The position numbers and the translations under genes were made by a program. Source: Acidobacteriaceae bacterium (GTDB lineage: Bacteria; Acidobacteriota; Terriglobia; Terriglobales; Acidobacteriaceae). From it: a stretch of DNA of 64,000 bases. Each line of letters begins with the position of its first letter. Within the stretch, counting starts at the first letter, position 1. Of this stretch, positions 1 through 64,000 are shown piece by piece. The stretch covers positions 208,391 to 272,390 of the forward strand of contig JAOAPC010000003.1 of NCBI GenBank assembly GCA_025462735.1, read 5' to 3'. The notes beneath the pieces were generated by a model, which saw nothing but the letters and a program-made list of their open reading frames with translations, made no database searches and was not told the origin of the DNA.

Positions 1-162
1 CACTCCGGACAACCGACGATAGGGCGGCCCGTAAATGACCAGAAGGGCGTTTCTCGGTACTAATCCAGGAGGCATTACTTCCGGGTTGTCGGTGATTCGT
101 TCCGAATGGCAAATTCGCGGCACTTTTCTGACCCAAGCCACGGCGAGCAGGCCAAGTCGCAA

Positions 163-1128
163 CTAACACGTTGAGTTGTCGTACCAACGCAGGACTCGAA
201 GAGAGCGCAGTGTATTCCAGCGGCTTGCACTGCCGACGCTGGTCTCCATCTCCAATGGAATATGTTCGCGATGAAGGAGGTTGAGCGGCCAGCGCCCATT
301 CTGGTGGCGGCGCTCAATCACGGTTTCGATGGCCTCACTGACGCGGCTGTCGGGTTTGATTCCTGCATTCCGCACATAATCGAGTCCGCGCAAGACGTCG
401 TAGTGCCAAAACGTCGGGAACGAGAAGCGGAGCCAGCGTTTGTCGATGACTTCGTCGGTTCGGAGCGAGCGGAACATGCGGCGCTCGAGCAGATAGTTTT
501 CGGCCCTCTTGCGGGCCTTAGTGACGGCCACCGATTTGCGCCCTGCTCGTTCGTATTCGAGCAGTCCTTCGAGCACGCAGATGGTGGTATGGAACGAGGA
601 ACGCCGGCTTTTGAATGCTTCGCAGTTCCAGCCGCCATCTTCGAGCTGCTCTCCCAGGAGCTGATTGGCCAGTGCGTCGTTCGGTTCTTTGAAATACGCG
701 CCGATGGCGAGGATTCTGCCGTTGATGCAAGGCTCCGTTTCGCCCTGAAGGAAAGGCCGGTAGTTAAGCGGCTTAAACACGAGCCGCTTGTCGACCCGGT
801 CGATCATTTTGCGAGCCTCCTTGCTGGCGGGGTCAAGACCGAGGTCCATCAAGACGACGAGACTGTAGAGGGTAATAAGCAACCCTCGGTCCTCCTTCGG
901 CAAATCGTCTCTCCACCCGCGGGGGCTCCCGCCCCAGTTGCCAGCAGGAGATTGGCGGGCGAGAAGTTGGGCTCCCCAGCCTTCGGTTGCGACGCGAGAT
1001 CGCTCGGCTGCAATCGCGTTGGGGGCTTCACCGGTGAGGTCCCTCATGACCTGCCAACGGATGGCCGGGTCAGAATCGAGGAGCCATTTGAGGTGCGCGG
1101 GCCGGGGTGCGTAATCGTGCAGGCGCAT
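163..1128 (-). CDS. Squalene-cyclase/prenyltransferase-like alpha-toroid protein
   Basis: The 321-residue product has several QW-like motifs (RQSPAGNWGG near residue 60, EQLEDGGWNCE near 165, RRHQNGRWPLN near 280), the signature of alpha-alpha toroid folds shared by squalene/hopene cyclases and prenyltransferase beta subunits. It is about half the length of a true squalene-hopene cyclase (over 600 residues), and no DXDD-type catalytic motif is visible, so cyclase activity should not be assumed. There is no signal peptide or membrane segment. It is a single gene with no operon partner in the window. The first ATG lacks a strong ribosome binding site. Likely a cytoplasmic protein of unknown function using the toroid scaffold. 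Confidence 0.7.
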   Translation of the reverse strand: MRLHDYAPRPAHLKWLLDSDPAIRWQVMRDLTGEAPNAIAAERSRVATEGWGAQLLARQSPAGNWGGSPRGWRDDLPKEDRGLLITLYSLVVLMDLGLDPASKEARKMIDRVDKRLVFKPLNYRPFLQGETEPCINGRILAIGAYFKEPNDALANQLLGEQLEDGGWNCEAFKSRRSSFHTTICVLEGLLEYERAGRKSVAVTKARKRAENYLLERRMFRSLRTDEVIDKRWLRFSFPTFWHYDVLRGLDYVRNAGIKPDSRVSEAIETVIERRHQNGRWPLNLLHREHIPLEMETSVGSASRWNTLRSLRVLRWYDNSTC

Positions 1129-1526
1129 TCGTATGTTATAGCAAGTGGTGTGTACGTTTTCACCCGTGCGCTGAACCGCGTTCGCTTTGGCTCCTGCGTG
1201 TGGCAGAAGTGGGGCAAAATGCCTTCCGGGCGGATTGCCGGCTAACCGGAAGTGATCTGATGCTGGCTTACCGCGATTAGTAACGACAAGTCGGCTTCTC
1301 GACCGTAACTTCCGGGTTACCCGTCAATCGGGACTGATTCACTTCAAAGCATGATTAGCATCCCTTTTGCGTGGTCGCTCCTCACGCGGACACGTTTGAT
1401 CGGCGGGCGATTTCAAAATCGTCGGATAATTGAGTCCATCGCGGCGTCGCGCGCCCACTGGATGGCCGCACGCACAGCGGCAACTTCATGAATGACGAAT
1501 ACCGCGGGAGCGCCTTCGTGTGTCAT
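1129..1526. other. Intergenic region without recognised gene
   Basis: A 398-bp gap upstream of the toroid gene and downstream of the MHYT kinase gene. Open frames here are shadows. It holds a short stretch (CTTCCGGGTT near 1307) that also occurs near 82. Nothing functional is recognised. Confidence 0.4.
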
Positions 1527-3419
1527 TCATGCGCCTCCATGCGCCTCGGCTTTGGTGGGTAGAGTGAGGTGAAAGCTTGCTCCGCGCGGAGAGTTGTCGG
1601 CAGCCCACAAGCGGCCACCATGCGATTCAACGATCGAGCGGCTGATCCGCAGCCCCATGCCCGTTCCATGAGGCTTCGTTGTAAAGAACGCATTAAAAAT
1701 CTGATCTGCTTGCTGCGGCGGTAGCCCCACGCCGGTATCGCTGACGGACACCAGAAGTTGGTCGTTTTCCTCTCGTTGCGACTTGATGGCGAGCTCACGT
1801 GTCCCATCCACATCCTTCACCGCATCGATGGCATTGAGGATGAGGTTCATGAAAACCTGCTGCAATTGCACACGGTCTCCCATGACCAGCGGAAAATCTG
1901 TCGCCAACTCCGTGCGGACCGATATGGAGTATCGCGATGCCTCGTTGCGCAGAAGGATGGTCATCTCTCGAATGACTTCGTTTACATCAACCAACTCCCG
2001 TTGCGGACTAACCTTCTTGAAAAGCAGGCGGATCCGGCTGATGATATCCGCGGCACGCGTTGCATCTCTAACGATTCTCGACGCGGCCTCACGCGCCTCT
2101 TCCAGATCGGGTTGATCGCGCGTAAGCCAGCGCAAACAGGTATTGGCGTCGGTGACAGCGGCGGCAATCGGCTGATTCACTTCGTGCGCCAGGGAGGCAG
2201 TCAGCTCTCCCATAGTGGTCACCCGGCTGGCGTGTGCGAGATCCGTCTGCGCCTGACGCAGCGCTTCTTCGGCATGCTTGCGCTCGGTGATGTCCGTCGA
2301 GCTACCCACGAATTGCACCAAATCTCCCGATGCGTTCAAAACAGGATGGCCGACGGTGTGGATGTGTCTGACCGTGCCGCCTGGAAGAAGGATTCGGAAT
2401 TCCACTTCGTAACCCGACTTTTCAGCGATTGCTCGATCGATTGCCCCTTGCCACTTGGCTCGATCCTCCGGATGAGTGCGCTGCCGACGTTTTTCAAAAG
2501 CCGGCGGGCCATTTTCTGGATCGAAGCCATAAATGCGATACCATTCCTCGGACAGATGCAAGGCGTCTCCTCCCGCTACCCGCCAGGCCCAACTCCCTGT
2601 GTGCGTGAGCCTCTGCGCCTCCGCCAAGTACGCCTCGCTTCGCTGCAGCTTCTCTTCCTGCAGTTCCAAGGTCTGGGCAGCGAATCGCTTATCGACCCAC
2701 GATGTCAGCAGAGCCAGCCCGAGGACGACAAAGGTGACGGTGGCAATTCCGGCGGTGCCAAGTGTGGAGATGCTTACGGCGTAAGACAAGTCCGCCGGCA
2801 TGCCCGAGGGCGTGAAACTGGCGGCGGCCATTCCGGTGTAATGCATGATGGGGATCGCAGCTCCCATCACGACGGCTCCGGCTAGCTTTTCCCGGCCGAT
2901 CCCCATTTTCTGATCTCGGAGGTGAAAGGTAATCCATAGCGCTGCGAGCGAAATCAGAACCGCGAACACGACGGACAGGACGACGAGAAAGGAATTAAAC
3001 TGGCATGTAGCAGGTAATCGCATGGCGGCCATGCCGATGTAATGCATACTCGCAATACCCGCACCCATCAGAGCACTTCCGGCGACCGCTCGGGACGCAC
3101 CCATTTTCTTGCGGCTCACCACGTACAGCGCAATGACCGAAGCGAGAATGGCCGCAAGCAGTGACAGCAGAACGGTCGGCCAATGGTAGGCCACGGGAAT
3201 CGGCAGGATGAACGCCAGCATTCCAATGTAGTGCATGGACCAAATGCCAGTCCCCATCGCCCCGGCCCCGCACAGCAGCCAAACCGCGCGAGTCCAACCG
3301 CCCGCGGCCGTTACGCGACCCGCGAGATCCAGTGCAGCGTACGACGCAAACATGGCGATCAACATCGAAAGCGCCACGAGCGCGTGGTTGTACGAGCCAA
3401 TCAAGTTCACGACAGCCAT
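1527..3419 (-). CDS. MHYT-PAS sensor histidine kinase
   Basis: Membrane sensor kinase of about 630 residues. The N-terminal third is a seven-helix MHYT domain with the motif three times (MHYIGM, MHYIGM, MHYTGM), a family proposed to bind copper and sense O2, CO or NO. It is followed by a PAS domain (about 275-390), a HisKA helix with the phospho-acceptor in SLAHEVNQP (about 410-420), and an HATPase domain ending the protein. The HEVNQP form is typical of FixL/DctB-like kinases. The open frame extends to a GTG at 3440, but the ATG at 3419 has a GGAG four bases upstream and starts directly at the MHYT domain, so it is preferred. No response regulator gene is adjacent. Confidence 0.9.
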   Translation of the reverse strand: MAVVNLIGSYNHALVALSMLIAMFASYAALDLAGRVTAAGGWTRAVWLLCGAGAMGTGIWSMHYIGMLAFILPIPVAYHWPTVLLSLLAAILASVIALYVVSRKKMGASRAVAGSALMGAGIASMHYIGMAAMRLPATCQFNSFLVVLSVVFAVLISLAALWITFHLRDQKMGIGREKLAGAVVMGAAIPIMHYTGMAAASFTPSGMPADLSYAVSISTLGTAGIATVTFVVLGLALLTSWVDKRFAAQTLELQEEKLQRSEAYLAEAQRLTHTGSWAWRVAGGDALHLSEEWYRIYGFDPENGPPAFEKRRQRTHPEDRAKWQGAIDRAIAEKSGYEVEFRILLPGGTVRHIHTVGHPVLNASGDLVQFVGSSTDITERKHAEEALRQAQTDLAHASRVTTMGELTASLAHEVNQPIAAAVTDANTCLRWLTRDQPDLEEAREAASRIVRDATRAADIISRIRLLFKKVSPQRELVDVNEVIREMTILLRNEASRYSISVRTELATDFPLVMGDRVQLQQVFMNLILNAIDAVKDVDGTRELAIKSQREENDQLLVSVSDTGVGLPPQQADQIFNAFFTTKPHGTGMGLRISRSIVESHGGRLWAADNSPRGASFHLTLPTKAEAHGGA

Positions 3420-4163
3420 TTCACTCCATCCGGTTTCCACGCGGAAAAGACGCGCCGCGCTTCAATTAAAAATTAACCGTCTCCCTAGCACAGCGCCAAT
3501 TCTTGCCGGGTTGCAACGAACACGGTCGGGGTCCCAATATGGGATCGACTGGAGCACTGACTCCGAGGATCCTCACCGTCGGCTTTGGCGACTCTCTCGA
3601 TAAGATCAGTGGGTCTTGGGATACTGCCAATTGGCTTGGTGGGTATCGTGATTGGCGCAAGCTTGACCATTTGACACCTTACGGCAGGAAATTTAGCTCA
3701 CTGCTGTGAAGATTAACAAGCCCTAGTTCGACGTGAATCGACGATGGTTTGATACTTCTCTGGGAGCTCCCGTATTGTCGGCCACACGCAAGTAATCGAA
3801 ACAAGACTCCACCGATTAGTAATGGGAAGTCGGCACGTGGGAATTGACCGCGATTGCTCCCGGTTGACTGGCAGCACCGAAACAAGTCCCTTCACGCATG
3901 CAGCTCTGCTTTCCAAACTGACCCATTACCGGCGGCGAGGGTATGCCTATGCGTCCAAAAAACCCAGGATGATGCACACTGCAACGAAATTGTTGCATTT
4001 TTTGATTCCTCCGGGGTAAGATGAAGCTGGACGCGCCCTTCGACGTCTTTTGTACAAGCTGCCCTTACTTCCTGGGTCCAACTAACGAGCTGTTTCAAAA
4101 AACGAGCTGTCTCAGAAAAGAGAGGCTGTCCGATTGCCTCTCGCCAGCATGGAGAGACCTCTT
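3420..4163. other. Intergenic region, divergent promoters expected
   Basis: About 740 bp between the divergent kinase and GvpL/F genes. Small open frames overlap on both strands and none shows protein-like composition. There is a small direct repeat AACGAGCTGT around 4084-4112 just before the GvpL/F gene. No gene is supported. Confidence 0.4.
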
Positions 4164-4898
4164 ATGTCCTGGTACGCGTATTGCCTCACTGAGCATCGCA
4201 ATCACACAAACGGAACTCGCACCCGGCGCCCATTCATCCTAGAGGGCATTCAAGGAGTGAACGGCGCCACCGTCCTCAGCTACCCGAGCGGAGAATTCTC
4301 GGTGATCGTCAGCGAGTTTGACCGAGGCACGGGCAATTTGGACGATAAGCACGTGCTGGAGCATGCTCGCGTGGTGAGCGTGTGTTTTCGCCAGGGAACG
4401 GTGCTGCCGTTCCGCTTTGGCACGATATTCGATAGCGATGAGTCTTTGCGGCAGGCCGTCCGGAACAACCGGCGCGCGTTTGGGGAGAGCGTTGCCCGCC
4501 TGAAGGGCAAAGCCGAAATGCACGTGAAGCTTCTGGTGCGCAAGGGAACGCTCAAGCCGTTTAATGATGTTCAACTACCTGACAGCGTCGGCGGCGAGTA
4601 CCTGATCAAATTGCGCGAAAAGGCGGTGGCCGACCGCGAACGGCAGACCAAAGCCAAAGCCCTCTCCGTGCAGGTGCACCGACTGTTCAGTCCGCTTGAG
4701 GAAGAAGTCAGTTGCAAGCGGGTCAATACCGACGGAATGCTCATCGATATCGCCCACCTGATTGATTCCAAATCGGTTGAGAAATACCAGAACCGTTACA
4801 CCAACGCCGCCAAGCAATTCAAGGATTGCGAGATCTCGGTGAGTGGGCCGTGGCCGCCGTATCACTTCTTGCCGGGTAAGCTTCGGACAGTGGCATAG
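4164..4898 (+). CDS. GvpL/GvpF-family gas vesicle protein (orphan)
   Basis: A 244-residue product starting MSWYAYCLTE, matching the usual start of GvpF/GvpL proteins, with the conserved block around VLPFRFGTIF near residue 85 and a C-terminal FxxCEISVSGPWPPYHF-type segment. GvpF/L are gas-vesicle assembly or shell-associated proteins. The ATG at 4164 has GGAGAG seven bases upstream and is preferred over upstream TTG and ATG codons. No other gvp gene (gvpA, N, K) is in the window, so this copy may act outside gas vesicles or belong to a cluster elsewhere. It is convergent with the sensor-domain gene downstream. Confidence 0.85.
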   Translation: MSWYAYCLTEHRNHTNGTRTRRPFILEGIQGVNGATVLSYPSGEFSVIVSEFDRGTGNLDDKHVLEHARVVSVCFRQGTVLPFRFGTIFDSDESLRQAVRNNRRAFGESVARLKGKAEMHVKLLVRKGTLKPFNDVQLPDSVGGEYLIKLREKAVADRERQTKAKALSVQVHRLFSPLEEEVSCKRVNTDGMLIDIAHLIDSKSVEKYQNRYTNAAKQFKDCEISVSGPWPPYHFLPGKLRTVA

Positions 4899-4949
4899 GG
4901 TACGCCTGCGGCGGACAATTTTTTCCAACCTCAGTTCGGCACCCGTGTC

Positions 4950-5555
4950 TCAACTCCGAGCTCTGCCGTAAATCATTCCTGAGCCGAGAGCTGAAATCAC
5001 CAGCGCAGCAACAATAGCCGCGACAATTCCAAGAAAAAGAATGTTGCGCGCGTGGGCCATTGCGATCCCTACGTCTGCGAGCGGATAGGCGAACCGGACA
5101 GCCCCACCGGAAACCGGTACGGCAACATAGAGCACCGGCGTGCCGAAAGCACTGCGCTTGCGGGTCGCTACTCCAGTCTGTCCACGTAACGCCGTGGCAA
5201 ATTCTGGACGGCGGCCCTCATTTTCGAGGGTCGCGACGGACACTTCGGAGTCGGCGAGCACCTTCCCGTTTCCATCAATCACTGTCGCGCGGGCGCCAGC
5301 GTATTGGGCTTCCTGCGACGCAATGTCGTCGATTTTATGCAGGCGGTCGGTATCGACGCGGGCGGCAAACATGCGCGCCTTTTCCGTTAAGCTGCGGGTA
5401 ATTTCCTCCCGCATGACAGCTTGCCAGTAACGGTTGACGCTATAGCTAATCGTAACGGCGGCGACCGCGATCATGCCCACGCATGAAAGAAACAGAATTA
5501 GAAATGTACCGAGCCGGCCGCGGCTTCTCGGCAATGCTGCCGCCTCAGTGGCCAT
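4950..5555 (-). CDS. PhoR-like periplasmic sensor domain protein lacking a kinase
   Basis: A 201-residue membrane protein with a transmembrane helix at about 16-40, an extracytoplasmic domain (about 45-165) and a second helix at about 172-192. The extracytoplasmic part resembles the PhoR sensor fold: ATVIDGNGKVLADSE, then GRRPEFATALRG, then LYVAVPVSGG. In PhoR-type kinases the second helix is followed by HAMP, HisKA and HATPase, but here the frame stops after GMIYGRARS, and the 50 bases before the next gene carry no kinase remnant. It overlaps the 3' end of sucA by 11 bp and is probably co-transcribed with it. Either a truncated kinase or a stand-alone sensor. Confidence 0.65.
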   Translation of the reverse strand: MATEAAALPRSRGRLGTFLILFLSCVGMIAVAAVTISYSVNRYWQAVMREEITRSLTEKARMFAARVDTDRLHKIDDIASQEAQYAGARATVIDGNGKVLADSEVSVATLENEGRRPEFATALRGQTGVATRKRSAFGTPVLYVAVPVSGGAVRFAYPLADVGIAMAHARNILFLGIVAAIVAALVISALGSGMIYGRARS

Positions 5556-7998
5556 TTGCGGTCAGGGCCAGGGAGAGCAATGCCTTCTGTTCGACGTCGT
5601 GGGCTTTGGCTGATCCAGTTGCTGGGCTGGGGCTGGCGGAGCGCTTCACCGACAGCACGGGCCGTTCGCCCGCCAGATGCCGCAACCGGGGCAGCATGTA
5701 ATTGAGCGCACCCATATTGGCCGGCTCTTCCTGTACCCACATGATTTCACGCGCATTCGGATGGCGCTGCAGCTCAGCCGCAAGTTCGGCTTCAGGGAAC
5801 GGATAGAGTTGCTCGACGAAGGTGATCGCTACGCCGAGGTCTTTCTTCTTCCTGCGCTCAATGCGAAGCTCGTGGCCAATTTTGCCGGTGCAAAGCAGAA
5901 TGCGGCGCGCGTCCGTGGGCTCGAGATCAGGACGGACTTTCAGAAAGCTGCCGCTGGAAAATTCGCCGATCGAAGACGAGGCCTCAGGGTGCCGCAACAT
6001 GCTCTTAGGCGTGAACACCACCAGCGGCTTTCGCCACGGCCTTAGGGCCTGCCGCCGGAGCAGGTGAAAATACTGTGCCGCGGTTGAAGGCTGGCAAATT
6101 TGAAAATTGTCGGCGGCGGCGAGCTGCAGGAAGCGCTCGATGCGCGCGCTGGAGTGCTCCGGACCCTGGCCTTCGTAACCATGCGGCAACAGCAGCACCA
6201 GCCCGGACAGCAGGTTCCATTTGAACTCTCCGGCTACGATGAATTGGTCGATGATCGCCTGCGCGACGTTGGCAAAATCTCCAAACTGCGCTTCCCATAG
6301 GACAAGCGTTTCCGGGAAGTCGCGGCTATATCCATATTCAAATCCCAGCACTCCGGCTTCCGACAGGGTCGAGTTGTAAATTTCGCAGCGCGCCTGGTTT
6401 TCGGAGACATGCTGCAGCGGAACATATTCTTGCTCATTTTCAATATCGACCAGAACCGAGTGCCGCTGATTGAAAGTGCCGCGGCGGGTGTCCTGCCCGC
6501 TCAGCCGCACCGGCGTGCCAACCTTCACCAGACTGGCAAACGCCAGCGCTTCCGCCATACCGTAATCCACCGCGCGCTTTCCGTTCCCCATCTCCGCGCG
6601 TTGCTCCAGCAGCTTGCTGACCTTGGGATGGATATGGAAATCGGCTGGATAAGTGGTAAGCCGCTCGGTCAGGCTCTGTAACTCTTCCGCTGGAACCGTG
6701 GTCTCCACTTCGTACTGCGCCTTGTAGCGACCGCCCTGGTATTTGTCCCAATAACTGGGCAATTGCCTCAGCATGGGTTTTTTGCGGATACTTCCGGCGC
6801 GTTTTTGCGCTGTTTCAAGTTCGGCTTTGATTGCGTCCGCTCGCGACTTGGCATCTTCGATTTCTGCATCCTCGGCGTAAAGCTCCCACAACGGCGGATG
6901 GCCTTTGATCGACTTGTAAAGCAGCGGTTGCGTGATCGTCGGATCATCGACTTCGCTGTGACCGTGGCGGCGGTAGCCAATCAGATCGATTACGACATCG
7001 CCGCCGAATTTGTAGCGATAATCGAGCGCCAGCCGCCCGACGCGAATGACGGCATCAACGTCTTCCGCATTGACATGGAAGATAGGGATATTCTGACGAC
7101 GGGCCAACTGCGCCGCGAAGCGCGACGAGTGCAGCTCGCTCGGCACCGTAGTGAATCCGATCAGGTTGTTCACGATTACATGAATAGTGCCGCCAACGCT
7201 GTAACCGTGAATCTCGGCCAAGTTGAGCGTTTCAGCAAACACGCCCTGCCCAGCGAACGCGCCATCACCGTGGACCAGTAGCGGAAGAAACTGCTTCTTT
7301 CCACCTTCGCCGGCGCGGTCTTGTTTGGCGCGGGTGCGACCGACGGTTACTGGATCGACGGCTTCAAGGTGGCTCGGATTCGAGACCAGGTGAATATGGA
7401 TTTTGGCGCCGCTGCGGGTCACGTATTCGCCAGTCGCGCCCATGTGATACTTCACATCGCCGCTGCCCAGAACGCTGCGGGGATCGACGTCTTCGAATCC
7501 GGCAAACACTTCTTCCGGCGCGCGCCGGGCCACGTGCACAATCACATTCAAGCGGCCGCGATGGCTCATTCCCATAACGAGTTCAACCGCGCCATTTTGA
7601 CCGGCGCCGTCGAGAATCTCGTCCACCAACGGGATTAGCGCAGTGACGCCTTCGAGCGAAAAACGCTTGGTTCCGAGGTAGCGCTGCTGCAGGACCAGTT
7701 CGAACAAATCAGCGCGAGTCAGCAGATCGAGCGCGCGGTCCTGATCAACTGCCGGCGCAGGGCCTTCCATTCGCTCTTGAATCCATCGGCGACGTTCGAT
7801 GTCAGTAATGTGCGTGAACTCAACCCCGACCGTGCTGCAGTAGTACCTGCGCGCTTCCTCGGCAAATTCGCCGTCCAGCGGCAACTCAGGTTGAGGCACG
7901 GGCTGCAAAAATCCCAGAGGATCGAGATCAGCTTCCAGGTATCCCCACTGGCGGTAGAGGTCGAATACTCGTTCGCGTTCACCGTTGGAACGTTCCAT
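5545..7998 (-). CDS. sucA: 2-oxoglutarate dehydrogenase E1 component
   Basis: The thiamine-diphosphate-dependent E1 subunit decarboxylates 2-oxoglutarate and passes the succinyl group to lipoylated E2 in the TCA cycle. The product begins near ERERVFDLYRQWGYLEADLDP and carries the ThDP motif VHGDGAFAGQGVF followed about 25 residues later by VNNLIGF, the H-G-R-x-N block MGMSHRGRLNV, and the C-terminal pyrimidine-binding and oxoglutarate-specific domains. The frame is open to 8133, but the ATG at 7998 has GGAG eight bases upstream and gives 817 residues; another ATG at 8046 has no clear ribosome binding site. One copy of a 34-bp direct repeat lies just upstream. No sucB or lpd follows. The E1 N-terminus that binds E2 in E. 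coli (933 residues) is shorter here. Confidence 0.95.
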   Translation of the reverse strand: MERSNGERERVFDLYRQWGYLEADLDPLGFLQPVPQPELPLDGEFAEEARRYYCSTVGVEFTHITDIERRRWIQERMEGPAPAVDQDRALDLLTRADLFELVLQQRYLGTKRFSLEGVTALIPLVDEILDGAGQNGAVELVMGMSHRGRLNVIVHVARRAPEEVFAGFEDVDPRSVLGSGDVKYHMGATGEYVTRSGAKIHIHLVSNPSHLEAVDPVTVGRTRAKQDRAGEGGKKQFLPLLVHGDGAFAGQGVFAETLNLAEIHGYSVGGTIHVIVNNLIGFTTVPSELHSSRFAAQLARRQNIPIFHVNAEDVDAVIRVGRLALDYRYKFGGDVVIDLIGYRRHGHSEVDDPTITQPLLYKSIKGHPPLWELYAEDAEIEDAKSRADAIKAELETAQKRAGSIRKKPMLRQLPSYWDKYQGGRYKAQYEVETTVPAEELQSLTERLTTYPADFHIHPKVSKLLEQRAEMGNGKRAVDYGMAEALAFASLVKVGTPVRLSGQDTRRGTFNQRHSVLVDIENEQEYVPLQHVSENQARCEIYNSTLSEAGVLGFEYGYSRDFPETLVLWEAQFGDFANVAQAIIDQFIVAGEFKWNLLSGLVLLLPHGYEGQGPEHSSARIERFLQLAAADNFQICQPSTAAQYFHLLRRQALRPWRKPLVVFTPKSMLRHPEASSSIGEFSSGSFLKVRPDLEPTDARRILLCTGKIGHELRIERRKKKDLGVAITFVEQLYPFPEAELAAELQRHPNAREIMWVQEEPANMGALNYMLPRLRHLAGERPVLSVKRSASPSPATGSAKAHDVEQKALLSLALTANGH

Positions 7999-8078
7999 GA
8001 CTGCGGCTCCGGCAGAGTTGCCGGTTTTAGATTGTCGGGTAGGCATAAGGACTACTACTAGAATAACGGATGCTGAAT

Positions 8079-8112
8079 CAGCTGTGCTCGATTCTGAAGT
8101 GACGTTGGTGCC
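8079..8112 (+). repeat. 34-bp direct repeat, copy A
   Basis: Begins CAGCTGTGCTCGATTC and matches 9254-9287 with one mismatch over the 34 bp (T for G after the first 16 bases). It lies upstream of the preferred sucA start, and the two copies bracket the PIN-domain gene. Confidence 0.85.
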
Positions 8113-8129
8113 GCTTAGCTCGCGCGCGT

Positions 8130-9113
8130 TCACACGCCTTTTTTATCATCGTCGCTTGCTTCAGAAACTGGGATGACGTCCGCTGCGCCCCCTTGGCCAG
8201 TCCATACAGGCTCCGAGAGCGTCGCATCCCTGAATAGATTAGCGTTCCGAATAGCGGCACTGTAGGTGGCCTGAAGGGCGGCCCAGCCACCATCATCGTA
8301 GTTTGTAAGCCAGTCCAAAGGAGGAAGGGAGTCCTGTTCCTTCTTGATCGTTTCGTTTTCCGCAGGGGTAGGCAGTTGTACAGCTATCCCCGTCTTCTGT
8401 GCAAAATGCTTAAAACCGTCAGGTATATTACCGAAGCAGAATACTTCAGGAGGAGACTCATACAGGCGAACTAAATCATCGTAAAGCGCAGCATTTAGGA
8501 ACAATTCGCCGTCGTGCTTCGTCGCGAAGTCTGAATCTCTGGTGATAATCCACAGCTTGGGCTTGGCTTGACACTGACTCAGGATTTGCTCCCAACTTAG
8601 TTGATCTCCCAGAGGGTCTGCTCTCTTGCCGGGCGGGCCACCGCGCTCTTTGCGGACTCTCGCGCGCTCTAATTCACCTGCCGAAGCCTCAACCGCCCTA
8701 GAGAAAATATTCGCCAGAACCCTCGATATCTCGTCTTTGGATTGACTCACCTGCTCCAAGGCATCATGAATCAAAGCCTTGTACTCTTTTCCTGTACTTT
8801 CAATTTTTTCGCGAAGCTCACTGAGTTGTTCAACGGTGGATTTTAGCTCGGCATCTGAGTCGCTGAGCAAATGGCAAGGGACCAAGATGTTGCTTCGGTT
8901 CAATTTCTTCGTTTCGTTGACAAAAAACTCTTGTAAAACGCTTACTTTCCTACGTTGCACTTCATTAACGATTTGGGATGTTACAAAAATGTAATCTCTT
9001 CGTTCCCTTAATGGCGCAAGCAGACTTTTCGCGTTGACCATCCGGTATAGATCGAGATATTGATTGGAATCTATGAATATTAAGTTCTTGACATCCAAAA
9101 TGCTGACCTCCAT
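8130..9113 (-). CDS. PIN-domain ribonuclease-like protein (DUF4935 type)
   Basis: A 327-residue product. The N-terminus LIFIDSNQYLDLYR supplies the first acidic residue of a PIN domain. A conserved glutamate follows in SQIVNEVQRRK (about residue 50), and after a long helical insert come GDQLSWEQIL (about 170) and IITRDSDFA (about 190), the other acidic positions of the active site. This order and the helical insert fit the DUF4935 group of PIN-like nucleases. The C-terminal 100 residues are unassigned. PIN domains are metal-dependent RNases, often toxins. No antitoxin-like gene is adjacent. The gene lies entirely between two copies of a direct repeat and separates sucA from its upstream flank, suggesting insertion. 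Confidence 0.8.
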   Translation of the reverse strand: MEVSILDVKNLIFIDSNQYLDLYRMVNAKSLLAPLRERRDYIFVTSQIVNEVQRRKVSVLQEFFVNETKKLNRSNILVPCHLLSDSDAELKSTVEQLSELREKIESTGKEYKALIHDALEQVSQSKDEISRVLANIFSRAVEASAGELERARVRKERGGPPGKRADPLGDQLSWEQILSQCQAKPKLWIITRDSDFATKHDGELFLNAALYDDLVRLYESPPEVFCFGNIPDGFKHFAQKTGIAVQLPTPAENETIKKEQDSLPPLDWLTNYDDGGWAALQATYSAAIRNANLFRDATLSEPVWTGQGGAADVIPVSEASDDDKKGV

Positions 9114-9253
9114 TGCTCTCTTGCCTGTAGACGAAACACGGGAGAATCAAGCGTATTATCAAGCTTTCTTCGGATACTGAGTTACTCATGATACCTTTGC
9201 CGAATTTGTCTTTTCACCTTTGTTAGTTTCTGAGCCATTTAAGCCGGATAATC

Positions 9254-9287
9254 CAGCTGTGCTCGATTCGGAAGTGACGTTGGTGCC
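9254..9287 (+). repeat. 34-bp direct repeat, copy B
   Basis: Second copy of the repeat at 8079-8112, 1175 bp away in the same orientation. It lies upstream of the PIN-domain gene. Confidence 0.85.
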
Positions 9288-9399
9288 ACCTGGGTTCCTC
9301 AGGCTGGTTGGAGGAAGTTGCGGATGAAGTTGTGATCTTTGATCTTAGAGGCTCGGGATCCTGCTGTTGTAGAAACCGGCGGCAAATAGAGCTGGAACC

Positions 9400-9519
9400 T
9401 CAATGACGAAACATTGCCATCCACAGCGTTGAGAGTAGGAAAACAAACATAGCCACACCGATCACCGTCAAGAGCATTTCACTTAAAAGGTCTGGCTTCA
9501 TCAATTCATCTCTTCGCAT
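9400..9519 (-). CDS. Small single-span membrane protein (39 aa)
   Basis: A short open frame beginning MRRDELMKPDLLSEMLL and continuing into a hydrophobic stretch with VIGVAMFVFLLSTLWMAMF, ending FRH. A G-rich stretch (GGGGG) lies a few bases upstream of the ATG. The charged amphipathic start followed by one hydrophobic span is typical of small bacterial membrane proteins. It is too short for homology to be judged by eye and there is no operon context. The call rests on composition and a plausible ribosome binding site only. Confidence 0.4.
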   Translation of the reverse strand: MRRDELMKPDLLSEMLLTVIGVAMFVFLLSTLWMAMFRH

Positions 9520-9659
9520 TTCAACCCCCAGCAGCCATGATCTCTCGGGCGGGTTCCTGGCGCGATCAGGTGAATCGGGGGTTTTGCCCGGGCTAATCCC
9601 TGGCGAACATATAGCGAAGACAACTGTCTGCTGTCACTGTATCGACATCGAGAAAGCTA

Positions 9660-9681
9660 GTTGTGAGTGAAATCGCCTGTT
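9660..9681 (+). repeat. Dispersed 22-bp intergenic motif, perfect copy 1
   Basis: GTTGTGAGTGAAATCGCC followed by TGTT. Identical over 22 bp to the copy at 11995-12016; further variants occur up to 27.6 kb. Confidence 0.8.
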
Positions 9682-9748
9682 ATCAGCCGCTACTTCGGAG
9701 TCCACAAAAAGAGGCAGCCGCGGCGAGATAGCTACTAACTTTAACGCT

Positions 9749-10597
9749 TTATAATCGCGATGCGAGGCGTTTGTAGCCCGGCGCATCCATCGCGATCCGA
9801 TGATGGTAATCCTCGATCAGTCGCAGGAGCTTGCGTTTACCAGATCCGTTCTCGATCTCGACCCGCAAGCAGCTGAGCAGGATTTCTGCGTATAAAGCGC
9901 TGTGATAGCTCCACACCAGATAAGGGCTTCTGGTCCAGAGCCCCTGGCATAAGCCCCTTCCCGCGCGTTCGAGCACCGAGATGAGAAGCTCCTCGCCGTC
10001 CACAACTAGGTTCATCCAATCGCCGGCCCAGCGCTGCAAAACCTGATCTCGCTCAGTTCGCAGGGTCAGCATCGCACCAGAAAACTGCGCTGGAGCATAG
10101 ATCTGGCCCGCGATTTTCACACCCCGCTCCGCAGCTGCAGAGATCTCTGCCGCGAGTTCGGAGATTAGGTTCGGAAAAACGTCCAACAGCAAGACTTTTT
10201 TTGCGGACGCTATCATTGCTCGCGCCCGCTGAATCGTCTGCTCGCGCGACCCCAGCCGGTACACCCGCTCATCCGGAGGAGGAGTGCGCGCGCCTAATTG
10301 CCGCACGGCAGCTTTGCGCTGTTTGCGCAGCTCAACTTCCAGTCGATCAAATAGCTCCGCAATCGGCGTCGCCCGGTAAACCGCCGGGTCGCCATCCTCC
10401 ACCAGAACCGCGCCTCTTTCGAGCAGAGACTCCAGTGCCTTATAGATATTCGCGACCGGCTTCTTGAGGATCTGGGCCAGCTTGTAGCCGGTTTGCCCCG
10501 GAACTTGCAACAAGGCCGCATAAGCGCGTTCCTCCAGGGCATTAAAGCCGAGGAGAGATAGCGGCCCGTCTGATACGCGCCTCTTCATAATTGTCAA
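9749..10597 (-). CDS. TrmB-family transcriptional regulator
   Basis: A 282-residue product with an N-terminal winged helix (LSLLGFNALEERAYAALL, then GYKLAQILKKPVANIYKALE, about 13-65), as in TrmB/sugar-specific regulators. A coiled segment (about 80-105) leads to a C-terminal ligand-binding domain with a phospholipase-D-like strand-helix pattern (AKKVLLLDVFP about 132). TrmB proteins bind palindromic operators and respond to small ligands, often sugars. It is divergent from a secreted M23 peptidase with only about 77 bp between start codons, and a palindrome lies in that gap, suggesting control of the peptidase and of itself. The ligand cannot be predicted. Confidence 0.85.
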   Translation of the reverse strand: MTIMKRRVSDGPLSLLGFNALEERAYAALLQVPGQTGYKLAQILKKPVANIYKALESLLERGAVLVEDGDPAVYRATPIAELFDRLEVELRKQRKAAVRQLGARTPPPDERVYRLGSREQTIQRARAMIASAKKVLLLDVFPNLISELAAEISAAAERGVKIAGQIYAPAQFSGAMLTLRTERDQVLQRWAGDWMNLVVDGEELLISVLERAGRGLCQGLWTRSPYLVWSYHSALYAEILLSCLRVEIENGSGKRKLLRLIEDYHHRIAMDAPGYKRLASRL

Positions 10598-10640
10598 TTA
10601 TGCCTCAGCGCTGGTGACCAATTTGAATGTTCATCGTCAT

Positions 10641-10659
10641 AGTAGTATATTTTACTACT
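10641..10659. promoter_or_regulatory. Candidate TrmB operator palindrome
   Basis: AGTAGTATATTTTACTACT is a perfect 7-bp inverted repeat around a 5-bp AT spacer, placed between the divergent TrmB gene and the M23 peptidase, 15 bp before the peptidase start codon at 10675. The position suits a repressor site. Binding by the neighbouring TrmB protein is inferred from position only. Confidence 0.5.
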
Positions 10660-10674
10660 ACTGAGGAGACAGAC

Positions 10675-11898
10675 ATGATAGGCCAATTGCGTTCTGGATG
10701 TGTTCTTCGGGGGCTCCCGCTTTTTGTGGCCTTTCTTTTAGGAGCTGCTGTCGCGGCGAGTACCGCACAGTCCTCGGCACGTCCGTCTCCGGTGGAAGTC
10801 TTAACTCCAAAGCCACCAATGCTGGTAATGATCGAGCGTAAGCGCGTGCTCGTCTATGAACTGCATATCACGAACTTCGGGCCGTCTTCGCTCACGCTTA
10901 CTGGAATTCAGGTGTTTGCTTCGGGCGCCGAGAGCTCATCAACCAAGGAAACGAGCGCCGGCAAATTAGCTGATTACAGCGGATCGTCTCTGGGTGAACT
11001 GCTTCATCCAGTGGATGAATCCTCCCAAATGGCGATGAGCGATTCTTCGCAGATGGCTTCGCCCAGGGAATCGGGAAAACTTGATATCGGCCATCGGGTA
11101 ATTGCTTTCATGTACATCACCGTTCCTCCCGACCTGCGGATATCTGCGCTGCGCCACCGCTTTTCGTTTGACGTGGCGGATCCTTCGCGCTCCCAGGGGA
11201 CACCAAACGATGAGACTGCACTGGACGGCATCGTGGTCCCGATTCTGCAAGAATCTCCGTTGGTGCTGTCGCCGCCTTTCAAAGACGGTGTGTGGCTTGC
11301 AGGAAATGGCCCATCCAATACTTCTGCCCACCGCCGCTCTGTGGTCGCGATTGATGGACGGGCCTACATCTCCCAACGCTTCGCTATCGATTGGGTGATG
11401 GTTGGCAAAAACGGCAATACATTCCACGACTCACGCGACCGTAATGAGAACTTTTGGGCTTTTGGCCAGCCCGTGCTCGCTGTCGCCGACGGAGAGGTAA
11501 CCGAGGTTATCGATGATATTCCAGACAACATTCCGGGGAAGCTTCCTACGGTTACGGTGCAAAATATCACCGGCAACCACGTGATTGTGCGCATCGCACC
11601 GGATACTTACGTGGCATTCGCTCACTTGAAACAGGGAAGCATTCACGTGCGCCTGCATCAAAAAATCAAGCGCGGCATCCAGATCGCGGCAGTCGGCAAC
11701 TCAGGCAATACAACCGGCGCACACTTGCACCTCCAGGTGACCGATCGCAATTCCGCCCTTGCTGCCGAAGGCATTCCGTACGTCTTAGACAAATTTAGGT
11801 TTTTGGGACTCGGCAAAGATTTTGAAGAAGACCACCATCCTGATCTTCCGCAATCTCGAACATTGCCCATGGACGATTCTGTCGTAACCTTTCCCTAA
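10675..11898 (+). CDS. Secreted M23-family peptidase-like protein
   Basis: A 407-residue secreted protein. The ATG at 10675 is preferred because GAGGAG sits eight bases upstream and a signal peptide follows at once (LPLFVAFLLGAAVAAS). The C-terminal half has the LytM/M23 beta fold: FGQPVLAVADGEV (about 275), HVIVRIAPDTYVAFAHLKQGS (about 310-330) and the metal motif GAHLHLQV (about 360). In M23 enzymes the first zinc ligand is the His of HxxxD; here the matching segment reads RFAIDW, with Arg in that place, so catalysis is uncertain. The N-terminal part is an Ig-like region. Divergent from the TrmB regulator, which may control it. Confidence 0.85.
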   Translation: MIGQLRSGCVLRGLPLFVAFLLGAAVAASTAQSSARPSPVEVLTPKPPMLVMIERKRVLVYELHITNFGPSSLTLTGIQVFASGAESSSTKETSAGKLADYSGSSLGELLHPVDESSQMAMSDSSQMASPRESGKLDIGHRVIAFMYITVPPDLRISALRHRFSFDVADPSRSQGTPNDETALDGIVVPILQESPLVLSPPFKDGVWLAGNGPSNTSAHRRSVVAIDGRAYISQRFAIDWVMVGKNGNTFHDSRDRNENFWAFGQPVLAVADGEVTEVIDDIPDNIPGKLPTVTVQNITGNHVIVRIAPDTYVAFAHLKQGSIHVRLHQKIKRGIQIAAVGNSGNTTGAHLHLQVTDRNSALAAEGIPYVLDKFRFLGLGKDFEEDHHPDLPQSRTLPMDDSVVTFP

Positions 11899-11994
11899 GA
11901 TCGAGCAGGTTCGCCTTTGGTTCGAAGAAGCCCCGTGGCGTTGCTAGTGCGAACTCTACGGTAGTTGGCGAACCTCGCCATTTCCCTCAACCGC

Positions 11995-12016
11995 GTTGTG
12001 AGTGAAATCGCCTGTT
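11995..12016 (+). repeat. Dispersed 22-bp intergenic motif, perfect copy 2
   Basis: Identical to the copy at 9660-9681. An inverted, imperfect copy (TCGCCATTTCCCTCAAC) lies immediately upstream, so the pair can form a hairpin between the convergent M23 and TlpA genes. Confidence 0.8.
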
Positions 12017-12022
12017 CTCACC

Positions 12023-12595
12023 TCAATGACTGAAGATGGAAGGTGCCGTGTCCGCCTTTTTCTTTTCGAACCCGTTCACAAAGGCGGGAGGCGCCTTGGC
12101 ATGGTGATTGCCAAGCATCCATTCGAGCCGGTTATCGAGATCCTTCTTATTCAGTTCGCCCAAGACGCGGCCTATGAGCTTGCCGTCCGCATCAAAGAAT
12201 GCGGTTGCAGGAATCGATTCGCCAAGCTGAAGGCGTGTCATCTGGTCGCTGGTAGCGCCTACCAGAAGCGGAAACGGAATTTTATTGCTCTCAGCAAATG
12301 GTTGAATCAGCGGTTGACTCTTCTCGTCATCCACTGAGGCGCCAAGCACAACTACACCTTTGTCCTCATACTTTTTTTGCATCTCCGCAAGCAGAGGCAT
12401 CTCATGCCGGCACGAAGTGCACCACGTAGCCCAGAAATTCAAGACTACGATCTTGCCTTTATATTTGCTGATCTCTTGAGTGTTTCCGTGCGTATCGCGC
12501 AGCGAGAATTGGGCAGCGCCGTCATCTTCTACGCCAAACCCAAGTGTTCCCAGCAACAAAAAGATCGCAACCGCGACACTTCTTCCTATTCTCAT
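12023..12595 (-). CDS. TlpA-family thiol-disulfide oxidoreductase
   Basis: A thioredoxin-fold protein of 190 residues with an N-terminal signal/anchor (VAVAIFLLLGTLGFG), the redox motif FWATWCTSCRHEM (about residues 60-72) and the cis-proline loop in SIPATAFFDADGK. TlpA/ResA proteins act in the periplasm as reductants for cytochrome or metal-centre maturation, or as redox partners of secreted proteins. The ATG at 12595 has GGAGG five bases upstream and is chosen over a start five codons earlier. It lies 21 bp downstream of the beta-barrel gene, so the two probably form one transcript. Confidence 0.9.
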   Translation of the reverse strand: MRIGRSVAVAIFLLLGTLGFGVEDDGAAQFSLRDTHGNTQEISKYKGKIVVLNFWATWCTSCRHEMPLLAEMQKKYEDKGVVVLGASVDDEKSQPLIQPFAESNKIPFPLLVGATSDQMTRLQLGESIPATAFFDADGKLIGRVLGELNKKDLDNRLEWMLGNHHAKAPPAFVNGFEKKKADTAPSIFSH

Positions 12596-12616
12596 GGGCC
12601 CTCCGGACAAGCTTGT

Positions 12617-13672
12617 TTAGAATGACCGCGCAAACCCCACCAAAATTAAGTAGTCGGCAAACGCGGCGTCTCCTGCTTTGCCCTGTATCAAATCCGGAAC
12701 ACTGCGCTTGCGATTGCGCTGCACTGCGACTGGTATATTCACCGACCAGGTAGTCTTTCCGCGCTCGTACTGCATACCAGGCTCAACGGACAGCGCATAG
12801 CCCGGCCGCCGAAATCCGAGGCTGCCGCCAATCAGATCGCGGACCTTAACGCCCTCATAGCGCATGCCGAATTTCGCCGCCATGCCTCTGATCTTTGGCA
12901 CCGGATAGGCAATACCGCCATCAGCTAGATATTGATCAGGGATCGACATTTTGGAGGTAAGCGGATTTGGCGGAAACTTCACTCCCGCCAGTGATGCGTT
13001 GGGAATCCCGTTCTGCTCCTGTGGCGTGATCAGGTATGTTCCCGAGGCGTAGAGCACCGCCTTTTTTACACGCTGATAAGCCTCCGTCCCCAGCGAAATA
13101 CCCCATCCACCTGCGCCCAGTTGGATGGATTGGTCCACAAAGACCCGTTGCGGACCATTTACGGTGTTAACCGTGTCGCGCACGCTATCACTACCCGTGG
13201 GAAACACCGGGCCAAAGGAGAACGCAATGTTGTGACCGTTCTCGGCGGGCGGACGGTGAAGCCAAAACTCCGCCGACACTGCGAGGTCGCCGATACCATT
13301 CACATGGCTTACCTGGTCGGGCGCATTGGGAATGTGCAGGAATACGTCGAAGAGTTGGTGATCGTAAGTGCGCGTGGCATTCATGATGGGCAAGCTTGCG
13401 GTAAGGCTCCAGCGCGGATTGATCTTGTATGTGACCGAGACGTCAAACAGATTGATGTAATTCACTACCTGGGTGTGTTGGGCCGCGCGCTGCGTCTGCT
13501 CCGTAGTGCCTACGAAATGACGGAACGAATGCTGATAGCGGTAGCCGGTCGAGACCGACCAATGACGCGCAGAGATAGGACTCTCGTCTTCCGAGAGATT
13601 CGCTTTCTCGGCCTTGGGATCAGATGTACTGCACAACGCGCCAATCACGGGCGCGCTAGATCTTGCGGCCAC
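12617..13672 (-). CDS. Outer-membrane beta-barrel-like protein, body separated from its signal peptide by TGA
   Basis: Alternating amphipathic strands throughout (for example RWSLTASLPIMNATRTY, NIAFSFGPVFPTGSD, WGISLGTEAYQRVKKAVLY) and a C-terminus ending in Phe (LILVGFARSF) indicate an outer-membrane barrel of unknown substrate. The first usable codon in this frame is a GTG at 13672, with no signal peptide. Directly upstream in the same frame is a TGA, preceded by a 27-codon signal-peptide ORF with a good ribosome binding site (13673-13756). The intact ancestral gene would therefore span 12617-13756. No SECIS-like hairpin follows the TGA. Nonsense mutation or sequencing error is most likely. 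TlpA lies just downstream. Confidence 0.65.
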   Translation of the reverse strand: MAARSSAPVIGALCSTSDPKAEKANLSEDESPISARHWSVSTGYRYQHSFRHFVGTTEQTQRAAQHTQVVNYINLFDVSVTYKINPRWSLTASLPIMNATRTYDHQLFDVFLHIPNAPDQVSHVNGIGDLAVSAEFWLHRPPAENGHNIAFSFGPVFPTGSDSVRDTVNTVNGPQRVFVDQSIQLGAGGWGISLGTEAYQRVKKAVLYASGTYLITPQEQNGIPNASLAGVKFPPNPLTSKMSIPDQYLADGGIAYPVPKIRGMAAKFGMRYEGVKVRDLIGGSLGFRRPGYALSVEPGMQYERGKTTWSVNIPVAVQRNRKRSVPDLIQGKAGDAAFADYLILVGFARSF

Positions 13673-13756
13673 TCAACCCTGGCCCGAAGCACGTACCGAC
13701 ACGGTTAGCACTACGGCGAAAAGCAACGCGGTAGCAGACAGCTTCGAACCTGTCAT
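13673..13756 (-). other. Signal-peptide ORF cut off by in-frame TGA
   Basis: ATG at 13756 with GAGG upstream, encoding MTGSKLSATALLFAVVLTV and ending ASGQG before TGA. The reading frame continues without shift into the beta-barrel body at 13672. It is a textbook Sec signal peptide (basic start, hydrophobic core, small residues before the cleavage site) and almost certainly belongs to that protein. Confidence 0.7.
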
Positions 13757-13879
13757 CAAATATCACCCCTCAGAACAGGGGATGATCGTAGGTTTAAGCG
13801 GACGTACTCACAATAATGTTTTTGTACTAAGAAGAAGGCAACGGCTTGCGGGTAGTTGGTCGGGAAATCTCCATTTCAC

Positions 13880-14443
13880 TCACAGGGAATTCTGAACACT
13901 TACTGGATTCAGTGAGTGTGGCGGCCCAGAAAAGAGCTGCACTTCAAAATCCGTATCATCTTGATCTTTTGCGGGTGCACTTTGGTGGCCGGAGTTGCCC
14001 TGTTGGCGGACTGCGCTCCAAGAATGATTTGACTGTCCGCCTCCGCGACCCTCTCGCCCGCCAGCTCCGCCCTGAGGCTGAAACGTGCCGCTCATTTTGT
14101 CGCCGTCGATGGTCCCGGTAAAAGCCAGCGTCATGGTCCGTCGTCCCTGTACCTGCACGCTAAACGACACCTTATTTCCATCAATGTTGCCAGTCAGCTG
14201 AGAGGGACCTCGAGAGTCCTGAAACGTGCCGCTCAGCGCGGAACCATCCTGCTGGATCTGAATTGTCGCTTGTTGTGAGCCACCGCGGCCCTCCCAGGAA
14301 AGCTGCCAGGTCCCGCCGATATTGGCGGGTTGAGAATTGTTCGGTTGCGAATCCTGTGGGAGCAATAGCGGTACGGCAAGAAGGCAGATGAAAATCAGGG
14401 GGTACACCAAGGGGGACACCTGGCGGCACAGTCGTTTGATCAC
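13880..14443 (-). CDS. Secreted or anchored hypothetical protein with lipocalin-like repeats
   Basis: A 187-residue protein starting at a GTG preceded by GGAGG six bases away. A signal anchor (LVYPLIFICLLAVPLLL, about 12-28) is followed by a region with two similar beta-hairpin units: GTWQLSWEG...GSALSGTFQDSRG and KVSFSVQVQG...GDKMSGTFQPQGG. This GxxxSGTF pattern is common in acidobacterial secreted proteins. The C-terminal 60 residues are Gly/Gln-rich and probably disordered. Function unknown. It is a single gene between the barrel gene and the Spy-like gene, all on the same strand. Confidence 0.6.
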   Translation of the reverse strand: MIKRLCRQVSPLVYPLIFICLLAVPLLLPQDSQPNNSQPANIGGTWQLSWEGRGGSQQATIQIQQDGSALSGTFQDSRGPSQLTGNIDGNKVSFSVQVQGRRTMTLAFTGTIDGDKMSGTFQPQGGAGGREGRGGGQSNHSWSAVRQQGNSGHQSAPAKDQDDTDFEVQLFSGPPHSLNPVSVQNSL

Positions 14444-14535
14444 GTTAGCCTCCGAAGATAGTTTTTCTCATATGCGGACACCCGGGGTTCTTGCATCCGA
14501 ATCAACAAATGCCGAAACCCACTTGTTGAACAACG

Positions 14536-15333
14536 TCACTGCACTGTTAGCTTCGCTCGCTTGACTTCGTCCAGCTTCTCCCGCTGTTGGGGACTGAGCA
14601 GTGCCGCGACCTCCGATTGCAAACGCCAATTGGCGGCAATCAGTTTGGTAAGCAGGCGCGCCTGCGCGTCTGCCAGTGACTGAACTTTCTTGTCGTCCGA
14701 CTGGCCACTCTGCGTTGCGGCGAGCAATTCTTGCTGCGTGGTCCGAAACTGCGCCATGAGCGGCTCGAGCTTGCTCCGCTCTTTTGACATCAATTCCTGA
14801 ATTGCCGAAATCTGTTGCGTGCTCAAGCCTAGGTATTGGGCAAACGATGGGTCGAGTTGAAGAGAAGAGAATGGCAGCGCCAAAACCACGGCTTGACCGT
14901 TCTGGTCGGGAGTGGAATCCTTCGGTGCTGCCGAGCTTGCCGCAATGTCGTGCTGTAGCATGGCATGCCTGGCGCGCAGCAATTGATATTGCATCATTGC
15001 CGTCTCATACCGCTCGCTGCTGAAGTATTCCCCTTGTTCTCTCGTCACTTCTCCGCTGTCGACGGCTTGTAAAATTTCCCCCAGTTGCCCTGTAAGCCAC
15101 GCCGAAACCGCCGTCATTTGACTTTCATAATCCCGCAACACGTCCGCAGGGCCACGAGGTGTTACTGCGTCGGGTGCGAGTACATCTGCCAGCTCGTCTT
15201 TCGTCCGAAGGGAAGCAAGCACGGCGTTCATTTGCGACAAACCGTCTTCGTTGGCGCTGACCGGCGCCGCGGCAGCCAGCGGTTGGATTAGTCCGACTGT
15301 CGAGAATAAAAACATAATGACTCGAGCGTTCAT
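14536..15333 (-). CDS. Spy/CpxP-like periplasmic protein
   Basis: A 265-residue secreted protein: signal peptide MNARVIMFLFSTVGLIQPLAAAA, then an all-helical body rich in Gln, Leu and Glu. The pattern LGLSTQQISAIQELM (about 170) and LLSPQQREKLDEVKRAK (C-terminus) matches the LTxxQ repeats of the Spy/CpxP family, which includes periplasmic chaperones and metal-stress sensors. The start has a strong AAAGGAG. It lies 41 bp downstream of a single-domain receiver gene on the same strand, so the two are probably co-transcribed. Substrate unknown. Confidence 0.7.
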   Translation of the reverse strand: MNARVIMFLFSTVGLIQPLAAAAPVSANEDGLSQMNAVLASLRTKDELADVLAPDAVTPRGPADVLRDYESQMTAVSAWLTGQLGEILQAVDSGEVTREQGEYFSSERYETAMMQYQLLRARHAMLQHDIAASSAAPKDSTPDQNGQAVVLALPFSSLQLDPSFAQYLGLSTQQISAIQELMSKERSKLEPLMAQFRTTQQELLAATQSGQSDDKKVQSLADAQARLLTKLIAANWRLQSEVAALLSPQQREKLDEVKRAKLTVQ

Positions 15334-15374
15334 GATTGACTCCTTTCAAACTGTTCGGAGAAGAATTAACGTGA

Positions 15375-15893
15375 TCAGTTTTCCCGGCGAGCCGCGCCAT
15401 CGCGTTTGACGACGGAGCCTTCCCCGGGCGGAACTTGAGAAACCGAGGCGTCAGGCCACCGGCTCTGGGCCCACTGCGGCGAGCCAGTCAGGCTGTGAAT
15501 CGTATCCAACAGTTCACTGATTGGAGAACCTTTAACAACGTGCGCGTCGACATATATCAGTTCTCCCGCGCGCAAGTGTGAGCATCCGGACAGAAGGATG
15601 ATTGCAGCGAGAGGCTCGATCGCCCTGATTTCGTGAGCCAGTTGGGCGCCGGTCATGTCCGGCAGTTCGTAGTCAAGTAGCGCCACCTCGAACGGCAACC
15701 ACTGCGCGATCTCCAGCGCATCAGAAGCAGACTTCGCCGTCATTACGCGAAACCCAAAATGTTCCAGGACCGCGCGTAACAACATTCTTTGGTCGGAATC
15801 GTCATCGACGCATAACACAGTCGGCAAAGTGTCGGTCAGGTTCAATTGATTGTTTGAGAGATTGCTGGCGGTGCGGTTCGTTGTTGTATCCAT
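15375..15893 (-). CDS. Single-domain response regulator
   Basis: A 172-residue protein with one receiver domain: acidic pocket LCVDDDSDQ, phospho-acceptor Asp in ALLDYELPDMTG, Ser switch in IILLSGCSH and Lys in VVKGSPI. There is no DNA-binding or enzymatic output domain; the tails are probably disordered. Such proteins relay phosphate or act by protein contact. The ATG at 15893 is preferred over a TTG five codons upstream, although its ribosome binding site is weak. No kinase is adjacent. The downstream neighbour is the Spy-like gene. Confidence 0.85.
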   Translation of the reverse strand: MDTTTNRTASNLSNNQLNLTDTLPTVLCVDDDSDQRMLLRAVLEHFGFRVMTAKSASDALEIAQWLPFEVALLDYELPDMTGAQLAHEIRAIEPLAAIILLSGCSHLRAGELIYVDAHVVKGSPISELLDTIHSLTGSPQWAQSRWPDASVSQVPPGEGSVVKRDGAARREN

Positions 15894-16157
15894 ACTCAAA
15901 AGATGCAAAACGACCGCGGTTATTGCGTAAAGACTCGGTATTGTCTTGTAAAGTTAATTGATGTCGTCTAGATAAAGATGACGATCTTGGGAACAACATC
16001 GCGTGGCACGTCGCATGTTCAGTGCTTCAGGTTGGATGTACATCAAACGGCGCTAGCCACAAGTCGTAGCCAGCACCACGTACCCGATCCCATTGCACAA
16101 AAGGGAAGCACTTGACACTGAACTGTTACTAGAGCAGATTTTGACAAAGAGGTTCGT

Positions 16158-17345
16158 ATGTCCAGCTACTCTGCTCTTCTGCTCAGCACAATCCTGATTA
16201 CTGCCGCATTCGGTCAGACGAACACCATAGCCAAGCCGCAGTACGTATATGTTGGAAACGCCGGAGACACCAGCATCTCCGTTTTCGCCGTCAACACTAA
16301 TGGAACATTGAAGCCCTTGGAACCACGACTGCTCGCCCCTATGTGTGGAACGCCTACCTATCTAGCAAGCGCGGGGAAGGTCCTGTTGGCTGCCGGGGAT
16401 TACACGGCGGCATGCAACTCGGGCGAATTGGGGGGAGCGCTGGTCTATCTTTATCCTATCCAGGCGTCAGGCAAATTAGGAACGGTCTCTAAGGCTTATG
16501 AGAACGACGTTGAGGATGTGACGTTAGATAAGGCCGGTAGGCTTGCCTTCACCTCGGCGGCATCATTTAATCCTCATGCTTTTCAAGTCAGCATTAACGG
16601 TTGGAACGTGAGTCAAGGCAATCTGAAGACCTCACTGCCGGGATCGCCTTACTCGAGCTTCTTCAACTCCACAACCGGCACTGGGTACCTGCCATATGCA
16701 TTGCAAGTAGCAGCGGGTGACCATTTTCTGTACGGAATTTTCTCCAGATATTCCAACTTCAATGGCACCGGAGACGGGCTCCTCGGAGTGATGTCTTTGC
16801 TCTGGGACGGTGGGTTGGGCAGCTTCGTTGCCAATCCCATAGCGGGATGCAAAGGTACGGGCGTGAGCGGCGTCAGCGGGCCAACGTTGGTCGTGGTTGC
16901 GTTGAAATCCGTAACCGTTGCTTACCAGACTTGTCTAAAAGGCTCGACCAATGTCATTGGCTCGTCCACCATCAACCCATCGAGCGGTACCATCATGAAA
17001 ACTTACAACGCCTTCCTACCACCCTCGGGTACGAGTCTCGTGCCAGTCGCGATAGACCCTTCGGGTAAGTGGCTGGCGGCCTCTAATGGATTCGGGAAGA
17101 TCGACATACTAGCCATCAACCAGACCTCAGGGCAGCTCTCGGAACCAGCGCACCACCTTTTCGGCGTCAGCGCGAACAGCGTCGCCTTCGATCACACGGG
17201 AAAATTCCTATACGCTGCGCAAACAAGCAAAAAGGCTGTTGCTGCGTACGCGTTCAATCCAATAACTGGCGTCCTCACTCTGCTCGCGCTCGGGACGCAG
17301 GGCACGGGGCCATCGCCAAGCGTCGTCGTCGTTGCACAGCCGTAG
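16158..17345 (+). CDS. Secreted lactonase/YncE-like beta-propeller protein
   Basis: A 395-residue protein with a signal peptide ending AAFGQ and repeated beta-propeller blades: YVYVGNAGDTSISVFAVN, VALDPSGKWLAAS-like (VAIDPSGKWLAASNGFG), and SVAFDHTGKFLYAAQTSKKAVAAYAF near the end. This repeat style belongs to the 6-phosphogluconolactonase/YncE family of seven-bladed propellers. The secreted acidobacterial members have no assigned reaction, so enzymatic activity is not claimed. The start has GAGG five bases upstream. It is a single gene. Confidence 0.75.
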   Translation: MSSYSALLLSTILITAAFGQTNTIAKPQYVYVGNAGDTSISVFAVNTNGTLKPLEPRLLAPMCGTPTYLASAGKVLLAAGDYTAACNSGELGGALVYLYPIQASGKLGTVSKAYENDVEDVTLDKAGRLAFTSAASFNPHAFQVSINGWNVSQGNLKTSLPGSPYSSFFNSTTGTGYLPYALQVAAGDHFLYGIFSRYSNFNGTGDGLLGVMSLLWDGGLGSFVANPIAGCKGTGVSGVSGPTLVVVALKSVTVAYQTCLKGSTNVIGSSTINPSSGTIMKTYNAFLPPSGTSLVPVAIDPSGKWLAASNGFGKIDILAINQTSGQLSEPAHHLFGVSANSVAFDHTGKFLYAAQTSKKAVAAYAFNPITGVLTLLALGTQGTGPSPSVVVVAQP

Positions 17346-17376
17346 TGCTGCGACATTCGCATCGGTCGTCGTAACG

Positions 17377-17395
17377 TCGCCATTTCACTTACAAC
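17377..17395 (-). repeat. Dispersed intergenic motif, variant
   Basis: TCGCCATTTCACTTACAAC, an inverted variant of the motif at 9660, located just after the propeller gene. Confidence 0.6.
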
Positions 17396-17552
17396 GGTTT
17401 TCAGTAAAGGCTGGGCGCTACAATTCGCTGCCGACCCTTTGTCGAGGGCCGAGGATCAGCGCTCATATTCGGGAAAGTGGACTGCTGATGCATACACACG
17501 TCCTACTTCAGTCTTAGCTCGATGACCGCGAATCTCAGTTAATCTTGGTGTA

Positions 17553-18056
17553 ATGCCGAATCAAGAATTAAGTGCGCTCCAGCCCGTTCACAACCTGAAG
17601 CCATATAAGCGCGTGGAAGGCACCCATCAGATCGAACGTTTCTTCCGCATGGCGGCGGAAATAGACGTCGACAAAGAAGACCTCAGGCGCTATTACAACT
17701 TCATCGACAAGAAAGTGGCGGATTTACTCCTGATGGCTCAACACACAGCGAAGGCCAACGATAGAGTCAGAGTAGAGCTGCGCGACCTTCCCATTACTAA
17801 GGGACTGCAGGAGAGCATTCATAAGTTTGAGGCACTCGATCTGGATATCGGGCTCGAGCGCATCTTGGAAAGGAATGTGCCAGAACCACCCTTCGATCTT
17901 CCTTATAGCGACGAGGTCGACGCTCGTTTGCCGATCATTGCTGGCGGTCTAAGTCTTACAGTCGCTCGCAGCTTCAAGATCATCGATCCGCAGACCAAGC
18001 ATCCTGCAACCGAAGGCTGGGAGCGCGCATTTCAAATCTTCGATCTCTTGCTTTAG
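17553..18056 (+). CDS. DUF1931 histone-fold protein
   Basis: A 167-residue product closely matching the DUF1931 family: FFRMAAEIDVDKEDLRRYYNF, ADLLLMAQHTAKANDR, DLPITKGLQESIHKF, LPIIAGGLSLTVARSFKIID and a C-terminal WERAFQIFDLLL. The Aquifex member has a doubled histone fold in one chain, so this is a candidate bacterial nucleoid or DNA-associated protein; DNA binding is not established for this copy. It is complete by comparison with the family, with no signal peptide. The ribosome binding site is weak. It stands alone, convergent with the Crp/Fnr gene. Confidence 0.85.
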   Translation: MPNQELSALQPVHNLKPYKRVEGTHQIERFFRMAAEIDVDKEDLRRYYNFIDKKVADLLLMAQHTAKANDRVRVELRDLPITKGLQESIHKFEALDLDIGLERILERNVPEPPFDLPYSDEVDARLPIIAGGLSLTVARSFKIIDPQTKHPATEGWERAFQIFDLLL

Positions 18057-18091
18057 AGGAAAGGGCTGGACGACTGTGCTCCCACTCAGAG

Positions 18092-18115
18092 TTCCGAGTG
18101 TAATCGCCTGGTTAT
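18092..18115 (+). repeat. Dispersed intergenic motif, variant
   Basis: Contains GAGTGTAATCGCCTGGTTA, a diverged copy of the motif at 9660, between the convergent DUF1931 and Crp/Fnr genes. Confidence 0.55.
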
Positions 18116-18153
18116 GTCCAAAACGGCCCTGGGACATCTGGGCTGCGATGGGT

Positions 18154-18969
18154 TCAATTCCGGACTCGTACAAGGCCGGGCAAGGGTGGCCCCTTGGCCC
18201 GATCTTTATCGAGCGGTTCCCCGGGCTCGGCCGGCGGTTCTTCGCCAGCTGAGAGGGTTGAGTTCTTGTCCTGCTGAGCCGCTATTGTGCCATCGTTATC
18301 ATGAAGTACAACGTTCAGGAGTGAACTATGGACGCGCAAATTATCTCCAACGTCATAATTGATGAATCCAAGCTTCCTGAATCGATTCATGAAGAAGCTG
18401 ACCCGCGAGCGTGTCGTCCCTACCATCTCTGCCAGAGTCTCCTGGCTCAGTCTCGGGATCGACATTTCGGAGACTCCTTGTTCGCCAAATTGTGCCATCA
18501 ACAGAAGAACTCGCGCTAGCCGTTTTTCGCTGGAATTAAAGAGTTGATCGACCAAATCATCCTGATACCGGATGTTCCGCTTGAGCAAGTATTTGACAAA
18601 CAGGGCCGATAATTTTGGTTCCCGGCCCAGCGCAAGCGTCATCGCCTCTCTTTCAACATGCAGAAGTACACAGTCTGTTATTGCGATGGCAGATGACATG
18701 CGTATGAGCTGACCGGCAAGGCCGCCTTCTCCGAAGAAGTCGCCTTCGTTCAAAATGCCAAGGGTCGCTTCTTTCCCGCTTTCCGATACGACGCTGAGCT
18801 GCACCTTCCCGCTCTGGATAAAAAACAGTCCATCGGTCGCAGCGCCTTGAGCAAATATCGTGTTCTTCTTTTCAAACGACACCATATCCCTACCCTTCCC
18901 AATGGTTGAAAGGAAGGTGTGAGGATTGAAATCAAGTCTTTTCTTTACAGTCGTGATTTGCTTTGGCAA
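18154..18969 (-). CDS. Crp/Fnr-family transcriptional regulator
   Basis: A 271-residue product: cyclic-nucleotide-binding-like beta roll (about 30-140, with FEKKNTIFAQG and GILNEGDFFGEGGLAG), a dimer helix, and a C-terminal winged helix with recognition segment SQETLAEMVGTTRSRVSFFM (about 178-200). No Fnr-type N-terminal cysteine cluster is seen, so oxygen sensing by an iron-sulfur cluster is unlikely. The C-terminal 45 residues are a Pro/Glu-rich tail not usual for the family. The TTG at 18969 keeps a conserved N-terminal segment (DFNPHTFLSTIGKGRD); an ATG at 18885 with a stronger GGTAGGG is an alternative start. Confidence 0.9.
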   Translation of the reverse strand: MPKQITTVKKRLDFNPHTFLSTIGKGRDMVSFEKKNTIFAQGAATDGLFFIQSGKVQLSVVSESGKEATLGILNEGDFFGEGGLAGQLIRMSSAIAITDCVLLHVEREAMTLALGREPKLSALFVKYLLKRNIRYQDDLVDQLFNSSEKRLARVLLLMAQFGEQGVSEMSIPRLSQETLAEMVGTTRSRVSFFMNRFRKLGFINYDVGDNLRVHSSLLNVVLHDNDGTIAAQQDKNSTLSAGEEPPAEPGEPLDKDRAKGPPLPGLVRVRN

Positions 18970-19236
18970 AAGGCCGTCCTAACTGGAATATCGCAACTAA
19001 CCAATTATGAGAGAAAGACCTAAGCCCAGGCTGGTCTGTAATGCTCACAATGCTGGGACAAAAAGGATCGAGCTCGTATGAGTCAGGCGGAAGTATGCGA
19101 GTCACCGGAAGCCCGATTGTCTTCAGCGCATCCAACATCATCTCCCTTACCGCCGCGCGCTGTGGGGCGAGTCCCGGCGTCAGTGAGCGATAACGCCTGA
19201 TTTCGACAGTTAAATGAGCTATGCTGGCTGGCAATC

Positions 19237-20487
19237 ATGATGAGCCCGCGACGATGTGTGGTTTACCTGTTCGTCATTCTTGCGTGCAGGAGCGCCTTCC
19301 CGTGCACATGCGCTGGCCCCTATCAGGCTAAAACCATGCGCGAAGTTGCTGAGTGGTATGCGAGCCGACCCGACATAACTCTGATCTTTGAAGGAAAGGT
19401 CGTCAAAGAGGAGTTGCGCAGCGGATCGGTTGGCGCTCCATCAGGAGCAATGTCCATGACTCCTTCTGGAAAGCATCGCGTCGTGGAGTTCGCTGTCAGA
19501 CGCGTCTTCCGTGGCGCCCCTCAGGACCACGTCTCCGTTGTGACTGGATTGGGTACAGGCGACTGCGGGTACGTCTTCTGGCCTGGCGAGAGCTATGTGG
19601 TATACGCCAGCACGTGGCCCGGAGGCATATTGTTCACCAGTCTCTGTAGCGGCACGACTGCTATTGAAGATGCTGGAGCCGCAGTTCGCTTTCTTAATAG
19701 TGAGAAGCCAACAGCGGAAGATTTGCTTTCGCCCCAAGAATACCAAAAGGAGTATTACGAAAAAGTACTTCCCAAACGGACTGGCTCGGTTTGCGGTCAG
19801 GTCCTGAAACCAGATGGAAGTCCGCTCAAGGGAGCAAATGTCGAGCTTTGGGAGTTGCGAAACGACGACCTTCCATCACGCGGTGCATCCGACCCAAATA
19901 CAAGCACCGATGCTGGGCACTTCTGCATTGAAAATGCCCCTCCTGGACAGTATTTCCTCACGGCAGAAAGCAGCGATTTCGACCACTGGGCACGATATAT
20001 GGGCTTTTATCCGGGAGTCTATTCCCAAGCGGAGGCCATTCAGTTGTCTATCAAGCCAGGCGTTCACCTGCCCGACGTAAAGTTCACCACCTTACACGAG
20101 TCGCTATACAAGATTCGAATTCGAGTAGTAACGTCTGACAAAACGCAGCTGTCGTACAAAAACGGCTGTGGCGTTGCGGTGGATAGCGAATCTCGTAATC
20201 CGCTGTCCTATCACATTGACCACACTTTGGAAGAGGACGGGAGCTATACGTTCGGCTATATCCCTCCCGGAAAGTATGCGGTTACGACCTACTTCGAGCC
20301 TAATTTCGAGGGAGACGAACCGAAGCCGTTTCTGGAGGCGTCCAGATGGAAACTAGCGCGGCAAGAAGTAATTGTGCACGGTGATACCGATGTAATTGTT
20401 ACGATGGCCCCCAACTCTAATTATCTATTTGGCGAAACATCGCGATTTCACTCACAACCCCGAAACACCGCTCTGGAAGAGCCTTGA
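19237..20487 (+). CDS. Secreted protein with TIMP/NTR-like and carboxypeptidase-regulatory-like domains
   Basis: A 416-residue protein. The signal peptide is followed by FPCTCAGPYQAKT; the Cys-x-Cys start at the mature N-terminus and the strand pattern IFEGKVVKE...VEFAVRRVFRG...GDCGYVFWPGESYVVYAS resemble the netrin/TIMP-like OB-fold. Residues about 185-260 (GSVCGQVLKPDGSPLKGANVELW, then NAPPGQYFLTAE) form a carboxypeptidase-regulatory-like beta sandwich, and a second such unit follows (YIPPGKYAVTTYF). Both are extracellular binding modules. No enzyme domain is visible. The start ATG is chosen by the signal peptide; the ribosome binding site is poor. Confidence 0.7.
   Translation: MMSPRRCVVYLFVILACRSAFPCTCAGPYQAKTMREVAEWYASRPDITLIFEGKVVKEELRSGSVGAPSGAMSMTPSGKHRVVEFAVRRVFRGAPQDHVSVVTGLGTGDCGYVFWPGESYVVYASTWPGGILFTSLCSGTTAIEDAGAAVRFLNSEKPTAEDLLSPQEYQKEYYEKVLPKRTGSVCGQVLKPDGSPLKGANVELWELRNDDLPSRGASDPNTSTDAGHFCIENAPPGQYFLTAESSDFDHWARYMGFYPGVYSQAEAIQLSIKPGVHLPDVKFTTLHESLYKIRIRVVTSDKTQLSYKNGCGVAVDSESRNPLSYHIDHTLEEDGSYTFGYIPPGKYAVTTYFEPNFEGDEPKPFLEASRWKLARQEVIVHGDTDVIVTMAPNSNYLFGETSRFHSQPRNTALEEP
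20442..20458 (-). repeat. Dispersed intergenic motif, variant inside a gene 3' end
   Basis: GCGATTTCACTCACAAC, the inverted form of the motif at 9660. It falls in the last codons of the TIMP-like gene, so the element may have extended that frame. Confidence 0.6.
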
Positions 20488-20538
20488 ATCTGTAACTTTC
20501 GCGGTGCCCGCGAATCCAATGGACTATGAGGTGCTGTC

Positions 20539-21237
20539 GTGAGTTTTGAGGCTAAGAATTCTCCGGCGGTTGGCAAGATCACCGTCCTGATCGCAATTCT
20601 TATACTGGCCGCCGCCGTGATAGGGCACCGGGCCAACGCCGCGGAAGGTCCCGTCGTTCTTCCCGATCCGGCTACTGATGCTCCTCTGGCCGCGAAGGCA
20701 GCCAAGCAAACCGCGGTCGTGGCTGGAGGTTGTTTTTGGGGAATCCAGGCGGTCTTCCAGCATGTTAAAGGCGTGAAAGACGCCACCTCGGGGTATTCCG
20801 GCGGATCGGCTGCGTCACCAGGATACGAAGAAGTGAGTACCGGAACTAGCGGTCACGCCGAGTCCGTGAAGATCACCTTCGACCCTTCGCAGATTACGTA
20901 TGGCCAACTTCTCAAAGTATTCTTTTCCGTGGCCCACGATCCCACGCAACTCAATCGTCAGGGGCCGGATACCGGCAGCCAATATCGCTCGGTGATTTTC
21001 TACGCCAATGAGGAACAACAGCACGTCGCCGAGGCCTACATCTCCCAGCTTGAACAGGCAAAATCGTTTCCTGGGCGGATCGTGACCCAAGTCGTCCCGC
21101 TGAAAGCGTTCTACACGGCCGAGGGTTATCACCAGAATTACGCTACTCTTCATCCTGACAATCCATACATAGCCGTCAATGATGCGCCCAAGGTAGAGCA
21201 TCTCCGCCAACAACTTCCAGATCTTTATAAGAAGTAG
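20539..21237 (+). CDS. msrA: Peptide methionine-S-sulfoxide reductase, exported form
   Basis: A 232-residue protein. An N-terminal hydrophobic segment (ITVLIAILILAAAVIG, about 14-30) precedes the MsrA domain, which has the catalytic motif GGCFWGIQAVFQ (about 63-74), the GYSGG segment, and the C-terminal GYHQNYATLHPDNPY block. MsrA reduces methionine-S-sulfoxide in damaged proteins. The signal or anchor suggests periplasmic repair. GTG start with GAGGTG six bases upstream. No MsrB domain or msrB gene is adjacent. Confidence 0.93.
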   Translation: MSFEAKNSPAVGKITVLIAILILAAAVIGHRANAAEGPVVLPDPATDAPLAAKAAKQTAVVAGGCFWGIQAVFQHVKGVKDATSGYSGGSAASPGYEEVSTGTSGHAESVKITFDPSQITYGQLLKVFFSVAHDPTQLNRQGPDTGSQYRSVIFYANEEQQHVAEAYISQLEQAKSFPGRIVTQVVPLKAFYTAEGYHQNYATLHPDNPYIAVNDAPKVEHLRQQLPDLYKK

Positions 21238-21479
21238 CACCGCGATCGCCTCTGGGGATGGATGCCTTGATCATTGGCGACACACCGCCGTCAGTCATGA
21301 ACGTTGTGATCGCCTGATTTCGCCAGTGGGCTCACGTCTCACATTGCCGGACTGACAGCGGCCTGTTCGAACGCGAGGACTATCCGACGCAGATATCTTT
21401 TGTGTTCAGGCGTTGCCATAAGCAACCACTCGCCAAGAGGCTCCTAAGGAACGGCGCGTTCGCCCGTCGCTTCGCCTTC

Positions 21480-21935
21480 TTAGGGACTGACAGTGATGGC
21501 TGATGTTCCATCTTTAGTAATTGTCACCCCGGCGACTATAGTGAACCACTCAGCAATAACGTGGAACGGACCGCCCGAGGTGTTGGGAGCATGGTACGTC
21601 ACTGTCTGGAAATTAGGGACTGCGACTAGCTGAATCGTACCATCCGGGCATGGTCCAGCCGGCGGTGTATCGGACCAGAAGCACTGCGAGCCGCTCGCAC
21701 CATTCGTCTGTTGCTCGGCGATGCTCCATGTCAAGGTATTACCGGTAGTACTACCGGAACCGTTAACCGTAGCTTGCAATGTGACTTGGCCATTTGCAGG
21801 CACCGTAACAACTGCAGGAGAAAGCGTGACAGTCACGTTATTGTAATTAACACTGTGACCACCGCCACCACAGCCAGCGATGACAACAAAGAGCACCACG
21901 AGTGACACGATGCAGAAGATTCGGTAGGAATACAT
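21480..21935 (-). CDS. Small lipoprotein with Ig-like domain
   Basis: A 151-residue product with a lipoprotein signal peptide ending VVIAGCGGGG (Cys about 22), so it is probably lipid-anchored. The rest is one beta-sandwich domain (VTLSPAVVTVPANGQVTLQATVNG, ending TKDGTSAITVSP), the Ig-like/Big2 pattern frequent in acidobacterial surface proteins. The start has GGAGG. No neighbours suggest its job. Confidence 0.75.
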   Translation of the reverse strand: MYSYRIFCIVSLVVLFVVIAGCGGGGHSVNYNNVTVTLSPAVVTVPANGQVTLQATVNGSGSTTGNTLTWSIAEQQTNGASGSQCFWSDTPPAGPCPDGTIQLVAVPNFQTVTYHAPNTSGGPFHVIAEWFTIVAGVTITKDGTSAITVSP

Positions 21936-22334
21936 TACAGACCTCCGGCAAAAAAAGTCATTTGAACATTAGCTGGAATTTCCCTTTCGACATTGAAAAT
22001 CGCGCCGATTGTAGCATGAGTTGTATCGATTACGTGTTTGACGGCGGGTTACTGCCCGGCTCGATCCTTTCTGACTTTTTGCTAAGCAGGCGCCAGCGCC
22101 GCTGGCTCATCTACTCTCGATTGTGATTGACAGAGTAGCTGGCTTCGGCGGAAAATCCGAAGCCGTCACGTCACAACGCCTCCGCCTTCAGCTGTCGATC
22201 TATCGGTGCTTCTGGTATCGAACTCTGCACCCCTTCAGCCTTTTCGGAGAGTGATAAACCGCGATATTAGGCGCGGGCCCACGCAGCTCTCGCCACATTC
22301 TGTTCGGAAAATTGAAGCCAAGCCGAGGTGAAGT
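21936..22334. other. Intergenic region with a strong hairpin
   Basis: About 400 bp between divergent genes. It contains the inverted repeat GGCTTCGG...CCGAAGCC (about 22142-22165) without a following T run, so it is not a classical terminator. No gene is supported. Confidence 0.4.
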
Positions 22335-23097
22335 ATGACTCGTTATTTTGAAAATGTCAGTCGCAGCTCCGTTTCAAGTAAGGCCAAAGCCTTCGGACCA
22401 CAAGCCCCAATGTTTTTACTCGCCGCAACCTTTTTACTGGTCGCGCTCGGATCTCCCATCCGCTGCGTAGCAGAATCGACCATCGCTTGTCCCGCGGGCA
22501 CATACGACATGTTGGATTGGATGACCTTGGACTCCGACCTCCGCTCTAACTACCACATGGAGGGGACTTCAAACCCTCTGTACACGGTCATGCAGTCCGA
22601 CAAGTTTTATTGGGTCAAGGGCGGATTGGGTTACCCGTGGGACATTCAACTCTATGACAGCAAATACGTGTATTTGTGGGTCACGGAACTCTCGTGGACG
22701 GTCCCACAAAGCTATAAGAAATTTACCAACAACACGAATCTGCCATTGGTTCCCCGGTGCGCAACTGCGGGAACTAGCACCGCCGGTTCCACGATCAAAG
22801 TCGCAAATACTAAATTACGAACTGCATACAAACTGCTCTCAGACTTGCTCAGTGACCCTGGGCCTCCAGAACGGGATCAATCAGGTGTGGGGACCGTATT
22901 ACTACTCATTCGGGGGAAGTCTGCCAAACAACTTGAAGACTTTAGTGATCAGCTATCGCTATAACTGCGACGCTAATTACCAGAATTGCGTCGACAAGGA
23001 AGAGTATTACGTAAACCAGCGCTATGGACTGGTGCAATGGGTCCATTACGTTCTCGCGAATGGAGCCGTACGCACAGCTGCAGAAGACTATTTTTAA
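22335..23097 (+). pseudogene. Secreted hypothetical protein gene with a frameshift
   Basis: The first part (from ATG 22335, GAGG upstream) gives a signal peptide and then PAGTYDMLDWMTLDSDLRS and GYPWDIQLYDSKYVYLWVTE, which reads as real protein to about 22800. It then degenerates to residues without sense before a stop at 22964. The next frame (+1) carries a protein-like continuation from about 22800 to 23097: VTLGLQNGINQVWGPYYYSF, YRYNCDANYQNCVDKEEYYV, QRYGLVQWVHYVL. The two parts form one polypeptide of roughly 250 residues if one base is gained or lost around 22790-22840. Function unknown. Real inactivation cannot be told from sequencing error. Confidence 0.7.
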
Positions 23098-23240
23098 TAA
23101 ATTGGTGGCCGGAGTGGTTACCCCGGATTTTCCATGCTTTTAGTGGCCCGGATTCGGTATGCCCCGCAGATGTTCTGACTAAAATCGGTTTTTGTAACAA
23201 TTGGAATTGCAACCGTTCCGGGTGTAAATTCCTATTGCCG

Positions 23241-23678
23241 ATGGAAGCAGCCTTAAGTCGAACGAGCACCCTCCGCATCTGGATTTCGGGCGCTCTTGCA
23301 TTACTGCTCTCGATTGCATCTGCATTTTGCTACTTCGGTTACGTGGGACAGGGGATCGCTGCTGGTGACATGATCGGATTGCCGGGCCGCGAGGCGGATG
23401 TCGCCCTTGCACTAGATCGGGCTACCTACTGGCTAATTGCCTGTCTGCTTTGTTTGACAACCTCGATAGTAACGGGCACTGTCGGGTTTCCGTTTCCGTT
23501 CTACCCGGATGCGTCGCGCCTGTCGCGGCTAGTCGCACGTTTCGTGCTGGCTTCGATCTTGTCGCTGACGCTGACGGTTTTCATCGGGGTGGTGGCGTTC
23601 TCAATTATCACGGCGTTACATCGTCGGTCGTTCAGCAATCCGAAAGCGCTGCCCGTCAATCTATGCTGCTTTTTGTAG
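23241..23678 (+). CDS. Small multi-span membrane protein
   Basis: A 145-residue product from the ATG at 23241, with hydrophobic segments at about 12-32, 60-82 and 100-128 (IWISGALALLLSIASAFCYF, YWLIACLLCLTTSIVTGTVG, FVLASILSLTLTVFIGVVAF). The frame is open upstream to 22986, but that part overlaps the preceding gene in another frame and is not protein-like. No known family recognised. Its 3' end overlaps the convergent formaldehyde dehydrogenase gene by 18 bp. Confidence 0.5.
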   Translation: MEAALSRTSTLRIWISGALALLLSIASAFCYFGYVGQGIAAGDMIGLPGREADVALALDRATYWLIACLLCLTTSIVTGTVGFPFPFYPDASRLSRLVARFVLASILSLTLTVFIGVVAFSIITALHRRSFSNPKALPVNLCCFL

Positions 23679-24863
23679 AGACTTCACCATCCCGTGCGGA
23701 TCAAATACAAACTTCCTCGGCGCACCTTTCTCGAAATCTTTGTATGCCTGAGGAGCTTGTTCAAGAGAAATCAGCGTGACGTTCAAATGCCTGCCGGGAT
23801 TGATCCTGTCATGGAGGATGGCTTCCATCAGCTCGCGGTGATACCTCATGACCGGACATTGCCCTCCCCATATCGACTGACCTTTGACCCAGGCAAGTCC
23901 CCAGCGCAGCGGTTGGATTCCTTGTTTCCGCATTTCATCGGTTCCGCCCGGATCTTCGGGCAGGTAAAGGCCCGGAACGCCAATGCCACTCGGAACCCGT
24001 GAGACGTCCATGAGTGGGTTGAGCAATGGGACTTCAACATCAGACTGTTTGCCAAGTCCGTGCGCTTCATAGCCGACGCAATCAACCGAGGCATCCACCT
24101 CCGGAACTCCCAAAATCTGGCGAATACCTTCCCTTAGGTCATCCGTCTTCGATATATCGATCGTTTCGCAGCCCATCTTTTTGGCTAACGCCAGCCGCTC
24201 CGGGTTCCGGTCGCCTACGATAACAACGGCTGCTCCCAGGAAGAAAGATGACTCCGCGCAACACAAACCGACCGGACCCGCGCCGGCGATGTAGACTGTC
24301 GAACCGGAACCTACGCCGGCCTGTACGGCCCCGTGATAGCCGGTGGGAAGAATATCCGACAGCAGCGTGAGCGAGTCGATCTTCTCCATTGCTTGGTCCT
24401 TGTCGGGAAACTTCAGCAAATTAAAGTCCGCATAGGGAACCATCATGTAATCGGCCTGGCCGCCTTTCCAGCCGCCCATTCCCACGAATCCGTAGGCGCC
24501 GCCGATCCCAGCCGGGTTTGTGTTACTGCAGAGATTCGTAAAGCGGGCCTTGCAGTTGCGGCATCTCCCACACGCGATATTGAAGGGCACCGAGACAATA
24601 TCTCCGACCTCTATGTACTCGACGTCCGATCCCGCTTCGATGACCTCTCCTGTATTTTCATGTCCGAATACTGTGCCGTTCGGAGCCGAGGTGCGTCCTC
24701 TGTACATGTGCAGGTCGCTTCCGCAAATGTTGGTGGCTACCAACTTAACGATGACTCCGTGATTGCACTTCCTTCCGTCGGGAGCAACAAGCTCTGGATA
24801 GTCGATGCTTTGAACCTCGACCTTGCGAGGACCCATATAAACAACTGCTCGATTACTTGCCAT
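23661..24863 (-). CDS. fdhA: Zinc-dependent alcohol dehydrogenase, glutathione-independent formaldehyde dehydrogenase type
   Basis: About 400 residues of the medium-chain dehydrogenase family. Catalytic zinc ligands are in ATNICGSDLHMYRG (Cys) and FGHENTGEV (His-Glu). The structural zinc loop is CGRCRNCKARFTNLC. The Rossmann motif is AGAGPVGLCCAES. The segments NPAGIGGAYGFVGMGGWKGG and QSIWGGQCPV match the Pseudomonas formaldehyde dehydrogenase subgroup, which carries bound NAD and can dismutate aldehydes. The ATG at 24863 follows AGGAAAAAG and matches the family start; the frame runs 20 codons further. It could feed formate to the formate dehydrogenase 19 kb away, but the link is only thematic. 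Confidence 0.88.
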   Translation of the reverse strand: MASNRAVVYMGPRKVEVQSIDYPELVAPDGRKCNHGVIVKLVATNICGSDLHMYRGRTSAPNGTVFGHENTGEVIEAGSDVEYIEVGDIVSVPFNIACGRCRNCKARFTNLCSNTNPAGIGGAYGFVGMGGWKGGQADYMMVPYADFNLLKFPDKDQAMEKIDSLTLLSDILPTGYHGAVQAGVGSGSTVYIAGAGPVGLCCAESSFFLGAAVVIVGDRNPERLALAKKMGCETIDISKTDDLREGIRQILGVPEVDASVDCVGYEAHGLGKQSDVEVPLLNPLMDVSRVPSGIGVPGLYLPEDPGGTDEMRKQGIQPLRWGLAWVKGQSIWGGQCPVMRYHRELMEAILHDRINPGRHLNVTLISLEQAPQAYKDFEKGAPRKFVFDPHGMVKSLQKAA

Positions 24864-25206
24864 TACTTTTTCCTTCCTGTTGGCGCCGGAAACTATTCCT
24901 CGTGCGTCACTGAGAGTGAGCACAAACCAAGCTCAGTGGCGATGCTAGCGATTGAGGTTGGCTAGAACAATTCCTCCAGAGGGTTAGTTGTGCTTGACCG
25001 ATAAGACGTAGAAGTCGTCCTCAGCCGAGAAGACTTACGAATTCGCTGGACGATGGTCGGAAGGCACTCTGCGACTTTGGAAAAATCAGAGTAGGGCAGA
25101 CTAACGGCGGGAGGAAAATCTCAAATCCAAATAATGGCAACGCATCCGCGTTTATAGCGGACCAAGCGCAACTATAAGCTTAGCTGTCGAAATGTGCGCA
25201 GAACTG

Positions 25207-26349
25207 TTAGAAGCTGATCTTCAGGATCTGCCCATTATTGCCTACGAACCATCCAGCTTTGGGATTCGCAAAAGCGACCGCCCAGTATCCGCTCACCTGC
25301 GGCAGGGTGAACCAGGTGTGGCCTTCGTCGGGAGTCCAGGCCGCTGATCCTGAGGAGAAGTTCGGCGCGGTCTCGGCAGTGATCACAACCGTACGGTCGA
25401 GGTCATGCGCGTGTCCCTCGTTCTCAGCTTCGATATCACCGTGCTCATCATCACGATGACCGTCGCCCTTGCGAAGACCACGCACATACGCGAGGCAGAA
25501 AATGGATCCGGCCACGGGCGGTTTGTTCGTAAGAGTCCAGGTCCGGCCGCCATCGTTCGAAGTTGCCGCGTCGGCGGCAGTGTTTGAAGCCAAATCGCCG
25601 CCACCTACAATCCCATTCAACGAATCGCGGAAGGCCACCGAGATCGCGCCCCCGCTGGGCGAGCTCACTAGCGGAGTGTCATACGCGTTCCACGTATCGC
25701 CTCCGTCTCTCGTGGCTAAAATCCTTGCGATGGTCGAGCCGCCGGTAGCGATCCATGCGTTCTCCATGCCTTCGGTGGTGACGCAAGTTCCGCTCGCCGC
25801 AAACGAGGATTCCCCCGGCAGTGCCGGAGGCATATTGGCACTGATGGATTGCCACGTCATTCCGTTCCTTGTGCGAAGATCAGGAAATACGCCGTTCACC
25901 GAATCGCTGTGCGCAATGCCCCGCGTAGGAGTCCAGAAGGCGAAGCAATCATAGAACGCGTTAGCAGTCTGATTCGTGAACTCGATGGTCCAGGTCGCGC
26001 CACCGTCAACGGTCTTGTAGATACGAAAATCTGTCGTGTTATTCCCAATGGACATTAAATAGGCGACCTTATCGCTGACGCCCTGCACATCGCGGAATTG
26101 CAGATTCTCTGCTCCAGGTACGACGGCGGCTTTCCAGGTCGCTCCGCCGTCAGTCGTGACCACATATGTACCGCCCGTTCCGGATGCCCAGACCACTCGG
26201 GAGTTCACCGGGCTGACAGCAATCAGCTTCTGCGTAGTGCCGCTCATTTCCGGAGCGAGTTTCGGCTGGTGAACTTTCGAAGGTTCTTCGGCAAAGCTGA
26301 CGGTTGCGAAGGTGGTAATCAGGAAAACAAGAAGTGAGCGGTTCAACAT
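25207..26349 (-). CDS. Secreted Ycf48/BNR-type beta-propeller
   Basis: A 380-residue protein with signal peptide LLVFLITTFATVSFAEE, start preceded by GGGAGGA. Repeated Asp-box-like blades: VVTTDGGATWKAAVV, YKTVDGGATWTIEF, LATRDGGDTWNAY, ATSNDGGRTWTLT, then TPDEGHTWFTLP. This pattern marks sialidase-like/Ycf48 propellers, often non-catalytic and binding proteins or glycans. Between the fourth and fifth blades is a His/Asp/Glu-rich stretch (about residues 290-315, KGDGHRDDEHGDIEAENEGH) absent from ordinary blades. Function unknown. Confidence 0.8.
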   Translation of the reverse strand: MLNRSLLVFLITTFATVSFAEEPSKVHQPKLAPEMSGTTQKLIAVSPVNSRVVWASGTGGTYVVTTDGGATWKAAVVPGAENLQFRDVQGVSDKVAYLMSIGNNTTDFRIYKTVDGGATWTIEFTNQTANAFYDCFAFWTPTRGIAHSDSVNGVFPDLRTRNGMTWQSISANMPPALPGESSFAASGTCVTTEGMENAWIATGGSTIARILATRDGGDTWNAYDTPLVSSPSGGAISVAFRDSLNGIVGGGDLASNTAADAATSNDGGRTWTLTNKPPVAGSIFCLAYVRGLRKGDGHRDDEHGDIEAENEGHAHDLDRTVVITAETAPNFSSGSAAWTPDEGHTWFTLPQVSGYWAVAFANPKAGWFVGNNGQILKISF

Positions 26350-26533
26350 AGAATCCTCCCTGGCGGGCCATTCGCGGCGTTGAAAAGTATAGGAACGCGG
26401 CAGAGGGGTGTCAAACCGGCCAAGTTATCCAAGGAATCCGACGAGGAGTTCGTCCACGCGTGCTCGCAATTTGTGCGAGAGCCTCACGTCCACGAGAGGG
26501 ACTGGATTACTGTTGATTTCGCTCGTTCGCCCA

Positions 26534-26555
26534 GTTGTGAGTGTAATCGCCCGTT
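26534..26555 (+). repeat. Dispersed 22-bp intergenic motif, near-perfect copy 3
   Basis: GTTGTGAGTGTAATCGCC followed by CGTT: two substitutions from the copies at 9660 and 11995. It is located in the gap upstream of greB. Confidence 0.75.
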
Positions 26556-26821
26556 AACAACAGCTCACTTCCGGATTCCCGTGATCCAGGAGTTTCTGGA
26601 ATCGATTCACACAAGCTGGCTTATCAGTACTGATCTCTCAAGCAGGCCTTCGCGGCACTTGTCCGAGATGATGGATAGGATCGCTAAGGGACTGGAAGAC
26701 GTGAAAAAATCAGCTAGAGTCGCAGATGAACTCCCATGAACGCGGATGACAGTGTTTTCTATCGGCGTTCGTCCCCGTTCATTGGGGGCACCCACTGGAT
26801 TCGCGCTGAAAGGACTTCGAG

Positions 26822-27457
26822 ATGCGGAAAGGGTCTACGAGAAAACCACAAGGGGACGAGCCCGCGGCGCGAGGCAAGAACTACATAACCCCGAGCGGGC
26901 TGCAGCGCCTCAAAGATGAACACCGGTTTCTGCTCACCAGGGAACGCCCGGCCGTGACGGAGGTGGTGGCTTGGGCTGCCAGCAACGGCGATCGCAGTGA
27001 ATACGCCGACTATCAGTACGGCAAGCGGCGGCTGCGGCAGATCGATGGGCGGATTCGCTTTCTCACCAAGCGAATCGAAGCCGCGGAAGTGGTGGACCCG
27101 GAAGCTCCGAGAGCGGGGCAGGCGGGGACGAGGGCATTCTTCGGAGCGACCGTGCGCTATGCCAATGCCGCGGGAGCGGAGCGAGTGGTGAGCATCGTGG
27201 GCACCGACGAGGTCGATCTCAACCGCAACCACATCAGTTGGGTGTCACCTCTGGGGCGCGCGTTGATAAAGTCGGCAGCGGGTGACAGCGTAGTTCTTCA
27301 ATTGCCGGGCGGCACAGAATACCTGACCGTGTTGGAAGTGTGTTACGAGCGCATTTCTGTAGAACCGTTCCGTGAACCACCTGGATCCGAGGCCTCGGCA
27401 AAGGGACTCACTCGCCGACGCTTACGTGACGAAGAGACGAAACGGCACAGGTGGTGA
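26822..27457 (+). CDS. greB: GreA/GreB-family transcription elongation factor
   Basis: A 211-residue product. The N-terminal coiled-coil domain begins YITPSGLQRLKDEHRFLL and carries the tip segment NGDRSEYADYQYGKRRLRQID, where the Asp and Glu that stabilise the catalytic metal of RNA polymerase are kept. The usual Asn after the Glu is Tyr here. The C-terminal FKBP-like domain follows (FFGATVRYANAAGAERVVSIVG...ISWVSPLGRALIKSAAGDSV). Gre factors rescue backtracked polymerase by stimulating transcript cleavage. The segment DYQYGKRRLRQID favours GreB over GreA. An extra basic tail of about 25 residues is present. Confidence 0.88.
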   Translation: MRKGSTRKPQGDEPAARGKNYITPSGLQRLKDEHRFLLTRERPAVTEVVAWAASNGDRSEYADYQYGKRRLRQIDGRIRFLTKRIEAAEVVDPEAPRAGQAGTRAFFGATVRYANAAGAERVVSIVGTDEVDLNRNHISWVSPLGRALIKSAAGDSVVLQLPGGTEYLTVLEVCYERISVEPFREPPGSEASAKGLTRRRLRDEETKRHRW

Positions 27458-27600
27458 AAGAGCGACGACCGTAATAGAGCCCTATCGGCTTTTGGCAAGC
27501 GACAAAAGATGAGTTGAGTCCTCATAAACCTTATCGCCATCAACTTTCAGAATAATCGGCTATTCGGAAACTGAGATGGCCCGGTCAGTTGGCGTTAAAT

Positions 27601-27617
27601 CGCCATTTCACTCATTG
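27601..27617 (-). repeat. Dispersed intergenic motif, variant
   Basis: CGCCATTTCACTCATTG, inverted variant of the 9660 motif, between the convergent greB and glycoside hydrolase genes. It is the last copy seen in the window. Confidence 0.55.
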
Positions 27618-27705
27618 TCGGGCTCTGATCTAATCACCTGCTCACATCAACAACACAGAGGAAGAAAGCGCGACCGCGGGGAGCAGCCGCCACTGACCGG
27701 AGCGA

Positions 27706-29889
27706 CTAGCGCACCTTCCCTCTCACCACCATGATCGACGCCGCCGGGATGTCATACGTTGTTTCACCCGTTGCATCTTTGGTAGCGTGCAGCGCCGGCC
27801 CGTCGGGATCGGCAAATCCTTTGGTATTTGAAAAGACCGGCTGAGCTGCCGCCTGCGCGGAGTGCGCCATGAACACCGTGCTTGCCGGATGCCACTTGTA
27901 CTGCTCCTGCCCAAAGATCGAGATCGCCACTTGTCCGGTAAACGACCTCACGCTGTGCGCCACATCATCTCGGAAATTAATGTGAAACTGGTGCGGCGTG
28001 CTCTGGTCGCGGTTCACTATTAATAATGACCATTCGCCATCGGGCCGATCCAGTGCATACGCGGTGAGCAGCGCGCGTCCAGCGCCATCTGTGAGATCGC
28101 CCTTCGCCGAAAATACACGGTGCTCGCCATTGCCTGGCTTGATCCATTCGAGATTGATCAGTTGCGAAGCGAAGTATTGCGAGAGATATTGCTGCACCTG
28201 ATAATCCTTATCGATCGTGAACATGCCGAACGTTCCCGGCGAGTCGTTGCAACCGTGCTCCATCTGCAGCGGCAGATAGTGAAAGTAATAGAGACCCTTG
28301 CCTCCACTGTTTAAAAATGCCCCAACATAATCCGCCAGCCAGAGTCCGGCGAATATATCCATGTCGGTTTCGCTTGCCGCCGACGAAAGATTCGATTCAG
28401 TAATGAGCAACGGCATGTCTTTCGGGACACCGTCGTCATGCCACACCTGCATGATGTGGCTCACCAACTCCGGCTCATCGTAAAGACTGCTCCACGGAAT
28501 GCGGCAAGGATCGTACGGGTAATGCTCGAACGAAAAAAACGCCAGCTCATTCAGAGCGTGATGCGATTTCAGGTAGTCCAGGAAGCGTCCAGTCCATGAA
28601 AGCTTGCCGTTCTCATCCGGCCAGGCTTCAATGTCCTGGTTTTCTCCGGTGAACGATGGGCCGCCTAGTTTCGCCGACGGGTAAACGCGATGAATTGCCC
28701 GCGCCGCTTGAATGTAAAGCTCAGCGTAATCTTCCGGCAACGTGAACTGCCCATCCGCCTCTTCGCCCAATTCAACATAAGAAATTGGATACCCACGTTT
28801 TTTGAGATAGGCCATCTCCGCTGCGGCATTTTCAGGCGTGTCGTAGAGCATGGCAACCGGAATTACCGCAGGCAGATTTTGCGTGACTCCGCTGGTGAAG
28901 AACAAATCAAATCCCAACTGCGCCTGCTTGGTCGAGCCTAAGTCGGAAGCTTCGTGCCATGGATCGACCGATGAGCAGTAAGTCGCCGCCTGCTCCTGGT
29001 CAGGCGTGTGTCGCATAATGTCATGAAACGATCCGTCAGAACCGGTAGTTCCCAAATACAATTCGCGGATTGCGTAACCCACGCAATTGCGCGGATCGCC
29101 TGAGCCGTGCGTATCACAAGTGTTCGAAGACGCTGTCATCCATATCCGCAGATAGCGAACTGATGTCGGCGCGCTGCTGAGTCGAAGCGTCCGCGTCCCG
29201 CCCTTTGCTTCGTGAAATGCCCCAAAAGGAAATGTCTTCCACACTCCGCGCGCTGGGTTGTGCATGGGCTCTTCCACTGCCGTCCAGTACTGGACGAGGA
29301 AGTCGGTCGCGAACGGGTCAGCCCAGGCGATGCGAATGCTATCGACCGGCTGAATTTGTGCGAGGTCCATCACCACCCATTGCGGATGCGCCGAATCGTT
29401 CTCGCCAGTCCATCGCCTGGTCAGGTAGGGATTGCTCTTCCAATAAGTATTGAGATCCCCATCGGTGAGGCGGGAAAAACCGCTATTGCCAGTGCCGTCA
29501 TTGCGCGTGACGCCGCGATGCGGCAAATCATATCCGTATGAGTAACGCGCGTTGTCGGTGGAATCGGTCGAACCGGTGAAATATCCTTTGCCGCTCGAGT
29601 CGCTCCACGTGCCCTTGGGATTCCAATGCCACGCCTGCACAAAAAGTTCCGTATTCTGACGATAAGTGACCGGGCCCCAACCCGCCGTGAATACCGGTTT
29701 CAGTGCCGCTGGAACTAAGTCCTTGTCGATGGCCTCAACTGAAATGCGATCGATACCGGCGCCCAGCGTTTGATTCGGAATGAAGCGGTTGGTTTCGTGC
29801 GTGGGTGCGATGTCGACATCAATGGTCTGCGCCGAGCAACTGGCAGCGAAGAATAAAAACGGTAACGCGAAACGCGGTCCGAGTTTCAT
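27706..29889 (-). CDS. Secreted glycoside hydrolase with discoidin-like module
   Basis: A 727-residue protein: signal peptide ending SCSAQ, an N-terminal region, a discoidin/F5-8C-like beta sandwich (about 125-285, DGDLNTYWKSNPY...WVVMDLAQIQPVDSIRIAWAD...VRYLRIWM), then a TIM-barrel domain (about 320-610). Likely catalytic acids are the Glu in ISYVELGEEADGQF (acid/base, strand 4) and in PLLITESNLSS (nucleophile, strand 7), the clan GH-A arrangement seen in arabinofuranosidases and related families. A C-terminal beta domain follows. Substrate is probably plant or microbial polysaccharide but cannot be assigned. The start has GAGGAAC. Confidence 0.8.
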   Translation of the reverse strand: MKLGPRFALPFLFFAASCSAQTIDVDIAPTHETNRFIPNQTLGAGIDRISVEAIDKDLVPAALKPVFTAGWGPVTYRQNTELFVQAWHWNPKGTWSDSSGKGYFTGSTDSTDNARYSYGYDLPHRGVTRNDGTGNSGFSRLTDGDLNTYWKSNPYLTRRWTGENDSAHPQWVVMDLAQIQPVDSIRIAWADPFATDFLVQYWTAVEEPMHNPARGVWKTFPFGAFHEAKGGTRTLRLSSAPTSVRYLRIWMTASSNTCDTHGSGDPRNCVGYAIRELYLGTTGSDGSFHDIMRHTPDQEQAATYCSSVDPWHEASDLGSTKQAQLGFDLFFTSGVTQNLPAVIPVAMLYDTPENAAAEMAYLKKRGYPISYVELGEEADGQFTLPEDYAELYIQAARAIHRVYPSAKLGGPSFTGENQDIEAWPDENGKLSWTGRFLDYLKSHHALNELAFFSFEHYPYDPCRIPWSSLYDEPELVSHIMQVWHDDGVPKDMPLLITESNLSSAASETDMDIFAGLWLADYVGAFLNSGGKGLYYFHYLPLQMEHGCNDSPGTFGMFTIDKDYQVQQYLSQYFASQLINLEWIKPGNGEHRVFSAKGDLTDGAGRALLTAYALDRPDGEWSLLIVNRDQSTPHQFHINFRDDVAHSVRSFTGQVAISIFGQEQYKWHPASTVFMAHSAQAAAQPVFSNTKGFADPDGPALHATKDATGETTYDIPAASIMVVRGKVR

Positions 29890-30004
29890 GCGTGTTCCTC
29901 AGAGACGGCAGCTAAAACGTTTCAATACTACGCATGAGCTGTGGGGCACGCAACCACTCTCAAAGCTTCATTTTTGAGTTGGAGCAAGACGGAGTTGAAC
30001 TAAA

Positions 30005-30709
30005 TCATGATCCGACATGTGGCTTGAATTGGGTATCCAGCCAGGAGTCGAGCTTTCGTTGCAATAGCGTATTCGCGCATTCCATACTCAACCCGCTTTT
30101 GCCGTGTTTGTCGTCCCACACCACGGTGGCTTGAGCACGTATCGGCAAACCAGAGTCTTGTAGAGCCAACGAGACCTGAAGTTTCTCGCCTAGGTCGAAC
30201 GCAACCGGTGTACTCACCGCCATCCCATTGCTGCTGATGTTGATCGTCTTGCAGTTGACTTCCTGACCGCTCGCGCGAACGATTTGCGCCGGAACTTCGA
30301 CAGCGCAGCGGAAGCAGCGTCGCCGCTCGCTGGTCATCAATCCGTATGCCGCCTGCAGCACCCGCCGTATTCCTTCTCCTTGCAGAGGTCGTTCCAAAAG
30401 GAATGTGGCGCCCTGGTCGCGTGCGCGTTGTCGAGTATCGCCGCTGCCCACTACCGCGAACACCACCGCGTTGCGGTTGGCGTGACTCTGCCGAATGCTT
30501 GCCAAGATCTCTACCGTCTGGGGAATGGTCTCAAAGTCGATGACCAATGCTTCGTACTTTGACCGGCCCAATTCCTCGGGCACTCCGCCATTGTTATTGC
30601 TGCTTCTTTGCGCAGTAATCCCAAACTCCCGGGAAATTTCCGTGAAGCTGGTCGTTAGCCCGGCATCCCGGGTCACAACTAGTGCTCGAATTTCTGTGGC
30701 GGAATTCAT
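30005..30709 (-). CDS. Receiver-like and PilZ domain protein
   Basis: A 234-residue product. Residues 1-120 follow a receiver fold (ALVVTRDAG, then YEALVIDFETIP, then VVFAVVGSG) but the acidic pocket and the phospho-acceptor position look altered, so phosphorylation is doubtful. Residues about 128-225 are a PilZ domain: the arginine patch SERRRCFRCAVEVP and the second motif INISSNGMAVSTP, where the usual Asp of DxSxxG is Asn. PilZ domains bind c-di-GMP. It is divergent from a GGDEF-EAL gene 249 bp away, which supports a c-di-GMP role. Confidence 0.82.
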   Translation of the reverse strand: MNSATEIRALVVTRDAGLTTSFTEISREFGITAQRSSNNNGGVPEELGRSKYEALVIDFETIPQTVEILASIRQSHANRNAVVFAVVGSGDTRQRARDQGATFLLERPLQGEGIRRVLQAAYGLMTSERRRCFRCAVEVPAQIVRASGQEVNCKTINISSNGMAVSTPVAFDLGEKLQVSLALQDSGLPIRAQATVVWDDKHGKSGLSMECANTLLQRKLDSWLDTQFKPHVGS

Positions 30710-30958
30710 CAGGGTTGTGACAAGTATGGCATCCCTATGCGATCAGGGAAAGCAACTTGAGATTACCAAAAGCGGTGGTAACAACAAGATGATAACTGGC
30801 GGTCGGTTTATCGACCGGCGAATTCAGCATTTCAATTCCGAATGTGTACCGTTTCGGAACTCAACATTTGGCTCACGTAGCACTCGAACGAAAGCTCACT
30901 CTACCTCCGTAACTTTGGGCGGGATTTTTTGCGGCCTAAAATTATTCTTTTCCGTCAA

Positions 30959-32989
30959 ATGCCTTCCGACTCTCAAAGCGCTTCCCCCAGAAGCCCCGGG
31001 ATAGCCTCGCTTAAAATCCATCAGATCGAAGGCCGCGAGTGGTGGCTGTGGGGATTCGCCGTCATTGTCACGATCTCGCTCACCGCTGGCATTATCTTCC
31101 TCACGTTCTTCGATCACGACTCCGCAATCAACGCTCAGTATTGGACCGACGTCAAGGACTGGGTGCGCGGACTGGCCGCGCTGGTCCTCATTTTTGATAT
31201 ATATACGATGTACCAGCACCGCCAGCTGCAGCGGGTGCGGCGGGACTTGGCCGAGCGCGACGAACTGTTCCAGCTCATTACGGAAAACGCGGCGGACATG
31301 ATCGCCGTGGTCGATGCAGCAGGCAATCGCCTATATAACAGCCCTGCATATCAGAAGGTGTTGGGGTATTCAGGGGAAGAGTTGAGCGCTGGGTCTTCGG
31401 TTGACCAGATCCATCCTTCCGATCGGGAACGGGTATTGCAGGCAGCATCGAAGGCGCGATCCAGCGGGCGGGGACAAACACTTGAATATCGCATGCGCCA
31501 CAAGAACGGCGACTGGCGCATTCTTGAGTCGACCGCCAGCCCTATTAAGAACGGCAACGGCAAGATGGAAAGACTGGTCATCGTTAATCGTGACATTACC
31601 GAGCGCAAGCGTGCCGAGGAGATGCTCGAGCACCGCGCACTTCATGATGGTTTGACCGAACTCCCCAACCGCGCTCTGTTTGTTGACCGCCTGCAGCACT
31701 CCCTGATACGCGCCCGCCGCCACTCTGATTACAGCTTCGTTGTGCTCTTCATCGATATCGACGGCTTCAAAGTTCTTAATGACAGCTTGGGCCATTCCGC
31801 GGGAGACGAACTCCTCATTCAGGTAGCGAAGCGGCTTGCGGCATGCTTTCGGGAAACCGACACGATCGCCCGCTCAGCTTTAGAAACGAACTCCAAGTTG
31901 ACCCATGACGGCTTGGCCCGCCTGGGCGGCGATGAATTCACCGCGCTTTTGGACGACGTCACTGAGCCCAGCGACGCCATCCGGATTGCGCGGCGCATTC
32001 TGGATAAAATCGCGCATCCTTTTAATATCGGCGGACAGGAGATTGTGGTCTCCGCCAGCATCGGCATCGCCGCCAGCAGCAATTCGTACGAGGGCGCCGA
32101 CGACTTGCTTCGCGACGCAGAAATCGCGATGTACCGCGCCAAGCGGGCCGGTAAGGCGCGCTGCGAGGTTTTCGATCCGGCAATGCACTCGAGCGCCGTT
32201 CGCCGGCTGAAGCTCGAAACCGATCTCCGCCGCGGCATCGAACAAGGCGAACTGCTGGTTTACTACCAGCCCATCATCTCGCTGGAATCCGGCAAGATCG
32301 TCGGCTTCGAAGCCCTCAGCCGCTGGAAGACTGTACAAGGAATGGTCTCGCCCGTGGAGTTCATTCCGGTTGCCGACGAGACCGGGCTGATTCTTCCCAT
32401 GAACCGCGCGCTTTACCTCGAAGCCTGCCAGCAACTGCAGTCGTGGCAGTCGAAACTTGGGTGCAGCCCGCCGCTAACCATGAGTTTGAACATCACCCCG
32501 CGCCAGTTTGCCCTGCCAGACCTGGCGGAAGAAATTGGCGCGATTCTGCAACAGTCCGGAATCCCGCCCAGCACGGTAAATCTTGAGATCACGGAAACCA
32601 TCGCCATGGGCGATGCCGATCACGCCTTCTCCGTACTCTCGGATCTCAAGGCGCTCGGCGTGCGCCTCAGCATCGACGACTTCGGCACCGGCTACTCTTC
32701 GCTGAGCCGCCTGCCGCGCTTCCCGATCGACGCCCTCAAGATAGATCGCGTATTCATTTCGCAGATGTCGTCTGACCACGACAATCACGAAATCGTGCGC
32801 CTAATCGTCATGCTGGCGCACAGCCTTGGACTCAAGGTGGTCGCCGAGGGTACTGAGACTCAAGAACAGATCACCGAACTGAAACACCTCAAATGCGAAA
32901 TGGCGCAGGGATTTCTCTACTCTCCACCCGTTGATTCCACGCAGGCCTTCGAACTTCTGCTGAGCAGCCACCGCTCTGTCACGGTGTGA
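30959..32989 (+). CDS. PAS-GGDEF-EAL c-di-GMP signalling protein
   Basis: A 676-residue membrane protein with two N-terminal helices (WLWGFAVIVTISLTAGIIFL about 30-50 and GLAALVLIFDIYTM about 75-90). Then come a PAS domain (about 105-225), a GGDEF domain (about 230-400; motif RLGGDEFTAL intact) and an EAL domain (about 405-665; EALSRW, then NLEITET, IDDFGTGYSS, KIDRVFI). Key catalytic residues for both making and degrading c-di-GMP appear present. The allosteric RxxD site before GGDEF is absent. An upstream TTG at 30929 is an alternative start. Divergent from the PilZ gene. Confidence 0.93.
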   Translation: MPSDSQSASPRSPGIASLKIHQIEGREWWLWGFAVIVTISLTAGIIFLTFFDHDSAINAQYWTDVKDWVRGLAALVLIFDIYTMYQHRQLQRVRRDLAERDELFQLITENAADMIAVVDAAGNRLYNSPAYQKVLGYSGEELSAGSSVDQIHPSDRERVLQAASKARSSGRGQTLEYRMRHKNGDWRILESTASPIKNGNGKMERLVIVNRDITERKRAEEMLEHRALHDGLTELPNRALFVDRLQHSLIRARRHSDYSFVVLFIDIDGFKVLNDSLGHSAGDELLIQVAKRLAACFRETDTIARSALETNSKLTHDGLARLGGDEFTALLDDVTEPSDAIRIARRILDKIAHPFNIGGQEIVVSASIGIAASSNSYEGADDLLRDAEIAMYRAKRAGKARCEVFDPAMHSSAVRRLKLETDLRRGIEQGELLVYYQPIISLESGKIVGFEALSRWKTVQGMVSPVEFIPVADETGLILPMNRALYLEACQQLQSWQSKLGCSPPLTMSLNITPRQFALPDLAEEIGAILQQSGIPPSTVNLEITETIAMGDADHAFSVLSDLKALGVRLSIDDFGTGYSSLSRLPRFPIDALKIDRVFISQMSSDHDNHEIVRLIVMLAHSLGLKVVAEGTETQEQITELKHLKCEMAQGFLYSPPVDSTQAFELLLSSHRSVTV

Positions 32990-33065
32990 TTGCGAAGCTA
33001 CCCTTCTTTCGCGTTTTGCAGCGCGCCCCAGCGGCTGAAAGCCGCGCATGTTGCCTAGACTAGGT

Positions 33066-33092
33066 CGGCACGAGTGAAACTCGGGCACTTCC
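33066..33092. repeat. Short palindromic repeat (GGCACGAGTGAAACTCG)
   Basis: Inverted repeat CGAGTGAAACTCG inside a 27-bp unit that recurs with two changes at 39453-39480, both intergenic. Confidence 0.6.
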
Positions 33093-33096
33093 CAAG

Positions 33097-33603
33097 TTAA
33101 ACATTTCGGGGCGATTCGTTTTCGGGGATCGACAACGAAAGATCCGGTGGTGCGCTGGAATCAGACATGAGCTTCCTGGCCTCGCGGTACTCTTCGTAGC
33201 GCGCTCTCTTCGGCTGGCGGTGAGGATAAAACGTAAGGCACTTTGTAGGCGCGAATGCCAAAAGTGGCAGGACGTACCAGATCTGCTCGGGAACGATGTA
33301 GCCCACCAGAAAGTCGATTTGCTCCGACGTATATGGCAATCCTCCCTGGCGTGTGCGGTGTCCCGCAAACAAGTGATACGCGTCATACTGCAAGTGTGAA
33401 GTGGATTTCACCTGTACACGCAACAGCCGCCCTGCAACCTCCTGTCTCGCGTCCACAATGAAATCGTAGGATTCGGAGTCCCCATAGGGCTTGGCAACTC
33501 CAAACCCCAGTGAGACAGCCTTGTGCAGAAATGCAACTTCAACCAGCTCTCCCATTCGTTTAGGAGTGTTGCGTCCAAAACGGCTAGATTTGTTTTCTCC
33601 CAT
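33097..33603 (-). CDS. PD-(D/E)XK endonuclease-like protein (group I intron nuclease type)
   Basis: A 168-residue product. KRMGELVEVAFLHKAVSLGF supplies the first acidic helix, followed by SYDFIVDARQEVAGRLLRVQVKST, which fits the core D...(E/Q)xK motif of the PD-(D/E)XK fold, here with Gln before Val-Lys. The size and motif order resemble the group I intron-associated endonuclease family (PDDEXK_5). No intron is seen nearby. Such free-standing copies occur often in acidobacterial genomes with unknown role. The ATG at 33603 starts MGENKSSRF; the upstream in-frame codons lie in repetitive DNA and are rejected. Confidence 0.7.
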   Translation of the reverse strand: MGENKSSRFGRNTPKRMGELVEVAFLHKAVSLGFGVAKPYGDSESYDFIVDARQEVAGRLLRVQVKSTSHLQYDAYHLFAGHRTRQGGLPYTSEQIDFLVGYIVPEQIWYVLPLLAFAPTKCLTFYPHRQPKRARYEEYREARKLMSDSSAPPDLSLSIPENESPRNV

Positions 33604-33622
33604 AGTTCGGCCCAAGATTTTT

Positions 33623-33734
33623 CCAAGTTTCAAAGTTTCACAGGTTTCGAGACGCAATGTTTCAAGGTTTCACAGGTTTGACGGGTTCGCTGGATCACCT
33701 TGAAACTCTGAAACCTTGCAACGTTGAAACTTGG
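33623..33734. repeat. Region of short TTTCAAGGTTTCA-type direct and inverted repeats
   Basis: Multiple copies of TTTCAAGGTTTCACAGG and its complement CCTTGAAACTCTGAAACC make an imperfect palindrome immediately upstream of the nuclease gene. It is probably a non-coding structured repeat; no gene is supported. Confidence 0.6.
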
Positions 33735-33821
33735 CTTTCGTCTGATTTCCCCTTTTTGTTGATAGATGTTCGAGTTAAAGAACTCTCGAGAGTGCCCAGT
33801 AGCTTCGCCCCAAAACACAAA

Positions 33822-33846
33822 AAGCGCGGCCAGTGGGCCACGCTTT
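33822..33846. terminator. Bidirectional intrinsic-terminator-like hairpin
   Basis: GCGCGGCC and GGGCCACGC form a GC-rich stem flanked by an A run and a T run, so it could end transcription in either direction. Confidence 0.55.
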
Positions 33847-34096
33847 TCTAATAGCTATACTTTTAGGATATCAAGTTTGCAGGGTAATTGTGCCACGTTT
33901 CCGAAGTTTATATTTGGAGCAGGATGAGCAGCTTAGCCGAAATCAGGCTCTGGATGGGGCTTCACAAGTTTTTTGCACAGGTCCCTCGGCTACGCTCGGG
34001 ATTTCGGCAGCGGGCTCAGACGCCAACTAGACGCCTCAACTTGACAAGTTTTTTGCACAGGTGGCGTGCCGCAGCTACTTGTCAGCATCCCAGAAC

Positions 34097-34317
34097 TGTC
34101 ATCCTGAGCGGAGGCAACTGGTTCGCTTGCGAATCAGTTCCGGAGTCGAAGGACCTCGTGTTTGCCTGCGGTCCCGGTCGGCCAAACAGGGAATTCTAGC
34201 TTGGACGTCGTGCAGAGAATTCCCTTTCATGCCTTTGCATATCCGACCGAGCACGGGGTCCTTCGACTCCGCATGATCTTTCGCAAGCGAAAGATCATCG
34301 CTTCGCTCAGGATGACA
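34097..34317. repeat. MITE-like element, family B copy 1
   Basis: A 221-bp unit bounded by TGTCATCCTGAGCG and its complement CGCTCAGGATGACA, with internal inverted GGACC/GGTCC...TTCGAC blocks. The same plan is seen at 42975-43233, and a half unit at 46711-46770. No transposase within. Confidence 0.75.
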
Positions 34318-34348
34318 GGGCAGAGGTGCGAGCGACCAACGCGGCCCA

Positions 34349-34895
34349 ATGATTGCGCGTGAAGAACTCGGAAAATACCGACTACTATTGGACGAATGGA
34401 AGGAATCACAAAACACGGGAACATATCCGACAGTCGATGCTATTCAAACAGCGTGCGCTAACCATGTTGACAAGCAGAAACGCGCTTTACTGAGTCTGAC
34501 GTTCATGCCTGACAACAATTCCGCACTGGGAACGGCGATAAGAACCCAACTCAAACATAAGCCTCAGGATAAAGAGTATCGAGATGCAGACGCAGTCATC
34601 CAGAATGCTTTGAAGAGTATGGGGTAAACGCGCCCCGGATGACCGTCATGCGGCACGCATTCGGGCACTTTATGTCGATCTGCTGGATTCGGGATTGGAC
34701 TGGAATCGCCCTTCACAGGTAGGGCAGGACGAAGCGAAAAAGCTAGTGACCGACGCGGCCAACGACTATTCAGTGCAACGTGATAGAGTAAACCCCGATT
34801 TGCTACGTGCGGAGGGTAAGCCAAAACTAGCGGACGGATTGGAGGCGTGGGGAGAACGACCTTTATTACCTGACCCTGTCTGGCCCGAATGGTAG
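34349..34895 (+). pseudogene. Small hypothetical protein gene, one-base frameshift
   Basis: Frame 1 gives 92 residues from the ATG at 34349 (MIAREELGKYRLLLDEWKES) ending at 34627. A second frame continues with protein-like sequence with no start codon of its own (APDDRHAARIRALYVDLL, ending LLPDPVWPEW at 34895). Removing one G from the GGGG at about 34620 joins them into about 181 residues. Family not recognised. It lies 8 bp before the membrane protein gene at 34903, so the two may be one operon. A homopolymer error or a real shift are both possible. Confidence 0.5.
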
Positions 34896-34902
34896 TTTCG
34901 GT

Positions 34903-35850
34903 ATGAAAGATTCAATGTTCTGGATAGCAACGATCCTGTACGCTCTGGCGATTGCGTTCGCTTATTTTAATAGGGCTTCTGAAAAGGTTGTCACTACTGT
35001 TTTTCTTGGCATGGCAGCCCTCGTTGGTGCTGTTCTAGCCGTGACCATCTTCAGTTCCGAACACGGCATTCGCAAAGCGTTCTCTGTTCCAATAATCGTT
35101 CACGCGGACGCGCGCCTGCCAGTTGAAGAGCTTCCTTACTCGGTTCTCCCTACGTTCCTTTCAATTAAGGTCAGAGACAAGCTCACAGCTCATCCCGAAC
35201 TTTTCAACCCTCAGGACTCTTTCGGTCGAAACATCTACCATCATGTTCTGCAACGCGCGATAATTTTTTGGCTGGAGCAGAGGTATCCCAAGACTTGGCA
35301 AGTGGACGAATTTCCAATGACGCTTGGTGAGATGTCGGGGTATGCCTTCCAAAGCAGGAAAGTTCCGACGCGTCTCTATTCAGAAAGCGAGATCGCCGCG
35401 CGATTGTCAGGGAACACATTCGCTGACATGGTAGGTCCGTTTGGCGGTTCGCCTCAGTTCGGGCTAGCTGTTCCCGAAGGTACAGACCTGACTATCTCAG
35501 CCCCTCACATGGACTCGGCGCGAGGTGAGATATCCAGCATCAAATTGCATAATCGCTTCTGCACAATAACAATTGACACGCATTTCGGCTCGTCGATGGT
35601 GGGGGCCGGTAGTTACAGAATGATATTGGGGATGTCGCAGGAGCAATCGCAGAAAGCTCTGAAATCCAATCAATACATTGTTGTGGTTTCTGTGACGTTT
35701 AACCGATTCCTTACCGGTAATCCGGAAATGCCAAATTACCGGAAGTGGGCATCAGACATATCGGACGGGCTGGAAGCACAATTCTCCGATCAGGTGGTCT
35801 GGTCAAAGACGCGGGATTGGCTTCTTTTCCATCGCATTGCTGGCATGTAG
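34903..35850 (+). CDS. Hypothetical membrane-anchored protein
   Basis: A 315-residue product with two N-terminal membrane helices (MFWIATILYALAIAFAYF about 4-21 and VVTTVFLGMAALVGAVLAV about 29-48) and a soluble domain of about 260 residues, whose side of the membrane is not determined. The soluble part has mixed alpha/beta composition with no recognised motif. The region looks more AT-rich than flanking core genes, consistent with accessory DNA. It follows the frameshifted small gene closely. Function unknown. Confidence 0.65.
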   Translation: MKDSMFWIATILYALAIAFAYFNRASEKVVTTVFLGMAALVGAVLAVTIFSSEHGIRKAFSVPIIVHADARLPVEELPYSVLPTFLSIKVRDKLTAHPELFNPQDSFGRNIYHHVLQRAIIFWLEQRYPKTWQVDEFPMTLGEMSGYAFQSRKVPTRLYSESEIAARLSGNTFADMVGPFGGSPQFGLAVPEGTDLTISAPHMDSARGEISSIKLHNRFCTITIDTHFGSSMVGAGSYRMILGMSQEQSQKALKSNQYIVVVSVTFNRFLTGNPEMPNYRKWASDISDGLEAQFSDQVVWSKTRDWLLFHRIAGM

Positions 35851-35956
35851 TGAACCGCGCGGTCGCGCCGTTCTCATCAGACCATACTGATTCTGATGAC
35901 GTCGCGCTTGGTCACGGATAAGCTCTGGGCCGTCCTTCGACACGATTGCCAGCTGA

Positions 35957-36139
35957 TGTCATCCCGAACGGCCGCGCTGAAGCGCGATCGAGAGGGATCG
36001 TACGATGTCCATGGGGGTGTAGTGGCGGGGGATTAGCAGAATGGTGCAAGCGGTACGGGTTGTCCTGATAACTGCATTGGTGGAAGCAAGAGACGTAAGG
36101 TTCCTCTCACGCGCGCAAGCGCGCGTATTCGGAATGACA
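35957..36139. repeat. MITE-like element, family A copy 1
   Basis: A 183-bp unit with terminal inverted repeats TGTCATCCCGAAC and GAATGACA-type, sharing internal blocks (TCCTGATAACTGCATTGG, GTAAGGTTCCTCTC) with the 184-bp copy at 60181-60364. No coding capacity. Confidence 0.75.
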
Positions 36140-36170
36140 GTGGGTTGGGAGGGTGCAGCCGGCATCCATA

Positions 36171-36775
36171 GACGGGCGAGGACGCCCGTCGCTCCACAGG
36201 CTTCTTAATACAAAATCAAAAACGTCGGACAAGAATGTCCGACCCACACGAACCGTGGCTCCCACTCTCGCAAAGCGGCGAGAAATGGGGCACCCCGCAC
36301 GAGGAAGTGCGGCATACGTTGACGGGCGAGGACGCCCGTCGCTCCACATGCTTCTTAACACAAGATCAAAGGCGTCGGACAAGAATGTCCCTTCGACTTC
36401 GCTCAGGGCAGGCTCCTTCGACTTCGCTCAGGGCAGGCCGACCCACAGGGACAAGTGGTTCCCACTTCTCGCAAAAGTGGCGAGAAATAGGACAGCCCCG
36501 AAATCCATGATGGGCGAGGCCCCGTCGCTCCACACGCTTCTTAATACAAAATCAAAAACGTCGGACAACAGTGTCCGACCCACACGGACAGTGGTTCCCA
36601 CTTCTCGCAAAGGTGGCGAGAAATGGGGTACCCCGAAATCCATGACGGGCGAGGGCGCCCGTCGCTCCACACGCTTCTTAATACAAAATCAAAGACGTCG
36701 GACAAGAGTGTCCGACCCACACGGATAGTGGTTCCGACTTCTCGCAAAGGTGGCGAGAAATGGGGCACCCTTTTG
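36171..36775. repeat. Tandem array of four imperfect units
   Basis: Units begin at 36171, 36321, 36509 and 36644 with GACGGGCGAGG-type starts. Each contains CGCTCCACACGCTTCTTAA, CGTCGGACAAGA and a hairpin CTTCTCGCAAAGGTGGCGAG. Unit 2 is lengthened by two extra copies of CTTCGACTTCGCTCAGGGCA. Open frames through the array are artefacts of the repeat. A partial inverted copy is seen near 39280-39345. Confidence 0.8.
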
Positions 36776-36866
36776 TAGAACACGTGGCTCAGCCACCGGA
36801 GGATGGCTGTGCGGCTGAAGCCGCCTCCGTCATGATGATGACTTGATCGGCATGGCTGAAGCCATG

Positions 36867-36940
36867 CCCTGATACAAGACTGACTCCGAATCCTGATACA
36901 AGGCTGACTCCGAATCCTGATACTACAGACTGACTCCGAA
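36867..36940. repeat. Three tandem copies of a 24-26-bp unit
   Basis: Units start at 36867, 36891 and 36915, each reading close to CCTGATACAAGACTGACTCC, followed by GAA. They lie directly after the larger tandem array. Confidence 0.75.
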
Positions 36941-36960
36941 TAAAAAGGCCCACCCAAAAA

Positions 36961-36989
36961 TAAAAAAGGCGGCCGACTAGGCCGCCTTG
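36961..36989 (-). terminator. Intrinsic terminator of the OMP-like gene
   Basis: On the minus strand AAGGCGGCC...GGCCGCC is followed by a long T-rich run, 15-20 bp after the stop of the gene at 37005. Confidence 0.8.
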
Positions 36990-37004
36990 GATCGACTAGA
37001 CGAA

Positions 37005-37493
37005 CTAGAACCGATACAGCAACCCAGTATTCACTCGCACGTTGTTCTTGTCGGTGATGCCGTTAAAGCGCAGCATCATCCAATCCAGCTGGACTGCCCG
37101 GAAAACCAGTTTGTGTTTCCCGAAGTCGAGGCCGCCACCGAACAACATTGTCATCCCGCTATCCGAGAAGGTGCCAGCCGCCGCATGCGCGCCGCCAAAC
37201 AAAGCGTGTGCATATGGCGAGAAGTTGCCCTTGGGATGCGAGATCACCGGACCAAACGTGTACGTATACAGCTTCTGGCCGCCGCTATAGGCTCCGCTGA
37301 AATCCGCGGTTGCGCCGACCATTTTCCAAACGTTAATGCTAGCAGCTGTGCTCCAGCCGCTTGCGTGCCATCCACCGTCGGTGCTGGTGAACTGGTAGCC
37401 GCCGAACACTTCAGGCTTCGGAGTCTCCCCAGCCATTCCCAACATCGAAGTCATGCAAACTAAAACCGCAACGCCGATAAACTTTTTCATCCT
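37005..37493 (-). CDS. Small outer-membrane beta-barrel protein
   Basis: A 162-residue product from the ATG at 37493 (GGGGAGAAGG upstream), with signal peptide MKKFIGVAVLVCMTSMLGMAG, then alternating strands (EVFGGYQFTSTDGGWHASGW, TYTFGPVISHPKGNFSPYAH, MTMLFGGGLDFGKHKLVFRA) and the C-terminal barrel signature VRVNTGLLYRF ending in Phe. It resembles OmpA/OmpW-size eight-stranded barrels. The frame is open upstream to 37757 but that part is not protein-like. A clear terminator follows. Confidence 0.8.
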   Translation of the reverse strand, partial: RMKKFIGVAVLVCMTSMLGMAGETPKPEVFGGYQFTSTDGGWHASGWSTAASINVWKMVGATADFSGAYSGGQKLYTYTFGPVISHPKGNFSPYAHALFGGAHAAAGTFSDSGMTMLFGGGLDFGKHKLVFRAVQLDWMMLRFNGITDKNNVRVNTGLLYRF

Positions 37494-37926
37494 TCTCCCC
37501 TGTAATGAAATTGCACCCGTTCCGTCCTCATACCGGCGCGTTGTAACAGCCGGGGTCCGTCCCGTTAGCGTGCAAATGGATCCCGATGGCCCGGATCGAA
37601 AGGTGCTGTTTGAAATCCTCAATTGTCTTGAGGCCGGCGGCAAGGTAACAGAAGCACAAGAGAAACTGGACCTTAGGTAATCACAACTTTCCCAACATGA
37701 AAGATTGCCTATTTTGGGGAATGAACGTCCGATTCCGGACAATGTCGCATCGTCCACGGAGAAAACATTCTGCGCCCGCAGGCAATCTTCGTACGACGCA
37801 GAACACTATAAGCTCTGCGATTACTTGGAGTTACGATGGGGTCTTTCAATCAGCTGCAAATGAAGTAGCCTTTATCCAGGGATATCCTATTCGCGTAGTG
37901 GGCAAAGCTTTTCGGCGAGAGTGACC
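37494..37926. other. Intergenic region
   Basis: About 430 bp upstream of the barrel gene. It holds a long-range inverted repeat AAGATTGCC (about 37702) / GGCAATCTT (about 37782), which could structure a transcript. No convincing gene. Confidence 0.35.
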
Positions 37927-38157
37927 ATGAGAGACACAGGCGAAGACTGGCTGTCACGCACCATGCGAATGGTGGAAGCGGTCATGGAGCAACATGGCTT
38001 TGAGGATGACGGCGTCCAAAAAGTTGAGCATGCAGTCAAAAGCGCCAAGCCGGCCGCAAACCTAAGCGCCAGCTCGACCGCCACGCCAACCAGCGACGGG
38101 AATCTTTCTGTTTGGAACAAACTCTTGCGACGCGCAGCTTTCCTTTCCCCGCTTTAG
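37927..38157 (+). CDS. Small hypothetical protein (76 aa)
   Basis: From the ATG at 37927 (GAGAG upstream): MRDTGEDWLSRTMRMVEAVM, a helical acidic start, then a Ser/Thr/Ala-rich linker and the end VWNKLLRRAAFLSPL. No family recognised. The call rests on an open frame with plausible composition. Confidence 0.35.
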   Translation: MRDTGEDWLSRTMRMVEAVMEQHGFEDDGVQKVEHAVKSAKPAANLSASSTATPTSDGNLSVWNKLLRRAAFLSPL

Positions 38158-38266
38158 CGAACCTCTAACTCAACAGCTAAATTTAATGGTCGGAACGCCG
38201 ACCGTCGCACACTTTTTCAGCGATTGCACGGCGCGGAATTAAAATTCTGGCCTGCTCGGTGCCCGG

Positions 38267-38455
38267 GTGAGAAAAGCAAACGAACGCAAAGCCATCTGCA
38301 ACGTCATTTCAATCGAAGAGGCAAGGGCCGCTGCCCGAGCTGGACGCAAGCGTCCGGCTCTACGCAAATCCCGTGTCAAAATTCCTTCTGAGCGAAAGCT
38401 GAAAAATTTCGAGCGATGGCTAAAAGAAATCTACCCAGAGCTTCTTCGGATTTAA
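38267..38455 (+). CDS. Small basic hypothetical protein (62 aa)
   Basis: GTG start. A Lys/Arg-rich product with SIEEARAAARAGRKRPALRK and the end NFERWLKEIYPELLRI, likely helical. The protein-like composition is the only support. It is followed by another small gene on the same strand. Confidence 0.4.
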   Translation: MRKANERKAICNVISIEEARAAARAGRKRPALRKSRVKIPSERKLKNFERWLKEIYPELLRI

Positions 38456-38533
38456 CCTTCGCCCCGGGATAAAGCAGAATTCATCGGGCATTAATTTACC
38501 CGGCTTTAATGTTGGCGGGCATCTAATTCAAGG

Positions 38534-38806
38534 ATGAGAGAGAAACTGACGCTGGCCAAGCGGGTTCACGTGTGGTGGATCGTACTGCGAGAGACGCGGC
38601 GACTCGCATTCATGTCGACCATGCCCATTCGCGACATGGAAGCATACGCGCTGAAGCAAGACGTACCGGAAAACATCAAGCAGCTGACCCTTGCGGCTTT
38701 AGTTGAGCTGGGTGCCGGGCGAAAGCCTTACCAGTCCATTCACGCCATCATCGACGCCGTCATCGAAGCCAAGGTCCCAGAGTTCGGTGCGTGTCGTTGG
38801 GCGTAG
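38534..38806 (+). CDS. Small hypothetical protein (90 aa)
   Basis: MREKLTLAKRVHVWWIVLRE is followed by helical segments (DMEAYALKQDVPENIKQLTL, SIHAIIDAVIEAKVPEF). No family recognised and no signal peptide. Convergent with the next gene, with only 10 bp between stop codons. Confidence 0.45.
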   Translation: MREKLTLAKRVHVWWIVLRETRRLAFMSTMPIRDMEAYALKQDVPENIKQLTLAALVELGAGRKPYQSIHAIIDAVIEAKVPEFGACRWA

Positions 38807-38816
38807 AAGCATCTGG

Positions 38817-39116
38817 CTAGAAACTTCGCGAACTCGCCCGATTACTGGCGCTCCTGCATTCGAGCGGCAGCTTCAGTAACTCCTGATCTAGAAACACGCA
38901 CCGAGATGTTACTGGCCGCCGTCGGCGAGGCTGCGCGGCTTTCTTGGCATCGCGGTGAGCGCTCAGTACGTCATCCGAGAGCTGTATCCACCGGGTAAAC
39001 ATATCGACGTCGGCATTCGGTGCGTCCCAGAGAGACAGGACGTTGGCCGGGTTGTGGTTGAAGGGAGCAGGTCGATCCGTGTGTTCGGCGTGGGGGTGCT
39101 CGTTTGGTCTAGACAT
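38817..39116 (-). CDS. Small hypothetical protein (99 aa)
   Basis: The ATG at 39116 has GAGGAG seven bases upstream. The product starts MSRPNEHPHAEHTDRPAPFN, contains LSLWDAPNADVDMFTRWIQL and ends with a basic tail. The segment DAPNADVDMFTRWIQLSDDV loosely resembles the small protein at 63297-63458 (EAPDADMWEAPFERWLRLAD), hinting at a small local family. Function unknown. Confidence 0.45.
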   Translation of the reverse strand: MSRPNEHPHAEHTDRPAPFNHNPANVLSLWDAPNADVDMFTRWIQLSDDVLSAHRDAKKAAQPRRRRPVTSRCVFLDQELLKLPLECRSASNRASSRSF

Positions 39117-39506
39117 GTCATCACTCCTCGGCACCCGATAACTCCCGAACGCCGTTTAAGATTTCAAAGCTGTGCTCATCCTAGAGATGTCGGGCACCTA
39201 TGTACGATACGGTACATTCTGTATTACAACGTTACGAAGGGTCATGACCTCGCGGTTTTTGGACAGTACCACTGGGCGCCCCATTTCTCGCCTCTTTGGC
39301 GAGAAGTGGGAACCACAGGCCGTGTGGGTCGGCCTGCCCTGAGCTACTGAATCGGTATGGGAAGGAGCCGAATCGGAATCTGATTAAGGCGGCTTCAGCC
39401 GCATAACGATTGAGCCGCCCTCAGCGGCTAAAGCCGTCTTCTGCGCGAGCCCAATCGGCACGAGTGAAACTCGTGCCCTTCCCAGACTTCAGTCGCGTCC
39501 GTCTAC
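39117..39506. repeat. Intergenic region with palindromic repeats
   Basis: Contains an inverted partial copy of the 36-kb array unit (about 39280-39345), a GCGGCTTCAGCCGC hairpin (about 39390) and the GGCACGAGTGAAACTCG repeat at 39453-39480. No gene supported. Confidence 0.6.
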
Positions 39507-39974
39507 TTATTTTTTACCGAGCTTCGCCACCAACCACGTGAGCGCCTTCGGATTACGAATGACGTAAACTTCCGCGCTGGGCGCATGCTTCGCAATCGCT
39601 TCCATCAGCACCGGACGGCTTCGCCACCGATACGCCACCAGCCACCGCCAAAAGTCGACACGCTCATGTCCTCGCCGCAGCGCGCACCAGGCACAACGCG
39701 CGAACGAGAAATCCAACAGGATAATCGTGTCCGCGGCCTGCAGCCTGACTTCGACTGCATCATACGGCCCCAGATCACCATCCATAATCCAGCGCTCTTC
39801 CTCGACCAGCTTCTGTTGAGTCTTGATCCACTCGTCGCGCGGTGTTGCCGCAAGACCCTGGTGCCAGAAAACTTTGTCCAGCTCGATGACCGGCAGTCTG
39901 GTGATTTCACGCAATTTCACCGCGAGCGTCGACTTGCCCGACCCTCCGCGACCCAGTATGACTACGCGCTTCAC
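39507..39974 (-). CDS. P-loop adenylate-kinase-like protein
   Basis: A 155-residue product with Walker A GRGGSGKSTLA (residues 8-18) and the nucleotide-kinase-type segment LPVIELDKVFWHQG, WIMDGDLG, then TIILLDFSFARCAWCALRR, as in the 'topology modulation protein'/FlaR group of small P-loop kinases. The exact substrate is unknown. Length is near the family's usual 160-190. It stands alone. Confidence 0.8.
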   Translation of the reverse strand: MKRVVILGRGGSGKSTLAVKLREITRLPVIELDKVFWHQGLAATPRDEWIKTQQKLVEEERWIMDGDLGPYDAVEVRLQAADTIILLDFSFARCAWCALRRGHERVDFWRWLVAYRWRSRPVLMEAIAKHAPSAEVYVIRNPKALTWLVAKLGKK

Positions 39975-40107
39975 TTCCTCAGCCTAACCGAACGTGACCT
40001 CCCCAGCAGTTTGAAGTGACGCGTACGTGGACCAGTCCGCCCACCAAAGATGCCCCAAAAGGTAAGCAGGAAGGCTGTCCACTGGAATACACTGAGATGC
40101 AGAGAAC

Positions 40108-40704
40108 ATGAGAATTCGCAAACGCAGCTGCGCTATGGTTCTTGCCTGCTCGTCGATTTTTATCCAAGCTTCCTACGCGGGCAACGATGTGCTTGGCGAG
40201 CTTCAGTTGGAAGGCGCCACCAAAGTCGAAAAAACGTCTGGAGTTTGGATCGACGGCCAGTATCTCGGATACTTGGAAGAGCTCAAGGGATCAAAGAAGA
40301 TTCTCTTGCTTCCCGGCGAGCACAAGATCGCTGTCCGCCAGAACGGCTACCAGGACTTCACGCAAAACGTCGTGCTGCATCCGGGAGAAAAGCAACTCTT
40401 GACCGTGACGATGGTAAAGGACACTCGCTTCATAATGCCGGCAGTCACTGCGGAGATCAAGATATCGGTGAATCCCGACCGCGCTGCCGTATTTCTGGAT
40501 GGACAGTACGTAGGCCACGCCGCCGAGTTCGGCGGGGTTGCCAAAAGCCTGATCGTCGCCCCCGGACACCGCAAAATCACCATCAGCTTGCCCGAATACC
40601 AGACCTTCAGCACGGAAGTCGACCTCGCCCCCAAACAGAAATTCGAAATCAAAACCGACTTGGTGAAGTCAGGCACCCCGCAGATGGCCGAGCCGGAGAA
40701 GTAG
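40108..40704 (+). CDS. Secreted PEGA-domain protein
   Basis: A 198-residue protein with signal peptide VLACSSIFIQASYAG and two PEGA-type beta units: GVWIDGQYLGYLEELKGSKK...LLPGEHKIAVRQNGYQDF and AAVFLDGQYVGHAAEFGGVA...VAPGHRKITISLPEYQTF. PEGA domains are surface or periplasmic modules without enzymatic role, common in Acidobacteriota. Function unknown. A larger open frame from 40050 in another phase is a shadow. Confidence 0.75.
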   Translation: MRIRKRSCAMVLACSSIFIQASYAGNDVLGELQLEGATKVEKTSGVWIDGQYLGYLEELKGSKKILLLPGEHKIAVRQNGYQDFTQNVVLHPGEKQLLTVTMVKDTRFIMPAVTAEIKISVNPDRAAVFLDGQYVGHAAEFGGVAKSLIVAPGHRKITISLPEYQTFSTEVDLAPKQKFEIKTDLVKSGTPQMAEPEK

Positions 40705-41075
40705 GCTCCGCAGTCCAGGACCACTCCCCCATACACTGTCATCCCGAGCGCAGCCATCGGTTTCGCTCCGCGAATCCGACGGCGAAGTCGAGGGAACTGC
40801 ATTTACCGTTCTTGCGGCTTTTGCGAGAAGTGGGCTTCCTCGAGATTTCGAGGCCACACTCGCGGAAAACCCACGTAACCCATCATGTGACTGGGTTACC
40901 TGATGCGGGCCACCTAATCTGCCTTGCACAAAGTTCAATGGCAATGATTGGGGGCCGATAGGATAAACTTTCCCATCCTCCGACTAGTGCGGAAGGTGCA
41001 GCATGCGGCAATACGATGAAATAAAAGCAGGCGTTAAACGGAGCTCTAGACTGAAAGCTCTCGTGCAAAGGAGTT
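40705..41075. repeat. Intergenic region with half a palindromic element
   Basis: From 40737 a unit starting TGTCATCCCGAGCG runs to about 40805, resembling one arm of the MITE-like elements. The rest (to 41075) shows no gene and leads to the cassette that follows. Confidence 0.5.
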
Positions 41076-41885
41076 ATGTTATCCGACAGCAACAGGGTTA
41101 CACACGTAGATAAAAGGTTCGATGACAACGTCTCTGATCAGCAGTTCTCGAACCATCTATTCATTCGTCTTGTAGCAAAGAAGAAGCGCTTCACCAACGT
41201 TGATTTCAAGTATTCGTTCTTCGACTCTTGCTACCTTCGAAATTGTATTTTCGATTCATGCGATTTCACTGGATGTCGATTCGTCGGAACAAACTTGGAT
41301 GGATCAGCGTTTTCAGGATGCCGGTTCGAGTATGCGACCTTTGAAAGGACAGGAGTTGACAATGACATCCTTAGCTCGGGATGCCCAGGGCACGAGAATC
41401 TGAAGATGAGATTCGCTCGCAGCTTAAGAATGAATTATCAGCAACTCGGAGATGCAAAATCCGTCAATAAGGCTATAAGAGTGGAACTGCAGGCGACGGA
41501 AGCGCACCTGAATAAAGCATGGCGTTCGAACGAGTCGTATTACAGAAATAAGTACCGAGGGTATAGAAGATTTCAGGCTTTCACTGAGTGGACAACATTT
41601 AAGGCACTTGATGTTTTGTGGGGAAATGGCGAGAGCGCGCTCAAGCTAGTGAGAGCAATAGTGATCGCTCTTTTTGTGATTGCAATGGTTGATGCAATCG
41701 TTTTTAAAGACCCCGATCAGGTAGACAGTTATGTCCAGGCTGTCGTAGAGACGCCTCAGGTTTTTCTAGGTACGATTTCCTCGACCTCATACCCACGCTT
41801 TTGCCTAACGTTCATATCAGTGTTCAGGTTGATTGTCTTCGGTTTTCTTACGGCAATTATTGTCAAGCGGTTCAATCGACGTTAG
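41076..41885 (+). CDS. Pentapeptide-repeat protein with C-terminal channel-like membrane segments
   Basis: A 269-residue product. Residues about 37-92 are pentapeptide repeats (FTNVDFKYSFFDSCYLRNC, FDSCDFTGCRFVGTNLDGS). A helical linker (about 110-165, RMNYQQLGDAKSVNKAIRVE, AHLNKAWRSNESYYRNKYRG) precedes two membrane spans (LVRAIVIALFVIAMVDAIVF about 190-210 and FISVFRLIVFGFLTAIIV about 247-264) separated by a loop, a layout like two-helix ion channels. First gene of a cassette: the next ATG comes one base after its stop. DNA is visibly more AT-rich than the flanks. A membrane effector or sensor-channel role is inference. Confidence 0.75.
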   Translation: MLSDSNRVTHVDKRFDDNVSDQQFSNHLFIRLVAKKKRFTNVDFKYSFFDSCYLRNCIFDSCDFTGCRFVGTNLDGSAFSGCRFEYATFERTGVDNDILSSGCPGHENLKMRFARSLRMNYQQLGDAKSVNKAIRVELQATEAHLNKAWRSNESYYRNKYRGYRRFQAFTEWTTFKALDVLWGNGESALKLVRAIVIALFVIAMVDAIVFKDPDQVDSYVQAVVETPQVFLGTISSTSYPRFCLTFISVFRLIVFGFLTAIIVKRFNRR

Positions 41886-41886
41886 C

Positions 41887-42519
41887 ATGCATATTTACGC
41901 ATTCGGCTCCGTTTGTCGGGGTGAAATTAGTCAAGATTCGGACGTTGACCTCCTCGTGATTGGAGGAGCCGATGCTTCGCAGTATGATCCGGATACCTAC
42001 TCGATCTACTCGTATGACAGAATTAAAGGGTTGTGGCGTGAAGGCAACCCTTTTGCTTGGCACCTCTTCCTCGAATCCAAGTTGCTGTTTTCTTCTGACA
42101 GGCAGGATTTTCTGCAAAGCTTGGGAAGCCCCACTGCGTATAAACACTGCACGCGTGATTGTGAAAGATTCTTGGCATTGTTTCGTGACGCATGTAGCTC
42201 GCTAGCCTGCGGTGAAAGCCAAGTATTCGACCTGTCTACAATATTCTTGAGCATGAGAAACATCGCTACTTGCTTTTCTCTCGGTGTTACAGAGCGACCG
42301 GATTTCTCTAGGAGCTCTGCCCTTCGCTTAGGCCCGAACAGTGTTTCACTACCGGTGGATTCGTATCAGGTTTTGGAGCGCGCCCGTGTCCTATGCACGC
42401 GAGGACACGGCCCGAAGATAACAGATGAGGAGGTCGAGGCGACGAAGCGACACATGAACGAGGTATATGATTGGATGAAACAATTAGTGGAAAAGGCGAA
42501 AGAACATGAGCGAATTTAA
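41887..42519 (+). CDS. Pol-beta-type nucleotidyltransferase with helical C-terminus
   Basis: A 210-residue product beginning MHIYAFGSVCRGEISQDSDVDLLVIG: the GS...DxD nucleotidyltransferase motif is intact. A possible third acidic residue is in FAWHLFLESKLLF (about residue 60). The C-terminal half is helical (DLSTIFLSMRNIATCFSLGV, VDSYQVLERARVLC), similar in style to MNT proteins fused to a HEPN-like bundle, but without a clear RxxxxH RNase motif. The start one base after the previous stop and a 14-bp overlap with the next gene show translational coupling. Substrate could be a protein (AMPylation) or a nucleotide. Not a CBASS cyclase by length. Confidence 0.78.
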   Translation: MHIYAFGSVCRGEISQDSDVDLLVIGGADASQYDPDTYSIYSYDRIKGLWREGNPFAWHLFLESKLLFSSDRQDFLQSLGSPTAYKHCTRDCERFLALFRDACSSLACGESQVFDLSTIFLSMRNIATCFSLGVTERPDFSRSSALRLGPNSVSLPVDSYQVLERARVLCTRGHGPKITDEEVEATKRHMNEVYDWMKQLVEKAKEHERI

Positions 42520-42796
42520 TAACCGAATTGCAGCCCAGAGACAAGTGCTTCAGATCGTGAACCGAAAGGGGTGGGAAAAGGAGGAACTATTCGGACTTTC
42601 CCATAAGGCGATCGAACGATGGACTAGCGTGAACCGTATTGAGCCGCAATCTCATCTGGTAATGCTTGTCGAGGCTGCATCCTCAAAACTATTCTTTCTC
42701 GCCAATAAGAGCCAAGAACAGGTTTCAGACGAATACCAAATAACGGCACGCGAAATTGCTTTGCTAGCTAAGGAGATTGAGCTGGAAATTGCATAA
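42506..42796 (+). CDS. Small helical protein, third gene of the cassette
   Basis: A 96-residue product, almost entirely helical by composition: MSEFNNRIAAQRQVLQIVNR, then KGWEKEELFGLSHKAIERWT, ending ITAREIALLAKEIELEIA. It overlaps the nucleotidyltransferase gene by 14 bp. No family recognised. In two- and three-gene nucleotidyltransferase modules such a partner is often the regulated target or the antitoxin; here that is inference from layout only. Confidence 0.6.
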   Translation: MSEFNNRIAAQRQVLQIVNRKGWEKEELFGLSHKAIERWTSVNRIEPQSHLVMLVEAASSKLFFLANKSQEQVSDEYQITAREIALLAKEIELEIA

Positions 42797-43473
42797 CCAC
42801 CGCCGACATCGTTATCGGGCGGGATTCCGGCGGGCTGGCCCACCTTTCGTCTAAATTTTCAAAACTGAGGCTGCCCCATCCTTCGCGATTTTCGAAGGGT
42901 GGGATTCCGCGTCGAATGCGGAACCGCGGAAGAGCGGCCCCTTCAGGGCCGCGTAACACGCCATTCCCCCCACATGTCATCCTGAGCGAAGCGTGATCTT
43001 TCGCTGACGAAAGATCACGCGGAGTCGAAGGACTCCGTGCTTGCTGGCACCCTACACAGGCCAGGAAGGGAGTTCTCTGCAATACCTAGGACAGGCAGCG
43101 CTGGGAGAATTCCTCGACGTGTCCCGCGATGGCGCAGGCGAAACACGAGGTCCCCTTCGGCTTCGCTCAGGGCAAGCTTTCGACTGCGGAAACCGATTCG
43201 CGAGCGAATCGGTTTCCTCCGCTCAAGATGACAGAGTAAGGGGTGCGCACGGCGGGATGGCTGAAGCCGCGGCACACAAGCTGTGCGGGTGCCCACGCTT
43301 CGCGATTTTCGAAGGATGGGATTCCGCGTCGAATGCGCAACCGTGAAAGAGCAGCCCTTTCGCGAACCGAGACCCACCGACGAATTCCAGAGCGCAACTG
43401 CAACCGAACTTCCTGTAAAATCGTCTAAGTTTGCTAAGGCCTCGCAACATCCTGAACGTTAAGGAGGCAAACT
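42797..43473. repeat. Intergenic region with MITE-like element, family B copy 2
   Basis: The element spans 42975-43233 (259 bp), starting TGTCATCCTGAGCG and ending CGCTCAAGATGACA, with internal palindromes GATCTTTCG...CGAAAGATC and AACCGATTCGCGAGCGAATC. A flanking block (TTCGCGATTTTCGAAGG, then TGGGATTCCGCGTCGAATG) occurs twice, near 42880 and 43300. Translated frames through it are artefacts. It separates the cassette from the formate dehydrogenase genes. Confidence 0.75.
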
Positions 43474-46400
43474 GTGCTCACCGAGCTGCTCTCCCGCTGG
43501 CCGCTGATTCAGCAAATCAAGACTGGAGCTAATGGCAACGGCATCGAGTCGATGTCAGAGCGGACGCGCAACTTGCGTCCCAAGACCGATGGAGCACAGG
43601 TTGCGAGATCAATTTGCCCGTATTGCGGCGTGGGCTGCGGACAGCTCGCGTATCACAAAAATGGCAAGCTGATTTCGATTGAAGGCGATCCCGAGTCGCC
43701 GATTTCGCGCGGGCGACTCTGCCCCAAGGGCTCCGACACATTTGAGCTGCACACCCACCCGGGTCGACTGAAGAAGGTCAAATACCGCCGGCCATATTCC
43801 ACAAAGTGGGAAGATCTCGACCTTGAAACCGCCATGGACATGGTCGCTGACCGCCTGTGGGATTCGCGCGAACGCACCTTCCAGGAGAAAGACGAAAAAA
43901 GCGGCCAGCTGATAATGCAGACCAAGGCGGTCGCCCACCTCGGCGGCGCCACTCTCGACATCGAAGAAAATTATCTGATCAAAAAACTCTTCGCCATCGG
44001 TCTGGGAATGGTGTGCATTTCCAACCAGGCCCGTATATGACACAGCTCTACTGTGCCCGGTCTGGGCACAAGCTTTGGGCGGGGCGGCGCCACGACTGCG
44101 CAACAAGACCTGAGTAACGCGGATGCGATCCTGATTATGGGATCGTCGATGGCGGAGAACCATCCGGTCGGCTTCCAGTGGGTAATGGAAGCGCGGGAGC
44201 GCGGGGCGAAGATCATTCACGTGGACCCGCGGTTCACGCGCACCTCCGCGATGTCGGACATTTGGGCGCCGCTGCGCGCCGGCAGCGACATTATTTTCCT
44301 GGGCGCGATGGTGAATTACGTTCTCACCAACAATAAATACTTTCGTGACTACGTTCTGCATTACACCAATGCGGCAACACTGCTGCGAGATGATTTCAAG
44401 GACACGGAAGATTTGGACGGACTGTTCTCCGGCTGGGACGCAGAGAAGAAACAATATGACCCGGAGAGCTGGTTTTATCGAGGTGCTCCAATAAAGGGCG
44501 ATGGCAAGACTAAGCCCGGACACTCACCGGCGAACGGCGGCCATGCAAAAGATCGCGGAGGCGAGGCACAAGATACGGCCAAGTTTGAGTGGGACACGTC
44601 GCTCGAAGATCCGCGATGCGTGTTTCAGGTACTGAAGCGGCACTTCACGCGCTATACGCCGGAGATGGTTGAGCGCTTTTGCGGCGTCCCCAAAGACGTA
44701 TTTCTGAAAGTGGCAGAGACCTTCACGTCAGCTTCGGGGCCAGAGAAGACTGCGGCAATCTGCTACGCGGTTGGATGGACGCAGCATTCGAAGGGTGTGC
44801 AGGTCATTCGCACGGCGGCGATCTTGCAGTTGCTGCTGGGAAACATTGGCCGGCCAGGCGGCGGGATTTTGGCGCTGCGCGGGCATGCTTCGATTCAGGG
44901 ATCAACGGATGTGCCGACGCTCTATGACGTCCTGCCAGGTTATTTGCCGATGCCGATCTTCAATGCCGAAGCGAATACCTTGAAGGATTACATCAAAAAA
45001 AACAGCACCAGGACGGGCGTATGGTCGAACTTCGATTGTTACATCACTAGCCTGCTCAAGGCTTATTACGGGGACGCCGCAACCAAAGAAAATGATTACG
45101 GTTTTGATTGGCTTCCGCGCGTCACCGGCGATCACTCCCACTTCGGCTACTTTCTAGATATGCAGGACGGAAAGACGGAAGGCCTGTTCGTGATGGGGCA
45201 GAACCCGGCGGTGGGAGCGTCGAATGGGCGGCTCGAGCGCAGTGCGCTTTCGAAGCTGAAATGGCTGGTGGTGCGGGATATGGTCGAGATTGAAACCGCC
45301 TCGTTCTGGCTGGATTCGCCTGAAGTGCAGAGGGGCGAACTGGATCCGAAGAAGGTCGCGACAGAAGTGTTTCTCTTTCCTGCTGCGGGGACAGCCGAAA
45401 AAGAAGGAACGTTCACCAATACGCAGAGGCTGCTGCAGTTTCGTGAGAAGGCGGTGGATCCTCCGGGCGATGCCCGCAATGACACTTGGTTCATGTACCA
45501 TCTCGGCCGGAGGATGAAGGCAAAAGCGAAGAACGATACGCGACCGAGGAATGCTGGGCTGAATGCGCTGACGTGGGATTATCCCTTGGAAGGCAAACAG
45601 CGTGATCCGAATGTGCAAACAGTGCTGAAGGAAATCAATGGGCGAACGGTTAGCGACGGCAAGCAACTCAAGCACATGCAAGAGCTGAAGAACGATGGCA
45701 GTACCGCGTGCGGAGCATGGATTTACTGCGGCGTGTTTCCGGAGGAAGGACGGAACCGCGCTTTGGAGCGCAAGCCAAAAGATTTGCTCGGGCATGGCTG
45801 GGGATTTTCGTGGCCGAACGATTGCCGAATTATTTATAACCGGGCGTCGGCGCGTCCGGATGGGACCCCGTGGAGCGAGCGCAAGAAGTTGGTGTGGTGG
45901 GACGCAGAGAAAAAGGAATGGGGCGGGCTGGACAATGCCGATTTCAAGAAAGATATGGCGCCGGACACTCCTGACAGTCTTGATAAAGGGAAGGGAGTCG
46001 CAGCGCTGGGTGGAGCGCGGCCGTTTACGTTGCATCCGGATGGCGTGGGATGGCTTTTCGTGCCGAGCGGTTTGAAGGATGGACCACTGCCAACTCACTA
46101 CGAGCCACTGGAATCGCCGATTCATAATCCTCTATATAAGCAGCAAGAGGATCCGGCAGTGCAAAAGAAAGAGCGGCCGGATAATCCGTATGCAAAATCG
46201 CCGGGGGATCCACGGTATCCGTTTGTGCTCAGCACGTATCGCTTAACAGAGCAACACACGGCTGGCGGAATGACGCGTACGCTTTCGCATCTCGCAGAGT
46301 TGCAGCCTGAATTCTTTACTGAGGTTTCGCCCGAACTGGCGGAAGAAGTCGGTCTGGAACACGGAGACTGGGCTACTATTTCTACGCCGCGCGCGGAGGT

Positions 46401-46653
46401 TGAAGCGAGAGTGCTGATCACGCGCCGCATGCGTCCGATGTTGATCGATGGAAAGAAAATCCATCAGGTCGGAGTTCCGTATCACTGGGGATACAAGGGG
46501 CTTGTGAAGGGCGATATCGCGAACGACTTACTGGTGATTAGCGAAGAGCCGAATGTGCGAATCATGGAGACGAAGGCGTTGCTGTGCAATGTGAGGCCGG
46601 GGCGCCGGAACGGCGTTTCACCAGAGAGGACACGGAGGAAAACGGCGGTGTGA
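43474..46653 (+). CDS. fdnG: Selenocysteine-containing formate dehydrogenase alpha subunit (FdnG/FdoG type)
   Basis: Molybdenum/tungsten enzyme oxidising formate to CO2. Read through the UGA at 44038-44040 the protein has 1059 residues with Sec at 189. The N-terminal [4Fe-4S] ligands are Cys 48, 51, 55 and 83 (ICPYCGVGCG, RLCPKGS). The Sec site reads NQARI-U-HSSTVPGLGTSFGRG, matching NQARV-U-HGPTVA in E. coli FdnG. Later blocks also match: IHVDPRFTRTSAMSDIWAPL, GWTQHSKGVQVIRTAAILQL and the C-terminal VPYHWGYKG. No twin-arginine signal is seen at the N-terminus, unlike E. coli FdnG. Two separate open frames (43474-44040 and 44053-46653) are one gene. The beta and NrfD-like subunits follow. The product needs SelB and tRNA-Sec, not in this window. 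Confidence 0.95.
44038..44070 (+). promoter_or_regulatory. Bacterial SECIS element with selenocysteine UGA
   Basis: UGA at 44038-44040, then 18 nt, then GGUCU (44059-44063) as the loop of a perfect 7-bp stem UGUGCCC/GGGCACA (44052-44058 with 44064-44070). E. coli fdhF also has GGUCU 18 nt after its UGA, where SelB binds. Confidence 0.93.
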
Positions 46654-46710
46654 TTAGAAGTTGAACTTAGCTCAACGGCGATTGATGATTTGCAATGAAA
46701 GAAGTACATA

Positions 46711-46770
46711 GGTCCTTCGACTGCGCCGAATAATTCGCAAGCGAATTGTTCGGCTTCGCTCAGGATGACA
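46711..46770. repeat. Half MITE-like element, family B
   Basis: GGTCCTTCGACTGCGCC to GCTCAGGATGACA with internal palindrome AATTCGCAAGCGAATT, the right arm of the family B elements, placed between the alpha and beta formate dehydrogenase genes. Confidence 0.7.
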
Positions 46771-46808
46771 GGGGTTAGGTGTTTGCGGGATGAGCACTTG
46801 GTGAAGAG

Positions 46809-47597
46809 ATGGCGATAACAGCTTTTCTGACGGACTCGACACTTTGCATTGGTTGCAAAGCCTGCGAGGTCGCGTGCAAGGAATGGAACCACGTCGCCGA
46901 AGACGGCCTCGAGTGGAGCGGGTTTTCCTACGACAACACAGGTTCGGTGGGTTCGCAGACCTGGCGGCACGTAAAGTTTGTGGAGCAGAGTCCGGAGCCC
47001 GGATTTGGCGGCAATGCTCCGGAGATGAATTCGTGGTCGTTTTCATCTGACGTTTGCAAGCATTGCGAAAACGCGGGATGCCTGGAGGCTTGTCCGACAG
47101 GCGCGATCGTTCGCACGGAATTCGGCGGGGTCTTCGTTCAGCCGGACATCTGCAACGGATGCGGCTATTGTGTAGTTTCCTGCCCGTTCGGAGTGGTGGA
47201 AAGAAACGAAGATGACGGGCGCGCCTTCAAGTGCACGTTCTGCTACGACCGACAGAAGGTGGGATTGAAACCGGCGTGCGCGAAGGCGTGTCCGACGGAG
47301 TCGATTAAGTTCGGTGAAATTGAGGAGCTTCGGCATCATGCGAAGGAGCGAGTTGCGCAGCTCGAAAGTCGGGGAATGAAAGATGTGCAGTTCTACAATG
47401 CGGGTGATACCAGCGTCGGTGGAACCCACGCGATGTTTATTCTGCGGGGTGATCCGCGGCAGTACAATCTTCCGCCGAAACCGGAAGTGCCAACGGTGTA
47501 TTTGAGGAAGGCGTGGCGATCGTCGGCGGTTGGAGCGCTGATGCTACTCGGCGGGGCGGTGGTTGCGTTCTTGGCAGATGGGAATGGCAGACGCTGA
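46809..47597 (+). CDS. fdnH: Formate dehydrogenase iron-sulfur (beta) subunit
   Basis: A 262-residue electron-transfer subunit. Four [4Fe-4S] cysteine groups: CIGCKACEVACKEW (Cys 13, 16, 19, 23), CKHCENAGCLEACP, CNGCGYCVVSCP and CTFCYDRQKVGLKPACAKACP, the FdnH/HybA arrangement. A C-terminal hydrophobic segment (SSAVGALMLLGGAVVAFLA, about 237-256) probably anchors it in the membrane, as in FdnH. It takes electrons from the Sec/Mo subunit and passes them to the NrfD-like subunit. It lies 155 bp after the alpha gene, with half a palindromic element in the gap. Confidence 0.92.
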   Translation: MAITAFLTDSTLCIGCKACEVACKEWNHVAEDGLEWSGFSYDNTGSVGSQTWRHVKFVEQSPEPGFGGNAPEMNSWSFSSDVCKHCENAGCLEACPTGAIVRTEFGGVFVQPDICNGCGYCVVSCPFGVVERNEDDGRAFKCTFCYDRQKVGLKPACAKACPTESIKFGEIEELRHHAKERVAQLESRGMKDVQFYNAGDTSVGGTHAMFILRGDPRQYNLPPKPEVPTVYLRKAWRSSAVGALMLLGGAVVAFLADGNGRR

Positions 47598-47790
47598 ACT
47601 TCAGAACACCTAACCACAGAGGGCACAGAGTTACACAGAGGAAACATCGACCACAGAGTTAGCCTTTGACTTCGGCCAGGGCAGCCCGGCACAAAGAGAA
47701 AGGCACCGACCACAAAGGACACGAAGGTACACGAAGGAAAACTGAGCAATGGCGGGCGAGGCGCCCGCCCCACACACACGAAGGAAACGA
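47598..47790. repeat. Short intergenic repeats (CCACAGAGG/ACACGAAGG type)
   Basis: Repeats such as AACCACAGAGGGCACAGAG, ACCACAAAGGACACGAAGG and a hairpin GGCGGGCGAGGCGCCCGCC fill the gap between the beta and NrfD-like genes. Related units recur near 48885 and 62110. Confidence 0.65.
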
Positions 47791-48837
47791 ATGAGTGATT
47801 CAGCCCGCGTCCCGCCACGAGTTCCGAATGTTTCGAGCGAACGACGACTGGTCGAAATTCGCCGCGAAGCTGAGAACACCGGCAAAGTCGCAGCCAAGGG
47901 CGTGCGCCCGAGCGGAGCCCCGTTTCCAATCGCATCCCCAGAAACCGGCTATTACGGAATTCCACTGCTCAAGGAACCTGCATGGACGTGGCAGATCCCG
48001 CTCTACTTTTTCGTCGGAGGGGCTTCTGCGGCGGCGGGGGTGGTGGGCGCAATCGGCAGCTATACCGGAGCTGATCGGAAACTGGTGCGCGATGCGCGTT
48101 GGATTGCGGCATCTGGCTGTGTGCTCTCGCCCCCATTACTGATCGCTGATCTCGGGCGACCGACGCGCTTCCTTAACATGCTGAGAGTTTTCAAACCGCA
48201 GAGCGCAATGTCGATGGGCGTATGGACGCTGGTGGGATTTTCTGGCGGCGCAGCAGCCGCAGCTTTCGCGCAATTCATGACCGATCGCTACGGAACGTCG
48301 TTCCCGGTGCGGGTGATTGAGCAAGCAGGACAAGCGGCGTCTCTGCTGTTCGGGCTTCCCTTTTCCAACTACACGGGCGTTTTGATCGGCGCAACTGCGG
48401 TTCCAGCTTGGAACGAAAATGCCGCCGATCTTCCGATTCTTTTTGGAATGTCGGGGCTTTCGGCTGCGGTCGGGCTGCTTGAGCTAATGGGAAATCACAA
48501 GAGCCGAGCTCTTGGAGCGCTGGGATTGGGCGCCGCGCTGTTTGAATGCTGGGAAGGATTGAAGATCGAAGTTCAGCAGAAGCCGGTGTTGAAACCGCTG
48601 AAGCATGGGGCGAGCGGGACACTGACTCGCGCTGCTGGATTGCTCTCCGGACCATTGCCCGCGGCCTTGCGTCTGATGAGCTTGTTCTCCGGATCGGGGA
48701 ATAAAAGTTCGTTACGAAAGGCGGCCGCGGTTTCGTCGGTTGCGGGTTCACTGCTGACACGCATGGCGTGGATCTACGCGGGCCACGTTTCCGCGAGAGA
48801 CTGGCGCATTCCGCTGGGGATAAAATCCCAGGAATAA
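47791..48837 (+). CDS. nrfD: NrfD/PsrC-type membrane subunit of formate dehydrogenase
   Basis: A 348-residue polytopic protein from the ATG at 47791 (GAAGGAAACGA upstream; an earlier start at 47749 lies in repeat DNA). After a hydrophilic N-terminus it has GYYGIPLLKEPAWTWQIPLYFFVGG, LIADLGRPTRFLNMLRVFKP (a highly conserved NrfD segment) and MSMGVWTLVGFSGGAAAAAF, with about eight hydrophobic spans. NrfD-family proteins pass electrons from iron-sulfur subunits to the quinone pool. Here it replaces the cytochrome b subunit (FdnI) of E. coli. Third gene of the operon. Confidence 0.9.
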   Translation: MSDSARVPPRVPNVSSERRLVEIRREAENTGKVAAKGVRPSGAPFPIASPETGYYGIPLLKEPAWTWQIPLYFFVGGASAAAGVVGAIGSYTGADRKLVRDARWIAASGCVLSPPLLIADLGRPTRFLNMLRVFKPQSAMSMGVWTLVGFSGGAAAAAFAQFMTDRYGTSFPVRVIEQAGQAASLLFGLPFSNYTGVLIGATAVPAWNENAADLPILFGMSGLSAAVGLLELMGNHKSRALGALGLGAALFECWEGLKIEVQQKPVLKPLKHGASGTLTRAAGLLSGPLPAALRLMSLFSGSGNKSSLRKAAAVSSVAGSLLTRMAWIYAGHVSARDWRIPLGIKSQE

Positions 48838-49098
48838 TTTCGTTCTTCTCCGCCGCAAGTCGCTCTCGCTTTTTGAAAGCTTTTAACCGCAGAGGACGCA
48901 GAGAAAACCCGCTGAGAGCGCGGAGTCTCGTGCTTCTCATAGTTTGCCTGCGGGGTCGCAAACAGCGGTCTTGTTCATCTCCCAGCTACAGATTAAGCCT
49001 CCCCCGGACGTGGACGGCCGGGGCTACACGATGCTAGCTGACTGCGGGCTGCCCGTCTCCCCACAACAGAGTTAGTTTGCTAATCTTCGGTCCGGACA
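48838..49098. other. Intergenic region between convergent genes
   Basis: About 260 bp with a copy of the CCGCAGAGGACGCAGAG repeat near 48885. It was examined for tRNA-Sec because of the selenoprotein; no cloverleaf or TpsiC-like arm is seen. Confidence 0.4.
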
Positions 49099-50061
49099 CT
49101 AGTGCGATTTTGAAGTGTAGTATCCGGTGCGGTGTCGGGCTTTGTAGTCTGAGGCTTCGGGAACTCCAGTTAACTTCACTTCAAGTCTGCGGAAGTCTGA
49201 GTCGGCGAGTCGTTGCGAAGGATAGTAGGCAAGAAGGTATTGCGTGCGCAGTTCGTCGCTGATGGCGCGAAAAGCCTGATCGAGTTGCGTGATCGAAGAC
49301 GCATAGTAATACTTGCCGCCAGTGTCTTCCGAGAGTTGGATCAACGCGTGTTCGCCGCCGGTATCGCGGCCAGCACTGGCTTCGATAGGCACATCAATGA
49401 TGCTGTACACGATAGCTTCGGCCTGCTGGGCGGCGCGGAGCGCACCATGGTAATTGACCTGGCTGACAGTGTCACCACCGTCAGTGATTACGACTAATAC
49501 TTTCCTTCCCTGCCGGGTTTCGAGCGCCTGGGCCCCGAGAAAAACCGCATCGTAAAGTGCAGTGGCGGCGCCGGTATGCACGCGATCAATGCCGTGATCG
49601 ATAGTTTTTAAATCTGCGGTGAAGGGCACATCCTGACTGACGACTTCGCTGAAATCGTAAAGCGACAAAGCGTCGACGGGACGAATAATCGCGTGCGCAA
49701 AACGGCGAGCGGAGGCAAGCTCGAGGGGAAGATCTTTGCGGGTGCTCAGGCTGGTATCGATGTCGAGCACGATGGAAAGCGGCAGCTCGGATTCTTTTCC
49801 GAAGACGGAAATCTTCTGGGGATGGCCGTCTTCGAATATTTGAAAATTATCTTTGTTCAGATTGCCCACAGGCGAGCCATGCTCGTCGGTGACGGTAACG
49901 AAGATGTTGACCAGCTTTACGTCAACCTTGATGTCGCTGCCATTGTCAGCAGAGGACGCCGGCGCCGAGGACCTGGCCCATGGCGGCTTGGGCACGCTGG
50001 ACGAAGTCTGAGCGTGACACACGGATGCGGCCAGTAGCGCAACAAGCGGTAAATGTTTCAT
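49099..50061 (-). CDS. VWFA-related secreted protein (acidobacterial type)
   Basis: A 320-residue protein with signal peptide LPLVALLAASVCHAQT. A beta region (VKLVNIFVTVTDEHGSPVGN, NFQIFEDGHPQKIS) leads into a von Willebrand A domain (about 90-300) with MIDAS-like DIDTSLST and VLVVITDGGDTVSQ. This N-terminal plus VWA layout is the 'VWFA-related domain, Acidobacteria' family. It is probably an extracytoplasmic metal-dependent binding protein. Its ATG overlaps the stop of the MoaD-MoaE gene by four bases (ATGA), so the two are translationally coupled although their functions look unrelated. Confidence 0.88.
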   Translation of the reverse strand: MKHLPLVALLAASVCHAQTSSSVPKPPWARSSAPASSADNGSDIKVDVKLVNIFVTVTDEHGSPVGNLNKDNFQIFEDGHPQKISVFGKESELPLSIVLDIDTSLSTRKDLPLELASARRFAHAIIRPVDALSLYDFSEVVSQDVPFTADLKTIDHGIDRVHTGAATALYDAVFLGAQALETRQGRKVLVVITDGGDTVSQVNYHGALRAAQQAEAIVYSIIDVPIEASAGRDTGGEHALIQLSEDTGGKYYYASSITQLDQAFRAISDELRTQYLLAYYPSQRLADSDFRRLEVKLTGVPEASDYKARHRTGYYTSKSH

Positions 50062-50900
50062 TTGCGGGCTATGGGGTTGGATGCAGGGTTCCCTGAATGG
50101 CTGCCCGCGTTATCCGCGTCTGGCGTGCGCAGGGGCGAGGACCCTTCGGCTTCGCTAAGGACAGGCGCCCGTGCCTCCATTGAAGAATTGATGTCGTCGG
50201 GAAAGGGTTCGCCGTCGGACCAAACTGCTCCGTCTTCGAAGTGTTCTTTTTTCCAGATTGGAACCGTTCGCTTGAGAGTGTCGACGAGCCAGCGACAGGC
50301 GTCGAATGCCGCGGCACGATGGGCAGACGCGACAACGATAACGACGCTGGTTTCGCCGATCTCAAGTTTGCCGAGGCGATGGATGATTGCTGCATCGCGA
50401 ATCTGGAATTGTGCACGAGCTTCAGCGATCAGAGATTCCAGCTGTTTAAGCGCCATCTCTTCGTAGGCTTCGTAGTCGAGATACAGAGTACGTCGGCCAC
50501 GGCTGTGGTTTCGCACGACTCCTTCGAACACGACCGCGGCCCCGTCTTCCGGACGCTTGATTACTTCGAGCAGACCGGCGCTGTCGATCGCTTCATGAGT
50601 AATAAACGCCCGCTCGTCGATTTTTGTGGGCTGATCAGGGCTGCGAGATTCGGATGTGCCGCCACTTACCGGAGGCAGTAGCGCGACCTCATCTCCGGAA
50701 TGCAGCTTCATTTCAGGTCGAGCATATTCCTGATTTACAGAGATCGCGATCGAGCTGAAGCTTCCCTTGATTGCTGATAACCGCTGCTCATAGTGGCTGA
50801 GGACGTCGGCTGCGCGGGCGTGATCAGGCAGAGAGAGCAGGTCGGAGCTGCGACCCGCGAGGTCTTTTAATATGCCGAAAAATAAGACACGAACCTGCAT
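50058..50900 (-). CDS. moaX: Fused molybdopterin synthase MoaD-MoaE (MoaX-like)
   Basis: A 280-residue fusion. Residues 1-81 are MoaD (MQVRVLFFGILKDLAGRSS, ending EVALLPPVSGG with the Gly-Gly at 80-81). Residues about 93-235 are MoaE (ITHEAIDSAGLLEVIKRPED, GAAVVFEGVVRNHSRGR, IIHRLGKLEIGE, PIWKKEHFEDG with the catalytic-type lysines). MoaD must present a free C-terminal Gly-Gly to carry sulfur, and here it is internal, as in mycobacterial MoaX, which is cleaved after translation. The last 40 residues, including PVLSEAEGS, come from a palindromic repeat. The enzyme makes the pterin dithiolene of molybdenum cofactor, needed by the neighbouring formate dehydrogenase. Confidence 0.92.
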   Translation of the reverse strand: MQVRVLFFGILKDLAGRSSDLLSLPDHARAADVLSHYEQRLSAIKGSFSSIAISVNQEYARPEMKLHSGDEVALLPPVSGGTSESRSPDQPTKIDERAFITHEAIDSAGLLEVIKRPEDGAAVVFEGVVRNHSRGRRTLYLDYEAYEEMALKQLESLIAEARAQFQIRDAAIIHRLGKLEIGETSVVIVVASAHRAAAFDACRWLVDTLKRTVPIWKKEHFEDGAVWSDGEPFPDDINSSMEARAPVLSEAEGSSPLRTPDADNAGSHSGNPASNPIARK

Positions 50901-50953
50901 GGAGTGATGCCCGAACGTAGTTTATCGTGAGACGCCGACCGTGCGGCCGCAAA

Positions 50954-50981
50954 GAAAAAGCCAGCCGTTTTTGCGGCTGGC
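50954..50981 (-). terminator. Intrinsic terminator after the FecR/proline-rich gene
   Basis: On the minus strand GCCAGCCG-CAAAAA-CGGCTGGC is followed by TTTTTC, about 20 bp after the stop at 51001. Confidence 0.88.
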
Positions 50982-51000
50982 CGAATGCAGAAAGACAAGC

Positions 51001-53484
51001 TCAGCGACCTTGTGGTGGTGGTTGCTTATCCTTCTTGTCCGGAGGAGGATTCCTTCTGTCGTTTTGCGGCGGCGGCGCGGGGCGACTCTCCCGTTGCGGT
51101 GGCGGCTCGGCAGGGCGCGCCTGCTGGGGTGGAGCGCTACGCATAGGCGGCTCGGCCCGTTGTGGCGGCGGTTCAGGACGACTTTGCTGCTGGCGCGCTT
51201 CTGGCGGACGTGCCGCCTGCTCGGGCCGGGTCTGCGGAGTTTCAGGCACACGAGCGGGCTGCTGCGGCCTGGTCTGTGGCGGAGGCTCAGGCACACGAGC
51301 CGGCTGCTGCGGCCTGGCCTGCGGCGTTTCAGGCGCGCGGTTCGGCTGCTCCGGTCGCGCTTGCTGAGGTTGTTCTGGCCGGTTAATCTCTGGCCGAGTA
51401 CCCGGATATTGCCGGGGCTGCTGCTCAGGCTGATTTGAAGACGGCGGACGCGGAGCTGGCTGCGACGGACGAGCGTTTTCCGGCGGCGCACTGCGATTCT
51501 CCGGCGGAGCAGGACGGTTATCAGGAACACCTTGCCGAGGAGCATTTTCGTTGGGCCGGGCACTGGGCGGGTTGTTGTTGGACGGACCACCCGGCCGCGG
51601 CACATTGCGGTTATTTTCAGGAGCGCTTGGACGCGTGTCAGGATTGTTCGGCGTATCCGGACGAGGCGCGGCGCCACGATTCTCTGGAGCGTTCGGTTGA
51701 CCGTTAGGGCCACCGGGGCGAGGCACTGCACCGCGATTGTCTGGTCCGTTCGGCTGACCGTTTGGACCACCCGGACGAGGTGCTCCGCCGCGATTCTCCG
51801 GCGCATTCGGTTGACCATTGGGGCTACCGGGACGAGGCGCTGCACCGCGATTGTCTGGTCCGTTCGGCTGACCGTTTGGGCCACCGGGGCGGCCGCCTCC
51901 TGCATTATTATTAGGCGCACCATTATTAGGCTGACCCCCGCGTGCTCCGCGCTGGAGTTGTTGAGCCTGACCCGGAGGTTCAGCGCGTACTGTCCGCATA
52001 GGAGGTGGCGCTGCGGGACGGCCCGTCTCAGGGACTCCGGCTGGGCGGTTATGCGCTACGGGCTCACGCGTCGCAACGACCTGCCGGCTCATCACCTGTT
52101 GTGGCGGTCTGGCCTGCACGGGGTGACTGACTCCCACGACGCTTTGCCGGGCAGGTTGAACTCGAGCGACCTCGGCGGGCGATACCTTGGCGGAAGCAAG
52201 CTGCCGGGCATCGACGCGCTGAATATTTTGGTGCACAGGTCGAGCGTTCACAAAGGTATCGTGGTTTACAACGGTGACACTGTTGTTCACGTGCTGATTT
52301 ACATAGGTCACATTGTTGACGTGATTTACGGTGTAGTTGTTGTAAACGTTTGTGACCTGAACCACGCTGACGTTTGTGTTAGTGACGTTTACATTCTGAA
52401 CATAGCGCGGGCTGGTCTGATACCAAGGAACGAAAACTTCTCGCGGCCCAAGGGGAAACCATCCGACTGGCTCGGAACCCACGCCGATTCCGACACTAAA
52501 GCCTCCTCCGCCGATGAAAGCAACGAGAGCAGGCGCATAAACCGGAGCGACAGCGACCGGCCCTGGCACCCAGCACCAGCTATTTTCTGAGTAAGCCCAG
52601 CGACCGTAGTGGAAAGGAGCAAATCCCCACGGTTCGTCTTCAACCCAGGTCCAGCCCCACGGATAAACATAGGCCCAGTGACCGTAACGATAAGGAGCCC
52701 AGTCTCCTGGCACTCCACTCGGTTGCCAAACATTTCCGTACTGCGGGTCCGAACGCCAGCGGCCGTAATCATCGAGGTCTTCGTAGCCGGTCATGTCGCT
52801 GGAAACGTACCGCGAGCTATGGGCGCGGTCTTCACGTTGGTCGCGCGAGAGAGCCCATCGGGTGAACGAATCGTCCTGCTGAATTTCGTAGACGTCATAG
52901 CTGAGCTGATCGGTGCCCGAAAATGTGCCTTCCTGGCCTTCATTCAGCCGATAGGAATTGCCTGCGCCGGTGATTTCTCCTTCACCGTGCCATACAGTCG
53001 CCATGGTTTGATCGCCGTTCTGATTCACATCCAGCCGGAATACGCCGGGCCGGTATACGTTGAAAGCGAGATTGGGCGTGTCAACTTCGAACGCGTCGTT
53101 ACGGTCGAAACGGCGGACGCGAAAGAACACCGATCCTACGGAAAGACGCAGCTGAGTGACGTTATTTCCCAAGTCGACAAAAGTCACGCTGGTTTCGGGT
53201 GCAAGGCGGATTGATGTAGAGCCAATCTGGATTTCAGCGCGGGAATCTCTATCGACCCACAAATTGTCCCCTACGGTGAGTGGCCGATTGCGGACTACTT
53301 CGAGCCAATCGCCCTGGCCTCCGGGCTGGAACGAGACAGAGCCTTCCACGTAGCTGATGCGGCCCGCGCGAGTAGGCGGGTCCTGCTCATAATTGTCTTG
53401 GGCGGCGGCACGCGGAACGGCCTGGCAAAGCAACAGAATTGCCGTCGCAAGTACTGCAAGCGAAAATCCTGCGCATTTCTTCAT
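51001..53484 (-). CDS. Secreted FecR-domain protein with long proline-rich repeat tail
   Basis: An 827-residue protein from the ATG at 53484 (GAGGAAC upstream; the GTG at 53496 is rejected). Signal peptide, then a FecR-like domain (about 40-200: GRISYVEGSVSFQPGGQGDW, IRLAPETSVTFVDLG, ATVWHGEGEITGAG), then a Trp/Tyr-rich region (YGRWRSDPQYGNVWQPSG, PYRYGHWAYVYPWGWTWVED; DUF6600-like) and an Asn/Val-rich stretch. From about residue 500 the protein is low complexity: a roughly 20-residue unit (RPGGPNGQPNGPDNRGAAP type) repeated about five times and then Pro/Gln/Arg-rich sequence to the end. Probably a cell-surface or periplasmic scaffold. Confidence 0.88.
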   Translation of the reverse strand: MKKCAGFSLAVLATAILLLCQAVPRAAAQDNYEQDPPTRAGRISYVEGSVSFQPGGQGDWLEVVRNRPLTVGDNLWVDRDSRAEIQIGSTSIRLAPETSVTFVDLGNNVTQLRLSVGSVFFRVRRFDRNDAFEVDTPNLAFNVYRPGVFRLDVNQNGDQTMATVWHGEGEITGAGNSYRLNEGQEGTFSGTDQLSYDVYEIQQDDSFTRWALSRDQREDRAHSSRYVSSDMTGYEDLDDYGRWRSDPQYGNVWQPSGVPGDWAPYRYGHWAYVYPWGWTWVEDEPWGFAPFHYGRWAYSENSWCWVPGPVAVAPVYAPALVAFIGGGGFSVGIGVGSEPVGWFPLGPREVFVPWYQTSPRYVQNVNVTNTNVSVVQVTNVYNNYTVNHVNNVTYVNQHVNNSVTVVNHDTFVNARPVHQNIQRVDARQLASAKVSPAEVARVQPARQSVVGVSHPVQARPPQQVMSRQVVATREPVAHNRPAGVPETGRPAAPPPMRTVRAEPPGQAQQLQRGARGGQPNNGAPNNNAGGGRPGGPNGQPNGPDNRGAAPRPGSPNGQPNAPENRGGAPRPGGPNGQPNGPDNRGAVPRPGGPNGQPNAPENRGAAPRPDTPNNPDTRPSAPENNRNVPRPGGPSNNNPPSARPNENAPRQGVPDNRPAPPENRSAPPENARPSQPAPRPPSSNQPEQQPRQYPGTRPEINRPEQPQQARPEQPNRAPETPQARPQQPARVPEPPPQTRPQQPARVPETPQTRPEQAARPPEARQQQSRPEPPPQRAEPPMRSAPPQQARPAEPPPQRESRPAPPPQNDRRNPPPDKKDKQPPPQGR

Positions 53485-53677
53485 AGAGTTCCTCACTGCG
53501 GCTTTCGACTTGGCAAGCAGCCGCTCGGAATTTTCTCGAATTCAGATTGATTAAACACAGCCGGCAGAAACAAGTTCCATACGGTGGTGTACGTACTTAG
53601 CCCGGCACAGAATGGTACAGGTAAGTATATGACAGAGCGCGGCTTATGGTGGGGAGCCGCGAAGCGGCGGAAGCCTG

Positions 53678-56071
53678 TTAGCTAACAGGCTGCTCTGCTA
53701 GTACTTTCTCGCGCTCCTCAGCGTCGCGTTGTTCTTCGCTGATAGAGGTTGGGAGCGCGAGCTCAAGCACTTCACTTATCAACTTTACGTAATGAACATT
53801 CAAATTTTCGAGCTGCTCGGGAGTAAGGTCCTCGTCCACGTTCGTCTTATTTTCCGCGGGCAGAATCACGTCATGGACTCCAGCTCGCTTTGCAGCCAGG
53901 ACTTTTTCCTTGATTCCGCCGACGGGCAGCACGTTTCCGCTGAGGGTGATTTCCCCGGTCATTGCAGTCAGCGGACGAACCGGAATGTCCTTCAACAGTG
54001 AAACTAGGGCGGTAGCCATGGTGACGCCAGCCGACGGACCATCCTTCGGAATTGCCCCGGCAGGAACGTGGATATGAATGTCGTGATCGGCGAAGAAGCC
54101 CTCTTCAATGCCAAGCTGTTTGGCGTTGGAGCGCACCCACGTTAAAGCGGCCTGCATAGACTCCTGCATCACCTGACCGATTTGCCCGGTCATAGTGAAA
54201 CCGCCTTTGCCTTTCATCACGTTGGCTTCTACGAAGAGAACGTCGCCGCCGGATGGGGTCCAAGCCAGACCAACGACAACTCCGGCACGTTTTGTGCGTT
54301 CGGCGATTTCGCCCTCGCTGCGAACTTTGATTCCGCCGAGAAATTCCTGGATGATCTCAGGCGTGACGATCAGCTTCTCGTTTTTGCCTTCAGCGATGCG
54401 ACGTGCCTGCTTGCGACAGATGGTCCCAATGTTGCGCTCGAGGTTGCGAACACCCGCTTCGCGGGTATAGTGCCGGATCAGATAGCTCATAGACTCCGGC
54501 GGAAACGCGATCGTGTCCGGCGCGATTCCGTTCTCTTCAATCTGGCGCGGAACGAGATATTGGAATGCGATGTGGACCTTTTCCTCCTCGGTGTAGCCCT
54601 GCAGCTCGATGATCTCCATACGGTCACGTAGCGGCTCGGCAACGGGGTCGAGCATGTTCGCGGTGGTGATGAAGAGCACCTTTGAAAGATCGAACGGTAC
54701 GTCGAGATAATTGTCTCGGAAGGTTGAGTTCTGCTCGGGATCGAGAGCTTCTAGCAGCGCGGAACCGGGATCGCCGCGAAAATCGCGACCCACTTTGTCG
54801 ATTTCGTCGAGCATGAAGACGGGATCTTTAGTCTCAGCCCGGCGAATGCCCTGGATGATCTGTCCAGGGAGAGCACCGATGTAGGTGCGGCGATGGCCGC
54901 GGATTTCGGCTTCGTCATGAACGCCGCCAAGCGAGATGCGGACAAATTTCCGTCCGAGAGCGCGCGCAATCGAACGGCCGAGCGAGGTTTTGCCTACTCC
55001 CGGAGGTCCGACAAAGCAGAGAATAGGACCTTTCATCGTGGGCTTCAAACGACGGACAGAAAGGTAATCGAGAATGCGATCTTTTACTTTCTGCAAGTCG
55101 TAATGGTCAGTGTCGAGGATTTCTTTGGCCTTCGGAATGTCCACTTCACCACCGGAAGTTTTCGACCATGGCAGCACAGCCAGCCACTCGACGTAGTTTC
55201 GAGTGACGCCGTAATCGGCGGCCATCGGTGACATGCGGGCCAAGCGTCCGAGTTCCTTCAGAGCTTCTTTCTTTACGTCGTCCGGCATTCCTGCGGCTTC
55301 GATTTTTTGTCGAAGTTCTTCGGTATCGCGCTGGCCTTCATCCTGTTCGCCGAGTTCTTTCTGGATGGCCTTCATCTGTTCGCGCAAATAGTACTCGCGC
55401 TGGCTCTGCTGGACGCGGTCCTGAACCTCCGACTGGATCTTGTTGCGCAATTGCTGGACTTCGAGTTCCTTCGCCAGGTGCTGGTTAATTTTTTCTAGAC
55501 GAATGCGAACGTCGGTGGTCTCAAGCGTGTCTTGTTTGTCGGGCGTAGAGAGCGACGGCAGAGAGGACGCGATGAAATCCACCAGCCGCCCGGGCTCTTC
55601 AATGTTCATGGCGACGGTTGAAAGTTCGTCTGACAACGTCGGAGATCCGGCCACGATCTGCTGAAACAAGGTCAGCACATTGCGCTGCAGAGCCTCGACT
55701 TCGGAAGACTTGGGGGGAATGGACTCCGGCACAGTCTCCACCCTGGCCGTCATGAAGGGAGTGAGCTGAGTGAACTCAACCAGGCGCACACGCTCCAGGC
55801 CTTCAGCGAAAACAAAAAGGCTCTGGTTCGGCATTTTGACGACCTTGTGCACCACGGCCAAACTGCCAACGGTATAAAGGTCCGAAGGCTGGGGAGAGTC
55901 CACCCGCGCCTCGCGCTGCGCCACGACCACGATGGTCTTGTCTTCGCCAAGCGAATTAATGAGTTGAACAGAGCTTTCGCGCCCCACAGTCAGCGGCAAA
56001 ACCGCGTGCGGGAAAAGGACGGTATCTCGAACCGGTAATATCGGTAATGATTTGTCTTTATCTTGCGGCAT
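53678..56071 (-). CDS. lon: ATP-dependent protease Lon
   Basis: A 797-residue cytoplasmic AAA+ protease of usual length. The N-terminal substrate domain starts [19 protein letters not shown]. Coiled helices follow ([18 protein letters not shown]), then Walker [16 protein letters not shown], Walker [14 protein letters not shown], and the C-terminal protease with Ser in [15 protein letters not shown] and Lys in [14 protein letters not shown]. Lon degrades misfolded and regulatory proteins. An HspR-type inverted repeat lies 74-94 bp upstream, suggesting heat-shock control. A GCCTGTTAGCTAACAGGC palindrome covers the last codons and stop. Confidence 0.97.
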
Positions 56072-56144
56072 ATTATCTCGCTGCGCTTTTCGCGAAGCCG
56101 TTAAGTTGGGGTCGTGAATTTAGCGCTTATAAAGAATTTCTTGG

Positions 56145-56165
56145 GTTGAGTGTATCTTACTCAAC
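56145..56165. promoter_or_regulatory. HAIR-type operator (HspR site) upstream of lon
   Basis: GTTGAGT-N7-ACTCAAC, a perfect 7-bp inverted repeat agreeing with the HspR-associated consensus CTTGAGT-N7-ACTCAAG except at the outermost base pair. A -10-like TATAAG lies on the lon side, about 12 bp downstream in the minus direction. HspR is known to repress lon and chaperone genes in actinobacteria; use here is inferred. Confidence 0.72.
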
Positions 56166-56380
56166 TTTGATGCCTTGCAATTCCAAAAGATGCATCACCG
56201 CATGCAGGCGTAAGTTTCTCCCTACAGTTCAATCACTTGGATTCTAAACCTCGGAACTGCGTTTGTGAAAAACGAAGGTTTGAATAGCGACCTGAACCAA
56301 GGTGTTCCACTCGGGCTTATACTGGTGCGCCTGCCTGTCGAAGAACTTCGACGCAAAGATCGGCAGGTTCGAGGAAACAT

Positions 56381-57709
56381 ATGAGGCTGAACGGCTATTT
56401 GGTTAAAAGCACCGTTGTTGCCGCGTTGGGCGGGTTGCTGTTTGGCTTTGACACGGTGGTGATTTCGGGAACCACCAGCGGCCTGACTGCGGCGTACAAT
56501 CTTTCTCCTTTCATGAAAGGCTTCACCGTCTCTGCCGCTCTGTGGGGGACGGTTGTGGGATCGCTGCTCGCAGGAATTCCTGGAGACCGCTTCGGGCGGC
56601 GCGACAGCCTGCGGATCATGGCGGTGCTTTACTTGATTTCGGCGATCGGGTGCGCCGTCGCGTGGAACTGGACTGCGCTGGTGATTTTTCGCTTCATCGG
56701 CGGGCTGGGAATTGGAGGCTCGTCGGTGCTGGGGCCTATGTACATTGCCGAGATTGCGCCCGCCGCCTGGCGTGGCCGGCTGGTGGGATTTTTCCAGTTC
56801 AACGTGGTGTTTGGGATTCTAGTCGCATATCTCTCAAACTTTGCCATCGGTCTGGGACACTTCGGAGATGCGGAATGGCGATGGGACCTTGGCGTCGCCG
56901 CTATTCCAGCGGCTTTCTTTCTGGTAATGCTGTTCACGATCCCTCGCAGCCCGCGCTGGCTGGTGAAGAAACAGCGCATCGCTGAAGCCAGAGAAGTACT
57001 GAAGATGACGGGAGACGCCAACTACGAACGTGACTTGCAGGAAATTTCCGCGTCGATTGATGCCGAGCACGGGCACGCGAACGAACCGCTGTTTTCGCCC
57101 AGGCATCGTTTGCCGATTTTTCTTGCTGTGTCGATTGCGTTCTTCAATCAATTCGCGGGGATCAATGCGATCCTCTACTACTTGAATGACATTTTCGCGA
57201 GCGCTGGATTTAGCAAAGTATCAAGCAGCCTGCAGGCGGTACTCATCGGACTCACGAATCTGATTTTCACTATGATTGCGATGTCGGTGATCGACAAATT
57301 CGGACGCAAGAAACTCTTGTTGATAGGCGCAGTAGGCACTTCTCTATGCCTGTTGGGCGTAGCGGGAGTATTCGCGACGAACACGCATACGAACCTGTTG
57401 ATCTGGCTGCTGGTTACTTACATCGCCTTCTTCGCATTCTCGCAGGGTGCGGTCATTTGGGTTTATATCAGTGAAGTGTTTCCGAATCGCGTGCGCGCCA
57501 AAGGGCAAAGCCTAGGGAGCTTTACCCACTGGATTATGGCAGCTTTAATCTCGCTGGGATTTCCGGCGGTAGCAAGATGGTCGAAGCCGCTTCCATTCGT
57601 TTTCTTCGCCGCGATCACAGTGTTGCAATTCTTTGTGGTGCTATTTCTGTATCCGGAGACCAAAGGAGCGTCGCTGGAAGAACTGCAAAAGGAGTTGTCG
57701 GCGGTCTGA
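56381..57709 (+). CDS. Sugar-porter MFS transporter
   Basis: A 442-residue, twelve-helix protein of the XylE/GalP/GLUT type. Signatures: FGFDTVVISGTTSG (helix 1), GDRFGRRDSLR (loop 2-3), RFIGGLGIGGSSVLGPMYIAEIAPAAWRGRL (helix 4 to loop), PRSPRWLVKK before the central loop, QFAGINAILYY (helix 7) and YPETKGASLEEL at the C-terminus. Likely a proton-coupled importer of a hexose or pentose; specificity cannot be read. GAGGAAACAT precedes the ATG. A 310-bp gap containing the lon operator separates it from divergent lon. Confidence 0.93.
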   Translation: MRLNGYLVKSTVVAALGGLLFGFDTVVISGTTSGLTAAYNLSPFMKGFTVSAALWGTVVGSLLAGIPGDRFGRRDSLRIMAVLYLISAIGCAVAWNWTALVIFRFIGGLGIGGSSVLGPMYIAEIAPAAWRGRLVGFFQFNVVFGILVAYLSNFAIGLGHFGDAEWRWDLGVAAIPAAFFLVMLFTIPRSPRWLVKKQRIAEAREVLKMTGDANYERDLQEISASIDAEHGHANEPLFSPRHRLPIFLAVSIAFFNQFAGINAILYYLNDIFASAGFSKVSSSLQAVLIGLTNLIFTMIAMSVIDKFGRKKLLLIGAVGTSLCLLGVAGVFATNTHTNLLIWLLVTYIAFFAFSQGAVIWVYISEVFPNRVRAKGQSLGSFTHWIMAALISLGFPAVARWSKPLPFVFFAAITVLQFFVVLFLYPETKGASLEELQKELSAV

Positions 57710-57716
57710 GCTGAAC

Positions 57717-58080
57717 CGGCACTTCCGTGCCGGGCTTTCATATCCCGCCCCGGAGGGGCTGGGCGTATCGAACTAAAAAACTTGTGATTGCGGGCAATTT
57801 TGCTCACGCCGCGGGATAAATACCCAGCACCTTCACCATGTCCGCTACGGCTCTTAATTGCAGCAAAGCACCTTTGGCCACGTGACCCGGCACTTCGGTG
57901 CCGGGCTTTCATATCCCGCCCCTGAGGGGCTGGGCCGTATTGATCTAAATAACTGCCGTATCGAACTAAAAAACTTGTGATTGCGGGCAATTTTGCTCAC
58001 GCGGCTGGATAAATCCCCAGTACTTTCACCATGTCCGCTACCGCTCTTAATTGCAGCAAAGCACCTTTGGCCAGCTTGTC
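57717..58080. repeat. Tandem duplication including the 3' end of pheA
   Basis: A block with hairpin CCGGCAC...GTGCCGG and GGGCTTTCATATCCCGCCCC occurs at 57717 and 57890. The following block (GTATCGAACTAAAAAACTTG through the last ~25 codons of pheA) occurs at 57765 and 57958, 193 bp apart. The outer copy is a non-functional echo of the pheA terminus. Confidence 0.85.
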
Positions 58081-58809
58081 GTCGCCACGCAGGAAATCGG
58101 CGTAGAAGACGTACTCCCACGGACGGCCACGAATCGGCCGCGATTCGATTTTGCTCAAGCTGATATCGCGATCGGCGAAGACGCGCAATGCCTTGTGCAG
58201 CGCACCAGGTACGTTTTTCAAGCCGAAGGCAATCGAAGTTTTGTTGGCGCCGGGAAGCACGCGACGCCGGTGACGGATTAAGACGAAGCGGGTGAAGTTG
58301 CGTTTATCGTCCTCGATGCCCGCGGCGAGGATGCGTCCTTTATAGACCGAGGCGGCGTGGCGGCTGGCGATTCCCGCGGCGTCAGGCATTTGCGTCTTAT
58401 TTTCGATTACGTGTTTTACGCTTCCTGCCGTGTCATAGAACGGATTCGGCTGAATCTTTGGATTAGCGCGAAAAAAATCGCGGCATGGATCGAGCGCAAC
58501 CGGGTGCGAGAAGACGCGGCGAAGATCTGATTTCTTTACTCCGGGAGCGGCGATCAAGTTGTGAATGATTCGCAACCGGAAATCTCGCTGTATGAAGACA
58601 TCGCGGGCAAGCAGAAGATCGAGATGCTCGGTGACCGATCCAGCAAGCGAGTTCTCAATGGGGACCACCGCAACCGGCACTTTGCCCGATTCGAGCAGAT
58701 CAAAAACCTCCGCCGAGCGCGTGCACGGAACGATGGCGCAACCCTTGACCATGCGCCGGGCAGCTTCGTGGCTGAACGACCCTGGTTCTCCCTGGATAGC
58801 AATTTTCAT
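57997..58809 (-). CDS. pheA: Prephenate dehydratase
   Basis: A 270-residue single-function enzyme converting prephenate to phenylpyruvate in phenylalanine synthesis. The dehydratase domain carries IAIQGEPGSFSHEAA, VVPIENSLAGSVTEHLDLLL, and the catalytic Thr-Arg-Phe in KRNFTRFVLI. The C-terminal ACT domain has the phenylalanine-binding ESRP motif in LSKIESRPIRGRPWEYVFYAD, so feedback inhibition by Phe is expected. No chorismate mutase domain is present. It lies 9 bp after the GNAT gene on the same strand. Its last ~25 codons are duplicated downstream. Confidence 0.95.
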   Translation of the reverse strand: MKIAIQGEPGSFSHEAARRMVKGCAIVPCTRSAEVFDLLESGKVPVAVVPIENSLAGSVTEHLDLLLARDVFIQRDFRLRIIHNLIAAPGVKKSDLRRVFSHPVALDPCRDFFRANPKIQPNPFYDTAGSVKHVIENKTQMPDAAGIASRHAASVYKGRILAAGIEDDKRNFTRFVLIRHRRRVLPGANKTSIAFGLKNVPGALHKALRVFADRDISLSKIESRPIRGRPWEYVFYADFLRGDDKLAKGALLQLRAVADMVKVLGIYPAA

Positions 58810-58818
58810 TTGAGCAAG

Positions 58819-59310
58819 TTAGCTGGAAGCCGGCACGAGAAGCAAACTCTTTTCGAGCAGCAGCGCGTCCAGCCCATTGGAATAGTAGTGCGGAATGATT
58901 TTAATCACGTCGTAGCCATGACGTTTGTAGAAAGAGAGAGCAGAGGTGTTATCGACAGCGGTCTCTAAGCGAACGGCATGACATTTCGCAGCCCGCAACC
59001 GTTCCTCTGCGGCGTCGAGCAAAGCTGAACCGATGTGATGGCGGCGGGCCTGAGCGCGGACGTCGATGGTGATTATGTGTCCCATTCCGCGGCGGCTGCT
59101 TTCTGCGATCACGAAGGCAAGAATCGCAAGCCCGTTCGGATCGGATACTTCGTCGGTCGACTCAGCCACCAGCGTGAAAGCTCCCGGGCGGCGCAGATAC
59201 AACCGCAACTCGTCCTTGCTGTAGGAGATATCCGGATCAAAACAGGACTGATCGATCGCCCAGAGGGTATCAAAATCGTCGCTGCGGTAATCGCGGACTG
59301 TGAATCGCAC
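58819..59310 (-). CDS. GNAT-family N-acetyltransferase, RimI-like
   Basis: A 163-residue acyltransferase: N-terminal FTVRDYRSDDFDTLWAIDQS, motif A region HIITIDVRAQARRHHIGSALL (acetyl-CoA binding, with RRHHIG in place of the usual Q/RxxGxG/A) and ALSFYKRHGYDVIKIIPHYY near the end, as in RimI-type enzymes that acetylate protein N-termini. GTG start. First gene of a pair with pheA. The target protein is not predictable. Confidence 0.85.
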   Translation of the reverse strand: MRFTVRDYRSDDFDTLWAIDQSCFDPDISYSKDELRLYLRRPGAFTLVAESTDEVSDPNGLAILAFVIAESSRRGMGHIITIDVRAQARRHHIGSALLDAAEERLRAAKCHAVRLETAVDNTSALSFYKRHGYDVIKIIPHYYSNGLDALLLEKSLLLVPASS

Positions 59311-59467
59311 ACATCCATTCTAGATTGCGGGTCTAGGTCGGCCGAAAGTCTTACTCGGAAAGCTATGTGGGCCAGACACTTGCATCAGCCTGCAAATTTT
59401 TCAAAAATCTACATTGAAGGTCTTGCTCGCTTGCACCCCAAGTCGTAACATTCGCATCTGAGGGTTT

Positions 59468-60124
59468 GTGGTGCTTCGGATCGCCATAGAAGCGGTGGGT
59501 ACTGCGACCGTGATAGTCGCAATCTGGTATCTGCTATTCTCCCGCTACAACCGCCGCAGAGGAACGGTCGTGCTGCAATGGGTGGAATCGGCATGCGCCA
59601 CGCGTGGCCGTTTGGTGGAAACTAAGTGGCTGAGTGCCAGCCGGTTGCAGGCACACTTTAGCTTCGCGACGCACTGGTTTGAAAACGCACGAATTACCAT
59701 TAAGCTGTTGCCCCGTCCCGTGCCGATTCAGTGGGTGCTTTGCCTGTGGCGCCGGCAAAAAGAGACCCTCACCTTCGAAGCCGATCTCGACTACTCGCCC
59801 AATTTCCAGCTCGAAATTTCGCGCCATCGGTGGCTCACCCAGAGGCCGAAAGAGATTTCGAATCCCGACCGGAACTGGACGATTTCCCGGCCGGGGCCGG
59901 TGGTGCTCACCACCCGCACGGAATGGACCCACGAACTGACGCCGGTGGTAAATACGCTGATGACATCGCGCGGACACAGCCTGCTTACGGTGCGCTTTAG
60001 ACCAGACTCCCCCAATTTAGCGGCCACTATTCCACTTGAGGCGCTGGCGGATGAAGAGGCGACGGCCGCGTTTCTGACTGTGCTAAAAGATTTGGCTTCC
60101 GGAGCTTCCGCTTCGCGGCACTAA
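59468..60124 (+). CDS. Hypothetical membrane-anchored protein
   Basis: A 218-residue product starting at a GTG, with one N-terminal helix (IAIEAVGTATVIVAIWYLLF) and a soluble part of about 190 residues with several beta-type segments (LTFEADLDYSPNFQLEISRH, GHSLLTVRFRPDSPNLAATI). No family recognised. Overlapping frames on the opposite strand are shadows. It is a single gene followed by a MITE-like element. Confidence 0.65.
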   Translation: MVLRIAIEAVGTATVIVAIWYLLFSRYNRRRGTVVLQWVESACATRGRLVETKWLSASRLQAHFSFATHWFENARITIKLLPRPVPIQWVLCLWRRQKETLTFEADLDYSPNFQLEISRHRWLTQRPKEISNPDRNWTISRPGPVVLTTRTEWTHELTPVVNTLMTSRGHSLLTVRFRPDSPNLAATIPLEALADEEATAAFLTVLKDLASGASASRH

Positions 60125-60180
60125 AGCCGTAATCTTTAACTTTCCCACCGAGGTTTTTTCCCCGCAGAGTTCGAGCTTGA

Positions 60181-60364
60181 TGTCATCCCGAACGGACGCG
60201 CTCGCGCGTGCGAGAGGGATATTACGATGTTCGTCGACAGCACCGGAGTGGACGGGATCAGCACGAGAGCGCAAGCAACAGCGTTTTATCCTGACAACTG
60301 CATTGGCGATGCACTTCGACGTAAGGTCCCTCTCTCGCCATGAGAGTGCGAGTTCGGGATGACA
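60181..60364. repeat. MITE-like element, family A copy 2
   Basis: A 184-bp unit, ends TGTCATCCCGAAC and GTTCGGGATGACA, the second copy of the element at 35957-36139, with shared internal blocks including CTGACAACTGCATTGG. Confidence 0.78.
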
Positions 60365-60378
60365 CCCCCTTGGTTGAG

Positions 60379-61134
60379 TCAATCGGGTTCTGCTTCGAAC
60401 CTGTAGCCCACGCCGCGCACGGTAAGCAAGTGTTGCGGACGCTCAGGATCATCCTCAATGTAGCGGCGCAGGCGCACGATGAAATTATCGATGGCGCGAG
60501 TGTCGGTATCTTCCCTCAGGCCCCAGACTTCCTCGAGAATTGACTTACGGGAGACTACCTGGCCGCGATGCCGGATTAAGTAGCGCAACAGCTCGGCCTC
60601 CATAACGGTGAGGTGAGTTGTGGTTCCGTTGGTCCGCAGCTCCAGATTGCCGAAATCGATGGTTCTCCCACTGAAGGCGAAGGTGCCAAATTCCTGGCCG
60701 CTGCTGTCGGAGCCTTGATCGGGAGCCTGCGGCGAATGCTGGCCTGCGGGAGCTTGCTGCATCCACGCGCGGCGGCGGAGCAATCCCTGCAAGCGGGCGA
60801 GGAAAATCGGCAGCTCGAATGGTTTGGCGACGTAATCATCGGCACCGGAGGCGAATCCTTTGAGCACGTCTTCGGGGCGCGCTCGGGCGGTGAGGATGAG
60901 AATGGGGATGAAGTTCCGGGCGGCGCGCAATTGGTTAGCGACCTCGAAGCCGTCTTTGCCAGGAAGCATGATGTCGAGCACGAGAGCATCAAACTCCTCA
61001 TGCTTCGCAAGCAGCAGGTCGAGGGCGGTTTCGCCGTCGCCGGCGATGCGGGCGGAGTGACCCTCGGCTTGCAGATTGAATTGCAAACCTGTCGCGAGGT
61101 GGGTTTCGTCTTCCACGATCAACACGCGGCTCAC
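60379..61134 (-). CDS. OmpR/PhoB-family response regulator
   Basis: A 251-residue product. Receiver domain (1-120): VLIVEDE, phospho-acceptor in ALVLDIMLPGKDG, Thr in ILILTARARPED, Lys in YVAKPFELP. A linker rich in Gln and Ser (about 125-148) leads to the winged-helix DNA-binding domain (about 155-250: LTVMEAELLRYLIRHRGQVV, IDNFIVRLRRYIEDD, VRGVGYRFE). Its start overlaps the stop of the kinase gene by four bases, so they form a coupled two-component pair. Target genes unknown. Confidence 0.95.
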   Translation of the reverse strand: MSRVLIVEDETHLATGLQFNLQAEGHSARIAGDGETALDLLLAKHEEFDALVLDIMLPGKDGFEVANQLRAARNFIPILILTARARPEDVLKGFASGADDYVAKPFELPIFLARLQGLLRRRAWMQQAPAGQHSPQAPDQGSDSSGQEFGTFAFSGRTIDFGNLELRTNGTTTHLTVMEAELLRYLIRHRGQVVSRKSILEEVWGLREDTDTRAIDNFIVRLRRYIEDDPERPQHLLTVRGVGYRFEAEPD

Positions 61135-62027
61135 GAAACTCTCCGCGGCAACTCGAGGATGACGGTGGCACCCTTGCCTTCTCCGGCGCTCTCGGCAAGA
61201 ACTCTGCCGCCGTGGCGTTTTGCAATTGTGCGCACCAGAAAAAGGCCCAACCCTGTGCCTCGAACTTGGGAAAAAGCCCTCGGTACGCGATAGAAGCGTT
61301 TGAAGATTGTCTTCAACTCAGAACGAGGAATGCCTACGCCGCGGTCTTGTACGCGCAAGACCAGCCGCTTCTGTTCTTCTAATGCGAGCTGGACGGAGAC
61401 ATCAACATGATTGCCGGAATATTTCACCGCATTGTCCAAAATATTTGAAACGGCAGTGCGCAGGTCTTCGGGATCGCCGTTGACCTCAGAGTCACTGCCA
61501 TTGAGCGAGGACTGGTAGCGAAGGGCACTGGGCTGAAGATGATGACTGGTGCGGGCGCTTTCCACACAATCCTCAACCAGTTGGGCGAAGTCCACGCTAA
61601 CTGTCTGTCCTTTGGCGGCAGCCTGGCCTGCCTTCAAGACCTTCTCGACGGTACTCATCAGGCGGTCGGTGTCCTCGAGCATGAGGTGGTAGAAATCGCG
61701 ACGTTGCGCGTCGTCCATGTGCATCTGCTGGCGTTCCAGGGTTTGCAGGTGCAGGCGAATGGACGCGATGGGCGTTTTCAGTTCGTGAGTGACGGCGTTG
61801 ATGAAGCTGTCGTGCTGCTCGTTGCGGCGAATTTCGCGGACCAGAAAACTGGTGTTGAGGATGAGACCGGTGGCGATCGCGCCAAAGAAGATGATCCCAA
61901 GAAAAACGCGAATTTCCTGTCGCCAGTTGAGGATGATCCAGCCAAAGCCGACCGCGACGGCGATCGCGGCCAGAACCACGCCGAACGTTAGGAAGAATAT
62001 GATTTTGCCGCGCCGGCTAACGCGCAT
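61131..62027 (-). CDS. Sensor histidine kinase, partner of the adjacent regulator
   Basis: A 298-residue kinase with two membrane helices (IIFFLTFGVVLAAIAVAVGFG about 9-29; FLGIIFFGAIATGLILNTSFL about 42-62) and almost no periplasmic loop, so it may sense a signal in or at the membrane. The HisKA motif is NAVTHELKTPIASIRLHLQ (His about 81). The HATPase has NILDNAVKYSG, RVQDRGVGIPRSEL and GTGLGLFLVRTIAKRHGG. It belongs to the PhoR/BaeS-like group. Upstream gene of the pair, ATGA overlap with the regulator. Confidence 0.93.
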   Translation of the reverse strand: MRVSRRGKIIFFLTFGVVLAAIAVAVGFGWIILNWRQEIRVFLGIIFFGAIATGLILNTSFLVREIRRNEQHDSFINAVTHELKTPIASIRLHLQTLERQQMHMDDAQRRDFYHLMLEDTDRLMSTVEKVLKAGQAAAKGQTVSVDFAQLVEDCVESARTSHHLQPSALRYQSSLNGSDSEVNGDPEDLRTAVSNILDNAVKYSGNHVDVSVQLALEEQKRLVLRVQDRGVGIPRSELKTIFKRFYRVPRAFSQVRGTGLGLFLVRTIAKRHGGRVLAESAGEGKGATVILELPRRVS

Positions 62028-62202
62028 GCAGAGATTCTAGCGCGCGACAGCACGGGACAGGAAAGAACTGCAATAAGACGCGATCCGACCCGGATGTCGA
62101 AGTCAAAGCCTTTAACCGCAGAGAACGCCGAGGAGCACCAAAGGGCGCAAAGACATTCACCTACACATAGATCGCGTCAGAGGGCATCGACCGTCGAAGT
62201 GC

Positions 62203-63093
<891 letters not shown>

Positions 63094-63296
63094 GTGAGTT
63101 CTCCCAGAGTTCGGTTATAACTGGCCTATCACTAAAGTAGCAGCCACCCTCGGATGTGGCTGTAATAGTTGTGTAATAGCAAGACCAGAGCGGGTTACGC
63201 CGGTAACTGGGCAGCAGCTCACAAATCTATGATCGCGGCGGAAATGTGGGCGAGGAACTGAAGTCCCGGTCGAAAAAACCAGGACTCCGGCAGAGC

Positions 63297-63458
63297 TTAG
63301 TTGTTCCGAGGAGTGGTGGGACGAGCAGGTGGCACATTGCCGAGCAATGAATCAGCCAGCCGCAACCAACGTTCGAACGGAGCTTCCCACATATCCGCGT
63401 CGGGAGCTTCATGGAAGAGGGGCGAATTTTCAAAACGACTATCGAGGTTCGGATCCAT
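63297..63458 (-). CDS. Small hypothetical protein (53 aa)
   Basis: The ATG at 63458 has AAAGGAG five bases upstream, a strong site. The product begins MDPNLDSRFENSPLFHEAPD and continues WEAPFERWLRLADSLLGNV, ending in a Pro-rich tail. No known family. The central segment loosely resembles the protein at 38817-39116. Confidence 0.55.
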   Translation of the reverse strand: MDPNLDSRFENSPLFHEAPDADMWEAPFERWLRLADSLLGNVPPARPTTPRNN

Positions 63459-63697
63459 CTTGTCTCCTTTTGAGTTAAACACTGAGATGGGAGCCGAGTC
63501 GCACATGGTTGTAACTTATTGATGACAAATAGATTATGTATTACTTCGGTTACCAGAGCTGTGGGCGAAAACAGGGGCGTGCTCACGCGCGGGGAAGTGC
63601 GGTTCATCGTGAGAAGAGGGCAGAAAAATTAATTCAGCAGCACTGAATTGAAGCTTGACATCCACGGTGAGGGGTCTAGCATAGAGATATCACCTCC

Positions 63698-63764
63698 GAT
63701 CCACTTCAGGATCGAATGGGCCGGCAGCCAAGAAATGTCACCGCTTCTTGGTAGTCGGCCCATT
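63698..63764. other. Two consecutive hairpins, possible structured RNA or terminator
   Basis: Hairpin 1: GATCC (63698-63702) with GGATC (63709-63713). Hairpin 2: AATGGGCCG (63715-63723) with CGGCCCATT (63756-63764) enclosing CCAAGAA (63728) with TTCTTGG (63745). It lies just beyond the 3' end of the probable hflX gene; no good T run follows on the minus strand. Confidence 0.5.
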
Positions 63765-63804
63765 TAAATTTTGCACGAGGGTGGCAATCAGCCAGCCATT
63801 TCGC

Positions 63805-64000
63805 TCAGCCGATAACCCATTGTTTAAGTCTTCGGGCCAGGGACTCTGGAACTTCGGCCTCAAGTTCAACTGCACCATCTTTGTACTGGCGGGAATAGAT
63901 TCGCGAGCGGGTTTCGATCATCGCGAGAGCCTTGCCTTCTTTTTGCGGCACCCGGAGACGCACGCGGCTAAGGGCGTCTTCGGAGAGCATTTGGTCGATG
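63805..64000 (-). CDS. hflX: C-terminal end of probable GTPase HflX (partial)
   Basis: The last 65 codons of a gene running off the window: QMLSEDALSRVRLRVPQKEG, then ARIY-like (SRIYSRQYKDGAVELEAEVP) and ending LARRLKQWVIG. This resembles the C-terminal domain that follows the GTPase domain of HflX, a ribosome-splitting factor. The GTP-binding part is outside the window, so the assignment is tentative. There is no internal start; the first Met in the fragment is internal. Confidence 0.5.
   Translation of the reverse strand, partial: IDQMLSEDALSRVRLRVPQKEGKALAMIETRSRIYSRQYKDGAVELEAEVPESLARRLKQWVIG

Follow-up and report, generated by a model that had tools for sequence, protein, structure and literature searches.

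Introduction

Among bacterial selenoproteins, FdhA and SelD are described as the most widespread, with FdhA reported in 67 of 75 selenocysteine (Sec)-using organisms (PMC1794560). A membrane-bound, multi-subunit Sec-containing formate dehydrogenase (FDH), FDH1 of Actinomycetospora chiangmaiensis DSM 45062, is encoded in a cluster that includes selA and selB; this strain is reported to need selenium for the removal of formic acid and to contain FDH proteins in low amounts (PMC7176365). Because the strain is described as having three Sec-FDH systems, the effect of selenium cannot be assigned to FDH1 specifically. Sets that combine FdnG-like and FdnH-like peripheral subunits with an NrfD-like membrane subunit have been given the tentative name FqoABC, for formate:quinone oxidoreductase, and the groups for which the excerpted text lists FqoC are the Actinobacteria, Chlorobi, Crenarchaeota, Chloroflexi, and Deltaproteobacteria, Acidobacteria not being among them (PMC8076601). 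The Sec trait in the latter phylum is already in print, three known selenoprotein genes being listed for the acidobacterium Occallatibacter riparius (PMC12013277), and none of the literature titles on selenocysteine and Acidobacteria or Acidobacteriota, among the matches listed, concerned Sec decoding in the phylum.

Here we describe an FDH locus in a 64,000-nucleotide stretch of an Acidobacteriaceae genome (the window, meaning the whole stretch analyzed), which is likened by description to the membrane-bound Sec-FDH of A. chiangmaiensis, from a different phylum, and whose predicted subunits resemble those of FqoABC. The enzymes of Arthrobacter sp. YA7-1 and Thermomicrobium roseum, relatives within NF041513 (formate_DH_Act) that belong to other phyla, are 52-53% identical to the window alpha subunit and carry a UGA at the aligned codon followed by a hairpin at 18-19 nt, while E. 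coli FdnG is approximately 39% identical. Judged from sequence, the locus almost certainly encodes a three-subunit FDH in which Sec would be inserted at the UGA at 44038 by means of SelB and a downstream hairpin, and which would transfer electrons from formate to quinone.

Results and Discussion

A single alpha-subunit gene spans an in-frame UGA

The features of the alpha-subunit gene, all on the forward strand, are as follows.

43461..43467, +, Shine-Dalgarno-like AAGGAGG in the sequence, six bases ahead of the GTG start
43474..46653, +, formate dehydrogenase alpha gene, 1059 codons plus stop, with the predicted Sec at codon 189
44038..44040, +, in-frame UGA, probably read as selenocysteine, from alignment to a modified residue and from TGA in 34 of 34 copies
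44052..44070, +, predicted SECIS hairpin with a 7-bp stem, loop GGUCU at 44059-44063, -11.7 kcal/mol, one silently covarying pair
46651..46653, +, terminal UGA, an ordinary stop with no qualifying hairpin downstream

The standard code yields two open reading frames here, 43474-44040 (188 amino acids, GTG start) and 44053-46653 (866 amino acids), which share a common frame. When TGA is taken as a residue they become a single frame, in which TGA occurs just twice, as codon 189 and as the final codon. The first-pass annotation, made from the sequence alone, had proposed that the adjacent frames are one selenoprotein gene, and the shared frame, otherwise open across 1059 codons, bears this out. 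It had also expected routine annotation to give two truncated genes, which is overstated; a split is not inevitable, because RefSeq keeps two UGA-containing homologues as single coding sequences spanning the UGA (Arthrobacter WP_264638076.1 and Thermomicrobium WP_143714751.1). In profile searches the joined protein scores 1593.9 bits against the NF041513 formate dehydrogenase model (cut-off 1400) and 955.9 bits against TIGR01553, FDH-N alpha (cut-off 814.2), and it contains Molybdopterin, Fe4S4, and dinucleotide-binding Pfam domains.

Short repeats are also present in this region. A AGAGGACACGGAGGAA-like repeat at 46625-46640 codes part of the alpha C-terminal tail and occurs again at 48891, and CGCTCAGGATGACA-like repeats lie around the gene in both orientations (34097, 34304, 40737, 42975, 43220, and 46757).

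The UGA is conserved at the Sec position

Residue 189 aligns with the modified residue X of E. coli FdnG (1KQF chain A; NQARV-X-HGPTV), and also with X of 1H0H (HQARI-X-HSATV). In both structures X is presumably selenocysteine, acting as a metal ligand. The UGA thus falls, as had been proposed, at the conserved Sec position, on the modified residue of the solved FdnG.

To the window gene (L031) can be added other copies with DNA across the site, 34 in total, comprising 33 of the 36 loci L025-L060 (L027, L029, and L030 stop short of the Sec site and were left out of the codon count) and the paralogue in the window's own genome (L061). All 34 copies, 32 of which are from other genomes, have TGA at the Sec codon. 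TGA is likewise found in Arthrobacter, Thermomicrobium, and E. coli fdnG and fdhF; the Chelatococcus homologue (L068) has Cys, and the pairing of Sec- and Cys-containing homologues is usual. Searches with back-translated patterns identified named relatives at six loci, among them the three that stop short of the Sec site; five of the six are in MAGs labeled Acidobacteria, Acidobacteriota, or Terriglobia and the sixth is in an Actinobacteria MAG. Together with an Acido-Lenti-1 RNA in the window, these labels point to Acidobacteriota as the phylum.

These data bear on the alternatives that translation really ends at the UGA or that the codon is a sequencing or assembly error, the locus then being a pseudogene or two genes. 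Such an explanation would fit the two frames of the standard code, but it must contend with a frame that is otherwise open for 1059 codons, with the presence of selA, selB, selC, and selD in the genome, and with a TGA retained at the same codon in all 34 copies. Sequencing error and pseudogene were rejected on this conservation, and we regard a stop or error at this position as extremely improbable.

A probable SECIS hairpin follows the UGA

The putative Sec codon is followed by a hairpin made up of UGUGCCC (44052-44058), GGUCU (44059-44063), and GGGCACA (44064-44070). The loop sequence begins 18 nt past the UGA on a 7-bp stem, where the first-pass annotation had located it, and the same measure gives 18 in E. 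coli K-12 fdhF, in which the TGA is codon 140. The designation "fdhF-type" holds for the spacing and the loop letters and fails for the stem, which in fdhF is predicted to fold with interruptions, whereas the window stem runs as an unbroken helix of 7 bp.

A published model for bacterial SECIS elements specifies an apical loop of 3-9 nt, an upper stem of 4-16 bp, a G within the first two loop positions, a UGA-loop spacing of 16-37 nt, and a free energy of at most -7.5 kcal/mol (PMC13188914). With 7 bp closing a 5-nt loop, GGUCU as the loop, a spacing of 18 nt, and -11.7 kcal/mol for the hairpin alone, the window element lies within all four numerical constraints, and 31 of the 34 copies pass the -7.5 kcal/mol limit while three fail. 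A copy of E. coli fdnG, whose SECIS is accepted in the literature, served as a control for the simple hairpin score and fails as well, at -2.1 kcal/mol, which indicates that this score misses interrupted or weak stems. A simplified, loose form of the bacterial model is passed by 107 of the 2006 TGAs in the window, so that by itself it is weak evidence, and we rejected it as stand-alone proof. The specific arrangement is much rarer: among the 2006 TGAs of the two window strands, the present one alone has GGTCT at +18 with at least six of seven pairs, and 40 Markov-simulated windows with 41093 TGA triplets (one strand) contained a single such case. No comparable hairpin was found after the terminal UGA, and a search of the whole window with Rfam at gathering thresholds returned no SECIS family, the sole match being an Acido-Lenti-1 RNA.

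57886-57931, +, Acido-Lenti-1 RNA, 37.9 bits (gathering score 37)

RNA folding gave a divided answer. The 60 nt from the UGA onward form the SECIS stem, and do so likewise when the first 3-14 nt are held unpaired in a ribosome-like manner, but the 51 nt at 44035-44085 prefer a different hairpin, whose stability is equaled or exceeded in 14 of 200 shuffles (z = -1.43).

One silent stem pair covaries among close copies

We examined covariation in the 11 closest copies that encode the peptide V-P-G-L-G-T, the window copy included. Four of the seven stem pairs lie at first or second codon positions and are invariant in these copies, and since V-P-G-L-G-T imposes them whatever codons are used, they are uninformative; the perfect stem was accordingly downgraded as independent evidence. 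At third positions, the silent Val-Gly pair (15-27) is Watson-Crick in all 11 copies (G-C in seven, C-G in three, and U-A in one), the Pro-Leu pair is C-G in all 11, and only six copies can form the outermost pair, Thr-Thr. Additionally, the Gly codon of the loop is GGT in 11 of 11 copies, against a GGT share of 3-32% among the Gly codons elsewhere in those genes. Were the copies independent, the corresponding probabilities would be approximately 10^-5.6 (Val-Gly), 10^-5.8 (Pro-Leu), and 10^-10.3 (GGT), values that overstate the significance because the copies are related.

For the window gene taken singly, synonymous shuffles in the fixed register reach seven pairs 5.7% of the time, and over the 34 copies the mean pairing in that register is 6.24 of 7, compared with 5.01 in synonymous shuffles. 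Four copies of the second type (L039, L040, L048, and L061) pair below their own shuffles in the fixed register, and these do form a hairpin once its closing pair is shifted.

The genome encodes Sec machinery and further predicted selenoproteins

The window's own assembly (4.36 Mb in 24 contigs, 97% complete) was searched for the Sec-decoding genes that the first-pass annotation had predicted, the absence of selB and selC having been named there as evidence against a selenoprotein. All four were detected, scattered apart from each other in the genome: tRNA-Sec (selC) on contig C5 (69.9 bits, anticodon TCA; L063:2796-2892), SelB on C12 (374.7 bits, wing domains 2 and 3 of SelB present), SelA on C11 (543.7 bits over joined matches), and SelD on C18 (359.2 bits over joined matches). 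A second tRNA-Sec match in this genome (47.1 against a cut-off of 47) was rejected as a tRNA-Ser.

Decoding of the UGA as another amino acid (Cys or Trp, for instance) through suppression or an altered code finds some precedent in the Cys-containing Chelatococcus homologue and in the Cys-inserting opal tRNAs (selC* tRNA-Cys) reported from other phyla (PMC7609411). The genome, however, has SelA and SelD, and its tRNA-Sec combines a UCA anticodon with a D-stem of 6 bp and a long variable arm; a SECIS-like hairpin lies downstream of the UGA, and TGA is the normal stop in three of six other frames checked (beta, MoaD-MoaE, and DUF6600, with TAA ending two frames and TAG one). Neighboring genes still use UGA for termination, and there is very little likelihood that an amino acid other than Sec is inserted at this codon.

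Besides the window enzyme with its probable Sec, the genome holds a second formate dehydrogenase (L061:1182-4415, minus strand; G000:C17:108187-111231), 44% identical to the first, which has one internal TGA and a hairpin of -8.5 kcal/mol in the expected place. The N-terminus of this paralogue, SRRDFFK, appears twin-arginine-like by eye, and on account of that signal the protein is probably exported. Similarly, the reading frame of selD (L062:2190; L020:1531) contains a TGA at KAAG-U-ASK, and a hairpin of 7 bp and -9.4 kcal/mol comes after it, so that SelD too would be a selenoprotein. The predicted selenoproteins of this genome therefore number at least three, namely the window FDH, the second FDH, and SelD.

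A possible formate:quinone oxidoreductase anchored in the membrane

Two further subunit genes follow that of the alpha subunit, and a gene of probable cofactor function lies nearby on the opposite strand.

46809..47597, +, iron-sulphur beta subunit (TIGR01582, Fer4 domains), with one C-terminal hydrophobic segment by hydropathy
47749..48837, +, NrfD-like membrane subunit that probably serves as anchor and reacts with quinone (PF03916, 53.5 bits, cut-off 25.8)
50058-50900, -, single protein that joins a MoaD-like (ThiS family) domain to a MoaE domain (Pfam-type domains)

The best match of the beta subunit is the FDH-beta model TIGR01582, at 201.6 bits and below its cut-off of 334.7, and crude hydropathy at a strict threshold gives two hydrophobic segments for the NrfD-like subunit, the corresponding subunit of FqoABC being described with eight transmembrane helices (PMC8076601). 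The MoaD-MoaE fusion is likely a molybdopterin synthase near the molybdoenzyme genes. The order alpha-beta-NrfD is common to the Arthrobacter, Thermomicrobium, and Chelatococcus records and points to a formate:quinone oxidoreductase with a membrane anchor. Inspection of the window alpha subunit by eye revealed no twin-arginine signal, and on this basis the enzyme probably faces the cytoplasm.

In the mechanism that we propose, SelD would supply selenophosphate and SelA would convert serine to Sec on the tRNA, providing charged tRNA; SelB with Sec-tRNA-Sec would bind the hairpin 18 nt past the UGA during translation, and selenocysteine would be placed at residue 189 in lieu of termination. The product would be a three-subunit enzyme in which the catalytic alpha subunit contains Sec and Mo/W-bisPGD, the beta subunit carries [4Fe-4S] clusters, and the NrfD-like subunit lies in the membrane. 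We infer that the finished enzyme would run in the direction of formate oxidation, with electrons passing via beta to the quinone pool.

The acceptor stem of tRNA-Sec in the phylum

The 8-bp acceptor stem is described as the major determinant of SelB binding in bacteria (PMC7609411), and twelve-bp acceptor/T-stems of other types have been published for other phyla (PMC5330540). We compared tRNA-Sec genes of the phylum (L063, L072-L079, L085, and L093-L121), which were the best-scoring or were picked for their FDH and so are not a random sample; five of 42 were unparsed and excluded. Among the 37 parsed genes, that of the window's own genome included, 26 have a mismatch in the eighth acceptor-stem layer (C-U, A-G, A-A, C-A, or A-C), whereas E. 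coli selC is paired there; in four of the 26 mismatched tRNAs the base can pair beside the T-stem instead. This frequent mismatch, together with a SECIS helix that is uninterrupted and has four of its seven pairs fixed by the peptide, is the ground for a speculative and rather unlikely reading in which the Sec recognition code of the phylum would be somewhat unlike that of E. coli, with SelB adapted to the helix and to the tRNA mismatch.

Distribution of the Sec trait across the phylum

To place the locus in the phylum, we surveyed sampled genomes for FDH, SelB, and tRNA-Sec. The FDH family, of either type, is present in 40 of 396 genomes (E <= 1e-100), SelB in 256 of the same 396 (E <= 1e-60), and tRNA-Sec in 120 of 199 (E <= 1e-11). 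SelB accompanies FDH in 36 of the 40 FDH-bearing genomes, compared with 220 of the 356 others (Fisher p = 2e-4, kinship ignored), and all eight genomes with a window-type FDH (at least 60% identity) have it. Within the window's family, 28 genomes could be compared among the matches listed for both proteins; eight have FDH and SelB, 19 have neither, one has SelB alone, and none has FDH alone (Fisher p = 2.9e-6 among these matches, kinship ignored).

SelB over the cut-off was absent in four of the 40 FDH-bearing genomes (G039, G055, G261, and G277), likely due to incomplete assembly. A wingless, short SelB in these genomes was considered and rejected, as the matched stretches are elongation factor Tu; in G039 the SelB-like fragments fall within one 483-amino-acid frame. 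tRNA-Sec is present in G039, G055, and G277, while neither SelB nor tRNA-Sec was detected in G261, where the best tRNA match is a tRNA-Ser. G261, which is 94% complete, has an FDH with TGA at the Sec site (L042; G261:C73:1659-4592), followed by a weak hairpin of -5.8 kcal/mol.

The finding is well supported and ordinary, a further example of a well-known kind, and it leaves the understanding of selenocysteine and of formate dehydrogenase unchanged. The close gene copies make up a small natural set of SECIS-type hairpins in which covariation is seen. At the sequence level, one genome of a soil phylum is confirmed to carry a full Sec-decoding system and is predicted to encode at least three selenoproteins, and the Sec trait proves common in that phylum, as the SelB and tRNA-Sec counts indicate.
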